From: Candidatus Geothermarchaeota archaeon
GTDB taxonomy: Archaea > Thermoproteota > Nitrososphaeria > Geothermarchaeales > JDFR-13
Reading direction: 5' to 3'
Assembly: GCA_015523545.1 (NCBI GenBank)
Contig: WAKB01000002.1
Location: 1-62,039, forward strand
Length of the DNA: 62,039 nt
The notes below the pieces were generated by a model. The model was given only the letters and a program-made list of their open reading frames with translations, was not told the origin of the DNA and ran no database searches. This document shows positions 1 to 62,039 of the stretch, in pieces. The position numbers were made by a program, and so were the translations under genes. How positions within the stretch are numbered: the stretch's first letter is position 1; each line of letters opens with the position of its first letter.

Positions 1-915
1 GTTCTTAATTGGCTTTGTGATGTCGTAGTTTAGTCCGAATGCTAGTTCCCCGGGTATCGAGGCTCCCTCGTCGACGCTGATTATCTTCTCTAGGTATTCC
101 TGGCCCTCCATAGCCTTGGCCTTCACCACTCTCCCCCTCTCGAACCTGAGCTTCACACCCTTCATCTCCATACCCCTCCATAGGACTGGTATGTCGAAGT
201 ATATCGTCCCCTCGGTCGCGTCTTCATGGGGGCCTGTGAAGACCTCGCCGCCGGGCATGTTCTTACGTCCATCGTCGTTTATCCATGTCCTGCCACCTAC
301 CTTGAAGATAATGTCTGTCTCCTCACCCACTATGCGGAGCTCATCCACCTTCTCCAGGAACTCCCTAATATTTTCCTGCCACTCGGTCTGTCTACGCCAC
401 TCCTCCACCGGGTCTGGCCTGTGGAGCTTGAGAGCCCTCTCCACGAATTCCTGGAACTCTAGGATCGACATCCCCGCCTCCTGGGCCAGTGCCCTGGTTG
501 GGTAGGCTGTAACTGTCCACCTTATCTCTCCCCTACCATCCCTCTCGAAGAAGATCTCCACTAGTCGTCTCTGGGCCTTGTTCCTCCTCTGTATCTTCTC
601 AGGTGGTATGGCTACTAACGGCTTTGTATGTGTGCTGGATATGATGGATACCCTAACATCCATCTTCTCGGCTATGTATTCGTCTATTGGTGAGAGGTAG
701 TCGAGCAGCTCGTCGGGTGCGTATCTGTAGAAGATCTCTGTCAGCTCCTCATCCCTAACGTTGAAGCGGGGGTAGCCGCCTCTCTTAACAGTCTCCTTGT
801 AGATCTCCTTCACCAGGGGGAATGCCTCTAGGCTGGCCCCTATATAGACCTCATCACCCGTACCTATGGATACGCAGTAATCGACGATTAGCTGGGCGAA
901 CCTGTTGAGATCCAT
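1..915 (-). CDS. M29-family aminopeptidase, C-terminus cut by window edge
   Basis: The reverse strand reads open from an ATG at 915 to the window edge (305 codons), starting MDLNRFAQLIVDYCVSIGTG. It matches the thermophilic metallo-aminopeptidase family M29 (leucyl aminopeptidase/AmpS type), cytosolic enzymes that remove N-terminal residues from peptides using two metal ions. The segment GGEVFTGPHEDATEG near residue 245 is the family's first metal-ligand glutamate motif. The other ligands (later Glu, two His, Asp) would lie beyond the edge and cannot be checked. The start is supported by a TATA box centred 30 nt upstream, which implies a leaderless transcript separate from the operon behind it. 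The gene is truncated only by the window. Confidence 0.85.
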   Translation of the reverse strand, partial: MDLNRFAQLIVDYCVSIGTGDEVYIGASLEAFPLVKEIYKETVKRGGYPRFNVRDEELTEIFYRYAPDELLDYLSPIDEYIAEKMDVRVSIISSTHTKPLVAIPPEKIQRRNKAQRRLVEIFFERDGRGEIRWTVTAYPTRALAQEAGMSILEFQEFVERALKLHRPDPVEEWRRQTEWQENIREFLEKVDELRIVGEETDIIFKVGGRTWINDDGRKNMPGGEVFTGPHEDATEGTIYFDIPVLWRGMEMKGVKLRFERGRVVKAKAMEGQEYLEKIISVDEGASIPGELAFGLNYDITKPIKN

Positions 916-940
916 ATGTATAATCCTGGTTGGGTGTAGT

Positions 941-950
941 GTATAAATCT
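941..950 (-). promoter_or_regulatory. TATA box of the M29 aminopeptidase gene
   Basis: Minus-strand AGATTTATAC lies 26-35 nt before the ATG at 915. This is archaeal TATA-box spacing for transcription starting at or next to the start codon. Confidence 0.55.
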
Positions 951-981
951 ATGGTTATTCCTGTCTATCCTGTGGTGGTGC

Positions 982-2274
982 CTATATCCATAGCTCCTTT
1001 GTGGCGCATCTTATTCCTCCGCCACCCGCCTCTATATGGGGTATATCCACCTCGATCACGTCTGCTCCCAATCTCTCTAGATACCTGTTAGTCTCCTTGT
1101 TGTAGCTGTCCACTAGGATCTTGTTGCCCCCTAGGTTGAAGGCGTTGACCATGGTTATCTTGCTAGCGCCCTTCCTAGGTGGTTCTACAAGGTTGTATCC
1201 CTTCTCGGTTAGGAGCTCCACCCCATTGTGTATCCTGAACTCCCCCCTCTCCCTGTCATATTCTAGGAAGCTGTATAGCCCCATACGTGACGGGTCTATC
1301 AGGAAGGTCCCTCCGTCGAGCTCTATATACATCATGACTACGTCGAGGTGTACCGCCCCCGTCTCCCAGTCGTTTATATATGCTGATATGGGAACCCCTA
1401 TAAACCTCGTCTCCCTAGGTAGTATTCGGGAGAGGCTCTTGAAGGCGGGCGGGTTTGTACCCCTTACACCTACGCCTGTGAAGATCGTTGTCTCCCCATC
1501 CATATCCACCACGATGTAGTTCCCGCCCTCTACGTGGGGCATGTAGACCCTGCCCCAGACCTCCTCGGGGCTCACGGCGTATATCGGGTCTAGCCCAAGC
1601 TCCCTATATATCCTTATCAGAATGTCCTCTTCTCCCTTCCTCAGGTGTAGCGCCATCAACCCTATTATGGGCTCTCGCCACCATGTCAGGCTCTGGTCCC
1701 TGGTGTAGCCCGTCTTTGGGAGGTTTTCGGGTATGTCGACCTCTATGAGTCTCCCACTGTATACCTGGCTGACCTCGTGGTAGATGCCCTTGTCGACAGC
1801 TATTATAGGCTCTACCCCCTCGTTTCTCAGGGCGTCGGCTATCCTGAGAATATCCTTCATCCACCCCTCTCCCGTCGGGGTGATCTCTCCAGTATTGGTT
1901 CTACTCCTCCATAGCCAGCCTCTCCAGTCCCTCCTGACCTTCTCGAACTGTCTATCGGATGGGAGTATTAGGAGGGCCGCCTTCTTGGGGTCTGTCTCGG
2001 TATGTATCGGTCCTCTGGTATCGATCCACCTGCTAAGCCTGTCTAGGTATCTATGGGTCTCCTCCATAAGCTCCTCGGGGCCTGAGGGTTTATAGAGCCT
2101 ATAGACCGTGTATAGGAGGCTATAGATCGATGGCTCTATACCGTTGGTGTCTACATACTCCTCGTATTTGAGGGGTAGAGGTGTCTCGAGCCTCATTACC
2201 TTTCTGATCCGGTCCAGGCTGTTTAGGAATTTCTTGAAGGCTTCCTCCGGTATTCCCCTCAATTCTCGTGACAT
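982..2274 (-). CDS. Arginine deiminase/amidinotransferase-family enzyme, possibly altered substrate
   Basis: The protein has 430 aa. The start is the ATG at 2274, preceded by GGGTGTGGA; an in-frame TTG at 2301 would add nine residues. It belongs to the guanidino-group-modifying superfamily (arginine deiminase, agmatine deiminase, dimethylarginine hydrolase, amidinotransferases), which attack the guanidinium carbon with a Cys nucleophile. Visible elements are TRDQSLTWW near 191, HVEGGN at 247-252, VHLD with the His-Asp pair at 309/311, and C-terminal GGGGIRCATKEL with the nucleophile at Cys423. In deiminases the second element is normally EGGD, with Asp contacting the guanidinium; here it is Asn. 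It is the last gene of a minus-strand operon, about 40 nt behind an argininosuccinate-lyase-like gene. The substrate is unknown; family assignment is firm, 'arginine deiminase' is not. Confidence 0.75.
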   Translation of the reverse strand: MSRELRGIPEEAFKKFLNSLDRIRKVMRLETPLPLKYEEYVDTNGIEPSIYSLLYTVYRLYKPSGPEELMEETHRYLDRLSRWIDTRGPIHTETDPKKAALLILPSDRQFEKVRRDWRGWLWRSRTNTGEITPTGEGWMKDILRIADALRNEGVEPIIAVDKGIYHEVSQVYSGRLIEVDIPENLPKTGYTRDQSLTWWREPIIGLMALHLRKGEEDILIRIYRELGLDPIYAVSPEEVWGRVYMPHVEGGNYIVVDMDGETTIFTGVGVRGTNPPAFKSLSRILPRETRFIGVPISAYINDWETGAVHLDVVMMYIELDGGTFLIDPSRMGLYSFLEYDRERGEFRIHNGVELLTEKGYNLVEPPRKGASKITMVNAFNLGGNKILVDSYNKETNRYLERLGADVIEVDIPHIEAGGGGIRCATKELWI

Positions 2275-2316
2275 TCCACACCCATTTATAGCTGTAACCA
2301 AGATTTAACTTGGAGT

Positions 2317-3636
2317 CTATAGGATGCCTATACCACACAGTATGTCTTTTGTGGTGGGGCTAAGTAGCTTCTGGATGGCTTTGGGACTGGTAACGCTCGG
2401 CACATCCTCACCCCATGTTATGTAGCCTTTGGGTGCATCTATATGGTTCTCCTCCCCGATTAGATCGAGGGGATCCTCACCCTTCATCAACCTCTTCTTC
2501 ACCATGCGGTATGCATCTCTATAGGGGATACCCTTCTCCATGGAGAGTCTGGTCGCTATCCACTGTGGATATATTGTCTCGTCTTCTCTCTGAATCTCTA
2601 CACCCGTCAATAGCCTTACTATGGCCTTGGTGGATAGTATTAGGTCTATTGAGGTCTTCACAACCATGTGTTTAAATTCTTGGCCCGTCCTCTGGTAGCC
2701 TGTCATGTCAGCCTCTAGGGATGATGCGGCGGCTGCGGATGTAGCTATATATAGCCTCTTAGCCTCGAGTATCTCCATGAGGTCAGGGTTCCTCTTATGT
2801 GGGAGGGCGCTGCTACCCGTATGGAGATCCTCCGACAGTCTTATGAACCCCTCCTCCTCTAGGTGGTAGATGTCCCTAGCTATGCGGGTGTATAGGCTTA
2901 GCAGCCGTGAAGCTAGGTATAGATGCCTCCTGATATGCTCCTTCCTACTGTTGACTGCATCCAGTGTCGTTCTATGGCTATATCTAAACCCGAGGAGGGT
3001 GGATGTGTGTCTCCATACCGTATCCATATCTTCCGCTATGCACCCAGCTATCGCCCCGCTCCCCATAGGGGATGTCATGAGTAGCTCTGTAAAAAGCTTG
3101 ACCTCCCCCAGTATCCTGTCGAGGGCCTCTAGGTATGACTCATAGAGGCTATGATCCGTAACTGAGTCTGCCCTACGGTAGTGTGTATAGACTGGTATCC
3201 TCCTTCCGCTAGACTTGTCACTTATAGTCTCGAGCGTATCTATGAGCTGGTCTATGGATGTGAGGGTATCGTACCAAATCCTCCGTAGATAGAGGCGCTC
3301 GACAACGTTAACGGTCTCGTTACGGCTCCTACACATGTAGGGGAATCCTATCTCCTCTGATAGGCGGTGCTCGATGAGGCTGTGGATATCCTCATATTTT
3401 CTAAGCTCCCTAGGATCCTCATCCATAAGGTTTCTAAGTATCTCACGGGCCTTCTCCAACTCCCCTTTTTTCAGGAGTCCCGCCTCACTATAGCCTGCTA
3501 GGTAGGCATACTCCGTGGCTACTGCCTCGGGCAGCATCTCTAGGTCTGCTGGGGGCACACCCTCAACATCGGTGTATGTCAATAGTCTTATCAAGTCGTC
3601 CCTCTCGATCTTCCTGTCCGACCATGATACCCACAT
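2317..3636 (-). CDS. Argininosuccinate-lyase-like protein (fumarase/aspartase superfamily), divergent
   Basis: At 439 aa this is slightly shorter than ordinary argininosuccinate lyase (about 460). The superfamily loop GSSALPHKRNPDLMEI (about 268-283) contains the catalytic Ser segment, and EDIHSLIEHRL, GSGAIAG and the C-terminal MEKGIPYRDAYRMVKK follow argininosuccinate lyase rather than adenylosuccinate lyase. Family enzymes split argininosuccinate into arginine and fumarate in the cytosol. Several usual positions differ: SRNETVNVV instead of SRNDQV, and THYRRADSVT instead of THLQRAQPVT. It could be this organism's argH, pairing with argG (24.7 kb) and argF (14.4 kb), or a lyase for a related N-succinyl guanidino compound, as its deiminase-like and oxidoreductase neighbours hint. 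It starts 15 nt after the upstream gene ends. Confidence 0.72.
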   Translation of the reverse strand: MWVSWSDRKIERDDLIRLLTYTDVEGVPPADLEMLPEAVATEYAYLAGYSEAGLLKKGELEKAREILRNLMDEDPRELRKYEDIHSLIEHRLSEEIGFPYMCRSRNETVNVVERLYLRRIWYDTLTSIDQLIDTLETISDKSSGRRIPVYTHYRRADSVTDHSLYESYLEALDRILGEVKLFTELLMTSPMGSGAIAGCIAEDMDTVWRHTSTLLGFRYSHRTTLDAVNSRKEHIRRHLYLASRLLSLYTRIARDIYHLEEEGFIRLSEDLHTGSSALPHKRNPDLMEILEAKRLYIATSAAAASSLEADMTGYQRTGQEFKHMVVKTSIDLILSTKAIVRLLTGVEIQREDETIYPQWIATRLSMEKGIPYRDAYRMVKKRLMKGEDPLDLIGEENHIDAPKGYITWGEDVPSVTSPKAIQKLLSPTTKDILCGIGIL

Positions 3637-3651
3637 CTATCTCTTCACCCC

Positions 3652-4584
3652 TTATAGGGATATCTCTCTGAATCCCTTCTCGGCCTCTTCGATCAGCCTC
3701 ATCAAAGGTATTATGTCTTCGAGGGGTGTGGCGGGCTCTATCGAACCATCTATGACGGAGAGGAAGTGTAGGTGCTCGTTCCTCAGTGCGTCTCCCTCCA
3801 ATACGTATTCCTGGTGGCCTCCCGGGCCATACACCTCTACCTTCTTGTCGATCATGTCTAAGTATATCTTCGTATCCTCGATGAGTATCTCGATCCTCCT
3901 GACCAGTGATCCGTGGATGTAGGAGCTATATAGGTTGGCGTCCAGCCTCTCCCCCCTTAGCACTAGGTTGGAGGCCACTTCACGGCCCTCACCATCCACA
4001 ACCCTCCATCCACCGGTCTCCACATTGTCAAGCTCTACGAGCTGTGAGAGTATGTGAAGGTCGTGGATGGTTAGGTCCAGTGTCACCCTTGTCTCGAGCT
4101 TCCTCGGCTTTGAAGTTCTGCAGCTAGTGAAGACTAGGCTTCTATCCATCACCCTTATGTATCGTAGCATGTGTACCACTGCTGGGTTGAACCTCTCGAT
4201 CATGCCGACCATCACGGTGGCCTCCTTCTCGAGCGCCAGCCTATGCATCTCCTCCGCCTCGTCGGCGGTGGCTGCTGGTGGCTTCTCCACCAATATGTTT
4301 TTCACACCCTCCACAACCTCCCTGAAGATCTCTAGATGTGTGGATGTAGGTGTGGCTATCACTACACCGTCAGGCTGATCCTCCACGAGCTCCCTCAGCG
4401 ATGTATATGCCCTCACCCTGTATCTCTGGGATAGCTCCCTAGCCTTCTCCCGGTCAATGTCGTAGATCCCGGATATCTCTACTAGGCCCCTCCTTCTATG
4501 CATCAGGAGCGTCTTGAGATGGTTCTGTCCCATGTGTCCCAGGCCTATCAGAGCTATCCTCGGGGCTCTCCTCAGGCTCGACAT
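3652..4584 (-). CDS. Gfo/Idh/MocA-family NAD(P)-dependent oxidoreductase
   Basis: The 310-aa protein has an N-terminal Rossmann fold: GLGHMG dinucleotide motif at 14-19, an acidic residue ending the second strand (YDID), and VVIATPT then NILVEKPP at 97-103, the EKP motif of this family. A C-terminal alpha/beta substrate domain includes TLDLTIHDLHIL, whose Asp/His positions are usual for catalysis. Known members oxidise or reduce sugars, inositols, imines or biliverdin, so family membership does not fix the substrate. Its ATG overlaps the stop of the upstream M20-like gene by one base (TAATG), so the two are translationally coupled. The context suggests an amino-acid or imine-type substrate rather than a sugar; this is inference. 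Confidence 0.85.
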   Translation of the reverse strand: MSSLRRAPRIALIGLGHMGQNHLKTLLMHRRRGLVEISGIYDIDREKARELSQRYRVRAYTSLRELVEDQPDGVVIATPTSTHLEIFREVVEGVKNILVEKPPAATADEAEEMHRLALEKEATVMVGMIERFNPAVVHMLRYIRVMDRSLVFTSCRTSKPRKLETRVTLDLTIHDLHILSQLVELDNVETGGWRVVDGEGREVASNLVLRGERLDANLYSSYIHGSLVRRIEILIEDTKIYLDMIDKKVEVYGPGGHQEYVLEGDALRNEHLHFLSVIDGSIEPATPLEDIIPLMRLIEEAEKGFREISL

Positions 4585-5936
4585 TATGTCCTGAGCACCC
4601 TATGGAAATATGTCGGTGTGTAGAAGGCGGTCTTCCACACAGTGTCAAGGGTTATATACTCGTTGGGTGCGTGTGCCCTCCCGCCGTTCCCAGGGCCTGT
4701 CGAGACTATGTCTACACAGAGCACCTGTGTGAATAGGTACATGGGTGCCGAGCCTGGTAGTCTGAGGACCCTCTTGGGTGTTAGTCCCATATCCCTATAG
4801 ACCTCCTCCGCAGCCCTCGTGGATGGTGAGTCTAGGGGTGTCTGGCTCCATGGATACATATCCCTAACATCTATCTCGACCAGGTCTCCCAGTCCCAGAT
4901 CCCTAACCATTTTCTTGAACTCTTCAACGATCTCCTCTGGAACCATATCCGGGACTAGTCGGAAGTCTATCTTCATCCTCGCGTCGTGGGGGATGATGGT
5001 CTTGGTACCCTCTCCACAGTATCCGCTGCAGAAGCCGTCGATGTTTACCGTTGGGTGGAAGAAGATCTCTTCTACAAGTCTCCTCCTATCATCTATCCTG
5101 ACCCTCTCGACGCCATACTCCTCTATCACCCTCCCCGGGGGTAAAGCCTCCATAATCTCATCTATCGTTGCCAGCTCCCCCTGTGTAGGCTCTCTAAACC
5201 CTTTGTACAGCCAGTCCGGCTTAGGTCCCCCTAGTGGGTCTATAAGCTCCGAGGCTATCCTTGTTAATACTGCTGCAGGGTTTACTATTCCCCTACTGTA
5301 GCTGCTGTGTATATCGTACTTGCTAGTCTTTACATAGAGGTCTATGTAGATGATCCCCTTGTTCCCAAGGATTATGCTGGGTACTCCACGTCTAAACTCG
5401 CTGGGTATTGTGAAGAGTGCTGTCCTCGCCCCGCTGAGCACATCCTTAAGATCCTCCACCGCCTTCGGCATCGAGGGACTCCCCAGCTCCTCCTCCCCCT
5501 CGATTATGAAGTGTATCTCTCCTGGGGGCTCTCCGAAGCTCTTTATGTATTTCTCGAGGCCGAGTAGAGAACTCATCAACGCGCCCTTCGTGTTGAATGC
5601 TCCCCTGGCGATGATCCTGTCCTCCACTATCCTGGCCTCGAAGGGAGGGGCTATCCACTCGTCTAGGGGCTCTACAGGCTGGACATCATACATTCCGTAG
5701 TATATCCCCTTCTCGCCACTCCCTATCCTGCCGTATACTACTGGGTGGCCGCCGTAGCGTCTAAGATCGGCCTCTCCGCCGAGCCTGTCTATGATGAAGT
5801 CTCTTAGGAACCGGGCCGTCTCCTCTATCCCCTCGCCAGTCGCTGAGATGCTGGGCATCCTGAGGAACTCCCTGACCTCCTCAATGAGGCGTGCCTCCTC
5901 ACTCCTAACCTCCTCGAGGAATCTGCCAGTGTTCAT
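4584..5936 (-). CDS. M20-family hydrolase homolog with substituted metal ligands
   Basis: A 450-aa protein of the M20 family (ArgE/DapE/CPG2/carnosinase-like), normally di-zinc hydrolases of N-acyl amino acids or dipeptides. The fold markers are present: YYGMYDVQPVEPLDEW, ARGAFNTKGALM, IIEGEEELGS and C-terminal GRAHAPNEYI. The zinc-binding His of the usual GHxDVxP is Met82, and the bridging Asp of RGxxDxKG is Asn115; the Glu pair (about 148-150) and the late His remain. A canonical M20 protein is encoded at 49.3 kb for comparison. The start at 5936 is chosen because the family normally begins there and a TATA-like element lies at 5961-5970; an upstream ATG at 5996 would add 20 residues of no family likeness. 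First gene of the operon. Activity may be lost or changed. Confidence 0.8.
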   Translation of the reverse strand: MNTGRFLEEVRSEEARLIEEVREFLRMPSISATGEGIEETARFLRDFIIDRLGGEADLRRYGGHPVVYGRIGSGEKGIYYGMYDVQPVEPLDEWIAPPFEARIVEDRIIARGAFNTKGALMSSLLGLEKYIKSFGEPPGEIHFIIEGEEELGSPSMPKAVEDLKDVLSGARTALFTIPSEFRRGVPSIILGNKGIIYIDLYVKTSKYDIHSSYSRGIVNPAAVLTRIASELIDPLGGPKPDWLYKGFREPTQGELATIDEIMEALPPGRVIEEYGVERVRIDDRRRLVEEIFFHPTVNIDGFCSGYCGEGTKTIIPHDARMKIDFRLVPDMVPEEIVEEFKKMVRDLGLGDLVEIDVRDMYPWSQTPLDSPSTRAAEEVYRDMGLTPKRVLRLPGSAPMYLFTQVLCVDIVSTGPGNGGRAHAPNEYITLDTVWKTAFYTPTYFHRVLRT

Positions 5937-6011
5937 ACCGTATATATCTGTATGTCTACCTAGCTTATAGAGCCCCTGCTTATAGGGCCTCCACATCCTT
6001 TAGATATTCTT

Positions 6012-6593
6012 ATGGATATTCTTGGCTTGGCTAGGAGGAGGCGCTCGGTAAGACGGTTCAGGAGGGATCCTATTAGGGAGGAGGATCTCAGATATGTTCT
6101 TGAGGCTGCCCACTACTCACCCTCAGGAGCTAATAGGCAGCCTTGGCGATTCATACTCGTCAAGGATCCTGAGAGGAAGCGGAGGATAAGGGAGATCTGT
6201 GAGGAGATTGAGAAGAGGTTCTATGAGAGGGTTCCACAGTGGTTCCTCGAGTTCGCCCGTTCCCGTGGGATTACATGGAGGAAGCCTCACCTGACGGATG
6301 CCCCCGTATTGATCGTGGTGGCTGGGTATAGGAAGAGCCCCCATTGGAAGGAGAGTATATGGATAATGATTGGCTATCTCTTGCTGGCTGCTGAGGAGAG
6401 GGGGCTGGCCACACTTACATACACGCCTTCAGATACTAGGTGGGCCAAAGAGTTCTTCAACCTTCCCGAGGGCTGGGGGCTGGAGACGATCATACCTATC
6501 GGCTATCCCGAGGAGATGCCCAGCTTCCCCGGTAGGTATCCCCTTGAGGAACTGATATATAGTGAGGAGTGGGGGAGGAGGGACGGCCTATGA
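6012..6593 (+). CDS. Nitroreductase-family flavoprotein
   Basis: The 193-aa protein matches the nitroreductase/NAD(P)H:FMN oxidoreductase fold. It has RRRSVRRF at 8-15 and SPSGANRQPW at 36-45, the two FMN-binding segments, then GYLLLAAEERGLAT in the helix over the flavin and LETIIPIGYPEE near the C-terminus, which closes the site. Members use FMN to reduce nitro groups, quinones, enals or flavins; no specific substrate can be inferred. The ATG follows a TATA-like TTATAGG at 5981-5987, so the message is probably leaderless. It diverges from the M20-like gene and its end overlaps the convergent acetyl-CoA synthetase gene by six bases. Confidence 0.88.
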   Translation: MDILGLARRRRSVRRFRRDPIREEDLRYVLEAAHYSPSGANRQPWRFILVKDPERKRRIREICEEIEKRFYERVPQWFLEFARSRGITWRKPHLTDAPVLIVVAGYRKSPHWKESIWIMIGYLLLAAEERGLATLTYTPSDTRWAKEFFNLPEGWGLETIIPIGYPEEMPSFPGRYPLEELIYSEEWGRRDGL

Positions 6594-8549
6594 GGAGGCT
6601 CCAAGCACCCTCTTCAACTCCTCCACTGCACTGGGATCCTCTAGTGTCGATGTATCCCCTATCGGCCTGCCCTGGATAAGGGAGATGATTATCCTCCTCA
6701 TGATCTTCCCACTCCTAGTCTTGGGAAGCTTTGTGGCGAAGACTATCTTCTTGGGCTCGGCTATGGGGCCCACTAGGCTACGCACCCTCTCCCTGATCTC
6801 CTTCTCCAGCTCCTCACTGGGCTCATAACCCTCCTTCAGGGTGACGACAGCCAGTGGCACCTCGCCCTTCACTGGGTCTGGAGCGCCCACAACAGCTGCC
6901 TCGCTGACGGCTGGGTGTGTAAGTATAGCGTCCTCGAGCTCGATCGTCCCTATCCTGTGACCAGCAACCTTCAGGACCTCGTCTGCCCTCCCGAGTACCC
7001 AGAAGTAGCCGTCCCTATCGATGACTGCGTAGTCGGCTGGGTAGTAGATCCATACATTGTTGTCTGGGTCGCTGAACCTCCTCCAGTAGGTCTCCACGTA
7101 TCTCTCTGGATCGCCCCATATACCCATCAGCATCCCTGGCCAGGGCCTACGTATAACTAGGTAGCCTTTCTCACCAGGCTCTGCCCGGGACCCATCGTCC
7201 CTCAGGACGTCGGCTACTATGCCTGGGAGCGGGAGAGTAGCGCTTCCCGGCTTCAGAGGGACTAGTGAGATCCCCGGTGCTGGGCTTATCATGGCCGCTC
7301 CAGTCTCTGTCTGCCACCAGGTGTCGACTATCGGTGCTGAGGAGCCGCCGATCTTCTCGTAGTACCATTTCCATACATCTGGGTTTATAGGCTCGCCAAC
7401 CGTGCCCAGTAGGCGTAGGCTACTAAGGTCGTGCCCCTCTACCCACTGATCCCCATACTTCCTGAGGAGCCTGAGTAGTGTCGGGCTTGTGTAGAATGTG
7501 GTTACTCCATACTCCCCCACTATGCTCCATATCCGCCCCGGGTCGGGATAGTCTGGGGCGCCCTCATACATTATAGAGGTCATCCCATGCATCAGTGGGC
7601 CATATACGATGTAGGTATGCCCAGTTATCCAGCCTATGTCGGCTGCGCACCAGTATACGTCGCCTGGCCTCGGGTCCCAGTTCCACTTGAAGACGTTGTA
7701 TACATAGGTCATGTAGCCACCTACGCCGTGCATGATCCCTTTTGGTTTCCCTGTTGTCCCACTGGTATAGAGTATGAAGAAGACATCGGTGCTCTCCATC
7801 TCCATAGGCTTGACATATACCTTGTCGGGCACCTCCCTCAGGAGGTCGTCTAGCCACGCCTCCCTCTTCCCCAGCTCAATGCCTAGTCCCAGCCTCCTCA
7901 CCACCACTATCTTCTCAACCTCCACCCCCAGCTCCTTCGCCCTGGCAACGGCCTCCCTCGCCCTCTCAACCAGGTTTATGGTCCTACCCCTCCTCGGGAA
8001 GCCGTCGGCCGTGACGAGTATCCTAGAGTTCGCATCTACTATCCTGTCCGCCAAGGCACCGCTGCTGAAGCCGGAGAATACGACGCTGTGGATAGCCCCT
8101 ATACGTGCCGCTGCTAGCATGAAGACGGGTAGCTCCGGGATCATTGGTAGGTATAGGGTTATCGTGTCCCCCTTACCCATGCCGAGGGTCTCCCTTAGTA
8201 GGTAGGCAACCCGGTTGACGTACCGGGCTAGATCGTCGTAGCTTATCACCCTCCTAGTGCCGTCCTCGCCTATCCAGTAGTAAGCCACCCTCCCCCTTCC
8301 ATGTGATCCATGCCTCTCCAAAGCGTTGAGGTTGATGTTCGTCCTCCCACCCTCGAACCACCTGTAGAAGGGTGGGTTCTCACTATTCAGGACACGGTCC
8401 CACGTCCTGGTCCAGACTAGCTCCCTAGCCCTCTCAGCCCAGAACTCCTCGATATCCTCAACACTTCTACGGTAGTAGTCTTGATAGGCTCCCAGCCCGG
8501 GCCAGTAACGTTCCTCAAAGGGTAGGGCCTCCTGCGACATGCTAGACAC
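6588..8549 (-). CDS. acs: Acetyl-CoA synthetase, AMP-forming
   Basis: This 653-aa protein has full family length. It activates acetate (possibly propionate) to acyl-CoA through an acyl-AMP intermediate. Motifs in order: HSVVFSGFSS near 154-163, the P-loop-like YTSGTTGKPKG at 261-271, WWQTETG at 411-417 (its Trp shapes the acetate pocket), the YxPxD/GR hinge segment around 520-530, and C-terminal LPKTRSGKIMRR with the catalytic Lys near 616. The ATG at 8549 has GGTG five bases upstream. It stands alone, convergent with the nitroreductase gene. The C2-specific pocket is inferred from sequence similarity only; another short-chain acyl-CoA synthetase is possible. Confidence 0.92.
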   Translation of the reverse strand: MSSMSQEALPFEERYWPGLGAYQDYYRRSVEDIEEFWAERARELVWTRTWDRVLNSENPPFYRWFEGGRTNINLNALERHGSHGRGRVAYYWIGEDGTRRVISYDDLARYVNRVAYLLRETLGMGKGDTITLYLPMIPELPVFMLAAARIGAIHSVVFSGFSSGALADRIVDANSRILVTADGFPRRGRTINLVERAREAVARAKELGVEVEKIVVVRRLGLGIELGKREAWLDDLLREVPDKVYVKPMEMESTDVFFILYTSGTTGKPKGIMHGVGGYMTYVYNVFKWNWDPRPGDVYWCAADIGWITGHTYIVYGPLMHGMTSIMYEGAPDYPDPGRIWSIVGEYGVTTFYTSPTLLRLLRKYGDQWVEGHDLSSLRLLGTVGEPINPDVWKWYYEKIGGSSAPIVDTWWQTETGAAMISPAPGISLVPLKPGSATLPLPGIVADVLRDDGSRAEPGEKGYLVIRRPWPGMLMGIWGDPERYVETYWRRFSDPDNNVWIYYPADYAVIDRDGYFWVLGRADEVLKVAGHRIGTIELEDAILTHPAVSEAAVVGAPDPVKGEVPLAVVTLKEGYEPSEELEKEIRERVRSLVGPIAEPKKIVFATKLPKTRSGKIMRRIIISLIQGRPIGDTSTLEDPSAVEELKRVLGASS

Positions 8550-8854
8550 CTATCAGGTCAATACACCCACATATTTGTAGCTCTGGATCTATAGTGGGTA
8601 AGTGTTAAGGTGTAAACCTAAAGATGTTGGGAGCCAATAAGCATATGTCTATCGACATAGCTATGGAGACTCCTGACGTGGCATATGTGTATATCCCTGT
8701 TAGATAGCCGTGTAGAGACAGGGGTATAATCATGTTGAGTTTTGTCGTTAAAAATAATTACGTGTTTCTACTCATGGTTTAACGCCCTATCTATATACCC
8801 CCTTATTAACCCGCATCTCAGATGGAATCTCGATTGGTAGGCGGGTGATCCCGT
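8550..8854. other. Divergent intergenic region with three inverted repeats
   Basis: This gap separates the acs start (minus) from the aminotransferase start (plus). It holds three perfect inverted repeats: TATGTC/GACATA with a 4-nt loop (8644-8659), CCCTGT/ACAGGG with a 17-nt loop (8695-8723), and CGTTAAA/TTTAACG separated by 25 nt (8746-8784). A TATA box CTATATACC at 8791-8799 serves the plus-strand gene, followed by GGGTGAT at 8843-8849 as its ribosome site. I see no gene or tRNA here. Confidence 0.5.
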
Positions 8855-10234
8855 TTGGAGAGCCTCCTAAACTACTTCTTCGACGAGGATATCTACAAGA
8901 AATATCTCTCCATGACGCAGAGGTCTGCAGAGGCCTATAGTGAGGCCTCTAAATACAATCCTGGAGGGGTACATAGTAGCTATAGGTGGTTCCCACCATA
9001 CCCCTTCTACGTCAAGAAGGGTATGGGGAGCAGGATATGGGACATCGACGGCAACGAGTATATCGACTACGTTATGGGCTATGGAGCATTGATCGCGGGG
9101 CACGCCCCGAGACCAATCATTGAGGGTATCCTAGAAGTGATCCAGGACGGAACCCTATTCACCATGCCATATGAGCTGCAGATAAAGCTGGTGAAGGAGA
9201 TACTGAGGAGATATCCATGGATGGATGCCGTGAGGATCAGTAATACCGGTACAGAGGCGGTAACCCACGCCATCAAGATAGCTAGGATCGCGACTGGTAG
9301 GGAGGGAGTGATCAAGATTGAGGGCGGCTACCACGGTGGCTACGACGCTGTGAAGGTCAGTGAGTATGTCAGGCCTGGTGAGTGGGGCCCGCCTGAGAGG
9401 CCCAGGAGCGTCCTAGCCCCTGGCGTTCCGAGGGCGACTGCGGAGACCACCTACATAGTTAGGTTCAACGACATGGAGAGCCTGGAGAACGTCTTGGCGG
9501 AGCATGGGGACGAGGTTGCATGTATGATTATGGAGCCGATAATGATGAACAATGTTGGCCTAATACCCCCTGAGAAGGGGTATCTCGAAAGGGTAGGTAG
9601 GCTGCTCAGGGAGTACGGGGTCATATGGATACTCGACGAGGTGAAGACAGGCTTCAGGGTGGCCTATGGAGGCGCCTCTGAACTCTATAATGTCAGGCCG
9701 GACATCGTGGTAGTTGCAAAGGCATTGGGAGGTGGGGTCCCGATCTCAGCGGTGATCATGAATAGCATGGTAAGGGGTGTCGTATACCCCGAGGGTAGAT
9801 ACGCCTTCGCCGGGACATATAACGGGAACGTCATAGGTGTGGCCGGTGCCTATGCAAACCTGACGAGGATACTCTCGCCAGAGGCATATCGCAGGCTGGA
9901 CAGGATAGGATCCATAATGGGTGAGGGCCTGGCTGAGATCATTGATAGGCTCGGCCTACCACTGACGGTAAGCTATGTAGGCAGCGCAGGTGCGGTACAC
10001 TTCATGGATAGGCAGCCACGGGACTTCAGGGATGTTATGACCAACTATGACTTCACAAGCTATAGACGCTTCTGGAGCATGCTGATGGTGGAGGGAGTGT
10101 TGATAAGGGGGCCGCCTGACGGCGAGCCATACTTCCTAAGCCTTGCCCATAGTGAGGAGGATATCCAGACAACCCTAGAGAAGACTGAGAAGGTCTTGAA
10201 TGAGCTGGTGGATAGGGGATACCTCAAACCCTAA
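8855..10234 (+). CDS. Class III PLP aminotransferase, glutamate-1-semialdehyde-aminomutase-like
   Basis: A 459-aa fold-type I PLP enzyme of class III. It shows PGGVHSSYR at 36-44, WDIDGNEYIDY at 62-72, SNTGTEA at 129-135 (phosphate binding), DEVKTGFR at 261-268 (Asp that binds the pyridine nitrogen) and VVVAKALGGG at 286-293 with the PLP lysine at 289. The HSSYR, GGYHGGYD and GTYNGN segments resemble glutamate-1-semialdehyde 2,1-aminomutases, but no tetrapyrrole gene lies nearby and many relatives are aminomutases or aminotransferases of other amino acids. The TTG start is supported by GGGTGAT five bases upstream and by family length. It has its own promoter and ends four bases into a convergent hydrolase gene. 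Confidence 0.85.
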   Translation: MESLLNYFFDEDIYKKYLSMTQRSAEAYSEASKYNPGGVHSSYRWFPPYPFYVKKGMGSRIWDIDGNEYIDYVMGYGALIAGHAPRPIIEGILEVIQDGTLFTMPYELQIKLVKEILRRYPWMDAVRISNTGTEAVTHAIKIARIATGREGVIKIEGGYHGGYDAVKVSEYVRPGEWGPPERPRSVLAPGVPRATAETTYIVRFNDMESLENVLAEHGDEVACMIMEPIMMNNVGLIPPEKGYLERVGRLLREYGVIWILDEVKTGFRVAYGGASELYNVRPDIVVVAKALGGGVPISAVIMNSMVRGVVYPEGRYAFAGTYNGNVIGVAGAYANLTRILSPEAYRRLDRIGSIMGEGLAEIIDRLGLPLTVSYVGSAGAVHFMDRQPRDFRDVMTNYDFTSYRRFWSMLMVEGVLIRGPPDGEPYFLSLAHSEEDIQTTLEKTEKVLNELVDRGYLKP

Positions 10235-10833
10235 ACCTTTTTACAGAACTCGACGACATCCTCGTTGAACCTCTCAGGCTTGTCTAGATAGGCGGGATGC
10301 CTAGCATCTTCATATACCCTGAGCTCAGCCGTGGGGACCATCTCCTTGAACTCCCACATCTCGTCTATAGACACGATGTCGTCCTTCTCGCCGTAGATGA
10401 GGAGTATGGGTATCTCCCTCTCACTATAGTAGCCCAGTATGTCTCCCCTGGTGCTCCAGACAGGGGCGACCAGTATGAGGCCGGCGACTGGATACATCAT
10501 ACCGTATAGGAGGGCCATATAGCCACCTAGGCTCGCCCCCAGGACGATGGGCACCCTACCCCCAAACTTCTGTCTATAGAGCCCCCTGAGGAAGTTTATA
10601 TTGTCCTCCCTAGCCCTAGACTTGGTTCTACAGCTCGTCTTGGCGCCGTAGGGCATGTCTGGAGCCAGGTATGGAATCTCCTCCTCGGCCAGCCTCTTGA
10701 GTAGGCCTATCTCCTCCCAGACCTCATGGGTGAAGCTGTAGCCATGTAGCAGGACCAGTGGTCTACCATCGATCCTTAGGATCACGTATCTACATCCGTC
10801 GCCGGCCTCTCCGACCCTGGGCTCACTCGTCAT
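10231..10833 (-). CDS. Alpha/beta-hydrolase fold protein
   Basis: This 200-aa minimal alpha/beta hydrolase has the HG oxyanion motif (HGYS at 30-33), the nucleophile elbow GASLGG with Ser101, an Asp in GEKDD (151 or 152) and His179 in ARHPAY, so the catalytic triad is complete. It is close to small dienelactone-hydrolase or acyl-peptide-hydrolase-like esterases with no lid domain and no signal peptide, so it should be cytosolic. The substrate is unknown. The ATG is preceded by GTGGGGTC and by a TATA-like ATAATATT around 10873-10881. It is transcribed alone, convergent with the aminotransferase. Confidence 0.85.
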   Translation of the reverse strand: MTSEPRVGEAGDGCRYVILRIDGRPLVLLHGYSFTHEVWEEIGLLKRLAEEEIPYLAPDMPYGAKTSCRTKSRAREDNINFLRGLYRQKFGGRVPIVLGASLGGYMALLYGMMYPVAGLILVAPVWSTRGDILGYYSEREIPILLIYGEKDDIVSIDEMWEFKEMVPTAELRVYEDARHPAYLDKPERFNEDVVEFCKKV

Positions 10834-11249
10834 TGAGACCCCACACTCCCAGTAGTATCGGGTTTGAGGGACAATATTATATACCGACTATACTGTTTAA
10901 AAATGGGTCTCGCTGTGACTATCATGGCTACACATCGTCCACAGCGGCTATAAAACAGTTTGAGAGAGTGTATAAGTGGAGTGGCCCGCTGGGTATATAG
11001 CTGGTTACAGATGCCGTGACGTATCCGTGGCAATAGGTTTACATCATGTTAAGCCCGTTGTAAACCGGGTTTACACACGTCTGGACATGCCACGTGCAAT
11101 ACACATTAAAAATGTCTTCAAAACCCCTGTAACAATACATCCGGGGGGAGAGATACATTGGTGAAACTATTCATGACGATAAGAGTATCTGAGTGGAGTC
11201 GAGAGTACCATTACGAAAAATTTATTAGTGGTAGGGAGGGGTTGTATAG
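10834..11249. other. Non-coding gap with GGTTTAC-type palindrome
   Basis: The gap has no convincing gene. It contains promoters for the hydrolase (minus) and the surface protein (plus). At 11060-11074 there is a perfect 15-bp palindrome of GTAAACC and GGTTTAC arms around a central G, with a further GGTTTAC at 11036-11042. The core TAAACCGGGTTTA recurs at 47649-47661. A 67-codon minus ORF (10830-11033) looks fortuitous. Confidence 0.45.
11218..11227 (+). promoter_or_regulatory. TATA box of the membrane-anchored surface protein gene
   Basis: AAATTTATTA centred 28 nt upstream of the ATG at 11250 in an A/T run is a good archaeal TATA box and predicts a very short leader. Confidence 0.5.
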
Positions 11250-12797
11250 ATGACCATGTCTAGGCGGGAGGGTGGAGTGGGAAAAATAGTCGTGGCACTC
11301 GTAATAGTGGTCATACTCCTCCTAGGCCTCGTCATACTTGGTAGTATATTCAGTGGAGATGGTGGCGATGGTGGAGGGGCACCTACACAGGGGGAGGAGT
11401 GGGGAGGCCAACCCTCGGGTGAACAGCCTGTCCAGGAGGGTCCATTAACCTTCAACTTGACCTCGATACTTAGCTTTTACAGAGATGGTGATAGGCTCTA
11501 CGTGTATGGTGATAAAATAATTACTGATGAGAATGGTACTAGGCCCATACGTGTAGAGTACTATATCATTACAGTATCTATACCTAAGGGTGAGATACTC
11601 TCGGTGGAAAAGATATTTGATATCCCTGCTAACGAGTCAGACCCGGTGAGTGGGGAGCTTGTCTCCATATATTCAAACCGGTTCGTCTTTGGAGGATTGG
11701 CTAGGGACCGTGCATTGATACCCTTCCCGATACCGCTACCACTACCATTCATCTTCATAGAGTTTGGTGAGGCTGACCTATACTACTCTATCGTAGAGCC
11801 CGGGAGAGGCGTTGTGATGAGGAACATTATTGAGGATATACAGGGCCTTGGCCTAGGCTTCTATGGGGACAAGTATCTCACTCTGGACATAGACTATGAG
11901 AAGATGAATGTAATACTGAGGGTATACGGTCTAGAGGCCGGCTCGGTAGTCTTCGAGGGATACCAGGATGTGTCTGACTCCTTCTACAGCCTGTATCCCA
12001 GTGACCCTAAGAAGCTGGCATATATCGAGAGAGATGGTGAGAGTTTGAGGGCCGTCATAGTAATGTCTAGCGTGACCGGTGAGGGGAGGGGCGACATCTA
12101 CATAATGTATGTAGAGGTGGATCTTAACACACTGGAGTTCAGGGTGGAGGCCTGGCCTACAAAGCTAGTGTCAATACCGCTGAGGCTGGCATACACCACG
12201 GCATACCTAGATGGTAACGACCTCTATGTATTCTACTCCTATGACTTCATCATAGAGGGCAACCAGACTGATAACCAGCTGCGGAATAAGAGGGAGTATC
12301 AGGTTGAGAAGTGGGATCTATCGTCTCTCACCAAGGAGTGGAGTGTCGAGGGGATGTATACCAGAACCGAGGACAATACAACGGTTGGATATGTAACATC
12401 CGTATATCGTGACGGGGTATACTATGTCTCAGAGGCCTTCCTAGCGGCATACAGGGATGGCGAGGAGCTCTGGAGAAGGAATAGATGGGGTGGTACGGGG
12501 GCCAGACTCGCACTATTCATACCCGTGACCACCTACTATGGTGGATACAGCTTCTATGACGTGGATGATAAGCTCTACCTCCTATGGGTCGAGAGAGCGG
12601 ATAGTGGCGGGGTGGTCTCGGGCGGCCTAAAGATGTATCGTGTCACGCCAGACGAGGGCGCTATACAGGTTAGCGTGAATTGGGTCGGCCGTGTAAGCCC
12701 TGCAAGTATAATCAACTATAAGGGTAAGCTATACGCCATCATCACCCTCCAGGGAGGAACCATAATCTTCGACGAGATAATGATACAGGAGCCCTAG
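11250..12797 (+). CDS. Membrane-anchored extracellular protein of unknown function
   Basis: I do not recognise a family. The 515-aa protein starts with basic residues and one hydrophobic segment (about 12-34), then a Gly/Glu/Pro-rich spacer to about 65, as in signal-anchored archaeal surface proteins. The rest (65-515) is strand-rich with many Tyr, Val and Asp residues and recurring short units of the type DRLYVYGDK, GDKYLTLD, GNDLYVFYSY, DDKLYLLWVE and KGKLYAIITL spaced 60-110 residues apart. This periodicity suggests a beta-propeller. No cysteine-rich or enzymatic motif is visible. It faces the DUF2589-like operon tail to tail with a 3-nt gap, so the two are not co-transcribed. Confidence 0.75.
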   Translation: MTMSRREGGVGKIVVALVIVVILLLGLVILGSIFSGDGGDGGGAPTQGEEWGGQPSGEQPVQEGPLTFNLTSILSFYRDGDRLYVYGDKIITDENGTRPIRVEYYIITVSIPKGEILSVEKIFDIPANESDPVSGELVSIYSNRFVFGGLARDRALIPFPIPLPLPFIFIEFGEADLYYSIVEPGRGVVMRNIIEDIQGLGLGFYGDKYLTLDIDYEKMNVILRVYGLEAGSVVFEGYQDVSDSFYSLYPSDPKKLAYIERDGESLRAVIVMSSVTGEGRGDIYIMYVEVDLNTLEFRVEAWPTKLVSIPLRLAYTTAYLDGNDLYVFYSYDFIIEGNQTDNQLRNKREYQVEKWDLSSLTKEWSVEGMYTRTEDNTTVGYVTSVYRDGVYYVSEAFLAAYRDGEELWRRNRWGGTGARLALFIPVTTYYGGYSFYDVDDKLYLLWVERADSGGVVSGGLKMYRVTPDEGAIQVSVNWVGRVSPASIINYKGKLYAIITLQGGTIIFDEIMIQEP

Positions 12798-12800
12798 CCC

Positions 12801-13229
12801 CTAGACCTCCTCCTCCCTAAGCCTAAACACCATCCGTAGCCTCGCCCTAGGGCCTTCAGGGGTGGGTGTCATCTTCGCCATGAGTATATCTCCACGTTGC
12901 TCCACACCTATCTCTATCTCTACCTCCGCCTCCTCAAGGTCTAGGAAGGACTGTATCTCCACCTTCTCCTTACCCACCTCTATAACCTTCTTCGCCGCCG
13001 TCTTCGTGGCTTCGAGCCTGGCGGTGTTCAGGGCCTGCGCGATGCTCCTGACTATCTTGTCTATCCCCTCTATACGGTCAGGCGTGGGCTGTGGAGCACC
13101 CTTAGGCTCGGCCCCTCCAGTCTCTACATCCCTTATATCGATGTCTCTAACCTCCTTGGGTAGGTCTTGGGAGGGTTTCGAGGGCTTGATCGGCTTCTCC
13201 GGCTTCTTCGGTATCTTTGGGCTGCTCAC
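12801..13229 (-). CDS. Third protein of DUF2589-like operon, unknown function
   Basis: The 142-aa protein has a Lys/Pro-rich, probably disordered N-terminus (1-60), then an Ala-rich amphipathic helix (about 63-93, IVRSIAQALNTARLEATK) and a strand-rich part containing VEIQSFLDLEEAEVEIEIGV and RARLRMVFRL. That helix-then-beta layout and the xxAEVEIEI strand resemble the two genes upstream, so the three may be paralogs. It starts with GTG overlapping the preceding stop (GTGA), so translation is coupled. There is no signal peptide or membrane segment. Function is unknown. Confidence 0.75.
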   Translation of the reverse strand: MSSPKIPKKPEKPIKPSKPSQDLPKEVRDIDIRDVETGGAEPKGAPQPTPDRIEGIDKIVRSIAQALNTARLEATKTAAKKVIEVGKEKVEIQSFLDLEEAEVEIEIGVEQRGDILMAKMTPTPEGPRARLRMVFRLREEEV

Positions 13230-13693
13230 TCAACCACAACCCCCTTATTGACGAGTGTCGATATGACGTTGGCCAGGCCCTCGCCTACATCGCTCCTCGT
13301 CATCAACACCCTTATCCTCATACCGCTCTCGGACCTGGTTCTCGTGGATCCACGGAAGACTGTGAATAGTCTCTGAACCCCCTGCTCCTCCCTAGTCGAT
13401 ACTACATCCATGTATAGCTCGATCTCCGCCTTCTCAACACCTATGTGGGATGGGTTGACCAGTGTGAGTAGGGGTATCTCAACCTTCTCCCTCCTCCTCT
13501 GTAGACGTCCCTCGTCATCAACGTATTGTGTGGAGTATCTCAGGGTGAGGTATATCGGCTCCATCCCCTCCTCCGTCTCGGTGAAGTACCTCCCTAGCTC
13601 CTCTAGGAAGGCCTCCCGTGCCTGTGTATCCGCCTCTACAACGGCTCTGAGTATCCCCGCTAGGAGCTGGGCCATGTCACCTGCCCGGACCAC
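13226..13693 (-). CDS. DUF2589-like protein, middle gene of trio
   Basis: A 155-aa protein with an N-terminal helix (ILRAVVEADTQAREAFLEELG, about 13-33), then strands including TLRYSTQYVDDEGRLQ, the hallmark-like VEIPLLTLVNPSHIGVEKAEIELYMDV and C-terminal MRIRVLMTRSDVGEGL. The PLLTLV..P core and following acidic/hydrophobic alternating strand match the upstream gene, which I place in DUF2589. The GTG start at 13693 lies 12 nt after the upstream stop; an ATG at 13675 is also possible but has its AGGTGA almost touching it. No known function; no signal or membrane segment. Confidence 0.72.
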   Translation of the reverse strand: MVRAGDMAQLLAGILRAVVEADTQAREAFLEELGRYFTETEEGMEPIYLTLRYSTQYVDDEGRLQRRREKVEIPLLTLVNPSHIGVEKAEIELYMDVVSTREEQGVQRLFTVFRGSTRTRSESGMRIRVLMTRSDVGEGLANVISTLVNKGVVVE

Positions 13694-13705
13694 TTTTCTC
13701 TACAC

Positions 13706-14293
13706 CTACTGGGTCTGGCCACCTCCTCCCTGGCCGCCCTGCGCCTCCGCCTCCTGTGCACGGAGCCCCTCTGTAAGTATGTTGAGCAGTATCCTCAGCC
13801 CCTCCGGCATCTCGTCCTGGACAGCCTTCACCCTTATATCGACCTCGGCGCTCCTATCTATCTTGCTCTTAGTAGTCCTCTTGGAGGAGTATGAAGCGTT
13901 CACTGATACCTTGAAGGCCTTCCAGTTGGCCTCTGCACCTGCTGAGACGGATAGTGACCTCTCCCTGTTATCGACAACTATGTTCCTTATCCTAAAGCTC
14001 AGGTCGATATCGACCTCACTGATCCTGATGAAGGGTATAGGGACCATCGTGAGGAATGGCACCGCTATCTCCTTCTCCACCTCCTCCTCTTCACCCTCGT
14101 CATTCACGTAGGTATAGCTATACCTCATCCTCGTCATCCTAACGCTACCATCCTGCTCAAGGCCGACCTCCTTTACGAACCTCGCAGTGGTCTCGGCGGC
14201 GAAGGCCTGAGCCCTGACTGCCGCGTCGAGTGGCCTGGCTATCAGGACGTCGATCGGGAGAGATGCCAACTCATTACCGAGGTTGAAGCTCAT
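13706..14293 (-). CDS. DUF2589 domain protein, first gene of trio
   Basis: This 195-aa protein shows the DUF2589 pattern as I remember it: an Ala-rich helix after LPIDVLIARPLDAAVRAQA, then VGLEQDGSVRMTRMRYSY, VPFLTMVPIPFIRISEVDI, a strand-rich middle with KAFKVSVNASYSSKRTTKSK, and a Gly/Gln-rich tail. The family has no established function. The protein is probably cytosolic. It leads a three-gene operon with its own TATA box 26 nt upstream of the ATG. Since all three gene products share a helix plus beta-sandwich-like outline, a hetero-oligomer or shell-like assembly is possible, but this is inference. Confidence 0.8.
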   Translation of the reverse strand: MSFNLGNELASLPIDVLIARPLDAAVRAQAFAAETTARFVKEVGLEQDGSVRMTRMRYSYTYVNDEGEEEEVEKEIAVPFLTMVPIPFIRISEVDIDLSFRIRNIVVDNRERSLSVSAGAEANWKAFKVSVNASYSSKRTTKSKIDRSAEVDIRVKAVQDEMPEGLRILLNILTEGLRAQEAEAQGGQGGGGQTQ

Positions 14294-14314
14294 GGTTAGG
14301 TAAACACATGTGAG

Positions 14315-14324
14315 GTATATTTAA
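14315..14324 (-). promoter_or_regulatory. TATA box of the DUF2589 operon
   Basis: Minus-strand TTAAATATAC centred about 26 nt before the ATG at 14293. It should drive all three DUF2589-like genes on one leaderless message. Confidence 0.5.
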
Positions 14325-14442
14325 GCTTTGGAGGAGCTAAGGCTCGAATTAGGATATCAGCTAAATTCTGTGGAAAGGATGGTTGGATTCGGATGTAGAT
14401 ATTCCTATTTATATCGATTAGCCTGTTAATCAGTAACTATCC

Positions 14443-15381
14443 ATGAGGATCCGTTTCAGGGGTAGGGACTTCCTGACCCTAATGGATTTCAGTAGGAGGG
14501 AGATCGAGTTCGTAGTCGAGGTTGCTATGGATTTTAAGCGGCTCTGGAGCTCACGTGTCCCGCATAGGTCGTTGGAGGGACGTGTAATTGGCCTACTATT
14601 CGAGAAGCCCTCTACGAGGACTAGGGTATCCTTCATGGCTGCTATAGCACATCTCGGGGCTACGCCGCTACAGCTAAACCCTAATGTTATGCAGCTGTCC
14701 CGTGGCGAGCCGATCAAGGATACGGCCCGTGTCCTGGACAAGTATCTCGACGCACTGGTTATCAGGACTTTTGGCCAGGAGATCGTGGAGGAGTATGCCG
14801 AGTACATGGAGAACCCCGTGATCAACGCCTTGACAGACCTTACCCATCCGATGCAGGGCCTAGCCGATCTGATGACGATATGGGAGTTTAAGGGGCGTAA
14901 CAGGAGGGTGAAGATAGGCTATGTAGGCGATATTTGGAACGTCTGCCACAGCCTTATGATCATCTCCAGCATCTTCGGCTACGAGATGTGGATAGCTAGG
15001 CCGAAGGGCTACGAGCCCGATAAGAGGATAGTGGAGTTTGTGGAGGATATGTCTAGGAGGACTGGTGCAAACATAGTATTTACGGAGGATATCTACGAGG
15101 CCTTCAAGGATGCTGATGTGATCTACGCCAATACATGGCACAGCATGGGCGGTCCGGAGATGGAGAAGGAGAAGAGGCTGAGGGACTGGAGGGGATACCA
15201 GGCTAACCCTGATACGGTCTCCGTCGCTAAGGAGGACTATATCTTCATGCACTGCCTACCGGGCTACAGGGGTGAGGAGATGACGGACGAGATAATAGAG
15301 GGGCCCAACAGCGTCGTATTTCACCAGGCGGAAAACAGGATGCATACTGAGAAGGCCGTCCTCTCCCTCGTCGTCCCCTAG
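14443..15381 (+). CDS. argF: Ornithine carbamoyltransferase
   Basis: This 312-aa enzyme transfers carbamoyl from carbamoyl phosphate to ornithine, giving citrulline. The carbamoyl-phosphate loop FEKPSTRTR lies at 53-61, HPMQGLAD at 135-142 (most family members have Cys where Met137 sits), the SMG ornithine loop at 234-236 and HCLPGYRGEE at 270-279. The segment GDIWNVCHS (162-170) replaces the usual GDxNNVxxS, a mild oddity near the ornithine site. The SMG loop argues against aspartate carbamoyltransferase. A TATA-like TATTTATATC at 14406-14415 gives a near-leaderless message. The argG and argH-like genes are elsewhere in the window, so the pathway is scattered here. Confidence 0.88.
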   Translation: MRIRFRGRDFLTLMDFSRREIEFVVEVAMDFKRLWSSRVPHRSLEGRVIGLLFEKPSTRTRVSFMAAIAHLGATPLQLNPNVMQLSRGEPIKDTARVLDKYLDALVIRTFGQEIVEEYAEYMENPVINALTDLTHPMQGLADLMTIWEFKGRNRRVKIGYVGDIWNVCHSLMIISSIFGYEMWIARPKGYEPDKRIVEFVEDMSRRTGANIVFTEDIYEAFKDADVIYANTWHSMGGPEMEKEKRLRDWRGYQANPDTVSVAKEDYIFMHCLPGYRGEEMTDEIIEGPNSVVFHQAENRMHTEKAVLSLVVP

Positions 15382-16106
15382 CTACCCACAGCCTTTTTAT
15401 CCATAACCAGCCTGTAGAATGTGAGGTAGCTCTTGGGGGCGTGTGGAAACCTTAGGTATAGCCCGTTAAGCTCATTCTTCCTGAGTAGCTCACCGATCCT
15501 AGTCTTCTTGAGGGCCGAGTCTCTCCAGTACTTCGAGACTATCTCAGTCAACTGCCTCTTAGCCACCTCATACTCAGTCCTCGAGACGTCCTTCAAGTCC
15601 TTATTAAATATCCATGCGGCGTAGTAGTAGACTATGTCTGGCTTATGGTATAGCCGTCCCTCCCTCTTCACCCTTAGGAGGCCGTAGCGGGTACGTAGGC
15701 TGATCTGGAGCCTCTCATAGGCCGAGATCCAGCTCTTGAGGAAGCGCCACAGCTCCGAGAGCATAGGATCCTCTATCTGGGGCTCACTGACAAACTCTAT
15801 TAACACGTTATACTCATCCATTATCCGCCTCATAATACTTAGGGCCCTCGACGCCTGGCCCGGGGGAGGCCTGTAGAAACGGGTCATGTCGTGGAGGAGT
15901 AGGAGGTCCACCTCATGCTCACGGAGATAGCTCAGCACCTGTTTGAATACGGGCCTCTCAAGGGGGTCTACACTCCCAGATATGTTCTCCTCAAATATCT
16001 TGACTATCTCGTAGCCCCTGCTCCTGGCATAGTCTAGGACGACCTGTAGCTGGGACTCAGGTGTCTGCTCCTCGGTGGATACCCTGCTGTATACCACCGC
16101 CTTCAC
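15378..16106 (-). CDS. Serine recombinase (resolvase/invertase family), orphan
   Basis: The protein has 242 aa. The N-terminal catalytic domain starts VKAVVYSRVSTEEQ with the nucleophile Ser in YSRVST, followed by ISGSVDPLERPVF and LLLLHDMTRFYRPP, which carry the arginines that cradle the scissile phosphate. The C-terminal ~110 residues are basic and unlike standard resolvase HTH or large-integrase domains. I chose GTG at 16106 because AGGTGGGG lies upstream; GTG at 16118 is inside that site. No MerR-type domain and no TnpB partner, so it is not IS607. It overlaps argF by four bases tail to tail and has a 7-bp dyad upstream (16154-16186). Substrate sites are unknown. Confidence 0.82.
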   Translation of the reverse strand: MKAVVYSRVSTEEQTPESQLQVVLDYARSRGYEIVKIFEENISGSVDPLERPVFKQVLSYLREHEVDLLLLHDMTRFYRPPPGQASRALSIMRRIMDEYNVLIEFVSEPQIEDPMLSELWRFLKSWISAYERLQISLRTRYGLLRVKREGRLYHKPDIVYYYAAWIFNKDLKDVSRTEYEVAKRQLTEIVSKYWRDSALKKTRIGELLRKNELNGLYLRFPHAPKSYLTFYRLVMDKKAVGS

Positions 16107-16153
16107 AGGCCTCCCCACCTAGTATTCAGAACCCCCTACTGAAAATATTGGCC

Positions 16154-16186
16154 ATGTGACACGTAGATGCTGAGGAAGAGTCACAT
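16154..16186. repeat. Perfect inverted repeat between recombinase and abrB genes
   Basis: ATGTGAC at 16154-16160 is matched by GTCACAT at 16180-16186 with 19 bases between. It lies between the divergently transcribed recombinase and AbrB genes. It could be a recombinase-binding or crossover site, or an operator; the sequence alone does not decide. Confidence 0.5.
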
Positions 16187-16194
16187 CGGAGGGT

Positions 16195-16202
16195 CTTTAT
16201 TA
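16195..16202 (+). promoter_or_regulatory. TATA box of the abrB/membrane-protein operon
   Basis: CTTTATTA centred about 29 nt upstream of the ATG at 16228, directly after the inverted repeat at 16154-16186. Confidence 0.45.
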
Positions 16203-16227
16203 CGGCGAGGATATTATCTCGTTATAC

Positions 16228-16458
16228 ATGGCCGAGTCGTGGAGCAGGGTCTACGGCAATGGGGCCACTGTAGTTCCCTCCGAGGTTAGGCATGCCCTTG
16301 GTATCGAGGTGGGCGACGTACTTGTCTGGACTGTTGATGAGGAGTCTGGTGTGGCGATCATCAGGGTTGAGAAGGATGTTGCACGGGATGTCAGGATAAC
16401 GGCATCGCTTAGGGGGCGTTGGATAAAGAAGTTTATGAGGGAGTCGAGGCGGAGGTGA
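16228..16458 (+). CDS. AbrB/SpoVT-type DNA-binding protein
   Basis: A 76-aa swapped-hairpin AbrB domain: SRVYGNGATVVPSEVRHALGI then EVGDVLVWTVDEESGVAIIRV, followed by a basic tail ending MRESRRR. Such proteins are transcription factors or antitoxins. Its stop is overlapped by the GTG start of a small membrane protein (GTGA), so the two form an operon. No PIN or other nuclease toxin follows, so a standard AbrB/PIN pair is excluded here. Promoter and dyad upstream suggest autoregulation, which is inference. Confidence 0.82.
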   Translation: MAESWSRVYGNGATVVPSEVRHALGIEVGDVLVWTVDEESGVAIIRVEKDVARDVRITASLRGRWIKKFMRESRRR

Positions 16459-16796
16459 GGAGGAGTTTGGACAGCTCCCTGCCACTAGCCCTCTCACTGG
16501 TGGGGAGCATAGTAATCCTAGCTATGTACTTCTTCTTCGGCCCAGTCCCACTGGTTATGGCCACAGTCTTCATAGGCTTCCTGATAGGGATGGCCAGTGA
16601 GAGGCCTAGGACGCTCCTCCTATGCCTAGCCGTATCCACATTTATACCCGTGGCCTTAACGCTGATATACTATCTTGCCCAGGACATGGTTGGGAGGGGA
16701 CTCAGCCTGGCTACCTCCCTACTCATCATACTTATACCCACGTTATGGATCTCATCGATAGTTATACACGTCATCTTCAGCAGGGTCATGGGCTAG
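16455..16796 (+). CDS. Small four-helix membrane protein, unknown function
   Basis: The 114-aa protein has four predicted membrane helices (about LPLALSLVGSIVILAMYFFF, VMATVFIGFLIGMA, TLLLCLAVSTFIPVALTLIY, SLLIILIPTLWISSIVIHV) with short loops and no soluble domain. I recognise no family. The GTG at 16455 overlapping the abrB stop is preferred over the in-frame TTG at 16419, which would sit well inside abrB. Coupling to an AbrB protein recalls toxin-antitoxin or membrane-stress modules, but no evidence beyond gene order supports that. Its end overlaps the convergent second AbrB gene by four bases. Confidence 0.6.
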   Translation: MRRSLDSSLPLALSLVGSIVILAMYFFFGPVPLVMATVFIGFLIGMASERPRTLLLCLAVSTFIPVALTLIYYLAQDMVGRGLSLATSLLIILIPTLWISSIVIHVIFSRVMG

Positions 16797-16954
16797 AGGG
16801 GCTTCAGGATCTCCTTGAGGGGGACTATGATCAGCCTCCCATTCTCCACGTAGGCCTTGACATATTCACCAGGCTCTATACCCAGCTCCTCCCTCAGGCT
16901 CTTCTTCAGGTAGATCTCGCCACGAACACCTACCTTAAGGATCTCGACATCCAT
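16793..16954 (-). CDS. Small AbrB-type DNA-binding protein
   Basis: A 53-aa single AbrB domain: MDVEILKVGVRGEIYLKKSLREELGI, then EPGEYVKAYVENGRLIIVPL. The ATG at 16954 is chosen for its GAGGTG site eight bases upstream; two ATGs at 16975/16972 would add seven residues. It runs against the AbrB/membrane-protein operon and overlaps its end. An inverted repeat TATTG-GA-CAATA (16980-16991) lies just upstream and may be its own operator. Confidence 0.72.
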   Translation of the reverse strand: MDVEILKVGVRGEIYLKKSLREELGIEPGEYVKAYVENGRLIIVPLKEILKPL

Positions 16955-16979
16955 CTGTATGACACCTCTCATCATTAGT

Positions 16980-16991
16980 TATTGGACAATA
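16980..16991. promoter_or_regulatory. Candidate AbrB operator dyad
   Basis: TATTGGACAATA is an inverted repeat with 5-bp arms around GA, followed by another TTATTG at 16994-16999, placed between the small abrB gene (minus) and the NnrS-like gene (plus). Confidence 0.35.
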
Positions 16992-17054
16992 GGTTATTGA
17001 TAATATTACTTATAACACGGTTATTTCCAAGGTGTGACCCTTATATAGAGTGTC

Positions 17055-18242
17055 ATGGTCACCCCATGGAGACGTCTCGGTAGGGAGGTACTGCCCGCAC
17101 TTGGCGTAGCGGTTATATCCATGATCCTAGGTATCCTTGTGGGCCTACCCAGGCTCGTCACTATCTATTCGCCCGGATACACAGGGGGGATAGTTGGTTT
17201 TCTACATGAGAGGCTCTACATGGTGTATGACTACCACTCCAGCTTGATAATCATAGGCTTCATAGCAGTCTTGATAACTGTTGAGCGTATCTCCGGCCTC
17301 CCCAGAGGTATGGAGATGTTTAGATACATCCTCCTGATAGCCCTTGTATCATTTGTATCGGGAACCATACTTCTCCTGGCTAACCGCCTACTAGAGCTCG
17401 GCCTACCCGTAACCCTACTAGCCTATCCACTCCTTCTTGGGACACTATCAATGGCCTATTTCTACATTGGTGTGAGGCGCTACATACCCTCTCCCAGCCT
17501 CTCCCTTTTCCTCGCGGCATACCTCTCCCTACTCCTCGCCATACTCAACATGGTTCTCTTCCAGGTCCTGCCCTACGACCTCTATGGAACGATCCTCCTA
17601 CTATACCCCCTCCTCTTCATTATGGGTGAGAGGGTCGAGCTGACAAGGTTCCTGGGAGGTCCCGGGAGGCCCCTTATCATGCTCTCGATGGCCTCCCCTA
17701 GCATACCACTTGTGATTATGGCCTCCCCATACCTCGACATGCCCATGCTGGGTAGGGCCTACTACATAGTCGTTATGTCGGCCCTGCTGCTCCTACTCAT
17801 CACTAGGGACTATAGGCTCAGGGGGAGCCCGGGGGTCGACCCATATCTCCATAACCATCTCATGGCCTCCTACCTATGGCTGGCGATCTCCCTCGTAGCC
17901 TATCTCTACATATCCCTGGCCGGAGAGTGGTTCTACACAGACATAGTGCTCCATACTGCTGCACTCGGATACATAGGTAATATGCTGCTGGGCCACGCAC
18001 CAATAGTCTTTAGAGCGATCACAGGCATAGACCTGGGTAGGAGCTACCTCGCAACCGCTGCACTAAACCTAGGGATAATACTCAGGATACTCGCCTCCAT
18101 AACATCATATACAGGTGCATATGAGGCTGCCGCCGCCCTAGCCCTCATAAGTGGGCTCTCGATCCTAGCCGTCCCACCACTCAAGATAGTTCCGGCGATT
18201 CTTGATGGTATATCTGGGGATGCCTCTAAACCTGGTTCATGA
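17055..18242 (+). CDS. Polytopic membrane protein, NnrS/heme-copper-like
   Basis: A 395-aa protein with about 11-12 membrane helices. Helix 2 contains YDYHSSLIIIGFIAVLITV and a late helix VLHTAALGYIGNMLLGHAPIV, each with a membrane His. This pattern resembles NnrS proteins (WHAHEMLFGF and HALTVGAIG), which are heme/copper membrane proteins linked to nitric-oxide stress. A second protein of the same type is encoded at 29.5 kb. No nitric-oxide or denitrification gene is in the window, so the role is open. A possible TATA ATTACTTATAA lies at 17004-17014, with AAGGTGTGA at 17029-17037 as a ribosome site. Confidence 0.68.
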   Translation: MVTPWRRLGREVLPALGVAVISMILGILVGLPRLVTIYSPGYTGGIVGFLHERLYMVYDYHSSLIIIGFIAVLITVERISGLPRGMEMFRYILLIALVSFVSGTILLLANRLLELGLPVTLLAYPLLLGTLSMAYFYIGVRRYIPSPSLSLFLAAYLSLLLAILNMVLFQVLPYDLYGTILLLYPLLFIMGERVELTRFLGGPGRPLIMLSMASPSIPLVIMASPYLDMPMLGRAYYIVVMSALLLLLITRDYRLRGSPGVDPYLHNHLMASYLWLAISLVAYLYISLAGEWFYTDIVLHTAALGYIGNMLLGHAPIVFRAITGIDLGRSYLATAALNLGIILRILASITSYTGAYEAAAALALISGLSILAVPPLKIVPAILDGISGDASKPGS

Positions 18243-18326
18243 AATATATATTAGTATATGTGTAGCCATCCCCGATTAGTAAGTCTTAATTATCTACCCT
18301 AAGCAATAATATAATTTTTTCCTAAA

Positions 18327-20441
18327 ATGGGGAGACGAGGTATCCATGTCCTACTTATCGTCTCTATACTGGTGTTGGTCACCCTATTAGGGGTTGAAAA
18401 CGTCTCGTCGTCTACCTATATTGTTCCGATAGACTATCCAGATCTACATACAGCTGTGGCCGGAGCCTCACCAGGCTCCACCATATATGTAGATACGTGG
18501 CAGTCAATAGCCTCACCAATAAACATAAACGGTAAGAGTGGACTAACCATCGTGTTCAGAGGTGTAGGGATACAGACTACATCCCCCTACTCCTCGTCAT
18601 CCCTCCTACGGGTGACTGGTTCGAGCGATGTCCTGATAATGGGTCTCGAGATAAGACTAGGAGATGTATCCGCCCCCAGTCTGAGCCTAGTTGAGATAGT
18701 GGGTTCACAACGAGTCAGGATACTAGGACTAAGCGCCTCCTACAACGGTGCCGCCGAGCCGTGGTGGCTCTTCGGAGTCGCTATCCGAGGGTCATCCGAC
18801 GACATAACACTGACGAACCTAGCTTTTAGAGACCTCTCCGCCAGATCCCTCGTCAGCGGCGTCCTAGTCCACTTCGTATCAACGAATGGGTTCAACATGG
18901 TTCTAAATGGTCTACAGATGATTGATGCTACATCACAGGGCTCGGTGGAGGGCGTTACACTTGCAACCCCGACTATGGATGGATGGAGGGTGAGCCTCAC
19001 AAATATATGGCTATATGGGCTTAGGGGATATGGCTGGGGAGTATTTGGGGTACATATCCCTGGCTACAGCCTGGTTAGGAATACCAGCATATACATTACG
19101 CATCTATATGCCCATGATATCGGGGCTAGGCTCTGGCCCGAAGCAGTGAATATATGGAGTGTGTTCGGGACATGGAGGGACTCAAGGCTCGTAGTTAGAA
19201 ACTTCGATTTAGGTGGATTCATATCTGGCTACTATCCCTACTCAGGTATATGGATAAACATTGCTAACTTCGACAATGCATCAATAAGGGTGGAGAGGGG
19301 TAGGATACACGACTTGCCACAACCATTGGTGGGTGATAGCCACGGCATAGGCGTCAACCTAGGCATGCCCGTGCCCCCCACATCAAGGAACAAGGTCGGT
19401 TTGGTGATAAGAGACGTAACTGTTTGGGACACCAACTATGGCTTCAGGGTTATGGGCACCAATACGGCGCCAGCCAGCAACGTCAATGTACTGGTTGCGA
19501 ACAGCACGGCATATAACGCCGATGTGGGTCTGGGCCTGGGGCTCAGCAACCTAAACAAATATGTGATTGGTGTGGAGAACTATAGATATCTAAACAGGAC
19601 TGGCATAGGTATAGAGATCTCTATGAGTAACCTCCTCTCCGACCAGCATCCCGGCCCGCCTCCCACGAGCCTATCCACGCTACGCGCCTCGGAAGACCTA
19701 TACATAGCCTACAGCCTGGTATGGACGATGACGGTGGACTATACAGGCCCGGTCAGTAGAGCTACCATCTATGAGTCGGTTCTAGATGAGCATGCATCGA
19801 CCTCAGACCCCGACATGCCCTTCAGGAGTATATGGACACTTGAGACGATAGTGAGGAGCAGCCTGACGAACAGTCCCGTTCCAAACGTCGCCGTCTCCAT
19901 AAGGTTCCCGGATCCAGCCCCCTATAGCTCAGGCTCCACAGATATGCAGGGGCGCTACTCCACCCTTATGGACTACTACTGGTCCTCAGTCTATGTAAAC
20001 ACGGTCTGGATAGGGGCTTCTAAGTCTGGTAGAAATGCTCAGACTATGCTTGACCAGTATATTTGGCTCAGGCTAGGTGATGCTCCACCTACGAATCTAT
20101 ATACCCTGCCTAGCTGGTATGGACAGGTGATACTATTCTTAGACATCCTATACCTAAGAGTAGTCGGCTTCAGCCATGACCTTGGAACCACAGTCCTGGT
20201 GATCGATGGGTCGGCGGGATACTTCGCATCCAAATATCATAGGAAGCCCATAGACCTTCCAAATAAACCATACTCCATCCATACCCTAGTGGTTACGAGG
20301 GTCTATGGAGGCCCGCTCCTCCTAGTGATCGAGGGATATATCCACTACCTTGGGGAGAGGTGGCCCACAGTCATATATGTGAACAAGATAGACAGGATGA
20401 TATACTCGCCTGGCCCGATAGACTTCAGGGGGTATTACTGA
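18327..20441 (+). CDS. Secreted parallel beta-helix surface protein
   Basis: The 704-aa protein starts with a signal peptide (HVLLIVSILVLVTLLGVENVSSS) and continues IVPIDYPDLHTAVAGASPGS and IYVDT, the opening typical of right-handed parallel beta-helix (NosD/pectate-lyase-like) proteins. Repeated short strands such as VLIMGLEI, VRILGLSAS and ITLTNLAFRDLS fit about 20-25-residue coils through 450. The C-terminal part has VWTxET-type and GFSHDLGTT segments and ends SPGPIDFRGYY. A paralog with the same start, middle and end lies at 52.7-54.9 kb. No catalytic motif or membrane anchor is obvious. A TATA-like ATAATATAATTTTTT precedes it; an AP-superfamily enzyme follows after 63 nt. Confidence 0.8.
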   Translation: MGRRGIHVLLIVSILVLVTLLGVENVSSSTYIVPIDYPDLHTAVAGASPGSTIYVDTWQSIASPININGKSGLTIVFRGVGIQTTSPYSSSSLLRVTGSSDVLIMGLEIRLGDVSAPSLSLVEIVGSQRVRILGLSASYNGAAEPWWLFGVAIRGSSDDITLTNLAFRDLSARSLVSGVLVHFVSTNGFNMVLNGLQMIDATSQGSVEGVTLATPTMDGWRVSLTNIWLYGLRGYGWGVFGVHIPGYSLVRNTSIYITHLYAHDIGARLWPEAVNIWSVFGTWRDSRLVVRNFDLGGFISGYYPYSGIWINIANFDNASIRVERGRIHDLPQPLVGDSHGIGVNLGMPVPPTSRNKVGLVIRDVTVWDTNYGFRVMGTNTAPASNVNVLVANSTAYNADVGLGLGLSNLNKYVIGVENYRYLNRTGIGIEISMSNLLSDQHPGPPPTSLSTLRASEDLYIAYSLVWTMTVDYTGPVSRATIYESVLDEHASTSDPDMPFRSIWTLETIVRSSLTNSPVPNVAVSIRFPDPAPYSSGSTDMQGRYSTLMDYYWSSVYVNTVWIGASKSGRNAQTMLDQYIWLRLGDAPPTNLYTLPSWYGQVILFLDILYLRVVGFSHDLGTTVLVIDGSAGYFASKYHRKPIDLPNKPYSIHTLVVTRVYGGPLLLVIEGYIHYLGERWPTVIYVNKIDRMIYSPGPIDFRGYY

Positions 20442-20504
20442 GAATAGGAATAAGTAGCCCCTCTGGTAAAATATAGGGTCTATCCGGAGGCATGGTGGGG
20501 AGAG

Positions 20505-22085
20505 GTGAAGATACTTTTCTTTGGCTGGGACGGTGTCCCCCTCAAAGTGGTGAAGACGGCCATAGAAACTGGCTACACACCCAACCTGAGAGATGTTATA
20601 AACATGGGTGGGATGGACGGGTTATTGGCGGAGCCCCCTATAGTAACTCCTGCAAACTGGTACGCCGCCCTCACAGGCTATAGGCCCACGAGACACGGTC
20701 TCATAAACTTCGTTGTGATAGATACAGAGTATAACCTACGCTACATGTCGATAAGAGACCTCCGTGTAGAGGGGGTCTGGGACATGCTTGGTAGGAATGG
20801 CCATAGAGGCCTCTACATGAACATACCCATAAGCACACCCGCACCAAAGGTGGAGGGTGTATGGATAGCCCAGGAGCAAGAATTTGTAGGCCCATCCAAG
20901 CCTAGACCCGAGAATGTTTATCCAGTCGAGATTCTCGAAGTCCTTAATGAGATGGGATATAGGATTGGATACCCCTTCTACAGTGGGAGCCCGGAGGACT
21001 ATTACAAGAGGGTTATGGAGGTTGAGGAGGAGAGGCTTAGAGCCATGTATGAATTGATGAGGCGTGGCGACTACACTCTACACCTATACATAGCCATGAC
21101 TCCAGACATACTCCTCCACATGTTTATGGACGACCCAAGCTACATGGAATACGTCTATAAATGTCTCTCGAGACTAGACGAGTGGCTAGGCCGCTACATG
21201 GATCACCTGGGGGATGAGGCTAGCTACATCATAATGTCGGATCATGGACATAGGAGGAAGGACAAGCTCATAGACCTGATAACAATACTAGCCGACCTCG
21301 GATATCTACAAACACGTAGAACGAGGAGGATAAGGGCGACGTGGCTAAGGAGAAACAGCCTAGTAAGGAGGATATGGAGAGCCCTCCCCCAAAGCGTTAA
21401 GAAACGGCTCAACGTGGGTATAAACCGCGTCTTCATACTGGAAAGCCCAGCCAGGGAGATGCAGACCATGGTAGACTGGGAGAGAACAGAGATATTCCCC
21501 CTAGTAAATGTAGGCGGCCTAAAAGCCAATCTTAAGGGTCTCTTTAGAAAAGGATCTGTAGAAGCATCGGAACATGAAAAACTTGTTGATGAGGTAGTGG
21601 AAAAACTTGGAAGCCTAGAGATCGATGGAATAAAAATCTTCAAGGAGGTCCTCAGTAATCCAAACCCAGAGCCAGACATCCCGGACATCCTTCTAGAGCC
21701 GGATGACAGACTATGGTTCGCCTCGAGGGGGACTGGTAAAAAATTGTTCAAACCAAGCCAACCAAGCCTCTCCCAAGTCGACGACCTCAGAGCAATAAGG
21801 ATAGCCCCATCATTCCACATCAGGGAGGGATTCTACGCATTTGGTGGTAAAGGATTCAGGAAGGGATTGGGAGGGAAACTGTCAATCATGGATATAGCCC
21901 CACTAATACTATACCTAGCCAACACCCCAATACCCGAAGACATCGATGGAAGACTCCCGACCAACCACATAGACAGTGAGCTACTGAGAAACCGTAAGCC
22001 TAGATACACATCGGGAAAGGCGAGGCTAAGAGAAAAACTCATAGCAACCCGGAGGAAACTCCAAAAAATAAATAGAGGAAAATAA
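20505..22085 (+). CDS. Alkaline-phosphatase-superfamily phosphodiesterase/nucleotide pyrophosphatase-like
   Basis: A 526-aa member of the type I phosphodiesterase/nucleotide pyrophosphatase branch. FGWDGVPLKVV carries the first metal Asp (residue 8), EPPIVTPANWYAALTGYRPTRHG the Thr nucleophile (about 48), and IIMSDHGHRR the Asp-His pair near 246-248; a later His-containing FHIREGFYAFGGKG gives the last ligand region. Enzymes of this kind cleave phosphodiesters or transfer phospho-groups onto glycans. No signal peptide, so cytosolic or membrane-peripheral. The GTG start follows GGGGAGAG. It lies behind the beta-helix protein gene, which suggests modification of a surface structure; this is inference. 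Confidence 0.8.
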   Translation: MKILFFGWDGVPLKVVKTAIETGYTPNLRDVINMGGMDGLLAEPPIVTPANWYAALTGYRPTRHGLINFVVIDTEYNLRYMSIRDLRVEGVWDMLGRNGHRGLYMNIPISTPAPKVEGVWIAQEQEFVGPSKPRPENVYPVEILEVLNEMGYRIGYPFYSGSPEDYYKRVMEVEEERLRAMYELMRRGDYTLHLYIAMTPDILLHMFMDDPSYMEYVYKCLSRLDEWLGRYMDHLGDEASYIIMSDHGHRRKDKLIDLITILADLGYLQTRRTRRIRATWLRRNSLVRRIWRALPQSVKKRLNVGINRVFILESPAREMQTMVDWERTEIFPLVNVGGLKANLKGLFRKGSVEASEHEKLVDEVVEKLGSLEIDGIKIFKEVLSNPNPEPDIPDILLEPDDRLWFASRGTGKKLFKPSQPSLSQVDDLRAIRIAPSFHIREGFYAFGGKGFRKGLGGKLSIMDIAPLILYLANTPIPEDIDGRLPTNHIDSELLRNRKPRYTSGKARLREKLIATRRKLQKINRGK

Positions 22086-22148
22086 AGAAGCATCCTTGAC
22101 CCCCACTACCAAACAAACACGAAGCAACTACGACTAAACTCACGATTG

Positions 22149-22170
22149 GCCCCCTTTTTTCTTGGGGGGC
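22149..22170 (+). terminator. Hairpin and T-tracts after the phosphodiesterase gene
   Basis: GCCCCC (22149-22154) pairs with GGGGGC (22165-22170) around a T-rich loop, followed by GATTTTAAAT. The T6 in the loop and the later T4 are the sort of T-tracts at which archaeal RNA polymerase stops. Confidence 0.5.
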
Positions 22171-22677
22171 TGGGCTTGATTTTAAATCATATAGTTTAAA
22201 ACTAAAAAGTAAAATTAATAATCGGAATTAGAGTCTAGATCGCCGACCCCAACTAGTGTAATATTATTTAACGTGAAGGGCTGAAACCTTGACATAAGAG
22301 TTGTTTGAAAATTTATGATAGTTTTAATGTTTTAGTTGATATTTACGGATGTTTCTGGGTGGAGTCATTGATAAGTTATGCTACTATTTTTAGGGTGGTG
22401 TCTGAGCCTTTTTCCTGTGGTTCGTGTTTTTGGTCTGATATTTTCCAGTATGTTGGGTCTAAAAACTGGTTATCTCGAGTGTTCTTCCTGGGGATTACAT
22501 ACATATCCTGTCTCCTCTTCACATGTTTCTGGGTTTTATTGGCTTTGCTTCGGAGGGTCTGGGTGTGGTGGATATGTATTCATGGATAGGCTTTAACAGT
22601 GTCTCTCATCTGTCGTTGGGTAGGGTGCTTCATTTTATCTGAAGCCTATTTAGTACTAGGTGTTGTATTGATCTCTC
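22171..22677. other. A/T-rich gap without a convincing gene
   Basis: After the hairpin comes a very A/T-rich stretch (22171-22300), then T-rich sequence with two overlapping ORFs of 94 and 72 codons (22305-22589 and 22378-22596). Their products are rich in Phe, Cys, Trp and Ser, lack a start site with ribosome signal, and read differently from neighbours; I treat them as chance ORFs. No tRNA or clear repeat is seen. The composition differs from the flanking genes. Confidence 0.45.
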
Positions 22678-23088
22678 CTAGTCCTCGCCTAGGTATTCCT
22701 TCGTAGTCATCGTCTCTACATGTTTCTTCGCTTTCTGGAGTAGTTTCTTGTCGTCCGTGACTAGTGTTAATCCCTTCTCGATGGCTATATATAGGTATGC
22801 AGCGTCGTAGGCCGTCATGTTCTCCTTCATAGCTAGTTGGTAGACCCTATCCTCATGCCCTGTTATCGATGCGATCCTCATGATGTCGCTCAGTACCTCC
22901 ATTAGTATGGAGACGAGCTCACCCGCCTCCTCAGGTGGTATGCCATCCTTCCTCCTAGCCATCTTCCACACAGTGTTTAGCGTCTCGTAGCGTGCCAGGT
23001 CGAGTGTATAGCCATTCACGAGGGGCTTTACACGCCCCCTTAGAAGGATGTTTATTATGGAGCTGGCGTCGAATAGGTATCTCCTCAC
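22678..23088 (-). CDS. vapC: VapC-type PIN-domain ribonuclease toxin
   Basis: The 136-aa PIN domain has its acidic residues in place: Asp7 (LFDASSII), Glu35 (RYETLNTV), Asp95 (TAYDAAYL) and Asp112 (VTDDKKL). Such proteins cleave RNA (often tRNA or rRNA) with bound metal ions when free of antitoxin. The ATG overlaps the stop of the upstream vapB by four bases (ATGA), the standard toxin-antitoxin arrangement. It sits beside the distal end of the CRISPR array. Confidence 0.88.
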   Translation of the reverse strand: MRRYLFDASSIINILLRGRVKPLVNGYTLDLARYETLNTVWKMARRKDGIPPEEAGELVSILMEVLSDIMRIASITGHEDRVYQLAMKENMTAYDAAYLYIAIEKGLTLVTDDKKLLQKAKKHVETMTTKEYLGED

Positions 23089-23306
23089 CTCTCCCTATCC
23101 TCCCTGATGTACCTAGCCACCTCCTCGTCTCCAACCTTGGATCTACTGGCTATCCTCCTGGCACGGGGCTCAAGCTCCTCAGCCATCCTCCTCCTCACAG
23201 CCTCCTCCAACGCCTCCCTAATGATTGGCCCGGGCCTAATACCATACCTCTCCAACAACCTCTTCAACTCCCTAGGGATCTTCGCAGACACGGTAACGTA
23301 GCCCAA
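23085..23306 (-). CDS. vapB: VapB-type antitoxin
   Basis: A small protein with VTVSAKIPRELKRLLERYGI then GPIIREALEEAVRRRMAEEL and a charged C-terminus. The first part is a ribbon-helix-helix-like DNA-binding segment and the tail should wrap the PIN toxin. I place the start at TTG 23306, five bases after GGGGTGA; the reading frame stays open to 23351 and a GTG at 23315 is possible. It is coupled to vapC. Confidence 0.75.
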   Translation of the reverse strand: MGYVTVSAKIPRELKRLLERYGIRPGPIIREALEEAVRRRMAEELEPRARRIASRSKVGDEEVARYIREDRER

Positions 23307-23402
23307 GATGGTCACCCCCAATATACTACCAAAAGGTAAACCCACAAACAAAAATAAAAGAGATATACATCAAATGCCAAAGATCAAAACAATCCAAGAA
23401 AA

Positions 23403-24606
23403 AACCCTTCCTAGTCTGGTTTTAACAGACGTGGTTGCAAAGGCGTATGGAAGGGCTAGATTCACATTCAACCCTTCCTAGTCTGGTTTTAACAAGCTCA
23501 TCTTCACGGGTGGGTGGAAGTGAGCTCTCGTATAGCTTTCAACCCTTCCTAGTCTGGTTTTAACTCATATATGAGGGTATAAAAATCAGATACGGACATA
23601 CTCCTTTCAACCCTTCCTAGTCTGGTTTTAACGTTTACACGGATTGACTGGGATGTTGGTCTTGACGTTTACGCTTTCAACCCTTCCTAGTCTGGTTTTA
23701 ACCGGCGAGACTGAGGTTAGTCTTGGGGAGGTCGAGATACGGGCCTTTCAACCCTTCCTAGTCTGGTTTTAACTATGACACCTATTTGCAATACCCAAGC
23801 ATCATAACCACCTTTCAACCCTTCCTAGTCTGGTTTTAACAGGCGTGTCTAGGAAACCAGAAGCATCACAACTCGTAGTGCTTTCAACCCTTCCTAGTCT
23901 GGTTTTAACTCATCAAAAAAATTTATAAGAAACATATGACATCTTTTTATCTTTCAACCCTTCCTAGTCTGGTTTTAACTAGGTCCAGGCCGTGTGTACT
24001 ACACCATCTACATATATGTACCTTTCAACCCTTCCTAGTCTGGTTTTAACGAGCTATATAAGGATCTAGAGGGTCAGGAGGTAGATCCACTTTCAACCCT
24101 TCCTAGTCTGGTTTTAACCGGCATATACTACTATTTTGTCTCTGCGAGGAAGAGCCAAGCTTTCAACCCTTCCTAGTCTGGTTTTAACGGAGACACCGAA
24201 AAACAGCTGAGAGACGCCGTCGACGACACTTTCAACCCTTCCTAGTCTGGTTTTAACAGGGACACCCACCACGAAGATGACGACCGCTTCAAACAAGCTT
24301 TCAACCCTTCCTAGTCTGGTTTTAACATATCTCTAGGGCCGGCCTACGCCCTTGCCTGGATAGACTTTCAACCCTTCCTAGTCTGGTTTTAACAAGGACG
24401 GGACAGAAGAGGTCGTCAACAGCGACATAGCGGAGATCCTTTCAACCCTTCCTAGTCTGGTTTTAACGGTGATGACCGCCGCCACACATATATCCCCCGA
24501 CCTTGTCTCTTTCAACCCTTCCTAGTCTGGTTTTAACCATGAGTATGTTTCAAAACACGCTTTCTATTCCCGTATGCCTTTCAACCCTTCCTAGTCTGGT
24601 TTTAAC
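23403..24606 (-). CRISPR. CRISPR array, 18 repeats and 17 spacers, no cas genes in window
   Basis: Repeats of 29 bp start (plus strand) at 23465, 23536, 23604, 23674, 23745, 23812, 23881, 23951, 24022, 24090, 24160, 24229, 24298, 24365, 24439, 24509 and 24578, preceded by a degenerate one at 23403-23426 lacking the conserved first five bases. Spacers are 38-45 nt. On the minus strand the repeat begins GTTAAAACCAGAC and ends GGTTGAAAG, so the usual archaeal 8-nt 5' handle would be GTTGAAAG and the array is read right to left. The degenerate repeat at the left is then the distal end, and the leader is at 24607-24732. Repeat 23465 has one mismatch. No cas gene is nearby. Confidence 0.97.
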
Positions 24607-24732
24607 CCGTGGGTTTTCTATTGTTTCCCTATAGATGTTTTTGGTGTTTCTATTATTTAAGTTTTGCGTGTGTCAAACCTCTGAAGTTGAGGGGGGTTTA
24701 TAAAGATGTGACGCAAAAGGGTATATAAACCC
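24607..24732 (-). promoter_or_regulatory. CRISPR leader with TATA box
   Basis: This A/T-rich stretch between argG and the first repeat should hold the array promoter. Minus-strand TTTATAAA at 24697-24704 is a good TATA box. At its outer edge lie CCCTTATAAGGG (24730-24741, overlapping the argG stop) and GGGTATATAAACCC (24719-24732), both palindromic or nearly so. Confidence 0.6.
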
Positions 24733-25950
24733 TTATAAGGGGTCCTCTGTCGGGATTGTCTCCTTCTCCTTCCTTGTTTTTATGGCGGTTAGCTGGTGTT
24801 GGCTGAATAGTTTTATGAAGCCCTCTGCCTCCTTGGGGTCTGGGTACCAGCCTGTGTCATAGTCTATCTTCTCCTCGGAGTAGAGGGTGTATGGACTATT
24901 CCTTCCGACCACCATGAGTCCTCCCTTATATATCTTCAGCTTGACGACGCCTGTCACGTACTTGTTCATCGAGTCTATCGCTAGGTCGATGTGCTTCTTA
25001 ACAGGGTCGATCCACAGCCCCTGGTAGACTAGGTCGCTCCACATAGCGTCGAGCATCCACTTCAGCCTCAGCTCCCCAGGGGTGAGGACCATCCTCTCAA
25101 GATCCTTGTGAGCCTCGACCAGTGTCAACGCGGCTGGCGCCTCATATACCTCCCTACTCTTGAGGCCTACCACCCTACTCTCGATATAGTCTATCCTCCC
25201 ATATCCATGGCTCCCCACCAGGCTGTTAAGCGTCTTCACAATCTCCACGGGCCCCATCTCCACACCATCCAGCGTCTTGGGAACCCCCTCCTCAAACCCT
25301 ATCTCGAGGTATAGCGGCTCGTCGGGAGCCTCTAGGGGCGACTTGGTCCACTGGTACACCTCTTCAGGCGGCTCCGCCTCCGGATCATCGAGTACACCTC
25401 CCTCTATACTCCTTGACCAGAGGTTCTCATCGACGCTATACTTCTTATGGATGCTGGGTACACTGTATCCATGCTTAGCCAGGATCTCGATGCTCTTAGC
25501 CCTTGTAAGGCTATACTCCCTCACAGGGGCTATTATCTCTACCTCGTCCCCCAGCAATGCCCTGAGAGTGATGTCGAACCTAACCTGGTCATTACCCTTA
25601 CCAGTACATCCATGTGCCACCGCATCTGCACCCTCCTTCAACGCCACCTCGGCAAGCTTAGAGGCTATGAGGGGCCTGGCCAGGGCGGTGCCGAGTGGAT
25701 ACTTACCCTCGTAGAGGGCGTTGGCCTTCACAGCCGGGAAGATATAGTCATGGACAAACTCCTCCTTAGCATCGATCATGTAGTGTTTAGACGCCCCCAG
25801 TTCATAGGCACGCTCCTCAACACCCTCGAGCTCACCCTCCTGCCCAACATCCACCGTCACGGTGACAACCTCGGCACCGTACTCCTCTCTGAGGAGGACC
25901 AGTATGGTTGATGTGTCGAGCCCACCTGAGTAGGCCAGCACCACCTTCAA
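24733..25950 (-). CDS. argG: Argininosuccinate synthase
   Basis: The 405-aa enzyme condenses citrulline and aspartate with ATP to argininosuccinate. The N-type ATP pyrophosphatase loop SGGLDTS lies at 8-14, DVGQEGELE near 38-46, HGCTGKGNDQVRFD around 115-128 and SVDENLWSRSIEGGVL around 172-187, all standard. It has full length. The start is TTG at 25950, with GGGGTGG about 10 bases upstream; an out-of-frame ATG CCT TGA overlaps it. It diverges from an ACT-domain regulator across a palindrome (26016-26031). It reads toward the CRISPR leader, so read-through into the array is possible. Confidence 0.95.
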   Translation of the reverse strand: MKVVLAYSGGLDTSTILVLLREEYGAEVVTVTVDVGQEGELEGVEERAYELGASKHYMIDAKEEFVHDYIFPAVKANALYEGKYPLGTALARPLIASKLAEVALKEGADAVAHGCTGKGNDQVRFDITLRALLGDEVEIIAPVREYSLTRAKSIEILAKHGYSVPSIHKKYSVDENLWSRSIEGGVLDDPEAEPPEEVYQWTKSPLEAPDEPLYLEIGFEEGVPKTLDGVEMGPVEIVKTLNSLVGSHGYGRIDYIESRVVGLKSREVYEAPAALTLVEAHKDLERMVLTPGELRLKWMLDAMWSDLVYQGLWIDPVKKHIDLAIDSMNKYVTGVVKLKIYKGGLMVVGRNSPYTLYSEEKIDYDTGWYPDPKEAEGFIKLFSQHQLTAIKTRKEKETIPTEDPL

Positions 25951-26015
25951 GGCATGTCCACCCCACTCCCAGCCACGGGACTAAATGCTTTACCCGGAAC
26001 AGCCAAATCAAGCGT

Positions 26016-26031
26016 GTTATCCGGATATAAC
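26016..26031. promoter_or_regulatory. Palindromic candidate operator between argG and ACT regulator
   Basis: GTTAT and ATAAC arms flank CCGGAT in the 111-bp divergent gap. The right arm overlaps the TATA-like GATATAAC used by the plus-strand gene, so a bound regulator could block that promoter. Confidence 0.4.
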
Positions 26032-26061
26032 AGGGGGAACATACATTGTTATACATGGAAC

Positions 26062-26736
26062 ATGAGATCCATAGCAGAGGTCGTCGAGGAGCTAGTTATT
26101 GGAGACCCGGTGCTACGCCAATGCATAGCCAGGGGAGCCGCCAACTACTCGAGGATTGCGAGGCAGCTCAGGAGACAGGTCTCCCGGGAACTGGGTAGAG
26201 AGGTCTCCATAGACTCGATAAAGATGGCGTTGATCCGCCTCGCCCAGAGGATGAAGGCTGGGGAACATCCGGGGGACGATGTCCTAAAAGTCCTAGCCAG
26301 CTCCAGCATAGAGGTTAGGACAGGCGTATCAATCCTAAGCCTCAGGCTCGACGCACTGCCGAGGCTATATCCACTCCTCCCCGAGATAGCCCCCAGGGCT
26401 AGGTTCTTCGCCGTGATGCACAGCGTACTAGCAGTGACCCTAGCGGTGGACGATACACTGGTGGACAGGATAGTCGGGGAGATCGGAGGGGACCAGATCC
26501 TAGAGATGGGGAGGGGCTACTCAGCAATCGTGATAGTCAGCCCAGACGACGTGATGAGGGTGCCAGGCATCATAGCCTACATATCCAACCTCCTGGCACT
26601 GAACAACATCAACATAGTCCACATCGAGTCATGCTACACAGACACCATCCTGATCGTGGATAGGCACGACATGGAGAAGGCATTCAACCTATTAATGAGG
26701 CATATAGAGAAGGCGAGGACATTGACAGGGGGCTAA
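26062..26736 (+). CDS. ACT-domain protein with HTH-like N-terminus, probable regulator
   Basis: From the ATG at 26062 the protein has 225 aa. An N-terminal helical part (NYSRIARQLRRQVSRELG, SIDSIKMALIRLAQRM, about 25-60) looks like a winged-helix or HTH. The C-terminal part MRVPGIIAYISNLLALNNINIVHIESCYTDTILIVD (about 165-210) is an ACT domain, which binds amino acids. Together they suggest an amino-acid-responsive transcription regulator. Its divergent neighbour argG makes arginine or another urea-cycle amino acid a candidate ligand, by inference. Upstream in-frame codons back to 25954 are not used, since the TATA-like GATATAAC at 26023-26030 lies inside them. Confidence 0.72.
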   Translation: MRSIAEVVEELVIGDPVLRQCIARGAANYSRIARQLRRQVSRELGREVSIDSIKMALIRLAQRMKAGEHPGDDVLKVLASSSIEVRTGVSILSLRLDALPRLYPLLPEIAPRARFFAVMHSVLAVTLAVDDTLVDRIVGEIGGDQILEMGRGYSAIVIVSPDDVMRVPGIIAYISNLLALNNINIVHIESCYTDTILIVDRHDMEKAFNLLMRHIEKARTLTGG

Positions 26737-26877
26737 GAAGGCCGGGGAAGCACCATAACCCCTTATGAAAAGCCGGGATTCTACAAAAGGGGGATATGGA
26801 GAAACTCCCTATCAAAAGGGTGGGTTATGAAGAGGGGCAGACCCAGTTTCAGAAGCCCCCCCTAATGAAAAAATTAT

Positions 26878-26892
26878 ACGCCTCAGAGGCGT
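26878..26892 (-). terminator. Intrinsic terminator-like hairpin behind the alkyltransferase gene
   Basis: On the minus strand, ACGCCTC and GAGGCGT pair around one base, followed by ATAATTTTTT, 18 nt after the stop of the alkyltransferase gene. A stem followed by T6 fits termination. The 26737-26877 stretch beyond holds no gene I can support. Confidence 0.55.
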
Positions 26893-26909
26893 CTCAGGGC
26901 TCTGCCACG

Positions 26910-27377
26910 CTATATCTCTATACCCTCGTGCCTGAGTAGAGCCCTCTTCAGGTTTAGGCCGCCCAGCGAGGTGAAGCCACCCAGCCCGCTGCTCGAGACT
27001 ACCCTGTGGCAGGGTATAGCTATCAGGAAGGGGTTCCTAGCAAGGGCCTGACCCACGGCCCTAGGCGACCCGCCTACACGCTGGGCAACCCATTTATAGG
27101 TCCTCACGACTCCGAAGGGTATCGTCGCGACAAGCTCCAACACCCTCCGCGTATAGCTAGGCAGGCCGTGCCGATCCATATCCAGCTCTTCAATGCTGAA
27201 GCCGGGGTCGCGGCCGGACAGGTAGACCCGGAACTTCTCCACAACTACTGAGCTGGTGGAGCCACTACCCATACACTGGGGAACATAATCACTGCTAAGG
27301 AGCTTATCACCCTCCACCTCCAGCCTCAGATAGCCAGGGTAGAACCCAAGCTCGAGACACACGGTCTCCACAGTCAT
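26910..27377 (-). CDS. ogt: Methylated-DNA--protein-cysteine methyltransferase
   Basis: A 155-aa suicide repair protein that takes alkyl groups from O6-alkylguanine. The C-terminal domain shows TIPFGVVRTYKWVAQRVG, the helix-turn-helix with the arginine finger (SPRAVGQALARNPF), and active-site IPCHRVV with Cys123. The N-terminal domain is short, as in thermophilic archaeal Ogt. Free-standing, with a hairpin plus T-run after its stop. Confidence 0.93.
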   Translation of the reverse strand: MTVETVCLELGFYPGYLRLEVEGDKLLSSDYVPQCMGSGSTSSVVVEKFRVYLSGRDPGFSIEELDMDRHGLPSYTRRVLELVATIPFGVVRTYKWVAQRVGGSPRAVGQALARNPFLIAIPCHRVVSSSGLGGFTSLGGLNLKRALLRHEGIEI

Positions 27378-27756
27378 CCCAGACCCAATGAATAGACAGT
27401 CCCCCTGATTAAACCCTCGGCGAAGGGTTGGGAAAGGCCCTTGGAAGCTGGATGGGTATTACGGTATTTTTTACTTTTTAGCTATAAACTAGATGGTAAA
27501 AAAGATATCGGGCATAGAAATCTGGCTTCACCGGGGAAGCTTCTGCGTCGGAGGTGGGGTTGTTCCTGAAACAGCGTTGTCCATCCGTGTTTGGGGAGCT
27601 GCTCATCAGTTTTTCTATTCCTCTGGTGACGTGTCTCTTAGGTTGGCGGTATATGTGTATCCTGTCTTTCCTGGCTACATTATATAGTATTAAGTATTTC
27701 TCTGTAGTGTATAGGGAGTGTTCTCGAATTACCTGGGTTTGTGAGGGGATGGTGGT
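27378..27756. other. Non-coding gap between ogt and amidohydrolase
   Basis: The stretch is A/T-richer than the genes around it and holds only short ORFs with no family likeness. TTTACTTTTTAGC at 27470-27482 and TATATAGTATTAAG around 27680-27695 could be promoter elements. The latter lies 60-75 nt before the TTG start of the next gene. No RNA gene recognised. Confidence 0.4.
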
Positions 27757-29181
27757 TTGAGGCTGTTGATCAGGGCTAGGGCTGTTGTCACGATGTCTGG
27801 CCCGGGTCTCGGCGTTATCGACTATGGGGCTGTCTATGTGGAGGATGGGATAATAACCTGTGTAGGTAGGTATGGAGATGTTATCAAGCATGCCTCTAAG
27901 GATGACTACTACATCAATGTTAGCCGATCCGGGGTGGTCCTACCCGGGTTCTACGACCTCCATATGCATACCGATATCAACCTCCTCAAGGGGTTCGCCA
28001 ACGATATGCCTGAGAGTGAGTGGATGGAGCTTGGCGTCTCTCCCCTAAGGAGTCATATGGAGTGGAGGCATATCAAGGCCTCTACCAGGCTAGCCGTCCT
28101 CGAGGCCCTACGTGGAGGGACCGTGGTCTACGGCGAGTATAGCCGCCACCTCGAGAGGCAGATCGACGAGGTGTATAGGCCCCTCGGTTTGAAGGTCTTC
28201 GGGGCATATCTCTTCAACACTATCTCGGAGCCTATGCATAGGGTGGCTGGGAAGCTGTATCCCCTCGACGCTGAGCTTGGTTATAAGGCGTTGGACGAGA
28301 CGGATAGGCTTATCCGGAAGTATCGGGGGGATAGGAATATCCGTATACTCTATGGGCCCCAGGCCATGGATATGGTTCCGCTGGAGGTGGTTAGGAACAG
28401 CTTCATGAGGGCGGCTGAGAACAGTACCTATGTCCATATGCATGTGGCCCAGGGTGGTAGGGAGAGGAGGCAGATGATGCGTCGCTACGGCGCCTCTACT
28501 GTCGATCTCATGGCTAGGGAGGGGCTGCTCAACCCACTGTTATTCGCGGCTCATCTACACGACACGACGGATGAGGAGTTGGCTAAGGTCGTCTCTATGG
28601 GGGCCACCATGGTTAGCTGCCACCGGTCCATAGCCTCGATAGACGGTATCGTCCCCCCACTCACCAAGTTCCTAGCTCTGGGTGGGAAGGCCGTCCTTGG
28701 GACTGACAACGCGGTGGGCCCTGGTAACCAGAGCATATTCAAGGAGCTTGGATATGTAGCCCTGCTAAGCAAGGTCTATGAGTCTGACCCTACAGCTATG
28801 CCCCACTGGAGGCTGCTACGCCTAGCGACGGCCGACTCTAGCAGGGTTGTCAGGGCCTTCGGCAACGGGGTGATCGAGGAGGGGTATGCCGGTGACCTCG
28901 TCATAGTGGATATGTGGAGGCCGAACACGATGCCTATACTGAGTAGGCCGATTAGGAACTACACCTCAAACCTGGTATACAGTATCTACGGCTCCGAGGT
29001 TACACACGTCTTCATAGATGGGAAGCCCTATGTGGAGGATGGGCGTGTATTGGCGATGGATGAGGAGGAGGTCTTGGAGGAGGCTCAGAAGGCTGCTGAG
29101 AACCTTGTTGAGAAGGCTGGTGCAGAGTACCTTGAGACTGGGAACAGCCTTGTAAAGAGCTTCAGGGCTGGACTCTTCTAA
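27757..29181 (+). CDS. Amidohydrolase, MTA/SAH-deaminase or guanine-deaminase-like
   Basis: The 474-aa protein belongs to the TrzA/ATZ-type amidohydrolases. PGFYDLHMHTD at 63-73 has the HxH metal pair, VHMHVAQ near 227-233 and AAHLHDTTD near 268 the later His residues, and VLGTDNAVGPGN near 311-322 the catalytic Asp. Relatives deaminate 5'-methylthioadenosine, S-adenosylhomocysteine, guanine or triazines. The usual HSH after the second strand is LHMH here, close to N-ethylammeline-type enzymes. The substrate cannot be fixed. The TTG start at 27757 is the first in frame with GAGGGGAT upstream. It has no operon partner; CutA follows with its own promoter. Confidence 0.82.
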   Translation: MRLLIRARAVVTMSGPGLGVIDYGAVYVEDGIITCVGRYGDVIKHASKDDYYINVSRSGVVLPGFYDLHMHTDINLLKGFANDMPESEWMELGVSPLRSHMEWRHIKASTRLAVLEALRGGTVVYGEYSRHLERQIDEVYRPLGLKVFGAYLFNTISEPMHRVAGKLYPLDAELGYKALDETDRLIRKYRGDRNIRILYGPQAMDMVPLEVVRNSFMRAAENSTYVHMHVAQGGRERRQMMRRYGASTVDLMAREGLLNPLLFAAHLHDTTDEELAKVVSMGATMVSCHRSIASIDGIVPPLTKFLALGGKAVLGTDNAVGPGNQSIFKELGYVALLSKVYESDPTAMPHWRLLRLATADSSRVVRAFGNGVIEEGYAGDLVIVDMWRPNTMPILSRPIRNYTSNLVYSIYGSEVTHVFIDGKPYVEDGRVLAMDEEEVLEEAQKAAENLVEKAGAEYLETGNSLVKSFRAGLF

Positions 29182-29186
29182 AACTC

Positions 29187-29194
29187 TTTATATC
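29187..29194 (+). promoter_or_regulatory. TATA box of cutA
   Basis: TTTATATC centred about 28 nt upstream of the ATG at 29219, just after the amidohydrolase stop. Confidence 0.5.
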
Positions 29195-29218
29195 CTCGGG
29201 ACGCCGAACCAATTACCC

Positions 29219-29542
29219 ATGACCACTGGTAAGGGTGTAGTGGTTCTCTGCACAGCCCCTAGGGACGTGGCTAGGGAGATAGCTGGTAAGCTGGTTGGGG
29301 AGAGGCTGGCCGCATGTGTAAACATCCTCGACATTAGGAGCATCTACTGGTGGGAGGGTGAGGTTCAGGACGATGAGGAGAGCCTACTCATAATAAAGAC
29401 ATCCCGTGACATGGTTGGGGAGCTGGAGAGGAGGATCCTTGAGATACATCCCTATGAGGTGCCTGAGATAGTCGTGTTGGAGCCTTTACATATCTATGAG
29501 AAGTATCTGGCCTGGGTCTTGGAGAGCGTCTCCCGTGGCTAG
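29219..29542 (+). CDS. cutA: CutA1-family divalent-cation-tolerance protein
   Basis: A 107-aa CutA trimer protein: VLCTAPRDVAREIAGKLVGERLAACVNI, then IYWWEGEVQDDEESLLIIKTS and EIHPYEVPEIVVLEP, all family signatures (the YxWxG strand and HPYExPE). The family is very stable, binds metal ions in some cases, and its cellular role remains unsettled. Free-standing; its end overlaps the convergent membrane-protein gene by four bases. Confidence 0.95.
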   Translation: MTTGKGVVVLCTAPRDVAREIAGKLVGERLAACVNILDIRSIYWWEGEVQDDEESLLIIKTSRDMVGELERRILEIHPYEVPEIVVLEPLHIYEKYLAWVLESVSRG

Positions 29543-30744
29543 GTCTCCTCCCTGTAGAGCATGACCATCGTGGCTAGGAAGGCTAAATAGGCTAGGTATA
29601 TCAGCATCGCATGTAGATGGGCCGCCTGCATAGACCTCAGGGATGGGATCAAATCTATAGCTACTCTCAGGGCTACTCCTATGTTTAGTAGGGCTAGGGG
29701 TGCGGGATTCAATGCCTTGTAGGGAGCTCTCCGGACAGTTATGGGTGGCAGCATGACACCCGCATAGGCCACGACGTAGTTCGCTATGAAGCCGAGTGTC
29801 AGGCTATGTAGCCCGGCGTCCCAGAGATACCTGTCCCCACCCAGGCTGTATAGGAGTAGGAGTAGATGCCCAGCCAGTAGCCAGGATCCCCCCATGTTGA
29901 TATGTCTCCGGAAATAGAGATATCTCTTCCAGTCCCTCTGGGACATCCTATCCTCATAGGGCTTCCCAGGCCTATGCTCAAACACGTTGTAGGCCAGTGC
30001 ATAGAGTGCTGAGGAGCCTAGCAGGAGTGTTGTTGCGAGTGGTGATGGGGGTCTTGAGACCGTCATGTCTAGGAGTAGCGCCGCGAGACCCGCCATATGT
30101 AGTAGTAGGGAGGGTGCTAGGAGCCTGTTATCCACCACTGTGAACTTGAACTTCATCGTCCTGACCGATACCCCATAGATCATCGGTGCGGCGAAGCCTA
30201 GTATAACCGCTAGGTGGTAGGCATCCATACCGGTTGGGAAGACCAGATCCCTTGTGTAGGCCATCCATAGCCTATATCCATAGACAACTAGGAGCATCGA
30301 GATCGATAGGAGGATATATAGATCGGCATATGTGAAGACGGGGTATCTAAGCCTAACCCTGCTCACTATATAGGATGCATAGAGTAGGATGCCTAGGAAG
30401 CCTAGCACCAATGGGTGGGGAGAAGGGGTGTCGAGGAGATATAGAAGGAGCGTCCCCGCCTCACCGGCTAGGAATAGGGCTATGGATATGGATGCCACTG
30501 TCCTACTAGGTCTATAGCCCCAGAAGCCGGGGAGGAGTGTATAGGCTACTCCCATGACGAAGAGTGTGAGGACTGGGTATAGCATGGTGGAAGGGTGTGT
30601 AGGGATGATCTTTGTCTCGACGGGGGCTAGGCCCCAGAAATTGGCTAGCCACATCATCCCGACATATACCCCATATATGAGCAATGGGGCTGTTAGGAGG
30701 AGTATCGACATCGTTATCCTTGATGTTGGGAATGGCGAGCCCAT
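29539..30744 (-). CDS. Polytopic membrane protein, NnrS/heme-copper-like (second copy)
   Basis: The 401-aa protein has about 12 membrane helices. Helix 2 reads IIPTHPSTMLYPVLTLFVMG, the penultimate region FRRHINMGGSWLLAGHLLLLLY and GLHSLTLGFIANYVVAYAGVMLPPI. The conserved membrane His positions and the GLHSLTLGFIAN helix parallel the protein at 17.1-18.2 kb (VLHTAALGYIGN) and NnrS-type proteins, suggesting a heme- or copper-binding role. It is the third gene of an operon, four bases after an SF2 helicase gene, an odd partnership. Function unknown; homology between the two copies is my reading of motifs. Confidence 0.68.
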   Translation of the reverse strand: MGSPFPTSRITMSILLLTAPLLIYGVYVGMMWLANFWGLAPVETKIIPTHPSTMLYPVLTLFVMGVAYTLLPGFWGYRPSRTVASISIALFLAGEAGTLLLYLLDTPSPHPLVLGFLGILLYASYIVSRVRLRYPVFTYADLYILLSISMLLVVYGYRLWMAYTRDLVFPTGMDAYHLAVILGFAAPMIYGVSVRTMKFKFTVVDNRLLAPSLLLHMAGLAALLLDMTVSRPPSPLATTLLLGSSALYALAYNVFEHRPGKPYEDRMSQRDWKRYLYFRRHINMGGSWLLAGHLLLLLYSLGGDRYLWDAGLHSLTLGFIANYVVAYAGVMLPPITVRRAPYKALNPAPLALLNIGVALRVAIDLIPSLRSMQAAHLHAMLIYLAYLAFLATMVMLYREET

Positions 30745-30748
30745 CCCA

Positions 30749-32476
30749 TCACCTCCTGAACCACTTGTCGGCAGAGTATATGTTGTCGATGATCATGTCG
30801 AGTACCTCGGCCTCTGAGACGGGGTATGAATATCTATACCTAGCTAGGTGCATCAGACCAGCCTTAATAATCTTTACATATCCATGTATATTTCTCAGCA
30901 CCCCGTGTCTAGAGAGGGCTCTGCGTAGCCGGCTCCACCCCCTGTCGTAACGCCCTGTTATTCCTTGGCTGGCGCCGTCGAAGGTTATGTATGCCTCCAG
31001 CTCTCTGTTCGGGGTTAGATAGAGACGGTACTCGTCGTATAGCTTCTCGATGCCATGTCTCGCCGCGTATATCCTGCCCCTATCCGTATAGATGTAGACC
31101 GCCAAACCTGCCTCGAGGAGGCTTCTAACGGCCTGCCTAGCCCGTTGCTGATCCATACCTGTAGCCGATGCGAGCTCCTCCAGGGTCATTGGCCTCTCCT
31201 CCAGGGCCTCGAGTATCCTCCTCCTACTGCTCATCATGATGAGCTCCTCCAACACCTCCCTCGAGACGGGGGTGGCCACCCCCAGTCTCTCAATGGTGGC
31301 TAGGCCGTCCACTAGACTATCCATATCTACAGTGTCCGGTGTGGCTATGAATACGAGGTATTTCTGGCCTCCCTGGCCCGGCCTGAGTAGACGCCCCATA
31401 CGCTGTATGAAGCGTAGGGGGCTAGCCACCTGGCTCCACACGACTAGTAGGTCGGCCTCTGGGAGGTCTATCCCCTCCTCACCCACGCTCGTGGATACTA
31501 CGATCCGCTTCTCCCTACTCCTCACCTCCTCTAGCCTGGCAGCTATGTTTCCATGTCTCCTACCAATGAGTAGTGTGGCATCATCCCCGAGCCTATCCCT
31601 TATCAGCCTGGCTATCACGACCCTATCGACGAATATATAGGCCTTCCTAAAGCCTTCATGGTCATCGAGGACGCGTAGTAGGTGTTCCAGCTTGTGGGCC
31701 GGTCTAACCGCTGGGCTGAAGAGCTTCTCCTCCAGCCCCTCTAGGAGTTCATGGATGCTTATGGATCCTCTATAGGTCTCCCTAAGCGCCTCCGCACCGT
31801 CCCTGACATACCACCTGATACTGTTGCCCAGCATCATCCTCTCCTTCCCACTACTCATCATCCACATCTTCTCCAGAGTCCTGTAGAGCCCCATCTCCTC
31901 ATGGTTTAGGGGTGCTTCATACACCTCAGCCACTAGTGGGGGCATGTATCTACGTATCTCCTCGTCCCTCCAGCTCCAGCACCTTATAACGCCTATACTC
32001 CTCTCTATCAAGCCCCTCCTACTGGGGGGTATGAATGCTGATAGGCCTAGTCTCCTCCTAGGCCTGACCTGTTCAACCACCTGTCTATAGGGGTCCTGCC
32101 CAGTCGTGTGGTGACACTCATCCACCACTAATGCATCTGGCTCCTCCTCCAGGCCTTCAGAGACTATTATCTCGGGCGTGGCGACCACCACCCTAGCCTT
32201 CCTAGCCTCCTCCCTCAATCCCCTGCTGAGGCTCCCGTGTAGTGGCTTAGCCGGGATACCCATCTCCCTGAAGACTCTGCTCGTCTGTTCAACAAGTATC
32301 CTGGTGGGCTCTAGGACCAGTACCTTCCTACCTCCCCTGTCGAGTATATTCTTTATCCACAGCCCCGCTATGACCGTCTTACCAGTCCCGGTGGGCATGC
32401 ATATGACCGCTCCCTCGTGTCTAAGAGCCCATTCCAGGGCCTCCTCCTGATACCTCCTCCTCTCAATCCTCTTCAT
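30749..32476 (-). CDS. SF2 helicase with C-terminal winged-helix region
   Basis: This 575-aa protein has RecA domain 1 with CMPTGTGKT (26-34), VVATPE, the DECH box at 119-122 and LSAF; RecA domain 2 with STSVGEEGIDLPEADLLVVW and motif VI QRMGRLLRPG. After them comes a wHTH-like segment (about 415-470, ILEALEERPMTLEELASATGM) and a basic C-terminus. The DECHH box and motif VI recall Hef/FANCM- and ERCC3-type repair helicases, but there is no nuclease domain. Its ATG overlaps the stop of a TIM-barrel gene (ATGA). A role in DNA repair is likely from family and partner. Confidence 0.82.
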   Translation of the reverse strand: MKRIERRRYQEEALEWALRHEGAVICMPTGTGKTVIAGLWIKNILDRGGRKVLVLEPTRILVEQTSRVFREMGIPAKPLHGSLSRGLREEARKARVVVATPEIIVSEGLEEEPDALVVDECHHTTGQDPYRQVVEQVRPRRRLGLSAFIPPSRRGLIERSIGVIRCWSWRDEEIRRYMPPLVAEVYEAPLNHEEMGLYRTLEKMWMMSSGKERMMLGNSIRWYVRDGAEALRETYRGSISIHELLEGLEEKLFSPAVRPAHKLEHLLRVLDDHEGFRKAYIFVDRVVIARLIRDRLGDDATLLIGRRHGNIAARLEEVRSREKRIVVSTSVGEEGIDLPEADLLVVWSQVASPLRFIQRMGRLLRPGQGGQKYLVFIATPDTVDMDSLVDGLATIERLGVATPVSREVLEELIMMSSRRRILEALEERPMTLEELASATGMDQQRARQAVRSLLEAGLAVYIYTDRGRIYAARHGIEKLYDEYRLYLTPNRELEAYITFDGASQGITGRYDRGWSRLRRALSRHGVLRNIHGYVKIIKAGLMHLARYRYSYPVSEAEVLDMIIDNIYSADKWFRR

Positions 32477-33351
32477 AGATGTGCCACTGCCCGTGACATG
32501 ATCTCTGAGTAGAGCCTCAGTGTATCGGCATACTTGGTCTCTGTAGGCCCAGTATAGATGATATGCATCCTCAGCGGCTCCTCCCCGCTCCTCATCCTAC
32601 GCACCATATACTCGGCTAATGCCTCGGCCAGGGGCTCAAGTGATGGGTATCCCCTGCCTAGTGGTACACGCTTCTTTAGTATCTTGCTACCCACGGCGAA
32701 GCCTATTATCTGGCTGAAACGTAGGGATAGGTAGTGTGGGGTCAGATCCGTGAGCCTCTCGAATATCCCCATCCAGAATTCCTTGTCCGTCTCCCTGTCC
32801 ATAGCCTCGAAGAGGCCACTGCTGTAGACCCCCTTCTCCAGCATCCATACATTCTCGAGCTGTAGACTGGCTATTACACGCTCCTCATCCGTCGCCTTCC
32901 TAATCTCCTCTATCTCCTCCCAGGTACCCAGCATCGAGGGGGTATAAGGTATCTCAATACTCACGACTAGTTCTTCGCTCACCTCTAACACCTGGTTGAC
33001 AAAGTCTATCACATTCTTGAGGTCATCCTCCTGTCTACCAGCCCTCCATCCGAGGTGGAGGTTATATATCTCTGCACCAGCTAGGACAGCCATCTCAGCC
33101 GCCTTTAGGAGGGCTTCCTGGCTCCTCTTCATAACTTCCGGGTCTCGGGAGACAACGTTGTAGTACGGTGCATGGGCTGTTATGGTCGTGAAGATCCCCT
33201 GTGCAGCCTCCCTATACCTCTCGAAGTAGGCCTTATCAATACTCTTCCTGCTGAAGTCTCTAGGAGGTATCTCGGTCAGCCTAGTCCCAAGTAGGGCTGC
33301 TGTCCTCAGCTTGGACAATCCATTATATGTGCCCCAGTCGAACAGGATCAT
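32473..33351 (-). CDS. Endonuclease-IV-like TIM-barrel protein with incomplete metal site
   Basis: A 292-aa TIM barrel of the AP-endonuclease-2 (Nfo/xylose-isomerase-like) superfamily. TAHAPYYN holds His60, YNLHLGW His99 and VSIEIPY Glu133, matching the first zinc ligands of endonuclease IV. The later ligands (the DxxH, His and DxH segments) are replaced by LQLENVW, YLSLRFSQ and LGRGYPSL, so the trinuclear site seems incomplete. It may bind one metal or act as a sugar-phosphate isomerase-like enzyme. It is the first gene of an operon with an SF2 helicase; a TATA-like GATTTATC lies about 30 nt upstream of the ATG. Confidence 0.75.
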   Translation of the reverse strand: MILFDWGTYNGLSKLRTAALLGTRLTEIPPRDFSRKSIDKAYFERYREAAQGIFTTITAHAPYYNVVSRDPEVMKRSQEALLKAAEMAVLAGAEIYNLHLGWRAGRQEDDLKNVIDFVNQVLEVSEELVVSIEIPYTPSMLGTWEEIEEIRKATDEERVIASLQLENVWMLEKGVYSSGLFEAMDRETDKEFWMGIFERLTDLTPHYLSLRFSQIIGFAVGSKILKKRVPLGRGYPSLEPLAEALAEYMVRRMRSGEEPLRMHIIYTGPTETKYADTLRLYSEIMSRAVAHL

Positions 33352-33396
33352 GTGGATAATATAGTCGATATATACAGATAAATCCTGGATCCAATT

Positions 33397-35184
33397 CTAC
33401 CTCCCACGTAGATAGACCGTCACCACCGAGGCAAGTGTGGAGAGCAGTGTGGAGCCATCATCACCCATTAGGGCCACGAGCCAGAGTGGGAATATCCCTG
33501 TCAGGCCGAAGACTATGGTAACCACCTTCACAGCCGTGGCTACTGCGAATCCTATGTATAGTCCCGAGACATATGCCCTCGCCCTCTTCAGAAGGCTGGG
33601 CAGATCCTTGAAGCCGTGGATCAGTACCGCGTCGGAGACGCTGGATACAGCGTCTATATTACCTATCGCTACACCAAAGTCGCTCTCAGCCAGTGCCTCT
33701 AGGTCGTTCACCCCGTCCCCAACCATGGAGACCTTACATCCACACTCCCTCCTAACCCTCCTGACAAGCTCGGTCTTCTCCCAGGGCTTGAGCTGGGCGT
33801 AGTACTCCCTGATACCCAGCCTCTCAGCAACCCTGGCCACACGCTCCTCCCTATCTCCACTAGCTATAGCCACCTCGACACCCATGCTGCGGAGCTCCTC
33901 CACAGCGTTGACTACACCCTCGTCTATAGACTCCTCCAGGCATATTGCACCAGCGGCTCCATATCCTTCTATATATGCGTATACGACTAGATCAGCGTCT
34001 CCACAGGCTTCCTCCACTGGTATATCGACACCTAGTCCCGAGATGAACTCCTTACTGCCTAGGTAGACCTTCCTCCCATTCACCCTTGCCTCGACACCCT
34101 TGCCCGGATACTCCCGCGCCTCCTCAGCCACTAGGGAGTTGTGCCAGCTAGTGGCTATAGCCCTGGAGATCGGGTGTAGACTTGTGGTGGCCACGGCGGA
34201 GACATGGGCCTTAAACTCCTCGACATCCATACCGTCGGGTGGAACCACCCTGACGGGCCTAGGGATACCCATGGTCAATGTGCCGGTCTTGTCAATAATT
34301 ATCCTACCCACCTTGGAGCCCGACTCGAGGGCGGCTCCTCCCCTAACTACTACTCCGCGCCCAGCTAGTAGTGAGACCGTGTATGACGTGGTGGCTGCAG
34401 AGTCAATTATGAGGGCGCTGGGACACCCTGCCAGGAGAACCGCTACTGCCCTCTCCTGTGCAAAGAAGTATGTAAGCGCGAATACTCCTAGGACGGTGAC
34501 GATCATATAGGGGCTCAGCCTCTCGATAAGCCTCTGTACACGCCCCTTATTCTCCAGCAGCTCGGTAGCCCTGAGTATGAGCTGCTGAAGGGTGGACTCG
34601 GCGGGGCTCTTCACGGCGCGGATCTCGACGGGATCCCCAACATTTATGTATCCACTCTCAACCTGATCACCCTCCCCATACTCGAGGGGTACAGACTCAC
34701 CAGTTATTAGGCTGGTGTCGAAGACACCCCTCCCCAGGAGGACACCGTCGACAGGGACAACCTCACCCCTCCTCACAAGTATCTTCTCACCCGCCTCGAC
34801 CTCCGAGGCGTCTACCTCTGCATATCCCCCGTCACGGTATACCCTGACCCGACGGGGTATCAGCTTCTTAGCCTTCTCGATCTTCCTAAGAGCCAGCCTC
34901 TTGACCTGTACCTCCATGGTCTCGGCGATCGAGTAGAGTATATAGATTATAAGCCCCTCAAACACCACCCCGTGATATACAAGGATATAGCCGACAATCG
35001 CCATCAGGAGCTCAACCGTGAGATGCCTCTCCAGTATTAGCTCCCTAAGGCTAGCCAGGGTAAGCAGGCCTATCCCAAAGAGGTAGAGACCTAGTGCCAG
35101 GGTCTCCAGGCCCAATAGGTATAGGGCTACACCTGCTACGGAAGCCACACCAAGCATTATGAAGATTCTACCCTCTCCACTCAT
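33397..35184 (-). CDS. P1B-type heavy-metal-transporting ATPase with CPS motif
   Basis: A 595-aa P-type ATPase. Order: four N-terminal membrane helices without a soluble metal-binding domain, actuator TGES at 161-164, the membrane motif GCPSA at 253-257, phosphorylation DKTGTLT at 298-304, the HP motif (LHPISRA), GDGVND in the hinge, and C-terminal MGDDGSTLL in the last helix. The membrane site is Cys-Pro-Ser rather than CPC, CPH or SPC, so the transported ion is uncertain; the last helix recalls Zn/Cd/Pb exporters. It is divergent from a NikR-like regulator and has a TATA box about 31 nt upstream. Confidence 0.87.
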   Translation of the reverse strand: MSGEGRIFIMLGVASVAGVALYLLGLETLALGLYLFGIGLLTLASLRELILERHLTVELLMAIVGYILVYHGVVFEGLIIYILYSIAETMEVQVKRLALRKIEKAKKLIPRRVRVYRDGGYAEVDASEVEAGEKILVRRGEVVPVDGVLLGRGVFDTSLITGESVPLEYGEGDQVESGYINVGDPVEIRAVKSPAESTLQQLILRATELLENKGRVQRLIERLSPYMIVTVLGVFALTYFFAQERAVAVLLAGCPSALIIDSAATTSYTVSLLAGRGVVVRGGAALESGSKVGRIIIDKTGTLTMGIPRPVRVVPPDGMDVEEFKAHVSAVATTSLHPISRAIATSWHNSLVAEEAREYPGKGVEARVNGRKVYLGSKEFISGLGVDIPVEEACGDADLVVYAYIEGYGAAGAICLEESIDEGVVNAVEELRSMGVEVAIASGDREERVARVAERLGIREYYAQLKPWEKTELVRRVRRECGCKVSMVGDGVNDLEALAESDFGVAIGNIDAVSSVSDAVLIHGFKDLPSLLKRARAYVSGLYIGFAVATAVKVVTIVFGLTGIFPLWLVALMGDDGSTLLSTLASVVTVYLRGR

Positions 35185-35210
35185 TTCCTTAATAACAGCC
35201 GTTTAGTGGA

Positions 35211-35219
35211 TATATAAGG
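35211..35219 (-). promoter_or_regulatory. TATA box of the metal ATPase
   Basis: Minus-strand CTTATATA-type element centred about 31 nt before the ATG at 35184, next to the large dyad at 35221-35259. Confidence 0.5.
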
Positions 35220-35220
35220 A

Positions 35221-35259
35221 TTAATAAGAATAAGCCCTTTTTAGGGCAATGTTTATTAA
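35221..35259. promoter_or_regulatory. Large dyad, candidate operator of the NikR-like regulator
   Basis: TTAATAA (35221-35227) mirrors TTATTAA (35253-35259) about position 35240, and an inner GCCCT-TTTT-AGGGC (35234-35247) shares that centre. The dyad abuts the ATPase TATA box and its right arm lies inside a TATA-like TTTATTAAAAA of the regulator gene, so binding could control both. Confidence 0.55.
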
Positions 35260-35296
35260 AAACCCCTCTACAATCTATTAATAATGGGTTGATAAT

Positions 35297-35680
35297 ATGG
35301 CGGTAATATCAGTCTCCATACCCGATAAGCTACTCAAGAGGCTGGACGAGGCTGTTCATAAGGGTGGTTTCAGCAGTAGGTCCGACCTGATCAGGCATGC
35401 TGTGGAGAAGCTACTGGAGGATGAGGGTGATAGTAGTGGGAGCTATCGATTCATAGCCGTGTTGAGCGACCATGGTGAGACGATGTATGTGGATAGGAAT
35501 ATAGTGACCCTACTACATGGCTACAGCGAGGATCTCAAGGGGCTCTACCACCAGCTCCTAGACGGGTCGTACTGTATAACTGTCGCCATAACGAGGGATG
35601 AGGGGGAGGAGTGGAGGAGCCTGGTTAGGAGACTAAGGAGCTTAAGGGGGATAAAGAAGGTATACACAGTTACACTGTAG
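35297..35680 (+). CDS. NikR-like metal-responsive ribbon-helix-helix regulator
   Basis: The 127-aa protein has an N-terminal ribbon-helix-helix (ISVSIPDKLLKRLDEAV..GFSSRSDLIRHAVEKLL, 4-42) and a C-terminal ACT-like metal domain. His59 (SDHGE), His85 (LYHQLLDG) and Cys93 (SYCITVAI) occupy NikR-like ligand positions; the usual HxH is not complete. NikR represses nickel import genes when metal is bound. Here the divergent gene is a P1B ATPase, so a different metal or an efflux role is plausible. Start ATG has GGGTTGAT just upstream. Confidence 0.82.
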   Translation: MAVISVSIPDKLLKRLDEAVHKGGFSSRSDLIRHAVEKLLEDEGDSSGSYRFIAVLSDHGETMYVDRNIVTLLHGYSEDLKGLYHQLLDGSYCITVAITRDEGEEWRSLVRRLRSLRGIKKVYTVTL

Positions 35681-35991
35681 CGTATAGCAACATGCTATAG
35701 AGAGGCGGAAGGCCAGGCTGAACAAACTTCTATTTAATGATTGTAACGCATCTTCGATGAGTACAATGCATACAACATGGCGATGTGAGGCTCCAAATGT
35801 ATGTATATCGGATGATAGTTCATAACCCCGTGGTTGAAATGCATGCTCCCCGTCCTTATCAGGGGATGGATTTATAGGTGTCCCTCTAGAATTTAAGTAA
35901 TAGTTATTTGTCAATAGAGGGGGTTTTGAAGAGACCCCCTATGAGCCCCTAGCCAGTGTTTCACCTAACCGGCTTCTGGGGGTGTCCACTA
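35681..35991. other. Gap upstream of MalK-type ATPase, with hairpin
   Basis: No gene supported. It contains a perfect 7-bp stem AGGGGGT/ACCCCCT with a 9-nt loop at 35918-35940, and TAAGTAATAGTTATTTG at 35895-35911 as possible promoter sequence. GGGGGTGT at 35979-35986 is the likely ribosome site of the next gene, so the message probably has a leader that includes the hairpin. Confidence 0.4.
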
Positions 35992-37071
35992 ATGGTTAGG
36001 ATTAGGCTGGAGAATCTAAATAAAAGATTCGGGGATGTTGTTGCAGTTGATAATCTAAACCTGGATATTAGGGATGGGGAGTTCGTGGCCCTTCTGGGGC
36101 CGAGTGGATGTGGCAAGACCACCACGCTCCTGATGATTGCCGGGATATACAAGCCTACGTCGGGATACATCTACTTCGACGACAGGGTTATGAACGATGT
36201 TCCGCCCAAGGATAGGAACATCGGGATGGTGTTTCAGAGCTACGCACTCTACCCACATATGAAGGTCTTCGACAACATAGCATTCCCACTGAAGCTTAAG
36301 AAGGTGCCTAGGCAGGAGATCGAGAAGAGGGTTAGGGAGGTTGCTAAGATACTCGGGATCGACAAGCTCCTAGACAGGAAGCCGAGCCAGCTCAGCGGTG
36401 GGCAGCAGCAGAGGGTAGCCCTCGCGAGAGCCATCGTGAAACAGCCAGATGTATTCCTCATGGATGAGCCCTTGTCAAACCTTGATGCAAAGCTCAGGGT
36501 GATGATGAGGGCGGAGATCAAGAGGATCCAGAGGGAGCTGGGGATAACAACCATTTACGTAACACATGACCAGCTGGAGGCCATGACGATGGCTGATAGG
36601 ATAGCTGTGCTTAACGAGGGCCGTCTCCAGCAATACGCGCCGCCCGAGGATCTCTACAATAGGCCGGCAAACCTATTCGTGGCTGGCTTCATAGGAAACA
36701 TTCCCATAAACCTGATTGAGGGCTACCTGAAGAGGGTCGACGGCACGGTTCTAATAGACGCCGGCCCATTGAAGATAGGGCTTAGGGATGGCTATGCAGA
36801 GGCGATACCCAGCCATCTAGACATGTCTAGCGTCGTAATAGGTGTGAGGCCCGAGCATATCAGGCTGGGTAGGGGGTCATACACAGGCAGGGTAGTCATC
36901 GTGGAGCCTATGGGAAGGGAGAAGATCGTACACCTAGACGTCGACGGCCTCAACATAAGGGCACTGACCTCCTCAAGGAGCAGGGTATCAGAGGGACGCG
37001 AGATACCCTTCGACTTCGACCTAAGGAGGATACATATATTCGACAAGGCAACTGGTAAGGCAATTCTATAA
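35992..37071 (+). CDS. ABC transporter ATPase, MalK/UgpC (CUT1) type
   Basis: From ATG 35992 the protein has 359 aa. It shows Walker A GPSGCGKTT, Q-loop VFQSYALYPHMKVFDN, signature LSGGQQQR, Walker B VFLMDEPLSNLD and switch THDQ, then a C-terminal regulatory OB-like domain with IGVRPEHIRLG and RRIHIFDKATGKAI. This C-terminal domain is typical of sugar/glycerol-phosphate importers. No permease or binding protein lies nearby, so it probably energises importers encoded elsewhere, as one MalK often serves several. The GTG at 35956 would add 12 unrelated residues; ATG 35992 has GGGGGTGT upstream. Confidence 0.9.
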   Translation: MVRIRLENLNKRFGDVVAVDNLNLDIRDGEFVALLGPSGCGKTTTLLMIAGIYKPTSGYIYFDDRVMNDVPPKDRNIGMVFQSYALYPHMKVFDNIAFPLKLKKVPRQEIEKRVREVAKILGIDKLLDRKPSQLSGGQQQRVALARAIVKQPDVFLMDEPLSNLDAKLRVMMRAEIKRIQRELGITTIYVTHDQLEAMTMADRIAVLNEGRLQQYAPPEDLYNRPANLFVAGFIGNIPINLIEGYLKRVDGTVLIDAGPLKIGLRDGYAEAIPSHLDMSSVVIGVRPEHIRLGRGSYTGRVVIVEPMGREKIVHLDVDGLNIRALTSSRSRVSEGREIPFDFDLRRIHIFDKATGKAIL

Positions 37072-37105
37072 GCTAACGTCGCCTAAAAAGTGGGGGATGC
37101 CGACC

Positions 37106-39157
37106 CTAGGGCCTCCCATGGAGAGACCTTAGGGCCAGCCTATGTCTAAGGATCCTAGTAGCCACTACCGCCCCAGCCACCAACGCAACGAGTAGTAACG
37201 GAGTTGGGATGTCAGGTATAACGTTGGGGCTCTCGATCTGTAGCATAACCGTGCCTGAGACGGTAACCATTATCGATACTGAGTCACCCAGATCCTGTAT
37301 CGAGAATTGTGTAGGCTCCAAGTTGCCAGTATTGGGATCAACAGTGCTGACTGCGAATGGCGGTGCTAGGAGCCTCTTCGGGATAGTTATGTTGAGTGTC
37401 ATGCTACCTGCTACTGGTTCCATGAAGAGGTTGAGCATACCAGTGTTTGTCCTCTTAGCAAGGATCATGCCTATCCCTGGCAATGGATACTCGCCAGCCG
37501 CCTTCCTAATAGTTACGAAGAACTCCTCCCCATTGATAACTGTCCTATAGACGAATACCTGGCTACCAGATCTCTGTGCATCTCCACTCTTGGTCACAGT
37601 TACTGTCAGCCTCGCCCTATCGGGCGGCAGGGGGATATTGATGTTTACTCCGGAAGTGTCGCTGTTAATGGTGCCTAGATCTTGGGGAGGAATCCTCATC
37701 CCGTCACCAGCTATGTAGCCTCCCTGCAGCCTGACCCTATGGCTTACCTGGAGCTGCTGATCTCCAGGCCCGGTAACACCCGTCAATACGTAGCCTGTGA
37801 AGCTACCATCCTCCTCTACCGGTGCCACAACTTGGTAGGTTGTCTGGAAGAAGCCTAGTGACAGCACGGTCTCAACTACTACTTCCATCCCCCTGTACAT
37901 CGGGTTGTTAGGGTCATACGGTGATACTGTGCCACTGACATAGTAGAGACCAACATTAGTGTTTATCGTGCCTAGATCCATGTTGGAGTTAGCTGTTATT
38001 GCTATACTGGCGACGTAGGCTGTGGCTAAGGTGCCGGCAGCAACTACGATATTACCATCCGCACCCTTAGGGACTAGCAATTCGAAGTAGCCGTTTGAGT
38101 CCGTATAGTCAGTAACGATCCAGAAGGGTGGATCAAAATTATTTCTTATAAACATTACCATGAAGTTCTCGAAGGGCCTACCATTGGAGGATAGGACTCT
38201 ACCAGTTATCTTAACAAGATCTGGCAACGTGATATCGAGGTTGAACGAGTCGTTGAGTGGATTGGAGGTATTGATGTATATAGTCCCTATATTTGTGAAG
38301 ATGAGAGAGCCAGTTCCGTTATGTGTTGGAATGGTTATACTGATGTTGTACCTTCCGTTGGATATATCGTTGTTCAACACATATCTACCGTTCTCATCCG
38401 TGGAACCAATCGGCAGCATTAATATATTCGTGTTGTCGGTTGGAAATGCCGATACAACAGCCCCCACGACTGGAGTCCCATTTTGGAAAGTAACAGTACC
38501 TGTGATCCTAGCGCTCCAATCTAGTGTTATATCCACTGTTGTTACAGGACCATTTACATTAATGTTCACACTCCTAGAGATCACATTGGAGATATGAATG
38601 TTCGGGTTGAATGTCCATATCCTTTCTACGTCACCATATTGGAACCGCTGCATCAACAAGGCGACGCTGACTGGCAGGACATTGGCCATAGGAGTCATTA
38701 CGGTGAGGGTCGTCTCGTTGGGGAGGACATAAAGGGAATAGTATCCCCTCTCGTCGGAGAAGACACTATCGACCGATGAACGGATAATTGCTCCTGAAAT
38801 CGGGCGTCCATCTTGGGTTCTGACATACCCCTCTACCATCGGTAGCGGGTTTAGTTGTATATCTACATTGATTGGCTGATTTCCGTTGGGAACCACTTGC
38901 TGTGTCACTGGCATATAGCCTCTCGCATTGACTTGGATATAGTGATTTTCCAGAGGAATTATGTCCACCGAGACAGTTCCTAAATCGTCTGTATACGTCC
39001 ACATTTCATACTCAGAATTTGGGTTGCCTGCTCTGATCAGGACCTCTGCCCCGGAAACTGCGTCCTGCTGAGCACTGACCAATTTTCCAGGCGCTATGGT
39101 AGTAACTGGGACTAGTAATATAACTACTAGGATCAGTGATAGGATTTGTTGTTTCAT
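37106..39157 (-). CDS. Secreted protein with carboxypeptidase-regulatory-like repeats and C-terminal anchor
   Basis: A 683-aa surface protein. A signal peptide (1-28) is followed by at least four Ig-like carboxypeptidase-regulatory domains, recognisable as MVEGYVRTQDGRPISGAIIRS, ARITGTVTFQNGTPVVGAVVSA, VKITGRVLSSNGRPFENFMVMF and similar units of about 100 residues. The C-terminus is IESPNVIPDIPTPLLLVALVAGAVVATRILRHR: a short Pro motif, membrane helix and basic tail. Many Asn-X-Ser/Thr sites suggest N-glycosylation. A related protein lies at 56.2-58.1 kb. The gene is richer in A/T than its neighbours. A TATA box lies 26 nt upstream. Confidence 0.82.
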   Translation of the reverse strand: MKQQILSLILVVILLVPVTTIAPGKLVSAQQDAVSGAEVLIRAGNPNSEYEMWTYTDDLGTVSVDIIPLENHYIQVNARGYMPVTQQVVPNGNQPINVDIQLNPLPMVEGYVRTQDGRPISGAIIRSSVDSVFSDERGYYSLYVLPNETTLTVMTPMANVLPVSVALLMQRFQYGDVERIWTFNPNIHISNVISRSVNINVNGPVTTVDITLDWSARITGTVTFQNGTPVVGAVVSAFPTDNTNILMLPIGSTDENGRYVLNNDISNGRYNISITIPTHNGTGSLIFTNIGTIYINTSNPLNDSFNLDITLPDLVKITGRVLSSNGRPFENFMVMFIRNNFDPPFWIVTDYTDSNGYFELLVPKGADGNIVVAAGTLATAYVASIAITANSNMDLGTINTNVGLYYVSGTVSPYDPNNPMYRGMEVVVETVLSLGFFQTTYQVVAPVEEDGSFTGYVLTGVTGPGDQQLQVSHRVRLQGGYIAGDGMRIPPQDLGTINSDTSGVNINIPLPPDRARLTVTVTKSGDAQRSGSQVFVYRTVINGEEFFVTIRKAAGEYPLPGIGMILAKRTNTGMLNLFMEPVAGSMTLNITIPKRLLAPPFAVSTVDPNTGNLEPTQFSIQDLGDSVSIMVTVSGTVMLQIESPNVIPDIPTPLLLVALVAGAVVATRILRHRLALRSLHGRP

Positions 39158-39178
39158 ACACTATATTTCACTCAGTAG

Positions 39179-39188
39179 TATATAATAA
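39179..39188 (-). promoter_or_regulatory. TATA box of the carboxypeptidase-regulatory-like protein
   Basis: Minus-strand TTATTATATA centred about 26 nt before the ATG at 39157, implying a leaderless message. Confidence 0.5.
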
Positions 39189-39206
39189 GTCAATCGTTTG
39201 GAACGT

Positions 39207-39863
39207 CTAGTATCGATCCAGTAGCTCCTTTACATAGGGGTTGATAAACATTTCCTCACCGAGTATCGTCTCTTCCATATGGCCTGGATAGACCCTGGTC
39301 TGAGGTGGGAGTTGGAAGAGGCGTCTCAGACTATTGGCAAGGTCTCTACAGCTACTCTCTGGGAAGTCGCACCTCCCCACATACCTTCGGAAGAGGGTAT
39401 CTCCTGTGAAGACGATATCCTCACTGGGGATGTATAGGGCTATGCTACCAGGCGTATGGCCAGGAAGATGTATAACCTGGATCTCCAGCTCTCCAACCCT
39501 CAGAATCTCGCCATCCTCCAGAAGGTGGTTAGGCCTTGGCGGATCCATCTCGATCCCAAAATATTTCTTAAGGGCTTCCCCAGCCCTGGCTAGGAGCTCT
39601 ACATCGGCTATATGTACGTAGAGTGGGATCTCACGCTTTAGGCGTCTACGGATTGCGTCCACCCCCATTACATGGTCGAAGTGGCCATGAGTGGCGACTA
39701 TATATTTAGGTATCCACCCCCTCTCAAGGAGGAGCTCGGCCACCTCTAGGGCCTCCCTGGGGAAGCCGACATCAATCAGGATGACCTCCTCACCACTCCT
39801 AACCATGTAGCAGTTAGTCTTCAGCGGCCCCATAACCCATCTGCCGATCTCCACACTCCTCAT
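39207..39863 (-). CDS. Metallo-beta-lactamase-fold hydrolase (glyoxalase-II-like)
   Basis: From ATG 39863 the protein has 218 aa. Metal ligands are complete: THGHFDH with His59, His61, Asp63 and His64, LPGHTPGS, FTGDTLF and YPGHMEETI. The layout is that of small glyoxalase-II-like hydrolases that open thioesters such as S-lactoyl-thiols. Substrate is not determinable. The frame extends to 40010, but those 49 residues overlap the divergent membrane-protein gene and lack family likeness; GGTG precedes the chosen ATG. Confidence 0.88.
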   Translation of the reverse strand: MRSVEIGRWVMGPLKTNCYMVRSGEEVILIDVGFPREALEVAELLLERGWIPKYIVATHGHFDHVMGVDAIRRRLKREIPLYVHIADVELLARAGEALKKYFGIEMDPPRPNHLLEDGEILRVGELEIQVIHLPGHTPGSIALYIPSEDIVFTGDTLFRRYVGRCDFPESSCRDLANSLRRLFQLPPQTRVYPGHMEETILGEEMFINPYVKELLDRY

Positions 39864-39930
39864 CCCTATATGCACCCTAGAAGCATGGGATACACCGAGT
39901 ATTAAACAAGGGGGTGTAAATACTAGGTGT

Positions 39931-42060
39931 ATGGCGTTGAGACCTAGGCAGATAGTGGATGATGTCGCCGAGACACTAATAGACCTACTAAGGGGGAGGC
40001 CATACCTCATCTTACCACTTGTATCCCTAGCCTTAATCTACCCCCTATCAATCATGAAGCCGATGCCCCTGTGGTCAGACCCCGGCGAGTGGCTAAAATA
40101 TTCGAAGGCCTATGAAGCCCTGATACTTAGGGTTCTAGGCTTTGGAGACGGGTTTGTAGAGGCTGTTGATCGGGTTATGGGTGGGCAGAGTGTATTTGGC
40201 TACCCACCACTATCCCTCCTAGGCATAGCTGTTTTTAGACATGTCTTCGGGGACGTCGTGGGGGTACATTTATATGGAATCCTTGTATACATCCTCCTAC
40301 CCATCCCTATGTATAGCCTTGTATACGAGGTTACGGGTTCTCGGATAGCTGCTTTATATTCTGGGCTCATAACGTCATTCGCCCCGATCTATATGGAGAT
40401 GTTCTCATGGGGAGGCTACCCAAACCTGACCGCCCTCCTACTCATACCCCTCGCCATAAAACATCTCTATAGATGGATTAGGGGCGGCGAGGGGATATAC
40501 AGATCCATCGTCCTGGGTATCCTAGTCGTCCTGACCCACCATCTCTCAACAGCCATCCTAATCACGATGCTCCTCGGCATGGTCATAATCTATCTAGTCA
40601 TAGGGGAGGGGAGGGCTGCACTGGGTTCTGGAGCTGTAGGCCTATCGGTTTTAGCGGTATTCATGGTCTATAGATATGGTCTCTCATACCTCTCGGACTA
40701 TGTATGGTTCAACGAGGCTGCCTACTACGACCTGCGGGTCGACATTGTAGAGACCTTCCTCTACGCCTATAAGACGAATATCCTAGCCCTCCTAGTCACC
40801 GCCACAGTACTCTACATCCTATATCTTACACTGGACAACACCAAGCTCTTCCCACTACTATTCTCATGGATAGCGACGCCATTCATACTTAGCCAGGCAT
40901 ATTTGATAGGCGTATCGATAGACTTCGCCCGGTTCATATTCTTCCTGGCTCAGCCCGTGACACTCGCGCTGGGCGTAGGGGTCTCGATGATAGATATTAG
41001 GCACTGGCTCGAGATCGTCGCCCACTGGAGGAGGAAGCTGGTCTCGATCACCTTGATAATACTCCTAGCCGCCTCCCTAGCAGCCACGATGGAGGCCGGC
41101 GTATCCACAGTCCCAAATATCGATGCCTGGTACCAAGTCATAGATCCCTACGACCCATGGAGCAGGCTGGACGCCCTTGAATGGATAAACAGGTATACGG
41201 ATCCTAGGAGTGTGTTCGTGGCGGATGAGGTTATGGGGAGGTGGATAGAGGGCTATACACTGAGGGATTCGTTGATCAGTATCCATCCACGGTGGCTCTT
41301 CAGGGAGGGGCAGGTGGAGGAGTACTACGTCGCCAGCGCAATACTGAACTCGTATCTCGTAGTAACGACCCCATACTACCGGCTATTGATACAGGGCGAC
41401 CTAGGGCCTAGGAACAGCCTAATACTAGAGGCATATGGATACGGTGCGTATAGAGAGGTCTTCAGCCTCCCAATACCCGATATAGTGGGTGTCGAGCCGG
41501 GGACTGGTAGGCACCTCCCATTATCACCTATCCTGTCCGCGGAGAGGCTGGGAGAGTATGGGTACAGGTTCTACTTCGAGGAGGGTTATGTAGACCTGTA
41601 TATCTATGGCTTCACGGAGACGGGCTTCAAGATATGGGTCGACCCGGTGCTCGAGGCCAACACTACGATATATGGTATCCCCCTGAAGATGAGTGGTGAG
41701 TATAGGGGCTTCCGGCTTGTGGAGGGCGATGCCGTGATAATGGCTAGGGGGTCATACGTAGTGGCCTCCTCTGAAGCAGTCCTAGACGTCTATGAGGTTC
41801 CATGGGAGAGGGATAAGCTACTATTCCTCTCGGAGGGCGGCCTCACAATAGGGTTCGATGTCGTGGGTGAGGAGTCGGGTGTGGAGGGCGTATCAATACT
41901 CAGTGTCGAAAGCCTGATCGAGGAATATGGAGTCGACTATATAGTGGCCCCGGGTAGTAGCTATGGGGACCCGGGATCCAGGAACTATTTCCTGAGGAAC
42001 CTGTATGAGCCGATATACTTCAACGGAGGAGTCGTGATATATAGGGCTAGATCTCGGTAG
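39931..42060 (+). CDS. Polytopic membrane protein, GT-C glycosyltransferase-like
   Basis: The 709-aa protein has about 11 membrane helices in its first 400 residues and a soluble, strand-rich C-terminal domain from about 410. The first outer loop has WSDPGEWLKYSKAYE (48-62), like the acidic motif of GT-C enzymes (oligosaccharyltransferase, PMT), which use lipid-linked sugars. A late soluble motif W..LDALEWINRYTDPRSVFVAD recalls the WWD-side domain of these proteins. I propose a surface-glycan transferase, with moderate confidence. A TATA-like TATTAAACA lies 26 nt upstream. Its end overlaps the livG gene by 14 bases. Confidence 0.6.
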   Translation: MALRPRQIVDDVAETLIDLLRGRPYLILPLVSLALIYPLSIMKPMPLWSDPGEWLKYSKAYEALILRVLGFGDGFVEAVDRVMGGQSVFGYPPLSLLGIAVFRHVFGDVVGVHLYGILVYILLPIPMYSLVYEVTGSRIAALYSGLITSFAPIYMEMFSWGGYPNLTALLLIPLAIKHLYRWIRGGEGIYRSIVLGILVVLTHHLSTAILITMLLGMVIIYLVIGEGRAALGSGAVGLSVLAVFMVYRYGLSYLSDYVWFNEAAYYDLRVDIVETFLYAYKTNILALLVTATVLYILYLTLDNTKLFPLLFSWIATPFILSQAYLIGVSIDFARFIFFLAQPVTLALGVGVSMIDIRHWLEIVAHWRRKLVSITLIILLAASLAATMEAGVSTVPNIDAWYQVIDPYDPWSRLDALEWINRYTDPRSVFVADEVMGRWIEGYTLRDSLISIHPRWLFREGQVEEYYVASAILNSYLVVTTPYYRLLIQGDLGPRNSLILEAYGYGAYREVFSLPIPDIVGVEPGTGRHLPLSPILSAERLGEYGYRFYFEEGYVDLYIYGFTETGFKIWVDPVLEANTTIYGIPLKMSGEYRGFRLVEGDAVIMARGSYVVASSEAVLDVYEVPWERDKLLFLSEGGLTIGFDVVGEESGVEGVSILSVESLIEEYGVDYIVAPGSSYGDPGSRNYFLRNLYEPIYFNGGVVIYRARSR

Positions 42061-42817
42061 TTCCTAGGTAGCTCTCCACAACCCTCTCGTTGGTTAGGAC
42101 CTCCTCCGGACTCCCCTCTGCTATCAGTTTCCCATATGCCATGGCATATACATGATCGACATACTGCTTAGCCACCTCGAGCCTATGCTCAATTATTAGG
42201 AAGGTCTTGCCATGATTCTCGATCAAGTCCTTAATATGTTTGAAGATCTGGTGTGCCAAGGACGGGTTGACCCCTCCCACGGGCTCATCCATGACAATGG
42301 TCTCCGCGTTGGTCATCAAGGTTCTCCCAATCTCGAGCAGCTTTAACTGTCCACCGCTCAGGTTCTCAGCGGGCTGTTCAGCCACGTGTAGAAGGTTCAG
42401 GAGCTTCAATACCTCATAGGCCTTCCTGACAGCCTCCCTCTCCTTCCTGAGCCAGCGGGGTCTAAAGATACTGTTGTATACCTTAGCCCCAGGGTTGAAC
42501 CTACTATACGATATTAATAGGTTGTCGAGGACTGGTAGTTTGCGGAAGGGACTGGGTATCTGGAACGTCCTTGTGAGGCCGAGCTCCACCCTCTTTTGGG
42601 GCGGTATCTTCGTGATGTCCCTACCCCTATATATAATACGTCCCCCGTCAGGCCTTAGATAACCGGTTATACAGTTGATAAGGGTGGTCTTACCACTCCC
42701 ATTGGGGCCTATGATCATTGATAGCTTCCTCTCTTCCACATCTATAGACACGCTATCCACGGCCACAAGGTTACCAAACTTCTTGGTAACCCCCTTGGTG
42801 CTTAGTATTGTAGCCAT
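42047..42817 (-). CDS. livG: Branched-chain amino acid ABC transporter ATPase LivG
   Basis: A 256-aa ATPase with Walker A GPNGSGKTT, TRTFQIPSPFRKLPVLDN, signature LSGGQLKLLEIGR, Walker B ETIVMDEPVGGVNP and switch IIEHR. The long insertion between Walker A and signature and the VGGVNP segment are LivG-type. ATG 42817 with GTAGAGGA five bases upstream is preferred to a TTG seven codons earlier. It follows the binding-protein gene by 48 nt on the minus strand, while permeases LivH and LivM are divergent. The partner LivF is 15 kb away (58.2 kb). Confidence 0.92.
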   Translation of the reverse strand: MATILSTKGVTKKFGNLVAVDSVSIDVEERKLSMIIGPNGSGKTTLINCITGYLRPDGGRIIYRGRDITKIPPQKRVELGLTRTFQIPSPFRKLPVLDNLLISYSRFNPGAKVYNSIFRPRWLRKEREAVRKAYEVLKLLNLLHVAEQPAENLSGGQLKLLEIGRTLMTNAETIVMDEPVGGVNPSLAHQIFKHIKDLIENHGKTFLIIEHRLEVAKQYVDHVYAMAYGKLIAEGSPEEVLTNERVVESYLGTTEI

Positions 42818-42865
42818 TCCTCTACACCCAAGAGTCAATAAAAAATGGAGGTATGGATAGGGTTA

Positions 42866-44176
42866 TCACCAGCCGAACTGGCTGAAGTCTGGCTTCTGAA
42901 CCCATGAGACGGCGCCGGTCAATGCGTCTATGGAGGCGACTCTTACCCACTCGTAGCCACCGTCAGCCTGTACAACCATCTGAACGGTGTAAGATGCAGC
43001 AGCCCTGTCACCAGCCTCATCTAGCAGCAGCCAACCAGTTACTCCGAAGAGCTTCTCAGCCACGAGTGGGACCTTCTCTGCTATCTTGGCGCCGTCATAC
43101 TCGCCGGCAGCAGCTATTGAGAGTGCTGCCAACCATACAGAGTCGTAGAAACACTTTGTATAGACGCCTGGCTCAAAACCCGTCAGCTCGACATACTTCT
43201 CCACAAACTGCTGGTGCTTAAGACTCTCAGTGGGTGCGAAAATTGTACTGAGCTGTATCGTCTGAGCAGCCAGTTCACCAGCGTCCTCAATGATAATGTC
43301 TACACCAGAGGTGCCGTCACTACCAATCCATGGAACCTGGAAGAGAACTTCGTAATCCTGGGCTTGCTGCAGGATGTTTGCCAGCTCGTCGAAGACGAAT
43401 GTCTGAATAGCTACCTTCTCATACTCCTGAAGGGCCTGGCTAACCTTGTCGGCTAGGCTGGCAACCTCACCACTGAACTCAGTGGCCTCTGGGCTATACC
43501 TAATTTCGTCGAATACGACTATGCCCTCCTGTTGAGCCAACCTCCTAAACTCGTTCCTAAGACCGTCACCCCAGGCGTCACCCCTGTAGAGGAGGACTAC
43601 TGCCTCTGTACCTAGATCCTTGTGGAGTTGGATAAGCGCCCTGCTCTGCAGGAGGTCGTTAGGCGGAAGCCTGAAGACGGTGTCGCCAGGTATTGCGAGA
43701 AGTGGACTAGTTGAGCCTTCACTAATAACTACAATATTATTCTCAACGACGTAGTCGTAGGACTTCTGTATGGAGCTGCTCCACCTCATTCCCAGGATTA
43801 CCTGGACACCCTGTGCGTGTAGCGTCTGCACCTTCTCCACAGCTAGATCCGAGCTCCTCTCAGCATTCTCATAGAGCAGGTCAATCTCAAAGTCGTAGCC
43901 AATCTCCTTCAAGAAGTCGTTTACCTCCTCCTCCACCCACTCCTCGAGGGGCGGGAGCTCCCTGGGAGCAATGCTGCCAATCATCACTACTCCGATCTTG
44001 ACCGTCCCTGTGAGGCCAGCCTCCTCCACGGGGCCTGTAGGTTGCTCCTCTTCCGCACCTGGCTCTATAGCCTCCTCAGCGGGTGCGACGCTGGACATGC
44101 CGAAGAAATATCCTGCGGAGAAGCCGATCAGTAGCATCAGTATGGCCACAGCGATAATCAACGATCTGTTCTCCAT
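42866..44176 (-). CDS. livK: Branched-chain amino acid ABC transporter binding protein
   Basis: The 436-aa protein starts with a membrane anchor (SLIIAVAILMLLIGFSAGYFFG), then an acidic Glu/Pro/Gly linker (about 32-52) and a type I periplasmic-binding fold: VKIGVVMIGSIAPRELPPLEE, VQVILGMRWSSSIQKSY and TKCFYDSVWLAALSIAAAGEYDG. It captures a ligand outside the cell for LivHM. Family members bind Leu/Ile/Val, but others bind amides or urea, so ligand identity is open. It has GGGGTGG before the ATG, and a 7-bp dyad at 44205-44225 overlaps its promoter region. Confidence 0.85.
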   Translation of the reverse strand: MENRSLIIAVAILMLLIGFSAGYFFGMSSVAPAEEAIEPGAEEEQPTGPVEEAGLTGTVKIGVVMIGSIAPRELPPLEEWVEEEVNDFLKEIGYDFEIDLLYENAERSSDLAVEKVQTLHAQGVQVILGMRWSSSIQKSYDYVVENNIVVISEGSTSPLLAIPGDTVFRLPPNDLLQSRALIQLHKDLGTEAVVLLYRGDAWGDGLRNEFRRLAQQEGIVVFDEIRYSPEATEFSGEVASLADKVSQALQEYEKVAIQTFVFDELANILQQAQDYEVLFQVPWIGSDGTSGVDIIIEDAGELAAQTIQLSTIFAPTESLKHQQFVEKYVELTGFEPGVYTKCFYDSVWLAALSIAAAGEYDGAKIAEKVPLVAEKLFGVTGWLLLDEAGDRAAASYTVQMVVQADGGYEWVRVASIDALTGAVSWVQKPDFSQFGW

Positions 44177-44204
44177 TGAACCACCCCTAATATGGTATAA
44201 GAAA

Positions 44205-44225
44205 ATCTATAACTCGTGTATAGAT
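44205..44225. promoter_or_regulatory. Perfect dyad in the liv divergent promoter
   Basis: ATCTATA and TATAGAT are separated by seven bases. The dyad lies 29-49 nt upstream of the binding-protein start, overlapping the place expected for its TATA/BRE, so it may be an operator for the liv genes. Confidence 0.45.
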
Positions 44226-44360
44226 TAAAAATAGTTCGCAGAGACTTTAGTAATATCCCACTTGTAAGATCCACACACCCACCACGTAAAGGATGGATTT
44301 AATAGTGATTGGGGGTGAGAGAAATAATTATAATCCCTCTTTTATAGGGGGTATCAGAAG

Positions 44361-45392
44361 ATGGTTGCATGGGGAGCGGTAGCTGTACAGGCCTTCATAT
44401 ACTCGACACTAATAGCGTTCCTGACTATGGGGTTCAACCTTACATACCAGACGGCTAGGATTCCTAACTGGGCACATGGAACATTTGCAGCGGTAGGTGT
44501 ATTCATGACGCTATGGGTTACACGTGTCTGGGAGATGCCTACCTACTACTCCGTAATCCTCTCCTTTATCGTGGTAGCCCTTATCGGCGTAGCAGTATAT
44601 CTAGGGGTCATCTACACGTTGAAGAGGGCCGGTGCACCCGAGATCCTACTACTCATCTCAACTATAGCGGTGGACATCATATTGATAGCAGTCCTCAACA
44701 TCCAGGCTGACTATATACAGGAGGTGCACAAGCTCAACAGTAGAGGGTTCCTACTCAGGGAGGAGGATATTGTTATTGGGTTCAACCTTGATCAGGAGAT
44801 AGCCCTCCAAGAGGGTGTAGACATCTTACTAAACGTCCCACTAATCCCGCCGAGCACCGTACCTGGAGTATTACTGGTGGCGCCTACCCTCCTCCTAGGC
44901 TTCACCCTCTTCTTCCTATTCCTACTATACAAGACCAAGTTCGGCATGGCTATGAGGGCGACGGTTGAGAATCCAGACCTGGCGGAGGTGGTTGGTGTAA
45001 ACGTTGATATGGTAAACCTTGTATCTTGGTTCCTAACGGGTGGCATGGCTGGTGTGGCGGGTGCACTCCTACCACTCTGGTTCAGGAGCTACCCGGCCAT
45101 AGGCTCGTTGATCATCATCAATGTCTTCGCCGCCTCTATTCTGGGAGGGGTTAGGAGCCTATCGATGGCCATCGTAGCCACCTATATCATCGGCTATGTC
45201 GAGATCATGGGGACAGCGTGGATATCAACGATCATACCTGAGATAGGGGGTGTCTCAACAGCTTCATATAGGCCATTGATACCACTTCTACTCCTCATAT
45301 TCGCCCTTATGTTCATCCCGGAGGGCATCTATGGTCTGCTTGAGAAGTATAGGGAGAGGAAGATTAAGGCCCGTACGGAGGGGATAGTCTGA
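44361..45392 (+). CDS. livH: Branched-chain amino acid ABC permease LivH
   Basis: A 343-aa permease with about eight membrane helices. It has the LivH-type GFNLTYQTARIPNWAHGTFAAVG opening and the coupling loop KTKFGMAMRATVENPDLAEVVGVNVDMVNLVSWFLTGGMAGVAGAL, with the EAA-like segment contacting the ATPase. It forms the transmembrane path with LivM, whose ATG overlaps its stop (TGATG). It diverges from livK. LivH is one helix bundle longer in the middle than many bacterial homologs; that insertion (about 110-165) is loop-like and of unclear meaning. Confidence 0.92.
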   Translation: MVAWGAVAVQAFIYSTLIAFLTMGFNLTYQTARIPNWAHGTFAAVGVFMTLWVTRVWEMPTYYSVILSFIVVALIGVAVYLGVIYTLKRAGAPEILLLISTIAVDIILIAVLNIQADYIQEVHKLNSRGFLLREEDIVIGFNLDQEIALQEGVDILLNVPLIPPSTVPGVLLVAPTLLLGFTLFFLFLLYKTKFGMAMRATVENPDLAEVVGVNVDMVNLVSWFLTGGMAGVAGALLPLWFRSYPAIGSLIIINVFAASILGGVRSLSMAIVATYIIGYVEIMGTAWISTIIPEIGGVSTASYRPLIPLLLLIFALMFIPEGIYGLLEKYRERKIKARTEGIV

Positions 45393-46507
45393 TGATCCAG
45401 GACCTTGTACTCCAACTCCCGCTTGAGGGTGTCATAAACTTCATAGTTAACCTAGTCTTCTTCGTGGCTGTATACATCCTCGTAGCAACGGCGCTCAACA
45501 TCCAGTATGGATATACCGGGATACCGAACTTCGGACTAGCTTTCGGGGTGGCTGTAGGAGCCTATGTAGCTGGATACTTCCCAGGCAGGCTACTATACTC
45601 CATGTACTTCGAGGAGGTCAAGGCCAAGGTCGAGGTAATGTGCCCCACGATCCTTGAGAATCCAGACCAGGCATACATCAGGTGTAACATCTTTGTTAGG
45701 AACGCCCTCAACGAGATCATCAAGGCCGAGCCAGGTCTGAGTACGGCCCTACTGATACTCACACTCGTGATCGCCATAGGCGCGGGTGCATTGATGGGCC
45801 TACTAGCCTCCATACCCGCCATTAGGCTTAGGGTCGACTTTCTAATGATGAGCCTCATAGCCATCGCCGAGGGTGTCAGGATAATTGGTGAGAACTATGA
45901 GCCCCTAGCCGGTGGAACCCTGGGAGTCACGGTTCCAGCCCTTCTTGGCTGGATGGAGCCTATTCTAGGCTTCCCAAGGATAGTCCAAAGCTTCATACTC
46001 GTCATGTCAGCGACTGTAATGACTATGGCATTAATCTACCTAATGCTTAGAAGCCCCTATGGAAGGCTCCTAAAAGCTGTAAGGGAGAGTGAAGACGCTG
46101 CGCTAGCCGTGGGTATAGATGTGAACAGGGTTAAGATCGAGGCGATGATAATCGGTACGGCTGTGGCGGCACTAGCGGGGGCAATCTATAGCTTCTACCT
46201 TGGTAACGTAGTCCCCACAAGCTATACCAGGTATGACTGGACCTTCTGGCCATGGCTTATGCTACTCCTAGGTGGTAGGGGGAGCGAGATAGGGGCTATA
46301 GTTGGTGCAACCGGGATAATGACTCTGAGGAGAGTGATATCAGTATATAAACACTCCTTCTCCGGTCTGCTGCCCTTCGACGTCATATGGCTGGAGAGGA
46401 TTGCGTTGGGTGTGGCCTTCCTAGTCATAATGATATTCAAGCCATACGGCCTATTCCCGGAGAAGCCCTTCAGGCTGAAGGGGGTACATGAACTGCCTAG
46501 GGAGTAG
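45392..46507 (+). CDS. livM: Branched-chain amino acid ABC permease LivM
   Basis: The 371-aa permease has about nine helices. It shows TALNIQYGYTGIPNFGLAFGVAVGAY near the start and RSPYGRLLKAVRESEDAALAVGIDVNRVKIEAM with the ATPase-coupling Glu/Ala segment, then GAIYSFYLGNVVPTSYTRYDW typical of LivM. It pairs with LivH through translational coupling. An extra loop of about 45 residues (65-110) rich in Glu and Cys (VMCPTILENPDQAYIRCN) has two cysteines that might form a disulfide if outside the cell. Its stop overlaps the convergent saccharopine-dehydrogenase-like gene by 11 bases. Confidence 0.92.
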   Translation: MIQDLVLQLPLEGVINFIVNLVFFVAVYILVATALNIQYGYTGIPNFGLAFGVAVGAYVAGYFPGRLLYSMYFEEVKAKVEVMCPTILENPDQAYIRCNIFVRNALNEIIKAEPGLSTALLILTLVIAIGAGALMGLLASIPAIRLRVDFLMMSLIAIAEGVRIIGENYEPLAGGTLGVTVPALLGWMEPILGFPRIVQSFILVMSATVMTMALIYLMLRSPYGRLLKAVRESEDAALAVGIDVNRVKIEAMIIGTAVAALAGAIYSFYLGNVVPTSYTRYDWTFWPWLMLLLGGRGSEIGAIVGATGIMTLRRVISVYKHSFSGLLPFDVIWLERIALGVAFLVIMIFKPYGLFPEKPFRLKGVHELPRE

Positions 46508-47621
46508 TGACTACCCTCCTAACCTCTATACCCGCCTCCCCAATCCTCTCCAAATATTTGTTAAATAGATCCTCATCCAGCCCGATGTATTCTGGTAGGC
46601 CCACCTTCCACTCAACCAGGCCATCAAGCACCATAGAGGCGTATCTAGCCAGGTTATAGCCAGTGGCCCTCTGCATAGCGGTGAAGCCCTCATCCTCCGA
46701 GTACTCAACGACGCTGTAGAGGATAGTTACACGGTCTCCCCTATACCCATAGACAGCCAACACTACCCTGTCCCTACCGCCCTGGCCGACGCTCCTCTCA
46801 AGGATCTTTGCTGTAAACTCCATGGGGACTATGCTACACCCATCCACCTCTATAGGATCCCAGTCTAGGAGGCCCAGGCTCCTAAGCAGACTCATCCTCT
46901 GAATATGCCCTGGTATCCTTAGGGTGTACTCGGCTAGGTTCGGAGTCTCCAGCGTATATAACAGGCTCTTGAGTCCATCGGTGAGGAAGTATTCATACTC
47001 CTCTCCATTGGGCAGGGTTATTCTACCGATATCGTCGAAGGGGTCGATAGTGACGACCTCGCCACCTACCCTCTTGCGGGTCGGCCTGTTATACTGTCTA
47101 AGGAATGCAGTTGCCTCGAAGGTTATACCGCTTAGTAGTGGTAGATCCCCTGGCTTCTCGGGGACGCCTCCAACGTAGATATCTATCTTCTCAGCCCCGC
47201 CAAGCTCCCTCTCCAATGCCCCGGCCAGTGTCTGGGCCATGCCGGGGGCTAGACCCGCATATAGGAATGCCTGACCACCTCCCTCTCTCGCCCACTCCTC
47301 CACCCTACCCAGCTCCTCAGGCGGGACCGACGTCGCGTCGACCACGCTATATCCGTTCTTCAATAGTGGCTCCATGTATCTAAGGGTGTATTTCAGGGGG
47401 AGGGCCATAGCATATAGCTCGGCCCCGATTGGCGGATTGGATATCCAGCCAGTCTCAGGTGGGATCCTATATTTATAGACATCCCCCAGCCTCTCCGAAG
47501 CCCTATCCAGACTATCCTGGGATACGTCTAGGAGTGCTACGCTGTAACCCATCCTTAGGAAGTCATATGCGGCGGCCTGTCCAACCCTACCGGCACCCAA
47601 TATGGCTACATCAACCCTCAT
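46497..47621 (-). CDS. Saccharopine-dehydrogenase-like oxidoreductase
   Basis: A 374-aa protein with Rossmann AILGAGRVGQAA (7-18), YSVVDATSVPPEE and FLYAGLAPGMAQTLAGAL near 140-155, then a substrate domain with LRIPGHIQRMSLL and the C-terminal AMQRATGYNLARYASMVL. This is the saccharopine/carboxynorspermidine dehydrogenase family, which also includes lysine 6-dehydrogenase; the latter is a good match in length (about 380) but the call remains family-level. It shares a symmetric divergent promoter with the cystathionine gamma-synthase-family gene. The message should be leaderless. Confidence 0.78.
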   Translation of the reverse strand: MRVDVAILGAGRVGQAAAYDFLRMGYSVALLDVSQDSLDRASERLGDVYKYRIPPETGWISNPPIGAELYAMALPLKYTLRYMEPLLKNGYSVVDATSVPPEELGRVEEWAREGGGQAFLYAGLAPGMAQTLAGALERELGGAEKIDIYVGGVPEKPGDLPLLSGITFEATAFLRQYNRPTRKRVGGEVVTIDPFDDIGRITLPNGEEYEYFLTDGLKSLLYTLETPNLAEYTLRIPGHIQRMSLLRSLGLLDWDPIEVDGCSIVPMEFTAKILERSVGQGGRDRVVLAVYGYRGDRVTILYSVVEYSEDEGFTAMQRATGYNLARYASMVLDGLVEWKVGLPEYIGLDEDLFNKYLERIGEAGIEVRRVVTTP

Positions 47622-47648
47622 ACAACTATCTTCCCATGGAGCGCGAAT

Positions 47649-47661
47649 TAAACCGGGTTTA
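47649..47661. promoter_or_regulatory. Palindromic bidirectional promoter element
   Basis: TAAACCGGGTTTA is a perfect palindrome around one base, centred at 47655, 34 nt from the minus start (47621) and 35 nt from the plus start (47690). Each arm forms the BRE/TATA-like GGTTTA of one promoter. The same 13-mer core occurs at 11061-11073. Confidence 0.5.
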
Positions 47662-47689
47662 TCATGGATGGGTGGGTTAATACTGGTGT

Positions 47690-48832
47690 ATGGCTAGTAG
47701 TGGCTTCAACACACGCGCTGTACATGCTGGTGAGGAGGAGATAGGTATAGACGTTGTCCCACCGATACACCTGTCGAGCACATTTAGGATAGAGTCGGAG
47801 GACCAGGAGTATATCTATACCAGGACGGACAACCCCACGAGGAGGATACTGGAGAAGAAGGTTGCCGAGCTGGAGGACGGCAGGTATGGACTAGCCTTCT
47901 CCAGTGGCATGGCCGCAATATCAACCGTGCTCCTGACATTCCTATCCAAGGGTGACAGGGCAGTCTTCACAGAGGATCTATATGGGGGGACTAAGCAGCT
48001 CCTCAACAACATCCTCCCCCGCTTCGGTATGGAGGCCGTATATGTAGATACACGTGACCCCGGCAAAGTGGAGGAGGCGATGGATGGGGCGAAGCTCCTC
48101 TATGTCGAGACACCCACAAACCCCCTGATGTGGATAACGGATATCCGTGAGATGAGTCGTATAGCCCATGAGAAGGGGGCAGTCCTAGTGGTTGACAACA
48201 CCTTCGCCTCACCATATCTACAGAGACCCCTAGAGCTGGATGCCGACATCAGTATCCACAGCGCGACTAAATACCTCTCAGGCCATAGCGACATCATAGC
48301 TGGTGTAGCTGTTTTCAGGGAGGAGGAGCACTACAGGGAGACTAAGATGGTAAGGAGTAGGCTCGGAGGCTCCCTAGACCCCTTCGACTCCTACCTATTA
48401 ATAAGGAGTATCAAGACTTTGGGCCTAAGGGTTGAGAGGCATTCGAGGAATGCCTATGAAATAGCGAGGTGGCTAGAGCAACACCCCAAGGTGGAGGAGG
48501 TCCTCTACCCCTTCCTGGAGAGCTTCCCACAGTATAGCCTCGCCAGGAGACAGATGAGTATGGGTGGAGGGATGATAAGCTTCCGGCTAGCCACGGATGA
48601 CCAGGAGAGGATCGACAGGTTCCTCGACAGCTTCGAGATAATCACAAAGGCCGTTAGCCTAGGCGGGGTAGAGTCACTGATACAGCAGCCCTACACCATG
48701 ACCCACGCAGCTCTCTCGGATGAGGAGAAGAGGAGCATCGGGATTACACGGAGCCTGATAAGGTTCTCCGTAGGAATTGAGGATGTTGAGGACCTGATTG
48801 CCGAGCTAGACAGTGCCCTCTCAAAGATATAG
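47690..48832 (+). CDS. Cystathionine gamma-synthase/lyase-family PLP enzyme
   Basis: The 380-aa fold-type I enzyme of Cys/Met metabolism has NTRAVHAG at 7-14, VVPPIHLSSTF, YIYTRTDNPTRRILE at 41-55, SSGMAAIST at 71-79, DNTFASPYLQRPLELDADISIHSATKYLSGHSD with the PLP Lys194, and SLGGVESLIQQP near the C-terminus. Members make or split cystathionine or use O-acetylhomoserine or methionine; sequence does not settle which. It is transcribed from the palindromic promoter it shares with the saccharopine-dehydrogenase-like gene and is followed 41 nt later by a DCC-family protein. Confidence 0.88.
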   Translation: MASSGFNTRAVHAGEEEIGIDVVPPIHLSSTFRIESEDQEYIYTRTDNPTRRILEKKVAELEDGRYGLAFSSGMAAISTVLLTFLSKGDRAVFTEDLYGGTKQLLNNILPRFGMEAVYVDTRDPGKVEEAMDGAKLLYVETPTNPLMWITDIREMSRIAHEKGAVLVVDNTFASPYLQRPLELDADISIHSATKYLSGHSDIIAGVAVFREEEHYRETKMVRSRLGGSLDPFDSYLLIRSIKTLGLRVERHSRNAYEIARWLEQHPKVEEVLYPFLESFPQYSLARRQMSMGGGMISFRLATDDQERIDRFLDSFEIITKAVSLGGVESLIQQPYTMTHAALSDEEKRSIGITRSLIRFSVGIEDVEDLIAELDSALSKI

Positions 48833-48873
48833 CCCATCCGTTAAGCCCATCGGGATACACTGGTATTATAGGG

Positions 48874-49278
48874 ATGCCTAGGGAGAAGCTGCTGTATGAC
48901 GGGCACTGCTTCGTCTGTAGGGGATTCGCAAAGACATTTGAAGCGACCCTAGACCTTAGGTCTGAGGCGGTCGAGAAATACTCGATGGATATGGGGCTGG
49001 CCCACGATATCTACCTCTACCTACCGGGGATCGGATTTGTAAGGGGGTATAGATGGGTCCCCCCACTAGTACTAAGCGTTGGCCTAGCCAGGATGCTTAT
49101 ATCTACACTTATCGCGGGGTATAGGATAGCCAGGATATATAGATTCCTTAGGACTCGGGGCCTCCACCCAGTTCCACACCTGGGTAGGGGCCGTATCCCA
49201 CTTAAGCTGCTAGGGGTACTCCTCTCCCTAGTCCTCCTAGAACCCATCTATAAAGTATGGAGGGGTATATGGAGCTAG
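48874..49278 (+). CDS. DCC1/DUF393-like thiol-disulfide protein with hydrophobic segment
   Basis: A 134-aa protein that begins LLYDGHCFVCRGFAKTFEA, the DGxCxxC motif (Cys12 and Cys15) of the DCC1/DUF393 family, thioredoxin-fold proteins of poorly known redox function. The middle has YLPGIGFVRGYRWVPPLVLS in place of the usual substrate loop, and the second half is hydrophobic and basic (ARMLISTLIAGYRIARIYRFL). It is about the family length. Probably membrane-associated. It follows the PLP enzyme gene and ends four bases inside a convergent M20 peptidase gene. Confidence 0.68.
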   Translation: MPREKLLYDGHCFVCRGFAKTFEATLDLRSEAVEKYSMDMGLAHDIYLYLPGIGFVRGYRWVPPLVLSVGLARMLISTLIAGYRIARIYRFLRTRGLHPVPHLGRGRIPLKLLGVLLSLVLLEPIYKVWRGIWS

Positions 49279-50516
49279 CCCACCAACATCCTGTAGAGCG
49301 TCCTGAGATAGATTCTGTAGGCCAGCTTCACATCATCAACCTTGATCCTCTCGTCGTAGCCATGTATCCTCTCCCACTCGCCTGGCCCATATACGACGGC
49401 CTCCGATCCATAGGCCCTGAAGTGCCTCCCATCTGTAGCTCCCATGACTAGTGAAGGCTCAGGCCTGATACCCGCCTCGGCACCCGCGGACTCCTCCACG
49501 ACCTTCCCTAGATAGGTGTCTGGCCTCGTATAGTTAGGATCCTCTCCAGCTACCTTCTCAATCTCGACACCCTCGATATCTGAGAGCCTCTCCCTAACCA
49601 TCTCGATGACCTTGTCAACGGTCAGTCCATGTGGAATCCTCATGTCGAACTCAACTGTACAGTTCGGCGCCACCACGTTGGTCTTGACCCCGCCATTGAT
49701 GATACCGGCGTTGCATGAGAGTCGGAAAAATATCTTCTCAAGCCCCTCCGCACCAACCATCTTCCTAGCCTTCTCCCCACTCTTCCTAGCCACCTCTAGC
49801 AGCTCCTCCGGGACGTCGAAGTCGATCTCGGCGAGGCCATAGATCCTGTTGATCACCTCTGTAGCCATCTTTATGGCGTTCCTACCGACATAGGGTGAGA
49901 CACTGGCGTGGGCAGGCTCGCCATTTATGTGGACCCGGTACCATACGATCCCCTTCTCACCAATGTTGTAGTAGCCTAGGGTCGACGGCTCGCCAAGCAA
50001 TACGTATCGGGGCCTTATACCCAGCTCCTTAGCCATGTATAGGCTCCCAAGCCTACCCCCGACCTCCTCATCACCCACGGCGGCTAGCGACAATTTCTTG
50101 TCGAGGCTGTCGACATACTGGGTGAAGACTGCATAGGCGTAGATAAGTGCTGAGAGGCCTCCCTTCATATCACTGGCTCCCCTGCCGTATAGGTATCCGT
50201 CCACAACCCTTCCTGAAAATGGGGGGATACTCCACTTGTCGTGGTCGCCCTCTGGGACTACGTCCATGTGGCCGTTAAGCATGAGGTAGTCCTCACCGTC
50301 TCCTACGCTGCTGTAGATCGTTATAACCCCCTTCTCCGGCTCTATCCTACGGGTGGGTAGGCCCCACTTCCCTAGAAACTCCTCCACATAGGCGGCGGCC
50401 TGCGACATGTCGCCCGGGGGGTTGACGGACGGGATCTGTACGAATCCACTTAGGAAGCTAATAAGGTCCTCCTCATACTGTCTAGCCTTCTCCAGGAGTG
50501 TCTCGAGACTAGTCAT
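49275..50516 (-). CDS. M20 peptidase, ArgE/DapE-type
   Basis: A 413-aa di-zinc hydrolase with intact ligands: NGHMDVVPEG with His83 and Asp85, GRGASDMKGG with bridging Asp116, and AVGDEEVGG with the Glu pair 150/151. The dimerisation/lid domain spans roughly 190-305. Relatives are succinyl-diaminopimelate desuccinylases, acetylornithine deacetylases and Xaa-dipeptidases; the substrate is open. It provides the canonical comparison for the altered M20-like protein at 4.6-5.9 kb. It precedes the small membrane protein gene on the opposite side and is transcribed alone. Confidence 0.9.
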   Translation of the reverse strand: MTSLETLLEKARQYEEDLISFLSGFVQIPSVNPPGDMSQAAAYVEEFLGKWGLPTRRIEPEKGVITIYSSVGDGEDYLMLNGHMDVVPEGDHDKWSIPPFSGRVVDGYLYGRGASDMKGGLSALIYAYAVFTQYVDSLDKKLSLAAVGDEEVGGRLGSLYMAKELGIRPRYVLLGEPSTLGYYNIGEKGIVWYRVHINGEPAHASVSPYVGRNAIKMATEVINRIYGLAEIDFDVPEELLEVARKSGEKARKMVGAEGLEKIFFRLSCNAGIINGGVKTNVVAPNCTVEFDMRIPHGLTVDKVIEMVRERLSDIEGVEIEKVAGEDPNYTRPDTYLGKVVEESAGAEAGIRPEPSLVMGATDGRHFRAYGSEAVVYGPGEWERIHGYDERIKVDDVKLAYRIYLRTLYRMLVG

Positions 50517-50564
50517 ATAAATAGTTAGTGTGGAGGGACGTTAATATCTCAAAGTCTATGGATC

Positions 50565-50828
50565 CTACTTCCTACTCCTTAGCCTCCTCACCATGTATGG
50601 AGCTACCGATGCTATGATGGCCACCAGTAAAGCCGCATATAAGGCAAGGGTTATCATATCTAGGGATCCTCCCAGGGAACCCCCTTCCTCGTCATCCTCC
50701 TCGTCCTCGTCGAGGTCCAACACCTGTTTAGTGGAGTCGCCGATGTTAGGAGTTAGTGGAGTGGCTAAGACTTCTATGAATATCATGCCGAGGAGTAGAA
50801 GTAGGATTAGTAATGCCGAGGTACGCAT
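50565..50828 (-). CDS. Small secreted membrane-anchored acidic protein
   Basis: An 87-aa protein: signal-like helix (LLILLLLLGMIFIEVLA), a linker with the acidic run DLDEDEEDDEEGG, a C-terminal membrane helix (MITLALYAALLVAIIASVAPYMV) and basic RRLRSRK. The predicted topology is N-terminal signal, short acidic ectodomain and C-terminal anchor. I recognise no family. It lies between an M20 gene upstream in the same direction and a divergent dipeptidase gene. Real-gene support comes from its coherent signal, linker and anchor; function unknown. Confidence 0.55.
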   Translation of the reverse strand: MRTSALLILLLLLGMIFIEVLATPLTPNIGDSTKQVLDLDEDEEDDEEGGSLGGSLDMITLALYAALLVAIIASVAPYMVRRLRSRK

Positions 50829-50890
50829 AAGATGATAATCCCAAACTCACTACTTATATCGAGGCCTCTAGTCATAATACGTATATAACC

Positions 50891-51886
50891 ATGGACCGAA
50901 CAAATCCGCCGCTAATAGATCTCCACGAGGATATTGGCTACTACATCTATCTCGGCGGTAAGCACGATATGGAGGTTAGAAGAGAGGATCGGCATGGAGA
51001 CATACCCGGCTATCTAGATGCAAATATGAAGATCGTGGTTGGAGCCATATTCGCCCTTCAGAGAGGCTATACGCCGATGGGTGGCGAGGTGATGAGGAGG
51101 TATGGAGAGGGGGCGGGAGACATCTATATCAGGCCCTCTATGCCTATGGCCGCGGCTCTAGATGTAATCTCGATCTATAAATGGCTGGTTAGGAGGTATG
51201 AGGAGTTCCGACTAGTCACTGGGCGTTCAGATATTGATGGCAAAGGGATAGGCATCCTCATGGGCCTTGAGGGTACAGAGTATCTAGATGATCCTGGCGA
51301 TATCTATCTATATAAGGACTTGGGTATAAGGCTGATAGGGCTGACCTGGAACTACGACACTAAATACGCGGCATCATGCATGTCTAGTAAGGACTATGGC
51401 CTGACAGGTAGTGGCGAAGTATTGCTCAGCCTAGCCGAGGATGAGGGGATAGTGATCGACCTGGCCCACAGCAGTAGGAAGACCATGCTCGAGGTCTTGG
51501 AGACGCATTCCGACCCCGTCTTGATAAGCCATAGCAACTATGCTGGGCTTGTCAAGCATCAGAGGAACGTGGATGACGAGGTGCTGGATAGGCTGGCTAG
51601 TAACGGTGGGGTGATAGGCTTCACATATATACGACAGACTATCGGTGAGAATCCATGTGCAGATGCACTCGCCAGGCATATAGACGCCGTGGCCCAGCGC
51701 TTCGGAGACGATATCGTGGCGATCGGTACGGACCTCTTCGGGTGCAACCCACCCGAAGATCTCAGGAGGATCGAGATGATCACCAATCTATACAATGCAT
51801 TGGAGAAGCTCGGCTGGACACGTAGTAGGATTGAGAAGCTGGCATACAAGAATGCTGAGAGGGTTCTTAGACGGGTTTTGGAGTAA
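50891..51886 (+). CDS. M19-family (membrane) dipeptidase
   Basis: A 331-aa amidohydrolase-fold dipeptidase. LIDLHEDIGY (8-17) holds the first metal pair, GLEGTEY the bridging Glu, DLAHSSRKT and LISHSNYAGL the next His ligands, and AIGTDLFG the catalytic Asp region. Family enzymes hydrolyse dipeptides (including those with D-residues) using two zinc ions. There is no signal peptide, so it should be cytosolic. A TATA-like CTTATATC at 50853-50860 lies upstream. Function fits the peptide-degrading profile of the window. Confidence 0.88.
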   Translation: MDRTNPPLIDLHEDIGYYIYLGGKHDMEVRREDRHGDIPGYLDANMKIVVGAIFALQRGYTPMGGEVMRRYGEGAGDIYIRPSMPMAAALDVISIYKWLVRRYEEFRLVTGRSDIDGKGIGILMGLEGTEYLDDPGDIYLYKDLGIRLIGLTWNYDTKYAASCMSSKDYGLTGSGEVLLSLAEDEGIVIDLAHSSRKTMLEVLETHSDPVLISHSNYAGLVKHQRNVDDEVLDRLASNGGVIGFTYIRQTIGENPCADALARHIDAVAQRFGDDIVAIGTDLFGCNPPEDLRRIEMITNLYNALEKLGWTRSRIEKLAYKNAERVLRRVLE

Positions 51887-51937
51887 ATGCTTTATGATCG
51901 GATCCATAGTGCGTGTCTAGTAGGCAGAACCGCATTG

Positions 51938-52318
51938 CTAGCGTCTGTATGGGACCACCTCTAAACCCCTTAGAACCCTGAAGTGCCTCGTGTTTCCAGT
52001 TAGTAGTGTATAGCCATTCTCCCTAGCTATAACGCCTATCAATACGTCTCTAATCTCGACTGTAAGGCCTATCGATGATAGGTATGCTATCTCCTCCCCA
52101 GCTTTCAAAGCCTCCTTAACCGTCAGGTCCAGAACTGTGAGAGCCTCTACAAGATCCTCCACCTCTCTCATCCGACCTAGCCTTGCTGCCCCCCAGGAGA
52201 GTTCGAACACGTTTACCGCTGTGGTTGCTAACTCGGCCCCTTGTTCCGCCAGCCTTCTTACAACTTCAACTGCAGGGTTCTTTCCACGTAGATAGTCGAT
52301 CAAAACATCTGTATCCAT
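51938..52318 (-). CDS. vapC: VapC-type PIN-domain toxin (second pair)
   Basis: The 126-aa PIN domain starts MDTDVLIDYLRG with Asp4, then VFELSWGAAR (Glu39), EIRDVLIGVIA (Asp91) and TGNTRHF (Asn109 at the fourth position). The metal-binding set is complete apart from the last being Asn, as in many PIN proteins. ATG 52318 lies two bases after the vapB stop (TAG TG ATG); the frame could start at 52354 but would overlap vapB. Toxic RNase role inferred from family. Confidence 0.88.
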   Translation of the reverse strand: MDTDVLIDYLRGKNPAVEVVRRLAEQGAELATTAVNVFELSWGAARLGRMREVEDLVEALTVLDLTVKEALKAGEEIAYLSSIGLTVEIRDVLIGVIARENGYTLLTGNTRHFRVLRGLEVVPYRR

Positions 52319-52320
52319 CA

Positions 52321-52548
52321 CTACCTTGCCTGCTTCATACCCCACCTTGACCATGCCTCCCCAATCTCGTTTAAAACCTCCTCTATCTCCTCGTCCCCTA
52401 TGTCACGCCAAGCACCGGCTAGTTCCTCTATGCTGCGACGCTTACTAACTAGTCTGAGGATAACGTCTGAGAAGCTCTCACCAGGCTTCTTTAGACGTCG
52501 TAGAGCCTCATATGCCTCTAGCGATATAGTTATCGTCTTCACACCCAT
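52321..52548 (-). CDS. vapB: VapB-type antitoxin (DUF217/VAPB_antitox)
   Basis: A 75-aa protein: VKTITISLEAYEALRRLKKPGESFSDVILRLVSKRRSIEEL, the archaeal antitoxin signature with ribbon-helix-helix-like start, then a charged tail that contacts the toxin. ATG 52548 is the family start; codons up to 52581 are not needed. It lies directly upstream of and coupled to vapC. Confidence 0.85.
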   Translation of the reverse strand: MGVKTITISLEAYEALRRLKKPGESFSDVILRLVSKRRSIEELAGAWRDIGDEEIEEVLNEIGEAWSRWGMKQAR

Positions 52549-52676
52549 GGATAACACCGATATGTAAGTGTATACATGCACTTATAAGTTTACTCCATAG
52601 AATAGGTGGCGAGACCCTACTGACCTTTTAGGGATCCGTCCCTAGGCAATCCGATATATAAAGGTTTGGGTTGTGG

Positions 52677-54923
52677 TTAGAACCATCCCCGGAAGTCTAC
52701 CGGTCCGGGGCTCCAGACAATCCTTCTCTCAGGGTCGATATAGATGGTTACCGGCTGCCAATACCCGTCGTAGAATATCTCTCCAAGTACCTGGATGACT
52801 GAGCCAGTCCATGAGACTCTTAGACCCCGTAGCTGATAATTCCTGAAGGGGCTCTTCACCCATGTATTGTTAATCCTGGGAGTGACTAAGTCTCCATTCC
52901 AAAGCTCGTCGGGAGTATAGCTATAATAGCCTGCGAACCACCCTATCGTCCCCGTGATAAATAAGTATGTTGTCCCCATGTCATGGCTGAAACCCATAGC
53001 ACTAAGGGAGACCAGTGGAATCATAAAAACTACCTCGCCGAACCAGGCTGGCAATGTATAATAGGACTCTGGGAGCGGGAGACCTTCCGCCACACTTATA
53101 TAGTTAGGTAGCATGACGGAGGATGAGTAGTATCCTGAGGAGACTGCCACCTGTATTAGGCCTACTTGGACTATGGGCGGGTTAGTCATGTAATAATCCA
53201 TTATGAAGCTGTAACGCCCAGCAGGGTCTGTATAGCCGAATGAGTACTGACCAGGAGTAGGGTATAGGTATTCAACATATATCCCCTGTATTGGAAGCAT
53301 CGTTATACTGCTATAAACAAAAGTCTCCAGTGTCCAGACATTTCTAACACGCATTAGACCTCCAATAAAGGAGTTAAGCTCATCAACAACCGTCTCAAAA
53401 AGCGTTATAAAATTTGGCCAACTACTAAACATAATTATGCGCCATAACATACTGTAGGCGAAATAAAGATCCTCACTCTGTCTCAGCTCATTGAGATCCT
53501 TGGGTGTGTCTATCGGGTGCAGATCATCTGCCCTGAGGAGCCAAATATTTGCACCAATCCCCTCTCGGTCATTGAAAAAGAAGTTTTCCACCCATACCCT
53601 GTAATCGTAGAGAGAGTTGGCAGTAAGGGCCATGCCGATGCCGATGGAACCGAAGTCATATATCCCTATGTTAGTGATGTTTACATTATTGATCGTATAT
53701 CTTACTCTAGACGTAAAAAACCCATTGAACTCACTAAGTATACCTATCGTTTGCCACGAGTACAGTCGTGATATCGATACCCTGTCAATATCAATTTTAA
53801 TGTCATAAGTTGGCAGGCCAAACGCTTCTAGCAAGATATATCCTACGTTTATGTGAATTCCGTCCGCTGATATGGTGTATAGTCCGAATATGTCTGGACT
53901 GTTAACGTCATTGATCACTACTCCATCAACCTTTATCGTGAGGTTATTGAAATATGGTGCCTCTATAATCACTCCATCAAACATGTAGGGTCCTGGAGTA
54001 TTAGGCTCCATCCATGAAGATATCACTATATTCTGTATTGTTACTATTGAGTCATGAATAATTGGTGCTGTAAAGCGGTTAAGTACTAATCCCCTAAATG
54101 ATATACCTCCTCCCGAACCAACAATATTTGTTAGGGTTATGTTGGCATACGATGTCTCAATATCTCCCACTTGTCTAAAGTATGTACTATTTATGCCTTG
54201 AACCCATGTTGAATATACTCTATTAACAGCCATGTTTGATACCTTGATGTTCAAACTATTAACCTGCATTAGCTCTATTCGCACTCCTTCGAAACTACTA
54301 GGAGATGCCAGAGCTATATCTTCGAAGAGAAGGTTGTTGATCGTAATGTACCCATTACTCATGAATTGGATATTAGCAAAAACACCCACTACACCAAGGG
54401 ATGTTAGCGACATATCAACTCCAGTAACGTTTGTCACAGTAATGTTTAAGGAACCCTCATCTATTCTGATGAACCTAAGAATAGTTGGATGGACATTAGT
54501 ATTTACTGCTAGAGTAAGATTTTTTACCTCAACGTTATTGGAGGACTTAATTCTTAGAAAGTCCAATACTGGCAAAGCGGAGCTTCCTTCAAAGCTCATT
54601 GTAAAGCTAGATAGGATTATATTGCTACTTCCCTCTACCAAGACAATTTCTTGACCTACGAAACCTGAATCCGCAATCAACTTTGAACCATGTCTGAAAA
54701 CTATGGACAAGCCATTCTTACCAATAATAGTGATTGGAGAGCTGATGGTCAGATCAGTATCGACATAAATCGATGTACCTGGTAACACATTGTTTATCGC
54801 CGTTTGAAGATCTGGGTAATCAATCGGAACTATGACACTCTGAGCAGCAGAATAACCTGTCTCCACTCCAATAACTAGCAGTGGAACTAATAGTAATATG
54901 AGTTTAGTAAGTTTTAATTTCAT
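52677..54923 (-). CDS. Secreted parallel beta-helix surface protein (paralog)
   Basis: The 748-aa protein has a signal peptide (KLILLLVPLLVIGVETGYSAAQ) and opens VIVPIDYPDLQTAINNVLPGTSIYVDT, matching the 18.3-kb gene's IVPIDYPDLHTAVAGASPGS. It shares SEDLYFAYSMLWRI, VWTLETFVYSS, LPAWFGEVVF, GFSHDMGTT and the C-terminal SPGPVDFRGWF. Repeated strand units (SNNVEVKNLTLAV, YITINNLLFEDI, LTIKVDGVVINDV) support a beta-helix. The gene is A/T-richer than neighbours with many Asn codons. No enzymatic motif. It lies 104 nt behind a glycosyltransferase gene in the same direction. Confidence 0.82.
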   Translation of the reverse strand: MKLKLTKLILLLVPLLVIGVETGYSAAQSVIVPIDYPDLQTAINNVLPGTSIYVDTDLTISSPITIIGKNGLSIVFRHGSKLIADSGFVGQEIVLVEGSSNIILSSFTMSFEGSSALPVLDFLRIKSSNNVEVKNLTLAVNTNVHPTILRFIRIDEGSLNITVTNVTGVDMSLTSLGVVGVFANIQFMSNGYITINNLLFEDIALASPSSFEGVRIELMQVNSLNIKVSNMAVNRVYSTWVQGINSTYFRQVGDIETSYANITLTNIVGSGGGISFRGLVLNRFTAPIIHDSIVTIQNIVISSWMEPNTPGPYMFDGVIIEAPYFNNLTIKVDGVVINDVNSPDIFGLYTISADGIHINVGYILLEAFGLPTYDIKIDIDRVSISRLYSWQTIGILSEFNGFFTSRVRYTINNVNITNIGIYDFGSIGIGMALTANSLYDYRVWVENFFFNDREGIGANIWLLRADDLHPIDTPKDLNELRQSEDLYFAYSMLWRIIMFSSWPNFITLFETVVDELNSFIGGLMRVRNVWTLETFVYSSITMLPIQGIYVEYLYPTPGQYSFGYTDPAGRYSFIMDYYMTNPPIVQVGLIQVAVSSGYYSSSVMLPNYISVAEGLPLPESYYTLPAWFGEVVFMIPLVSLSAMGFSHDMGTTYLFITGTIGWFAGYYSYTPDELWNGDLVTPRINNTWVKSPFRNYQLRGLRVSWTGSVIQVLGEIFYDGYWQPVTIYIDPERRIVWSPGPVDFRGWF

Positions 54924-55027
54924 TTCGCTTAACCCTGAGCTATTGATACTTATTTAGTAGAGTATATATTTTCAGAAGAAACAGAAGCTTGATTTTAAAG
55001 AAAATTTAGGTTTTTAGACCAATGATT

Positions 55028-56182
55028 TTACCTTTTTGAGATTTTCTCATATACGGTTTTATGTTTTAGAGATATGAGATTCCAATCGTAGCGTTTCACA
55101 TACCCAGACCCTTTCAGGGAGTACTCGGTCCATACGTCTTCATCAACAAGGAGTTTCTTAATAGCTTCTGCATAGTCTTGTGGATCTGGCTTAGTGACTA
55201 TTCCACTCCCCGCTTCTAGGACTAGTTTATAGGCTGCGTTGTTTTCACTGTAGACCGTTACCTGTGGAGTGCCGGCAGCCATCGCTTCTAGCGTTGTTAT
55301 ACTTTGTCCCTCCCTTATTGATGGTAATGTGTAAATGTACCCTCTTTTCATGAGGTAGGCGAACCTATGGTCGTCTACCCTTCCATGTAGGGTGACGCTT
55401 TTGGAGAATCCGTTACGGGATATGAAGCTGTTTATATATTGTCTCATCGGGCCGTCTCCGAAAATGTCTAGCTTAACATCTAGGCTTCTGTGTAGTTCCT
55501 CAAAGCTTCTGAGTAGTATGTCAAGCCTCTTATGTGGGTTTAGCCTCCCACCGTAAACTATTCTCCCGTATTCCTTCTCCACATCTATCCCACGATATAG
55601 ATCTAGATCTACGCCGTTGGGTATGGTGGTTATCATGCTTGGTGGAACCCCTAGTATTCTGGTCAGCCTATCAGTAGTGAAGTTGCTCACAGAGATTATC
55701 CTATTTGGCAGGTACATCATAGCCTTCTCCAGTAGTATGCCTAGGGGGGCATGCAGAGTGGTGGGTGCGTATCTATACCAGTCACTATACCAGACCTCAT
55801 GTACAGTCGTGATTAATGGTGCGCGGCTCCTCCTCTTGAGCCAGGAGGCAAATACAGGGAATATTGGGCAGTGGTTCACCTCCACTACATCGTAGGCCCT
55901 TAGATCCACACTGCTCATGAGCCATGATAGGTATTTATAAATTCCAGACATGCTCCTAAAGCCATCGGGCGTTATGTACTCAGGTATTGGTAGACTACTC
56001 CTAATTATCCTCAGACCTTCATACTCCTCCTCTTTTGGCCAAGAGGGGTCTAGCCTCACAGTATATATATCTATGTCCCACCCTTTCTTAGCGAGGCGTT
56101 TGAAGACTTCTAGATATCTCTTCGCAGAGCCTCCCTTGAACGGGTGGAAAGTCTCCGTGACGACCGCTACGGAGAGGCTCAT
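55028..56182 (-). CDS. GT4-family glycosyltransferase
   Basis: A 384-aa GT-B fold retaining glycosyltransferase. N-terminal VVTETFHPFKGGSAKRYLEVFKRLA, then RIISVSNFTTDRLTRIL and IPNGVDLDLYR, GGRLNPHKRLDILLRSF, and the nucleotide-sugar site PSIREGQSITTLEAMAAGTP (the EX7E motif). It transfers a sugar from a nucleotide-sugar; acceptor unknown. Its ATG overlaps the stop of the secreted-protein gene (TGATG), so the two are made together, and a beta-helix surface protein gene follows. A role in glycosylating surface proteins is the likely reading, by inference. Confidence 0.9.
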   Translation of the reverse strand: MSLSVAVVTETFHPFKGGSAKRYLEVFKRLAKKGWDIDIYTVRLDPSWPKEEEYEGLRIIRSSLPIPEYITPDGFRSMSGIYKYLSWLMSSVDLRAYDVVEVNHCPIFPVFASWLKRRSRAPLITTVHEVWYSDWYRYAPTTLHAPLGILLEKAMMYLPNRIISVSNFTTDRLTRILGVPPSMITTIPNGVDLDLYRGIDVEKEYGRIVYGGRLNPHKRLDILLRSFEELHRSLDVKLDIFGDGPMRQYINSFISRNGFSKSVTLHGRVDDHRFAYLMKRGYIYTLPSIREGQSITTLEAMAAGTPQVTVYSENNAAYKLVLEAGSGIVTKPDPQDYAEAIKKLLVDEDVWTEYSLKGSGYVKRYDWNLISLKHKTVYEKISKR

Positions 56183-58137
56183 CAGGCTTCCACTCTAAAC
56201 CTTCTCCTCAAGAGATGGATAAGTAAAACGGTTGGAACAGCTATCAATGGGAGTAGGAAGGTCAGGCTGAACTCTGGTATGACATCAGATGAGCGTATAT
56301 TTATCAAGGCCTCGCCACTTACCGTAAACTCCACAGTGAAGTGGGTAGCATTCTCCGAGACGATATTGAAGCCTAGGGGAGAACCGTCGTCATCGATCGA
56401 GACCGAGGTAGACATGATCTCCTTGGGTATCGTGACCCTGACAATGTCTGTCTCGCCATAGGGGGCCGCTAGCCTAAGTGTGAAGACACCCTCCCCACCA
56501 TCCACCACAAAGCTCCCAACTGTGAATCCGAATATGAAGGCATCGGTCTCCACAGAGATCCTGAAGAATGTATCGTTGTACCACGCCCCCAATACATAGG
56601 TCTCCACAGGCCTGGATGGCGGTGAACCCGTCGTCGTTATGCTTAGTGAAACCTCCACCGTGGCTGCCGGGGATACCGTGAAGACGCCTAGATCAGTATC
56701 TACCGAGTAGTAGTTCTCAGGTGTAGATAGCTGGCCAGCGTAGTAATAGCTTACGGTCTGGACCGACCAGTAGACATCCCTATAGACACCAGCTATCTTG
56801 ACCCTCTTGGGAACTAGAGCCGTGAAGGAGCCGTCCTCACTAGGGGTTATGTCTATCCTGTAGAACCTGTTTACCACGTCGGCCCTCCCGAGGAGTCTGA
56901 CGATAGGCGTCTCTACGAACCCGTCGGGATCCTGTATGACGCCGCTTAGACTGATCATCTCCGCCTCGAGGACGAGATCCTCAGAGCCATCTGCTATGTC
57001 AGCCTCGCTAAGCACGATGTTGGGGAATGCCACGTCGCCTAGTGAGAAGCCGAGTATATAGCTACCCTTCCCAACGGGTAGGTACATTACGTACTCCCCA
57101 TCCTCGTTGCTATAGGTTATGCTTAGGAAGTCAACGTCTGAGGAGACTATCCTGACGTTAGGTATCGGCCTCCCATTGAGATCTGTGACAACACCCCTAA
57201 CCTCGTAGATGTCTGGCACGGTTATGTTGAAGTCGTCCCTATCAAGAGTTGTGTATACAGAGGCTGTGGAGAACATTAGGCCCCTATATATGACTCCATA
57301 CCTGTTTAGGCCCCGCTTAGTTATATCGACGAACTCGTACCTACCCTCGTCATCCGCCACCGTATATATGTACCTGCCGAACTTGTCCGGCTTAACAGCG
57401 ACGATAGCCCTTGGGAGTGGGTCACCAGAGGCCGTCTTGACATACCCGGCCAGGAGTGGAGACTTGGATAAGTAAACCGTCCGTGTCTGAACCGGGTCAG
57501 AACCCAATATGTATACGTCCCTATCGGCCTCCAGTGGTGATGTGTGGATCGGCTCAGGATAGATGGGTGACAGGCTCTCGTAGGAGATGTATTCCATCCA
57601 TCTACCCCGGAGGCTAGGCTCATACTCACCAGCCTCCAGCAGGGCCTTCATCAACTCCCCCTCTAGGGGTGGGTTAATATGTATCCTCAGCCTCTGCCCC
57701 GGCTCGAATATGTTGTATACATATGCCTTCCCCGACTTCGAGGTTATGGTTGTAATCCTCCCCTCCTCACCCCTAATGTCTACATAGGCGCCGGAGAGGT
57801 CGGGGACGCTGCTCCCAAACACGTCTATCACGAGTAGCTCAGCTGGTGATAGGCTAACCGACAACGTATCTCCAGGATCAGGCTGGAAGAGGCTAACCAC
57901 CTCCTGGATATAGCCCAACGCATATACCGTGATGTTGTGATGTGCATCGGGCCTAAGACTGATGGTTGGCCCCGGATCCCTAATCACGAGTGGATACTCA
58001 GAGACATTTGTCTCCATCCATAGGATCAGTGAGCCCTCAGGCTCGGGGACAGCCGGCCTCGCGGCCTCAGAGATTGATAACAGGGGCGAGACGAGAAGGA
58101 GCAGGAGTACGAGGCTGTATAGCCTAACGTGAGACAT
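56182..58137 (-). CDS. Secreted protein with carboxypeptidase-regulatory-like domains, PEF-like C-terminus
   Basis: A 651-aa protein with signal peptide (LYSLVLLLLLVSPLLSISEA), regulatory-like domains (LLAGYVKTASGDPLPRAIVAV, YEVRGVVTDLNGRPIPNVRIVS, ISLSGVIQDPDGFVETPIVRL) and C-terminal INIRSSDVIPEFSLTFLLPLIAVPTVLLIHLLRRRF. The IPEF motif, helix and RRR tail look like a PEF-CTERM-type sorting signal, which in archaea is handled by archaeosortase; none is encoded here. It is homologous to the protein at 37.1-39.2 kb and lies immediately upstream of GT4. Confidence 0.82.
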   Translation of the reverse strand: MSHVRLYSLVLLLLLVSPLLSISEAARPAVPEPEGSLILWMETNVSEYPLVIRDPGPTISLRPDAHHNITVYALGYIQEVVSLFQPDPGDTLSVSLSPAELLVIDVFGSSVPDLSGAYVDIRGEEGRITTITSKSGKAYVYNIFEPGQRLRIHINPPLEGELMKALLEAGEYEPSLRGRWMEYISYESLSPIYPEPIHTSPLEADRDVYILGSDPVQTRTVYLSKSPLLAGYVKTASGDPLPRAIVAVKPDKFGRYIYTVADDEGRYEFVDITKRGLNRYGVIYRGLMFSTASVYTTLDRDDFNITVPDIYEVRGVVTDLNGRPIPNVRIVSSDVDFLSITYSNEDGEYVMYLPVGKGSYILGFSLGDVAFPNIVLSEADIADGSEDLVLEAEMISLSGVIQDPDGFVETPIVRLLGRADVVNRFYRIDITPSEDGSFTALVPKRVKIAGVYRDVYWSVQTVSYYYAGQLSTPENYYSVDTDLGVFTVSPAATVEVSLSITTTGSPPSRPVETYVLGAWYNDTFFRISVETDAFIFGFTVGSFVVDGGEGVFTLRLAAPYGETDIVRVTIPKEIMSTSVSIDDDGSPLGFNIVSENATHFTVEFTVSGEALINIRSSDVIPEFSLTFLLPLIAVPTVLLIHLLRRRFRVEA

Positions 58138-58239
58138 AAAAATACATTGTATTCATACATCTAAAAAACTGTGTGTATCTCCAATGCTCAACGGAATATA
58201 TACTGATGGTGAGAAGCATATTGTTTTGAGGGGTCCGGC

Positions 58240-58956
58240 TTGAGCAGTATACTCGAGGTCAGGAATGTGGATGCTGGCTATGGGAAGCTACAGATACTCT
58301 TCGACGTAAACGCCACCTTCGAGGAGAAGGGTATAACTGCCATCGTCGGCCCCAATGGGAGTGGTAAGTCCACATTACTCAAGACAATCATGGGCTTCAC
58401 CAATGTCTATAACGGGAAGATCCTATACAAGGGTCGTGACATCACGGGGAAGCCTCCACACTACGTCTCTAAACAGGGGATAGCCTATCTCCCACAGGTC
58501 GGCAATGTCTTTACAACACTCACGGTTAGGGAGAACCTAAGGCTTGCTGGCTATACGCTCCCACCCGACGAGATCGAGGAGAGGATGAAGTGGGTGCTCG
58601 AGTTCTTCCCAGTCCTGAAGGACTATCTCGACAGGAAGGTGGGTAGGCTAAGCGGTGGTGAGAGGCAGATGGTCGCCATGGGTATGGCCCTGATCAGGGA
58701 TCCGGACGTCATGCTCTTCGACGAGCCTAGCGCCAACCTCGCACCTATCCTGGCTAGGAAGGTGGTCAGCGAGGTTAAGAGGCTTAGGGATGAGCTAGGA
58801 GTAACCATTATAATTGTTGAGCAGATCGTGAAGCTGGCCCTCGAGATAGCTGAGAAGGCCTACCTCCTAGTATCGGGGAGCGTCAGGTATGAGGGTGACG
58901 CCAAGGAGCTGCTGAACCATCCAGACTTCGGTAAGATGTACCTCGGAATAGTCTAG
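58240..58956 (+). CDS. livF: Branched-chain amino acid ABC transporter ATPase LivF
   Basis: A 238-aa ATPase with Walker A GPNGSGKST, IAYLPQVGNVFTTLTVRENL, signature LSGGERQMVAMG, Walker B DVMLFDEPSANLAP and switch VEQ. The VxxLPQxxxVF segment and short length are LivF-type, making it the missing second ATPase for LivGHMK at 42-46.5 kb. The TTG start at 58240 has GAGGGG about 8 bases upstream. It stands alone here, divergent from the secreted-protein gene and ending four bases inside the convergent decarboxylase gene. Confidence 0.9.
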   Translation: MSSILEVRNVDAGYGKLQILFDVNATFEEKGITAIVGPNGSGKSTLLKTIMGFTNVYNGKILYKGRDITGKPPHYVSKQGIAYLPQVGNVFTTLTVRENLRLAGYTLPPDEIEERMKWVLEFFPVLKDYLDRKVGRLSGGERQMVAMGMALIRDPDVMLFDEPSANLAPILARKVVSEVKRLRDELGVTIIIVEQIVKLALEIAEKAYLLVSGSVRYEGDAKELLNHPDFGKMYLGIV

Positions 58957-60212
58957 ACGAAGACTACTCTGGGCCTGGGTATAGAGTTATACTCGGAGGC
59001 CTCCTCATAGTTATATGCCCCTACATGTAGGAATACGAGTAGATCGCCCACCGAGGTCTCCCCAGGGAGGTATCTATACCTAGGTAGCCTAGGCCTACCC
59101 ACCTTCTCACCCTCATAGTCGTGGAAGACGTCGTCAGAGTCGCATAGTGGCCCAGCGACCCTGAAGGGAGTGTCATGAGGCTCCCCTATCCTAGAGGCGT
59201 TCACCAGTGGGAAGTACCACTTGTATAGCGCCCCGCTCAGGAGATGGGTGAAGCCGGCGTCGAGTATGAGCCACCTAGTCCCGTCCAGCCTCTCCTTCAT
59301 CCCGATCACCCTCGTAGCTAGGAGACCCGCGTCACCAACTACGTATCTCCCCGGCTCGATGTAGATGGGAATCTCCCCAACCAGTCTCCTAATCCTCATT
59401 AGGAAGCCTCTATATGCATGCATACAGATCTCTGGCGAGAAGAGCCTTGTGTCGAGCTCGGTATGGGGGAGTGTCACGGGGCTCCATAGATAGTTCTTTG
59501 GGAGGCCACCCCCTATGTCTAGGAAGCTCAGCCTAACCCTACGTTGCTCGAGCCCTTTGAGAACCCTCTCTATAGCCTCCATGTAGCGTCTGAGGAGGTT
59601 CCTCTCACTTATCTGGCTACCGAGATGGATATGTATCCCGATCTCCCTAACACCATGCTTCTCTATAAGCCTATAGAGGATCGGCGGCTCAACACCAAAT
59701 TTAGAGGTCCTAGAGGCCGTGTCGAGAACCTCCTTGGAAATATCCATGTTGAGTCTGACCCCTATCCTGCTCCAGTCTACGGATCCTAGCTCCACAGCCT
59801 CCCTAAATTCGTACTCACTATCCAGGTTGACTATCCCGATACCCATATCAAGGAGATTCTGGATCACCCAGCGGTTCTTCCCGATCCCGTTATAGATTAT
59901 CCTCCCCGGATCTATTCCCGTGGCAAGGGCCTTCTCAACCTCTCCCAGTGATACGGTCTCCAGCCCCATCCCTAGTCCCACTAGCCTATCGAGGATGGCT
60001 GGATGTGACAACGCCTTGACGGCGTAGTAGGGCTCTACATCGGCTTCGCTACATATCTCCCTGAGAGTCTCGACATTCTTCTTCACAACGGCCATTGAGT
60101 AGATGTATATAGGAGTCTCGCCTGCTATGCTCTCTAAAGGTCTCCCGGATAATACTAGTGTCCCATCCACCACCCTGAGCTCTGTATCGATATTGTTCGG
60201 CTCACAACGCAT
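58953..60212 (-). CDS. Group IV PLP decarboxylase (DapDC/ODC-like), substrate uncertain
   Basis: The protein is 419 aa from ATG 60212. The alanine-racemase-like barrel has YYAVKALSHP with the PLP lysine (66), HIHLGSQI, LDIGGGLP and EPGRYVVGDAG; the second domain GPLCDSDDVF and LLVFLHVGAYNYEEASEYN. The CDSDD segment lies between diaminopimelate decarboxylase (CESxD) and ornithine decarboxylase (CDxxD) usage, so lysine, ornithine or carboxynorspermidine are alternative substrates. A TATA-like CATATTT at 60237-60243 supports the start; longer forms to 60302 overlap the divergent gene. Confidence 0.75.
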   Translation of the reverse strand: MRCEPNNIDTELRVVDGTLVLSGRPLESIAGETPIYIYSMAVVKKNVETLREICSEADVEPYYAVKALSHPAILDRLVGLGMGLETVSLGEVEKALATGIDPGRIIYNGIGKNRWVIQNLLDMGIGIVNLDSEYEFREAVELGSVDWSRIGVRLNMDISKEVLDTASRTSKFGVEPPILYRLIEKHGVREIGIHIHLGSQISERNLLRRYMEAIERVLKGLEQRRVRLSFLDIGGGLPKNYLWSPVTLPHTELDTRLFSPEICMHAYRGFLMRIRRLVGEIPIYIEPGRYVVGDAGLLATRVIGMKERLDGTRWLILDAGFTHLLSGALYKWYFPLVNASRIGEPHDTPFRVAGPLCDSDDVFHDYEGEKVGRPRLPRYRYLPGETSVGDLLVFLHVGAYNYEEASEYNSIPRPRVVFV

Positions 60213-60269
60213 AGTGAATATATCCCACATCCTCCGAAATATGAGTCTCCACCGTCTATACTCTGTATC

Positions 60270-61838
60270 ATGAGGAGGGTCTTCTACGGAGGCGTTATAC
60301 ACATCAGGCCGGGCGGTGAGAAGGCTGAGTGGATACTCGTTGAGGATGGTGTGGTTAAGGACTATGGCGTGGGCCCCCTACCCGAGGCCGATGAGTATAT
60401 CAATATTGAGGGGGGCCATCTATACCCAGGCTTCATAGACTGCCACACCCACCTGGTGAGGTATGGACTCAGCCTATTTACCGTTGATCTACGTGGTGTG
60501 AAGAGCCTAGAAGAGCTGGTCAGGAGGCTCAGGGCTGGGCTCGACAGGCTATACATGGGCTGGCTACTGGGGAGGGGGTGGGACCAAGACAAGATGGTGG
60601 AGAGGAGGTACCCCACCAAGGACGTCCTCGACCAGGTATCGAGGGAGGTACCCATCTATATCAAGAGGGTCTGCGGACACATAGCGGCGGCCAACAGCAA
60701 GGCCCTTGAGCTGGCGGGGATTGACCAGGATACGCCCGACCCCGAGGGCGGAGTAATAGATAGGGACGAGGCTGGCGAGCCAACCGGGATCCTTAGGGAG
60801 CGGGCGATGGAGCTTGTAGAGAAGGTTCTCCCACAGCCAGATGTGGAGATGTTGATGAAGGCTGCTGAGGCTGGTATTGAGGATATGCTCTCCAGGGGTG
60901 TAACTACAGCACACCTAGTGTCGGCCACTCCGGAGGAGTGGATGATCCTGGAGAAGCTTAACCAGATGGGGAGGCTAAGGATGAGGGTGAGGGTCTACTT
61001 CGACTATCGACACCTAGACTGGCTCGTAGAGAAGGGTTTTAAGAGGGGTTATGGCGACGATAAGCTCCGATTCATGGGGATAAAGATAATCACTGATGGT
61101 AGTCTGGGTGGGAGAACAGCCTACCTAAGCGAGCCCTACAGCGATGATCCGTCCACGAGGGGAGTGTTGATAGTCCCCTTTGAAGAGCTACGCAGAGTAG
61201 TAAAGGCATCGTTTACACACGGTTTTCAACTAGCTATCCACGGTATTGGAGACGCCGCTATTGAGAACATTGTAAAAGCATATGAGGAGGAGATCGGTGG
61301 GGAGGTTAGGTATAGGAGGGATAGGATAGAGCACGCATCTGTCCTTAGGCCCGACCTGATAGAGAGGATCGCGGAGCTGGGAATAGCAGTCTCGACACAG
61401 CCCCAGTTCATAACCTCCGACACATGGGTTGTGGATAGGCTGGGTGGGGAGCGTGCCAGATATACCTATCCACTAGGTACACTGGCCAGGAGGGGTGTCC
61501 TGATGGGCTTCGGGAGCGACTGCCCAGTCGAGATACCCGATCCAGTCGTGGGTCTCTACGCGGCCGTGACGAGGGGACGTGACGATGGCGTCCCACTCGG
61601 ACTACTCACGCCTGAAGAGGGTCTAAGCACGGTGGAGGCTCTTAGATACTATACAGAGGACGCGGCCAAGCTCTCGCATGATGAGGAGTTGATAGGTACG
61701 CTGGAGAGGGGTAAGAGGTTCGACGCAGTCCTACTCGACAGGAAGGTTGAGAGGCTCACAGATAGGGATATCCTCGAGACCAGGGTGGTAGCCACTTTTG
61801 TCGACGGTCTGATGATGTATCAACGGGCAGGGGGATGA
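60270..61838 (+). CDS. Amidohydrolase family 3 (YtcJ-like)
   Basis: A 522-aa metal hydrolase of the amidohydrolase-3 family. It has GFIDCHTHLVRYG (HxH pair near 58-60), VCGHIAAANSKALELAGI, KIITDGSLGGRTA, FQLAIHGIGDAAI, DRIEHASVLRPD and FGSDCPVEIPDP with the final Asp. YtcJ-type proteins act on N-substituted amides or formamides; substrates are largely unknown. It diverges from the decarboxylase gene with a start-to-start gap of 57 nt. Probably cytosolic. Confidence 0.87.
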   Translation: MRRVFYGGVIHIRPGGEKAEWILVEDGVVKDYGVGPLPEADEYINIEGGHLYPGFIDCHTHLVRYGLSLFTVDLRGVKSLEELVRRLRAGLDRLYMGWLLGRGWDQDKMVERRYPTKDVLDQVSREVPIYIKRVCGHIAAANSKALELAGIDQDTPDPEGGVIDRDEAGEPTGILRERAMELVEKVLPQPDVEMLMKAAEAGIEDMLSRGVTTAHLVSATPEEWMILEKLNQMGRLRMRVRVYFDYRHLDWLVEKGFKRGYGDDKLRFMGIKIITDGSLGGRTAYLSEPYSDDPSTRGVLIVPFEELRRVVKASFTHGFQLAIHGIGDAAIENIVKAYEEEIGGEVRYRRDRIEHASVLRPDLIERIAELGIAVSTQPQFITSDTWVVDRLGGERARYTYPLGTLARRGVLMGFGSDCPVEIPDPVVGLYAAVTRGRDDGVPLGLLTPEEGLSTVEALRYYTEDAAKLSHDEELIGTLERGKRFDAVLLDRKVERLTDRDILETRVVATFVDGLMMYQRAGG

Positions 61839-62039
61839 TTATCCATGTGTTCAGACATTATGAGGTAATATAAGAGGCCACAATACTCACGGCTATGGAG
61901 TAGGAAGGACTCCAGCTCATCCCTAGATACGCCGGCCTCATCAGCCCAATCAGCTTTTCCAAGCAGCTTCGATGCATAGGTCTCGGTGCAGCCTATACCA
62001 CTCAGCCTCGAATATGCATAGTCCCTAGCCACCCTCCCA
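61820..62039 (-). CDS. Partial ORF of unknown function at window edge
   Basis: The reverse frame is open from the edge to a stop at 61820-61822, ending with LSGIGCTETYASKLLGKADWADEAG and SREYCGLLYYLIMSEHMDNHPPAR. A GTG lies at 62032, but the frame continues to the edge so the start may be outside. No family recognised. It overlaps the end of the amidohydrolase gene by 19 bases, somewhat unusual, so a chance ORF is possible. Confidence 0.35.
   Translation of the reverse strand, partial: GRVARDYAYSRLSGIGCTETYASKLLGKADWADEAGVSRDELESFLLHSREYCGLLYYLIMSEHMDNHPPAR

Follow-up and report, generated by a model that had tools for sequence, protein, structure and literature searches.

Layout of the gene cluster

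The window analysed here is the whole stretch of 62,039 nucleotides. Near its start, four genes follow one another on the minus strand, and each family is backed by Pfam, in agreement with the sequence-only reading, which had also described their tight packing. The first encodes an M20-family protein, here designated MN-type (4584..5996, 470 aa; PF01546 83.4 bits, PF07687 41 bits), with two candidate starts, at 5996 or at a later position near 5936. It overlaps the gene for a Gfo/Idh/MocA oxidoreductase (3652..4584, 310 aa; PF01408 94.8 bits) by 1 nt at 4584 (TAATG). A gap of 15 nt leads to an argininosuccinate-lyase-like (Lyase_1) gene (2317..3636, 439 aa), and another 15 nt to a deiminase of the ADI superfamily in its long archaeal form (982..2301, 439 aa; PF02274). 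The second gap is 42 nt if the deiminase starts at the alternative ATG at 2274. Such close packing, including the 1-nt overlap, suggests co-transcription of the cluster. A scan for promoters and terminators, built for bacterial sigma-70 sites and applied here to an archaeon, gave nothing above chance. An M29 aminopeptidase gene truncated by the window edge (1..915, minus strand; PF02073 248.8 bits) lies 66 nt downstream of the deiminase on the same strand, an order kept in the related genome G400, and may be a fifth member of the same transcript. On the other side, a nitroreductase-family gene (6012..6593, plus strand; PF00881) is divergent to the cluster. In the congener G399 (locus L104), a nitroreductase gene with 73% identity adjoins a Gfo/Idh gene and the lyase.

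Catalytic residues of the lyase, deiminase and oxidoreductase

Three of the four proteins had been thought to differ at catalytic positions. Alignment leaves only the M20 protein in that group; the sites of the lyase, the deiminase and the oxidoreductase are intact. The lyase keeps R115, N116, S283, N291, Y323, Q328 and K331 (duck delta-crystallin numbering), which we take to be catalytic residues of ArgH. It also keeps T161, H162, K289 and E296, whose catalytic roles in ArgH/delta-crystallin are established (PMC2779060), and with these all mapped catalytic residues are present. The PHKxNP and THxRxAD variants were considered as a sign of an altered lyase and rejected, as both are present in argG-linked ArgH too. 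The protein scores 142.2 bits against TIGR00838, under the equivalog cut-off of 279.5, and is therefore called ArgH-like rather than a certified ArgH; the argG-linked ArgH of the sister-genus genome G405 is likewise under this cut-off, with 262.1 bits. In a Lyase_1 census of the genome, about a tenth of which is missing, it is the only ArgH candidate. The remaining two Lyase_1 genes are PurB-like (278 bits) and fumarase-like (111 bits), so PurB and fumarase were rejected as identities for the lyase. In the tree, the lyases of the genus form a clade whose sister group is the argG-linked ArgH from within the family (support 100/99), and on these comparisons the protein most likely works as ArgH. 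It differs from ArgH/delta-crystallin in its shorter C-terminus, its fast evolution and its separation from argG. Argininosuccinate synthase ArgG is encoded at 24733..25950 (minus strand; PF00764/PF20979), unlinked to the argH-like gene, while argG and argH are adjacent in the sister-genus genomes G403, G405 and G407. Identity of the lyase to that of G400 is 76% with dN/dS 0.16, compared with 88–97% identity for neighbouring proteins. Such faster evolution could mean a changed substrate.

The deiminase shows the Cys-His-Asp/Glu set and the arginine expected of its family. Residues D202, E258, H318, D320, R431 and C432 are invariant across 13 deiminase sequences, and the catalytic positions are matched to 4bof both directly and via the short form. 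The codon of the catalytic Cys432, invariant in the alignment, is at 1006..1008 (minus strand). With 45.1 bits the protein passes the PF02274 cut-off of 22.8, and with 31 bits it misses that of TIGR01078 arcA (489.1), so it is filed just in the wider Pfam ADI family. Compared with ArcA, it has about 100 N-terminal residues beyond the ADI match. In the substrate region, Lys196 and Asn261 are invariant at positions occupied by Asn and Asp in the PDB-aligned ADIs, so the enzyme may use something other than free arginine. A structure prediction whose input was just two near-identical sequences has a mean pLDDT of 39.7. A scan of genome contigs for the deiminase gave one locus only, belonging to a near relative.

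The oxidoreductase is closest among solved structures to 7bvj, and the PDB alignment shows that it retains both the EKP lysine and the I-H-D-L motif. With its Rossmann fold it resembles UDP-GlcNAc 3-dehydrogenase, but it scores 143.1 bits against NF040723, far under the equivalog cut-off of 450.

The MN-type M20 branch

The altered active site read in the M20 protein is borne out by homologue alignment. The five metal ligands of HiDapE are H67, D100, E135, E163 and H349, with E134 as general base, H194 as oxyanion residue and R258 as carboxylate-binding residue (PMC13058870). In alignment with Sso-CP2 (4mmo) and 52 homologues, Met102 replaces His at the position of HiDapE His67 (codon 5691..5693, minus strand), Asn135 replaces the bridging Asp at Asp100 (5592..5594, minus strand) and Thr196 replaces Asp/Glu at Glu163 (5409..5411, minus strand). 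Only E170 and H442 are left of the five metal ligands. The protein also retains Asp104, Glu169, His230 and Arg346, and the last three, corresponding to general base, oxyanion and carboxylate-binding residues, are near-invariant in 27 MN sequences. It is 36% identical over its full length to Sso-CP2, a PRK06446-type M20 enzyme, and keeps the base, the oxyanion His, the Arg and two ligands of that protein. Besides the three ligand changes, the MN type differs from it in clade-specific Trp383 and Ala417.

The His-to-Met change, the Asp-to-Asn change and the loss of the third acid occur jointly in 27/27 MN sequences, which come from 13 archaeal families; none of the 27 has Asp or Glu within one residue of the Thr196 position. 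All 25 canonical M20 homologues are free of these changes. The MN sequences are monophyletic with support 99/95 in a tree from which the diagnostic columns were excluded. A dN/dS of 0.05, from the one pair formed with G400, points to purifying selection on the clade. Two plasmid-borne relatives (L228 and L229) were read as bacterial candidates for the MN type and rejected, both being canonical His/Asp types. A literature search on M20 enzymes without metal ligands returned nothing on point. Judged by the alignments, the MN type is a previously unremarked archaeal branch without the residues that hold one zinc. A structure prediction of the M20 protein, again with an input of just two near-identical sequences, has a mean pLDDT of 33.8.

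With one metal site lost and the bridging ligand changed, the M20 protein is not an ordinary di-zinc peptidase; it would be either a hydrolase with a single metal or a relative that does not hydrolyse. The hydrolase could hold one metal by Glu170 and His442, perhaps with Asn135, and supply the deiminase by cleaving N-acyl-arginine or arginine-containing peptides. The near-invariance in the clade of Glu169, His230, Arg346 and the two metal ligands is consistent with this, and the adjoining M29 aminopeptidase fits peptide breakdown. Against it, three ligand positions are lost jointly, among them the bridging Asp common to both zincs, and the arginine link is absent beyond this genus. We regard such a hydrolase as possible, on balance doubtful. 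It concerns the M20 part alone and is compatible with an arginine locus. Equally tentative is the proposal that the MN type forms a new functional class spanning at least 13 archaeal families, with the di-zinc centre rebuilt into a mono-metal or metal-free site, the base, oxyanion and carboxylate-binding residues retained, and a reaction different from classical peptide hydrolysis (for example, acyl transfer or other amide chemistry), and that it partners arginine deiminase in this genus.

The MN-type M20 protein is the part of the locus worth pursuing. If the clade is active, a widely studied family of di-zinc hydrolases has a branch that works without the second metal site, and it would test the dependence of M20 chemistry on two metals. 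An inactive clade would instead be a large and conserved group of pseudo-peptidases, and annotation would go on calling them hydrolases.

Probable arginine turnover and the gene neighbourhood

We consider the locus to be an arginine-metabolism neighbourhood, combining arginine deiminase chemistry with a fast-evolving ArgH, with a probability of about 0.6. Part of the evidence is the second ornithine carbamoyltransferase (OTC) of the genome, which lies in the window (14443..15381, plus strand; TIGR00658 370.9 bits, cut-off 280.85). Together with ADI-adjacent OTCs it forms one clade separate from anabolic ArgF, with support 98/100. Homologues of the deiminase adjoin OTC in three genomes (G104, G052 and G064), and in G402 a short ADI overlaps an OTC of the same type. 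Two genomes without ADI (G404 and G408) have no member of the ADI-linked OTC clade. In the three drafts G398, G152 and G158, ADI is present and a second OTC was not found; the ADI of G152 is cut by the contig end. In this genome, ADI and OTC are 12 kb apart on opposite strands. Carbamate kinase is encoded on another contig (326.6 bits). The deiminase residues, the OTC clade and the carbamate kinase resemble the ArcA/ArcB/ArcC pathway, although the genes are scattered here. The absence of argF from the cluster had been counted toward another route; the anabolic ArgF is indeed on another contig, but the carbamoyltransferase within the window is of the ADI-linked type.

The deiminase would most likely convert arginine to citrulline and ammonia, and the OTC would then yield ornithine and carbamoyl phosphate, from which carbamate kinase would make ATP. 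The lyase would be the ArgH of the genome, departed from the argG-argH pairing of the sister genera, and ArgG with the lyase would convert citrulline and aspartate to arginine and fumarate. Gene order, retained or lost residues, trees and co-occurrence come directly from the sequences; substrates, flux directions and co-transcription we infer, and likewise any part that the M20 and Gfo/Idh proteins may play in arginine turnover. Several observations weigh against the arginine reading: the fast evolution of the lyase, Lys196 and Asn261 of the deiminase, the 12-kb separation of ADI and OTC, and the drafts in which a second OTC was not found. In addition, ArgH and deiminase in one transcript would make a futile citrulline/arginine cycle unless regulated, and both proteins fall well short of the NCBIfam cut-offs for argH and arcA. 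An arginine deiminase pathway was proposed for the TACK archaea Culexarchaeia (PMC9723716). Less important than the MN clade, the arginine part would extend the predicted ADI pathways of these archaea by a deiminase of the long form that has a carbamoyltransferase partner of its own, and it cautions that a diverged ArgH may pass for a new enzyme.

Gene order bears on whether the four genes belong together at all. The complete order occurs only in the source genome and one close relative, and congeners retain parts in varying order. Homologues without a conserved neighbourhood were one of two observations named in the sequence-only reading as refuting it. That is the situation in other genera, where homologues are not neighbours, while clustering of ADI with M20 holds within the genus. 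In the sister genera M20, ADI and ArgH are mostly on different contigs. Across lineages, no conserved neighbourhood of MN-type M20 genes was found; the neighbours change from fumarase to NAD(P)HX dehydratase, FAD oxidoreductases, a histone-deacetylase-like protein and others. This variation is what would be expected if rearrangement in one genus had placed two unrelated enzymes beside ArgH and a deiminase without a common pathway. Such a loose assembly is rather unlikely, as ADI and M20 share one same-strand cluster in 4/4 searched species of the genus, and the tight spacing with its overlap suggests co-transcription.

A pathway dedicated to a guanidino or N-succinyl compound other than arginine, in which the lyase would free fumarate from an N-succinyl adduct, the deiminase hydrolyse the guanidino group, the oxidoreductase act on an imine and the M20 protein bind or cleave an N-acyl bond, is improbable: the operon-like packing, the partial neighbours kept in congeners (G398 and G399 have ADI with M20, G398 also has the lyase close to ADI, and G399 has Gfo/Idh and lyase by the nitroreductase gene), the unusually fast divergence of the lyase and Lys196/Asn261 of the deiminase would fit it, but the lyase residues are standard ones common to argG-operon ArgH, with which this sole argH-like gene of the genome groups, the deiminase family is linked to OTC, a clear Gfo/Idh orthologue is found in G400 only, and the four-gene order is limited to two closely related species.

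Gene cluster and its neighbourhood in relatives

The cluster consists of four minus-strand genes, seen by ORF calling and in the raw sequence and assigned to families by Pfam, as the sequence-only reading had correctly recognized. The M20-like gene (5996-4584) overlaps the Gfo/Idh gene (4584-3652) by 1 nt, with TAATG in the raw sequence. The argininosuccinate-lyase-like gene (3636-2317) follows after 15 nt, again by ORF calling and raw sequence. The deiminase-like gene (2301-982) starts 15 nt further on, or 42 nt if its start is ATG 2274. An M29 aminopeptidase gene (PF02073, 915-1) on the same strand is spaced 66 nt from the deiminase.

One close relative, G400 (locus L019), has all five genes in the window's order (M20, Gfo/Idh, lyase, deiminase, M29), with protein identities of 93% for M20, 91% for Gfo/Idh, 76% for lyase and 88% for deiminase. 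Two further congeners, G399 and G398, carry the deiminase gene immediately ahead of the M20 gene, both in one direction. The lyase of G398 is on the same 5.2-kb contig as this pair. In G399 the lyase has as neighbours a Gfo/Idh gene other than that of the window cluster, a Pab87-type gene of the beta-lactamase family (Pfam) and the nitroreductase that also flanks the window cluster. In the family's remaining genera the cluster genes are present but separated. The conserved gene order sought across relatives is thus found in full in G400 and in part in G398 and G399; the cluster genes are linked within the genus, with no conserved operon beyond it. The Pab87-type peptidase gene (L104:3138-4490 in G399) separates the lyase from the Gfo/Idh gene and has no counterpart at this place in the window. 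Values of dS against G400 are 0.69-0.99 for M20, lyase, deiminase and ArgG (24733-25950) and about 0.3-0.5 for Gfo/Idh and surrounding genes; the higher values could mean that the genes showing them have been exchanged or change faster.

Altered and conserved active sites

Three of the four enzymes had been proposed to be altered. This holds for the M20 protein, with Met102, Asn135 and Thr196, and not for the lyase, deiminase and Gfo/Idh protein, whose catalytic residues are kept. The Gfo/Idh protein, closest in solved structures to 7bvj, retains the EKP lysine and the I-H-D-L motif. It scores 143 of 450 bits against the UDP-GlcNAc 3-dehydrogenase model, and no clear orthologue was found outside G400.

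The M20 protein aligns with Sso-CP2 (4mmo) at 36% identity. Its Met102, Asn135 and Thr196 occupy the positions of HiDapE ligands H67, D100 and E163, while Asp104, Glu169, Glu170, His230, Arg346 and His442 correspond to HiDapE D69, E134, E135, H194, R258 and H349 (residue roles are tabulated in PMC13058870). Arg346 is matched to Arg258 by its position in a conserved FRLxP stretch, so this equivalence is a predicted one. In the 52 homologues whose sites could be read, the ligand pattern is all-or-none: 27 (MN-type) combine Met and Asn with a non-acidic third position, and 25 combine His and Asp with an acidic one. With the ligand columns taken out of the tree, the 27 MN-type sequences, from 13 archaeal families, still form one side of a branch (support 99/95). 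Trp383 and Ala417 are specific to this clade, and two relatives on bacterial plasmids are of the canonical type. The dN/dS of 0.05, from the single window-G400 pair, indicates that the protein is maintained. It could still bind a single metal, with Glu170 and His442 plus Asn135 as ligands, or be metal-free in its action. No conserved neighbours hinting at function were found for MN-type genes. A paralogous MN-type gene in two genomes of another family (L079:6174-10995, and L076) has as neighbours a MutL-like gene (PF13941) and two ORFs that match no Pfam family. It is the MN-type clade that is of lasting interest here.

Lyase, deiminase and a predicted arginine route

The proposal of a new, non-textbook pathway is probably wrong, since the lyase is the sole ArgH candidate with argG present and the deiminase family is linked to a clade of ornithine carbamoyltransferases (OTCs). 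The lyase scores 142 bits against the argH model, below the cut-off of 279.5. Aligned to delta-crystallin and Thermus argininosuccinate lyase, it keeps R115, N116, T161, H162, S283, K289, N291, E296, Y323, Q328 and K331. It departs in two motifs, PHKRNP for MPQKKNP and YTHYRRAD for YTHLQxAQ, and the same or similar departures occur in the argG-adjacent lyases of three compared genomes (G403, G405 and G407). The four lyases of the genus form one clade beside argG-linked enzymes (support 100/99), in a tree flagged for long branches that meet inside the genus clade. Two more Lyase_1 genes in the genome, with scores of 278 and 111 bits, we read from these scores as PurB-like and fumarase-like; as argG is present (24733-25950), this leaves the lyase as the sole ArgH candidate of a genome about 90% complete. 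Its dN/dS of 0.16, against 0.00-0.11 for neighbours, shows faster evolution, yet purifying selection.

The deiminase residues D202, E258, H318, D320, R431 and C432 are kept across 13 long-form homologues and match the catalytic set of arginine deiminase (ADI) in alignment to 4bof, the Asp202 region via the short form. Lys196 and Asn261 are invariant in the long forms, where aligned ADIs have Asn and Asp, suggesting that substrate recognition may differ. Deiminase homologues adjoin an OTC gene in G104, G052 and G064, and in G128 an OTC gene is close by. G402, which lacks the long-form deiminase, has a short ADI gene (317 aa) overlapping an OTC gene of the same type; together (L112:6250-8137) they make up an arcAB-like archaeal gene pair. 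The ADI-linked OTCs and the window OTC (14443-15381) form a clade apart from anabolic ArgF (support 98/100), and its tested members pass the OTC model. G404 and G408, genomes without ADI, have no member of this clade. A second OTC was not found in ADI-bearing G398, G152 and G158, which are drafts, the G152 ADI ending at a contig edge. Carbamate kinase matches occur in 16 of 18 genomes; that of the window's genome, at 326.6 bits, is slightly below the model cut-off of 358. The last 4 nt of the window OTC gene are shared with a resolvase-domain gene on the minus strand (15378-16118).

Judged from these families, deiminase, OTC and carbamate kinase would convert arginine to ornithine with ATP formed, and ArgG and the lyase would convert citrulline to arginine and fumarate. 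Both halves running together would, on balance, consume ATP to deaminate aspartate to fumarate, and we therefore expect them to be oppositely regulated. An arginine deiminase pathway was earlier proposed for TACK archaea (Culexarchaeia; PMC9723716). In G104 (L020:6889-9285), a HemL/GntE-like class III aminotransferase gene and a spermidine/putrescine-type ABC transporter follow the deiminase and OTC genes on one strand. A window aminotransferase (8855-10234), 3 kb from the cluster, is 35% identical to that of G104, and this might be an ornithine aminotransferase.
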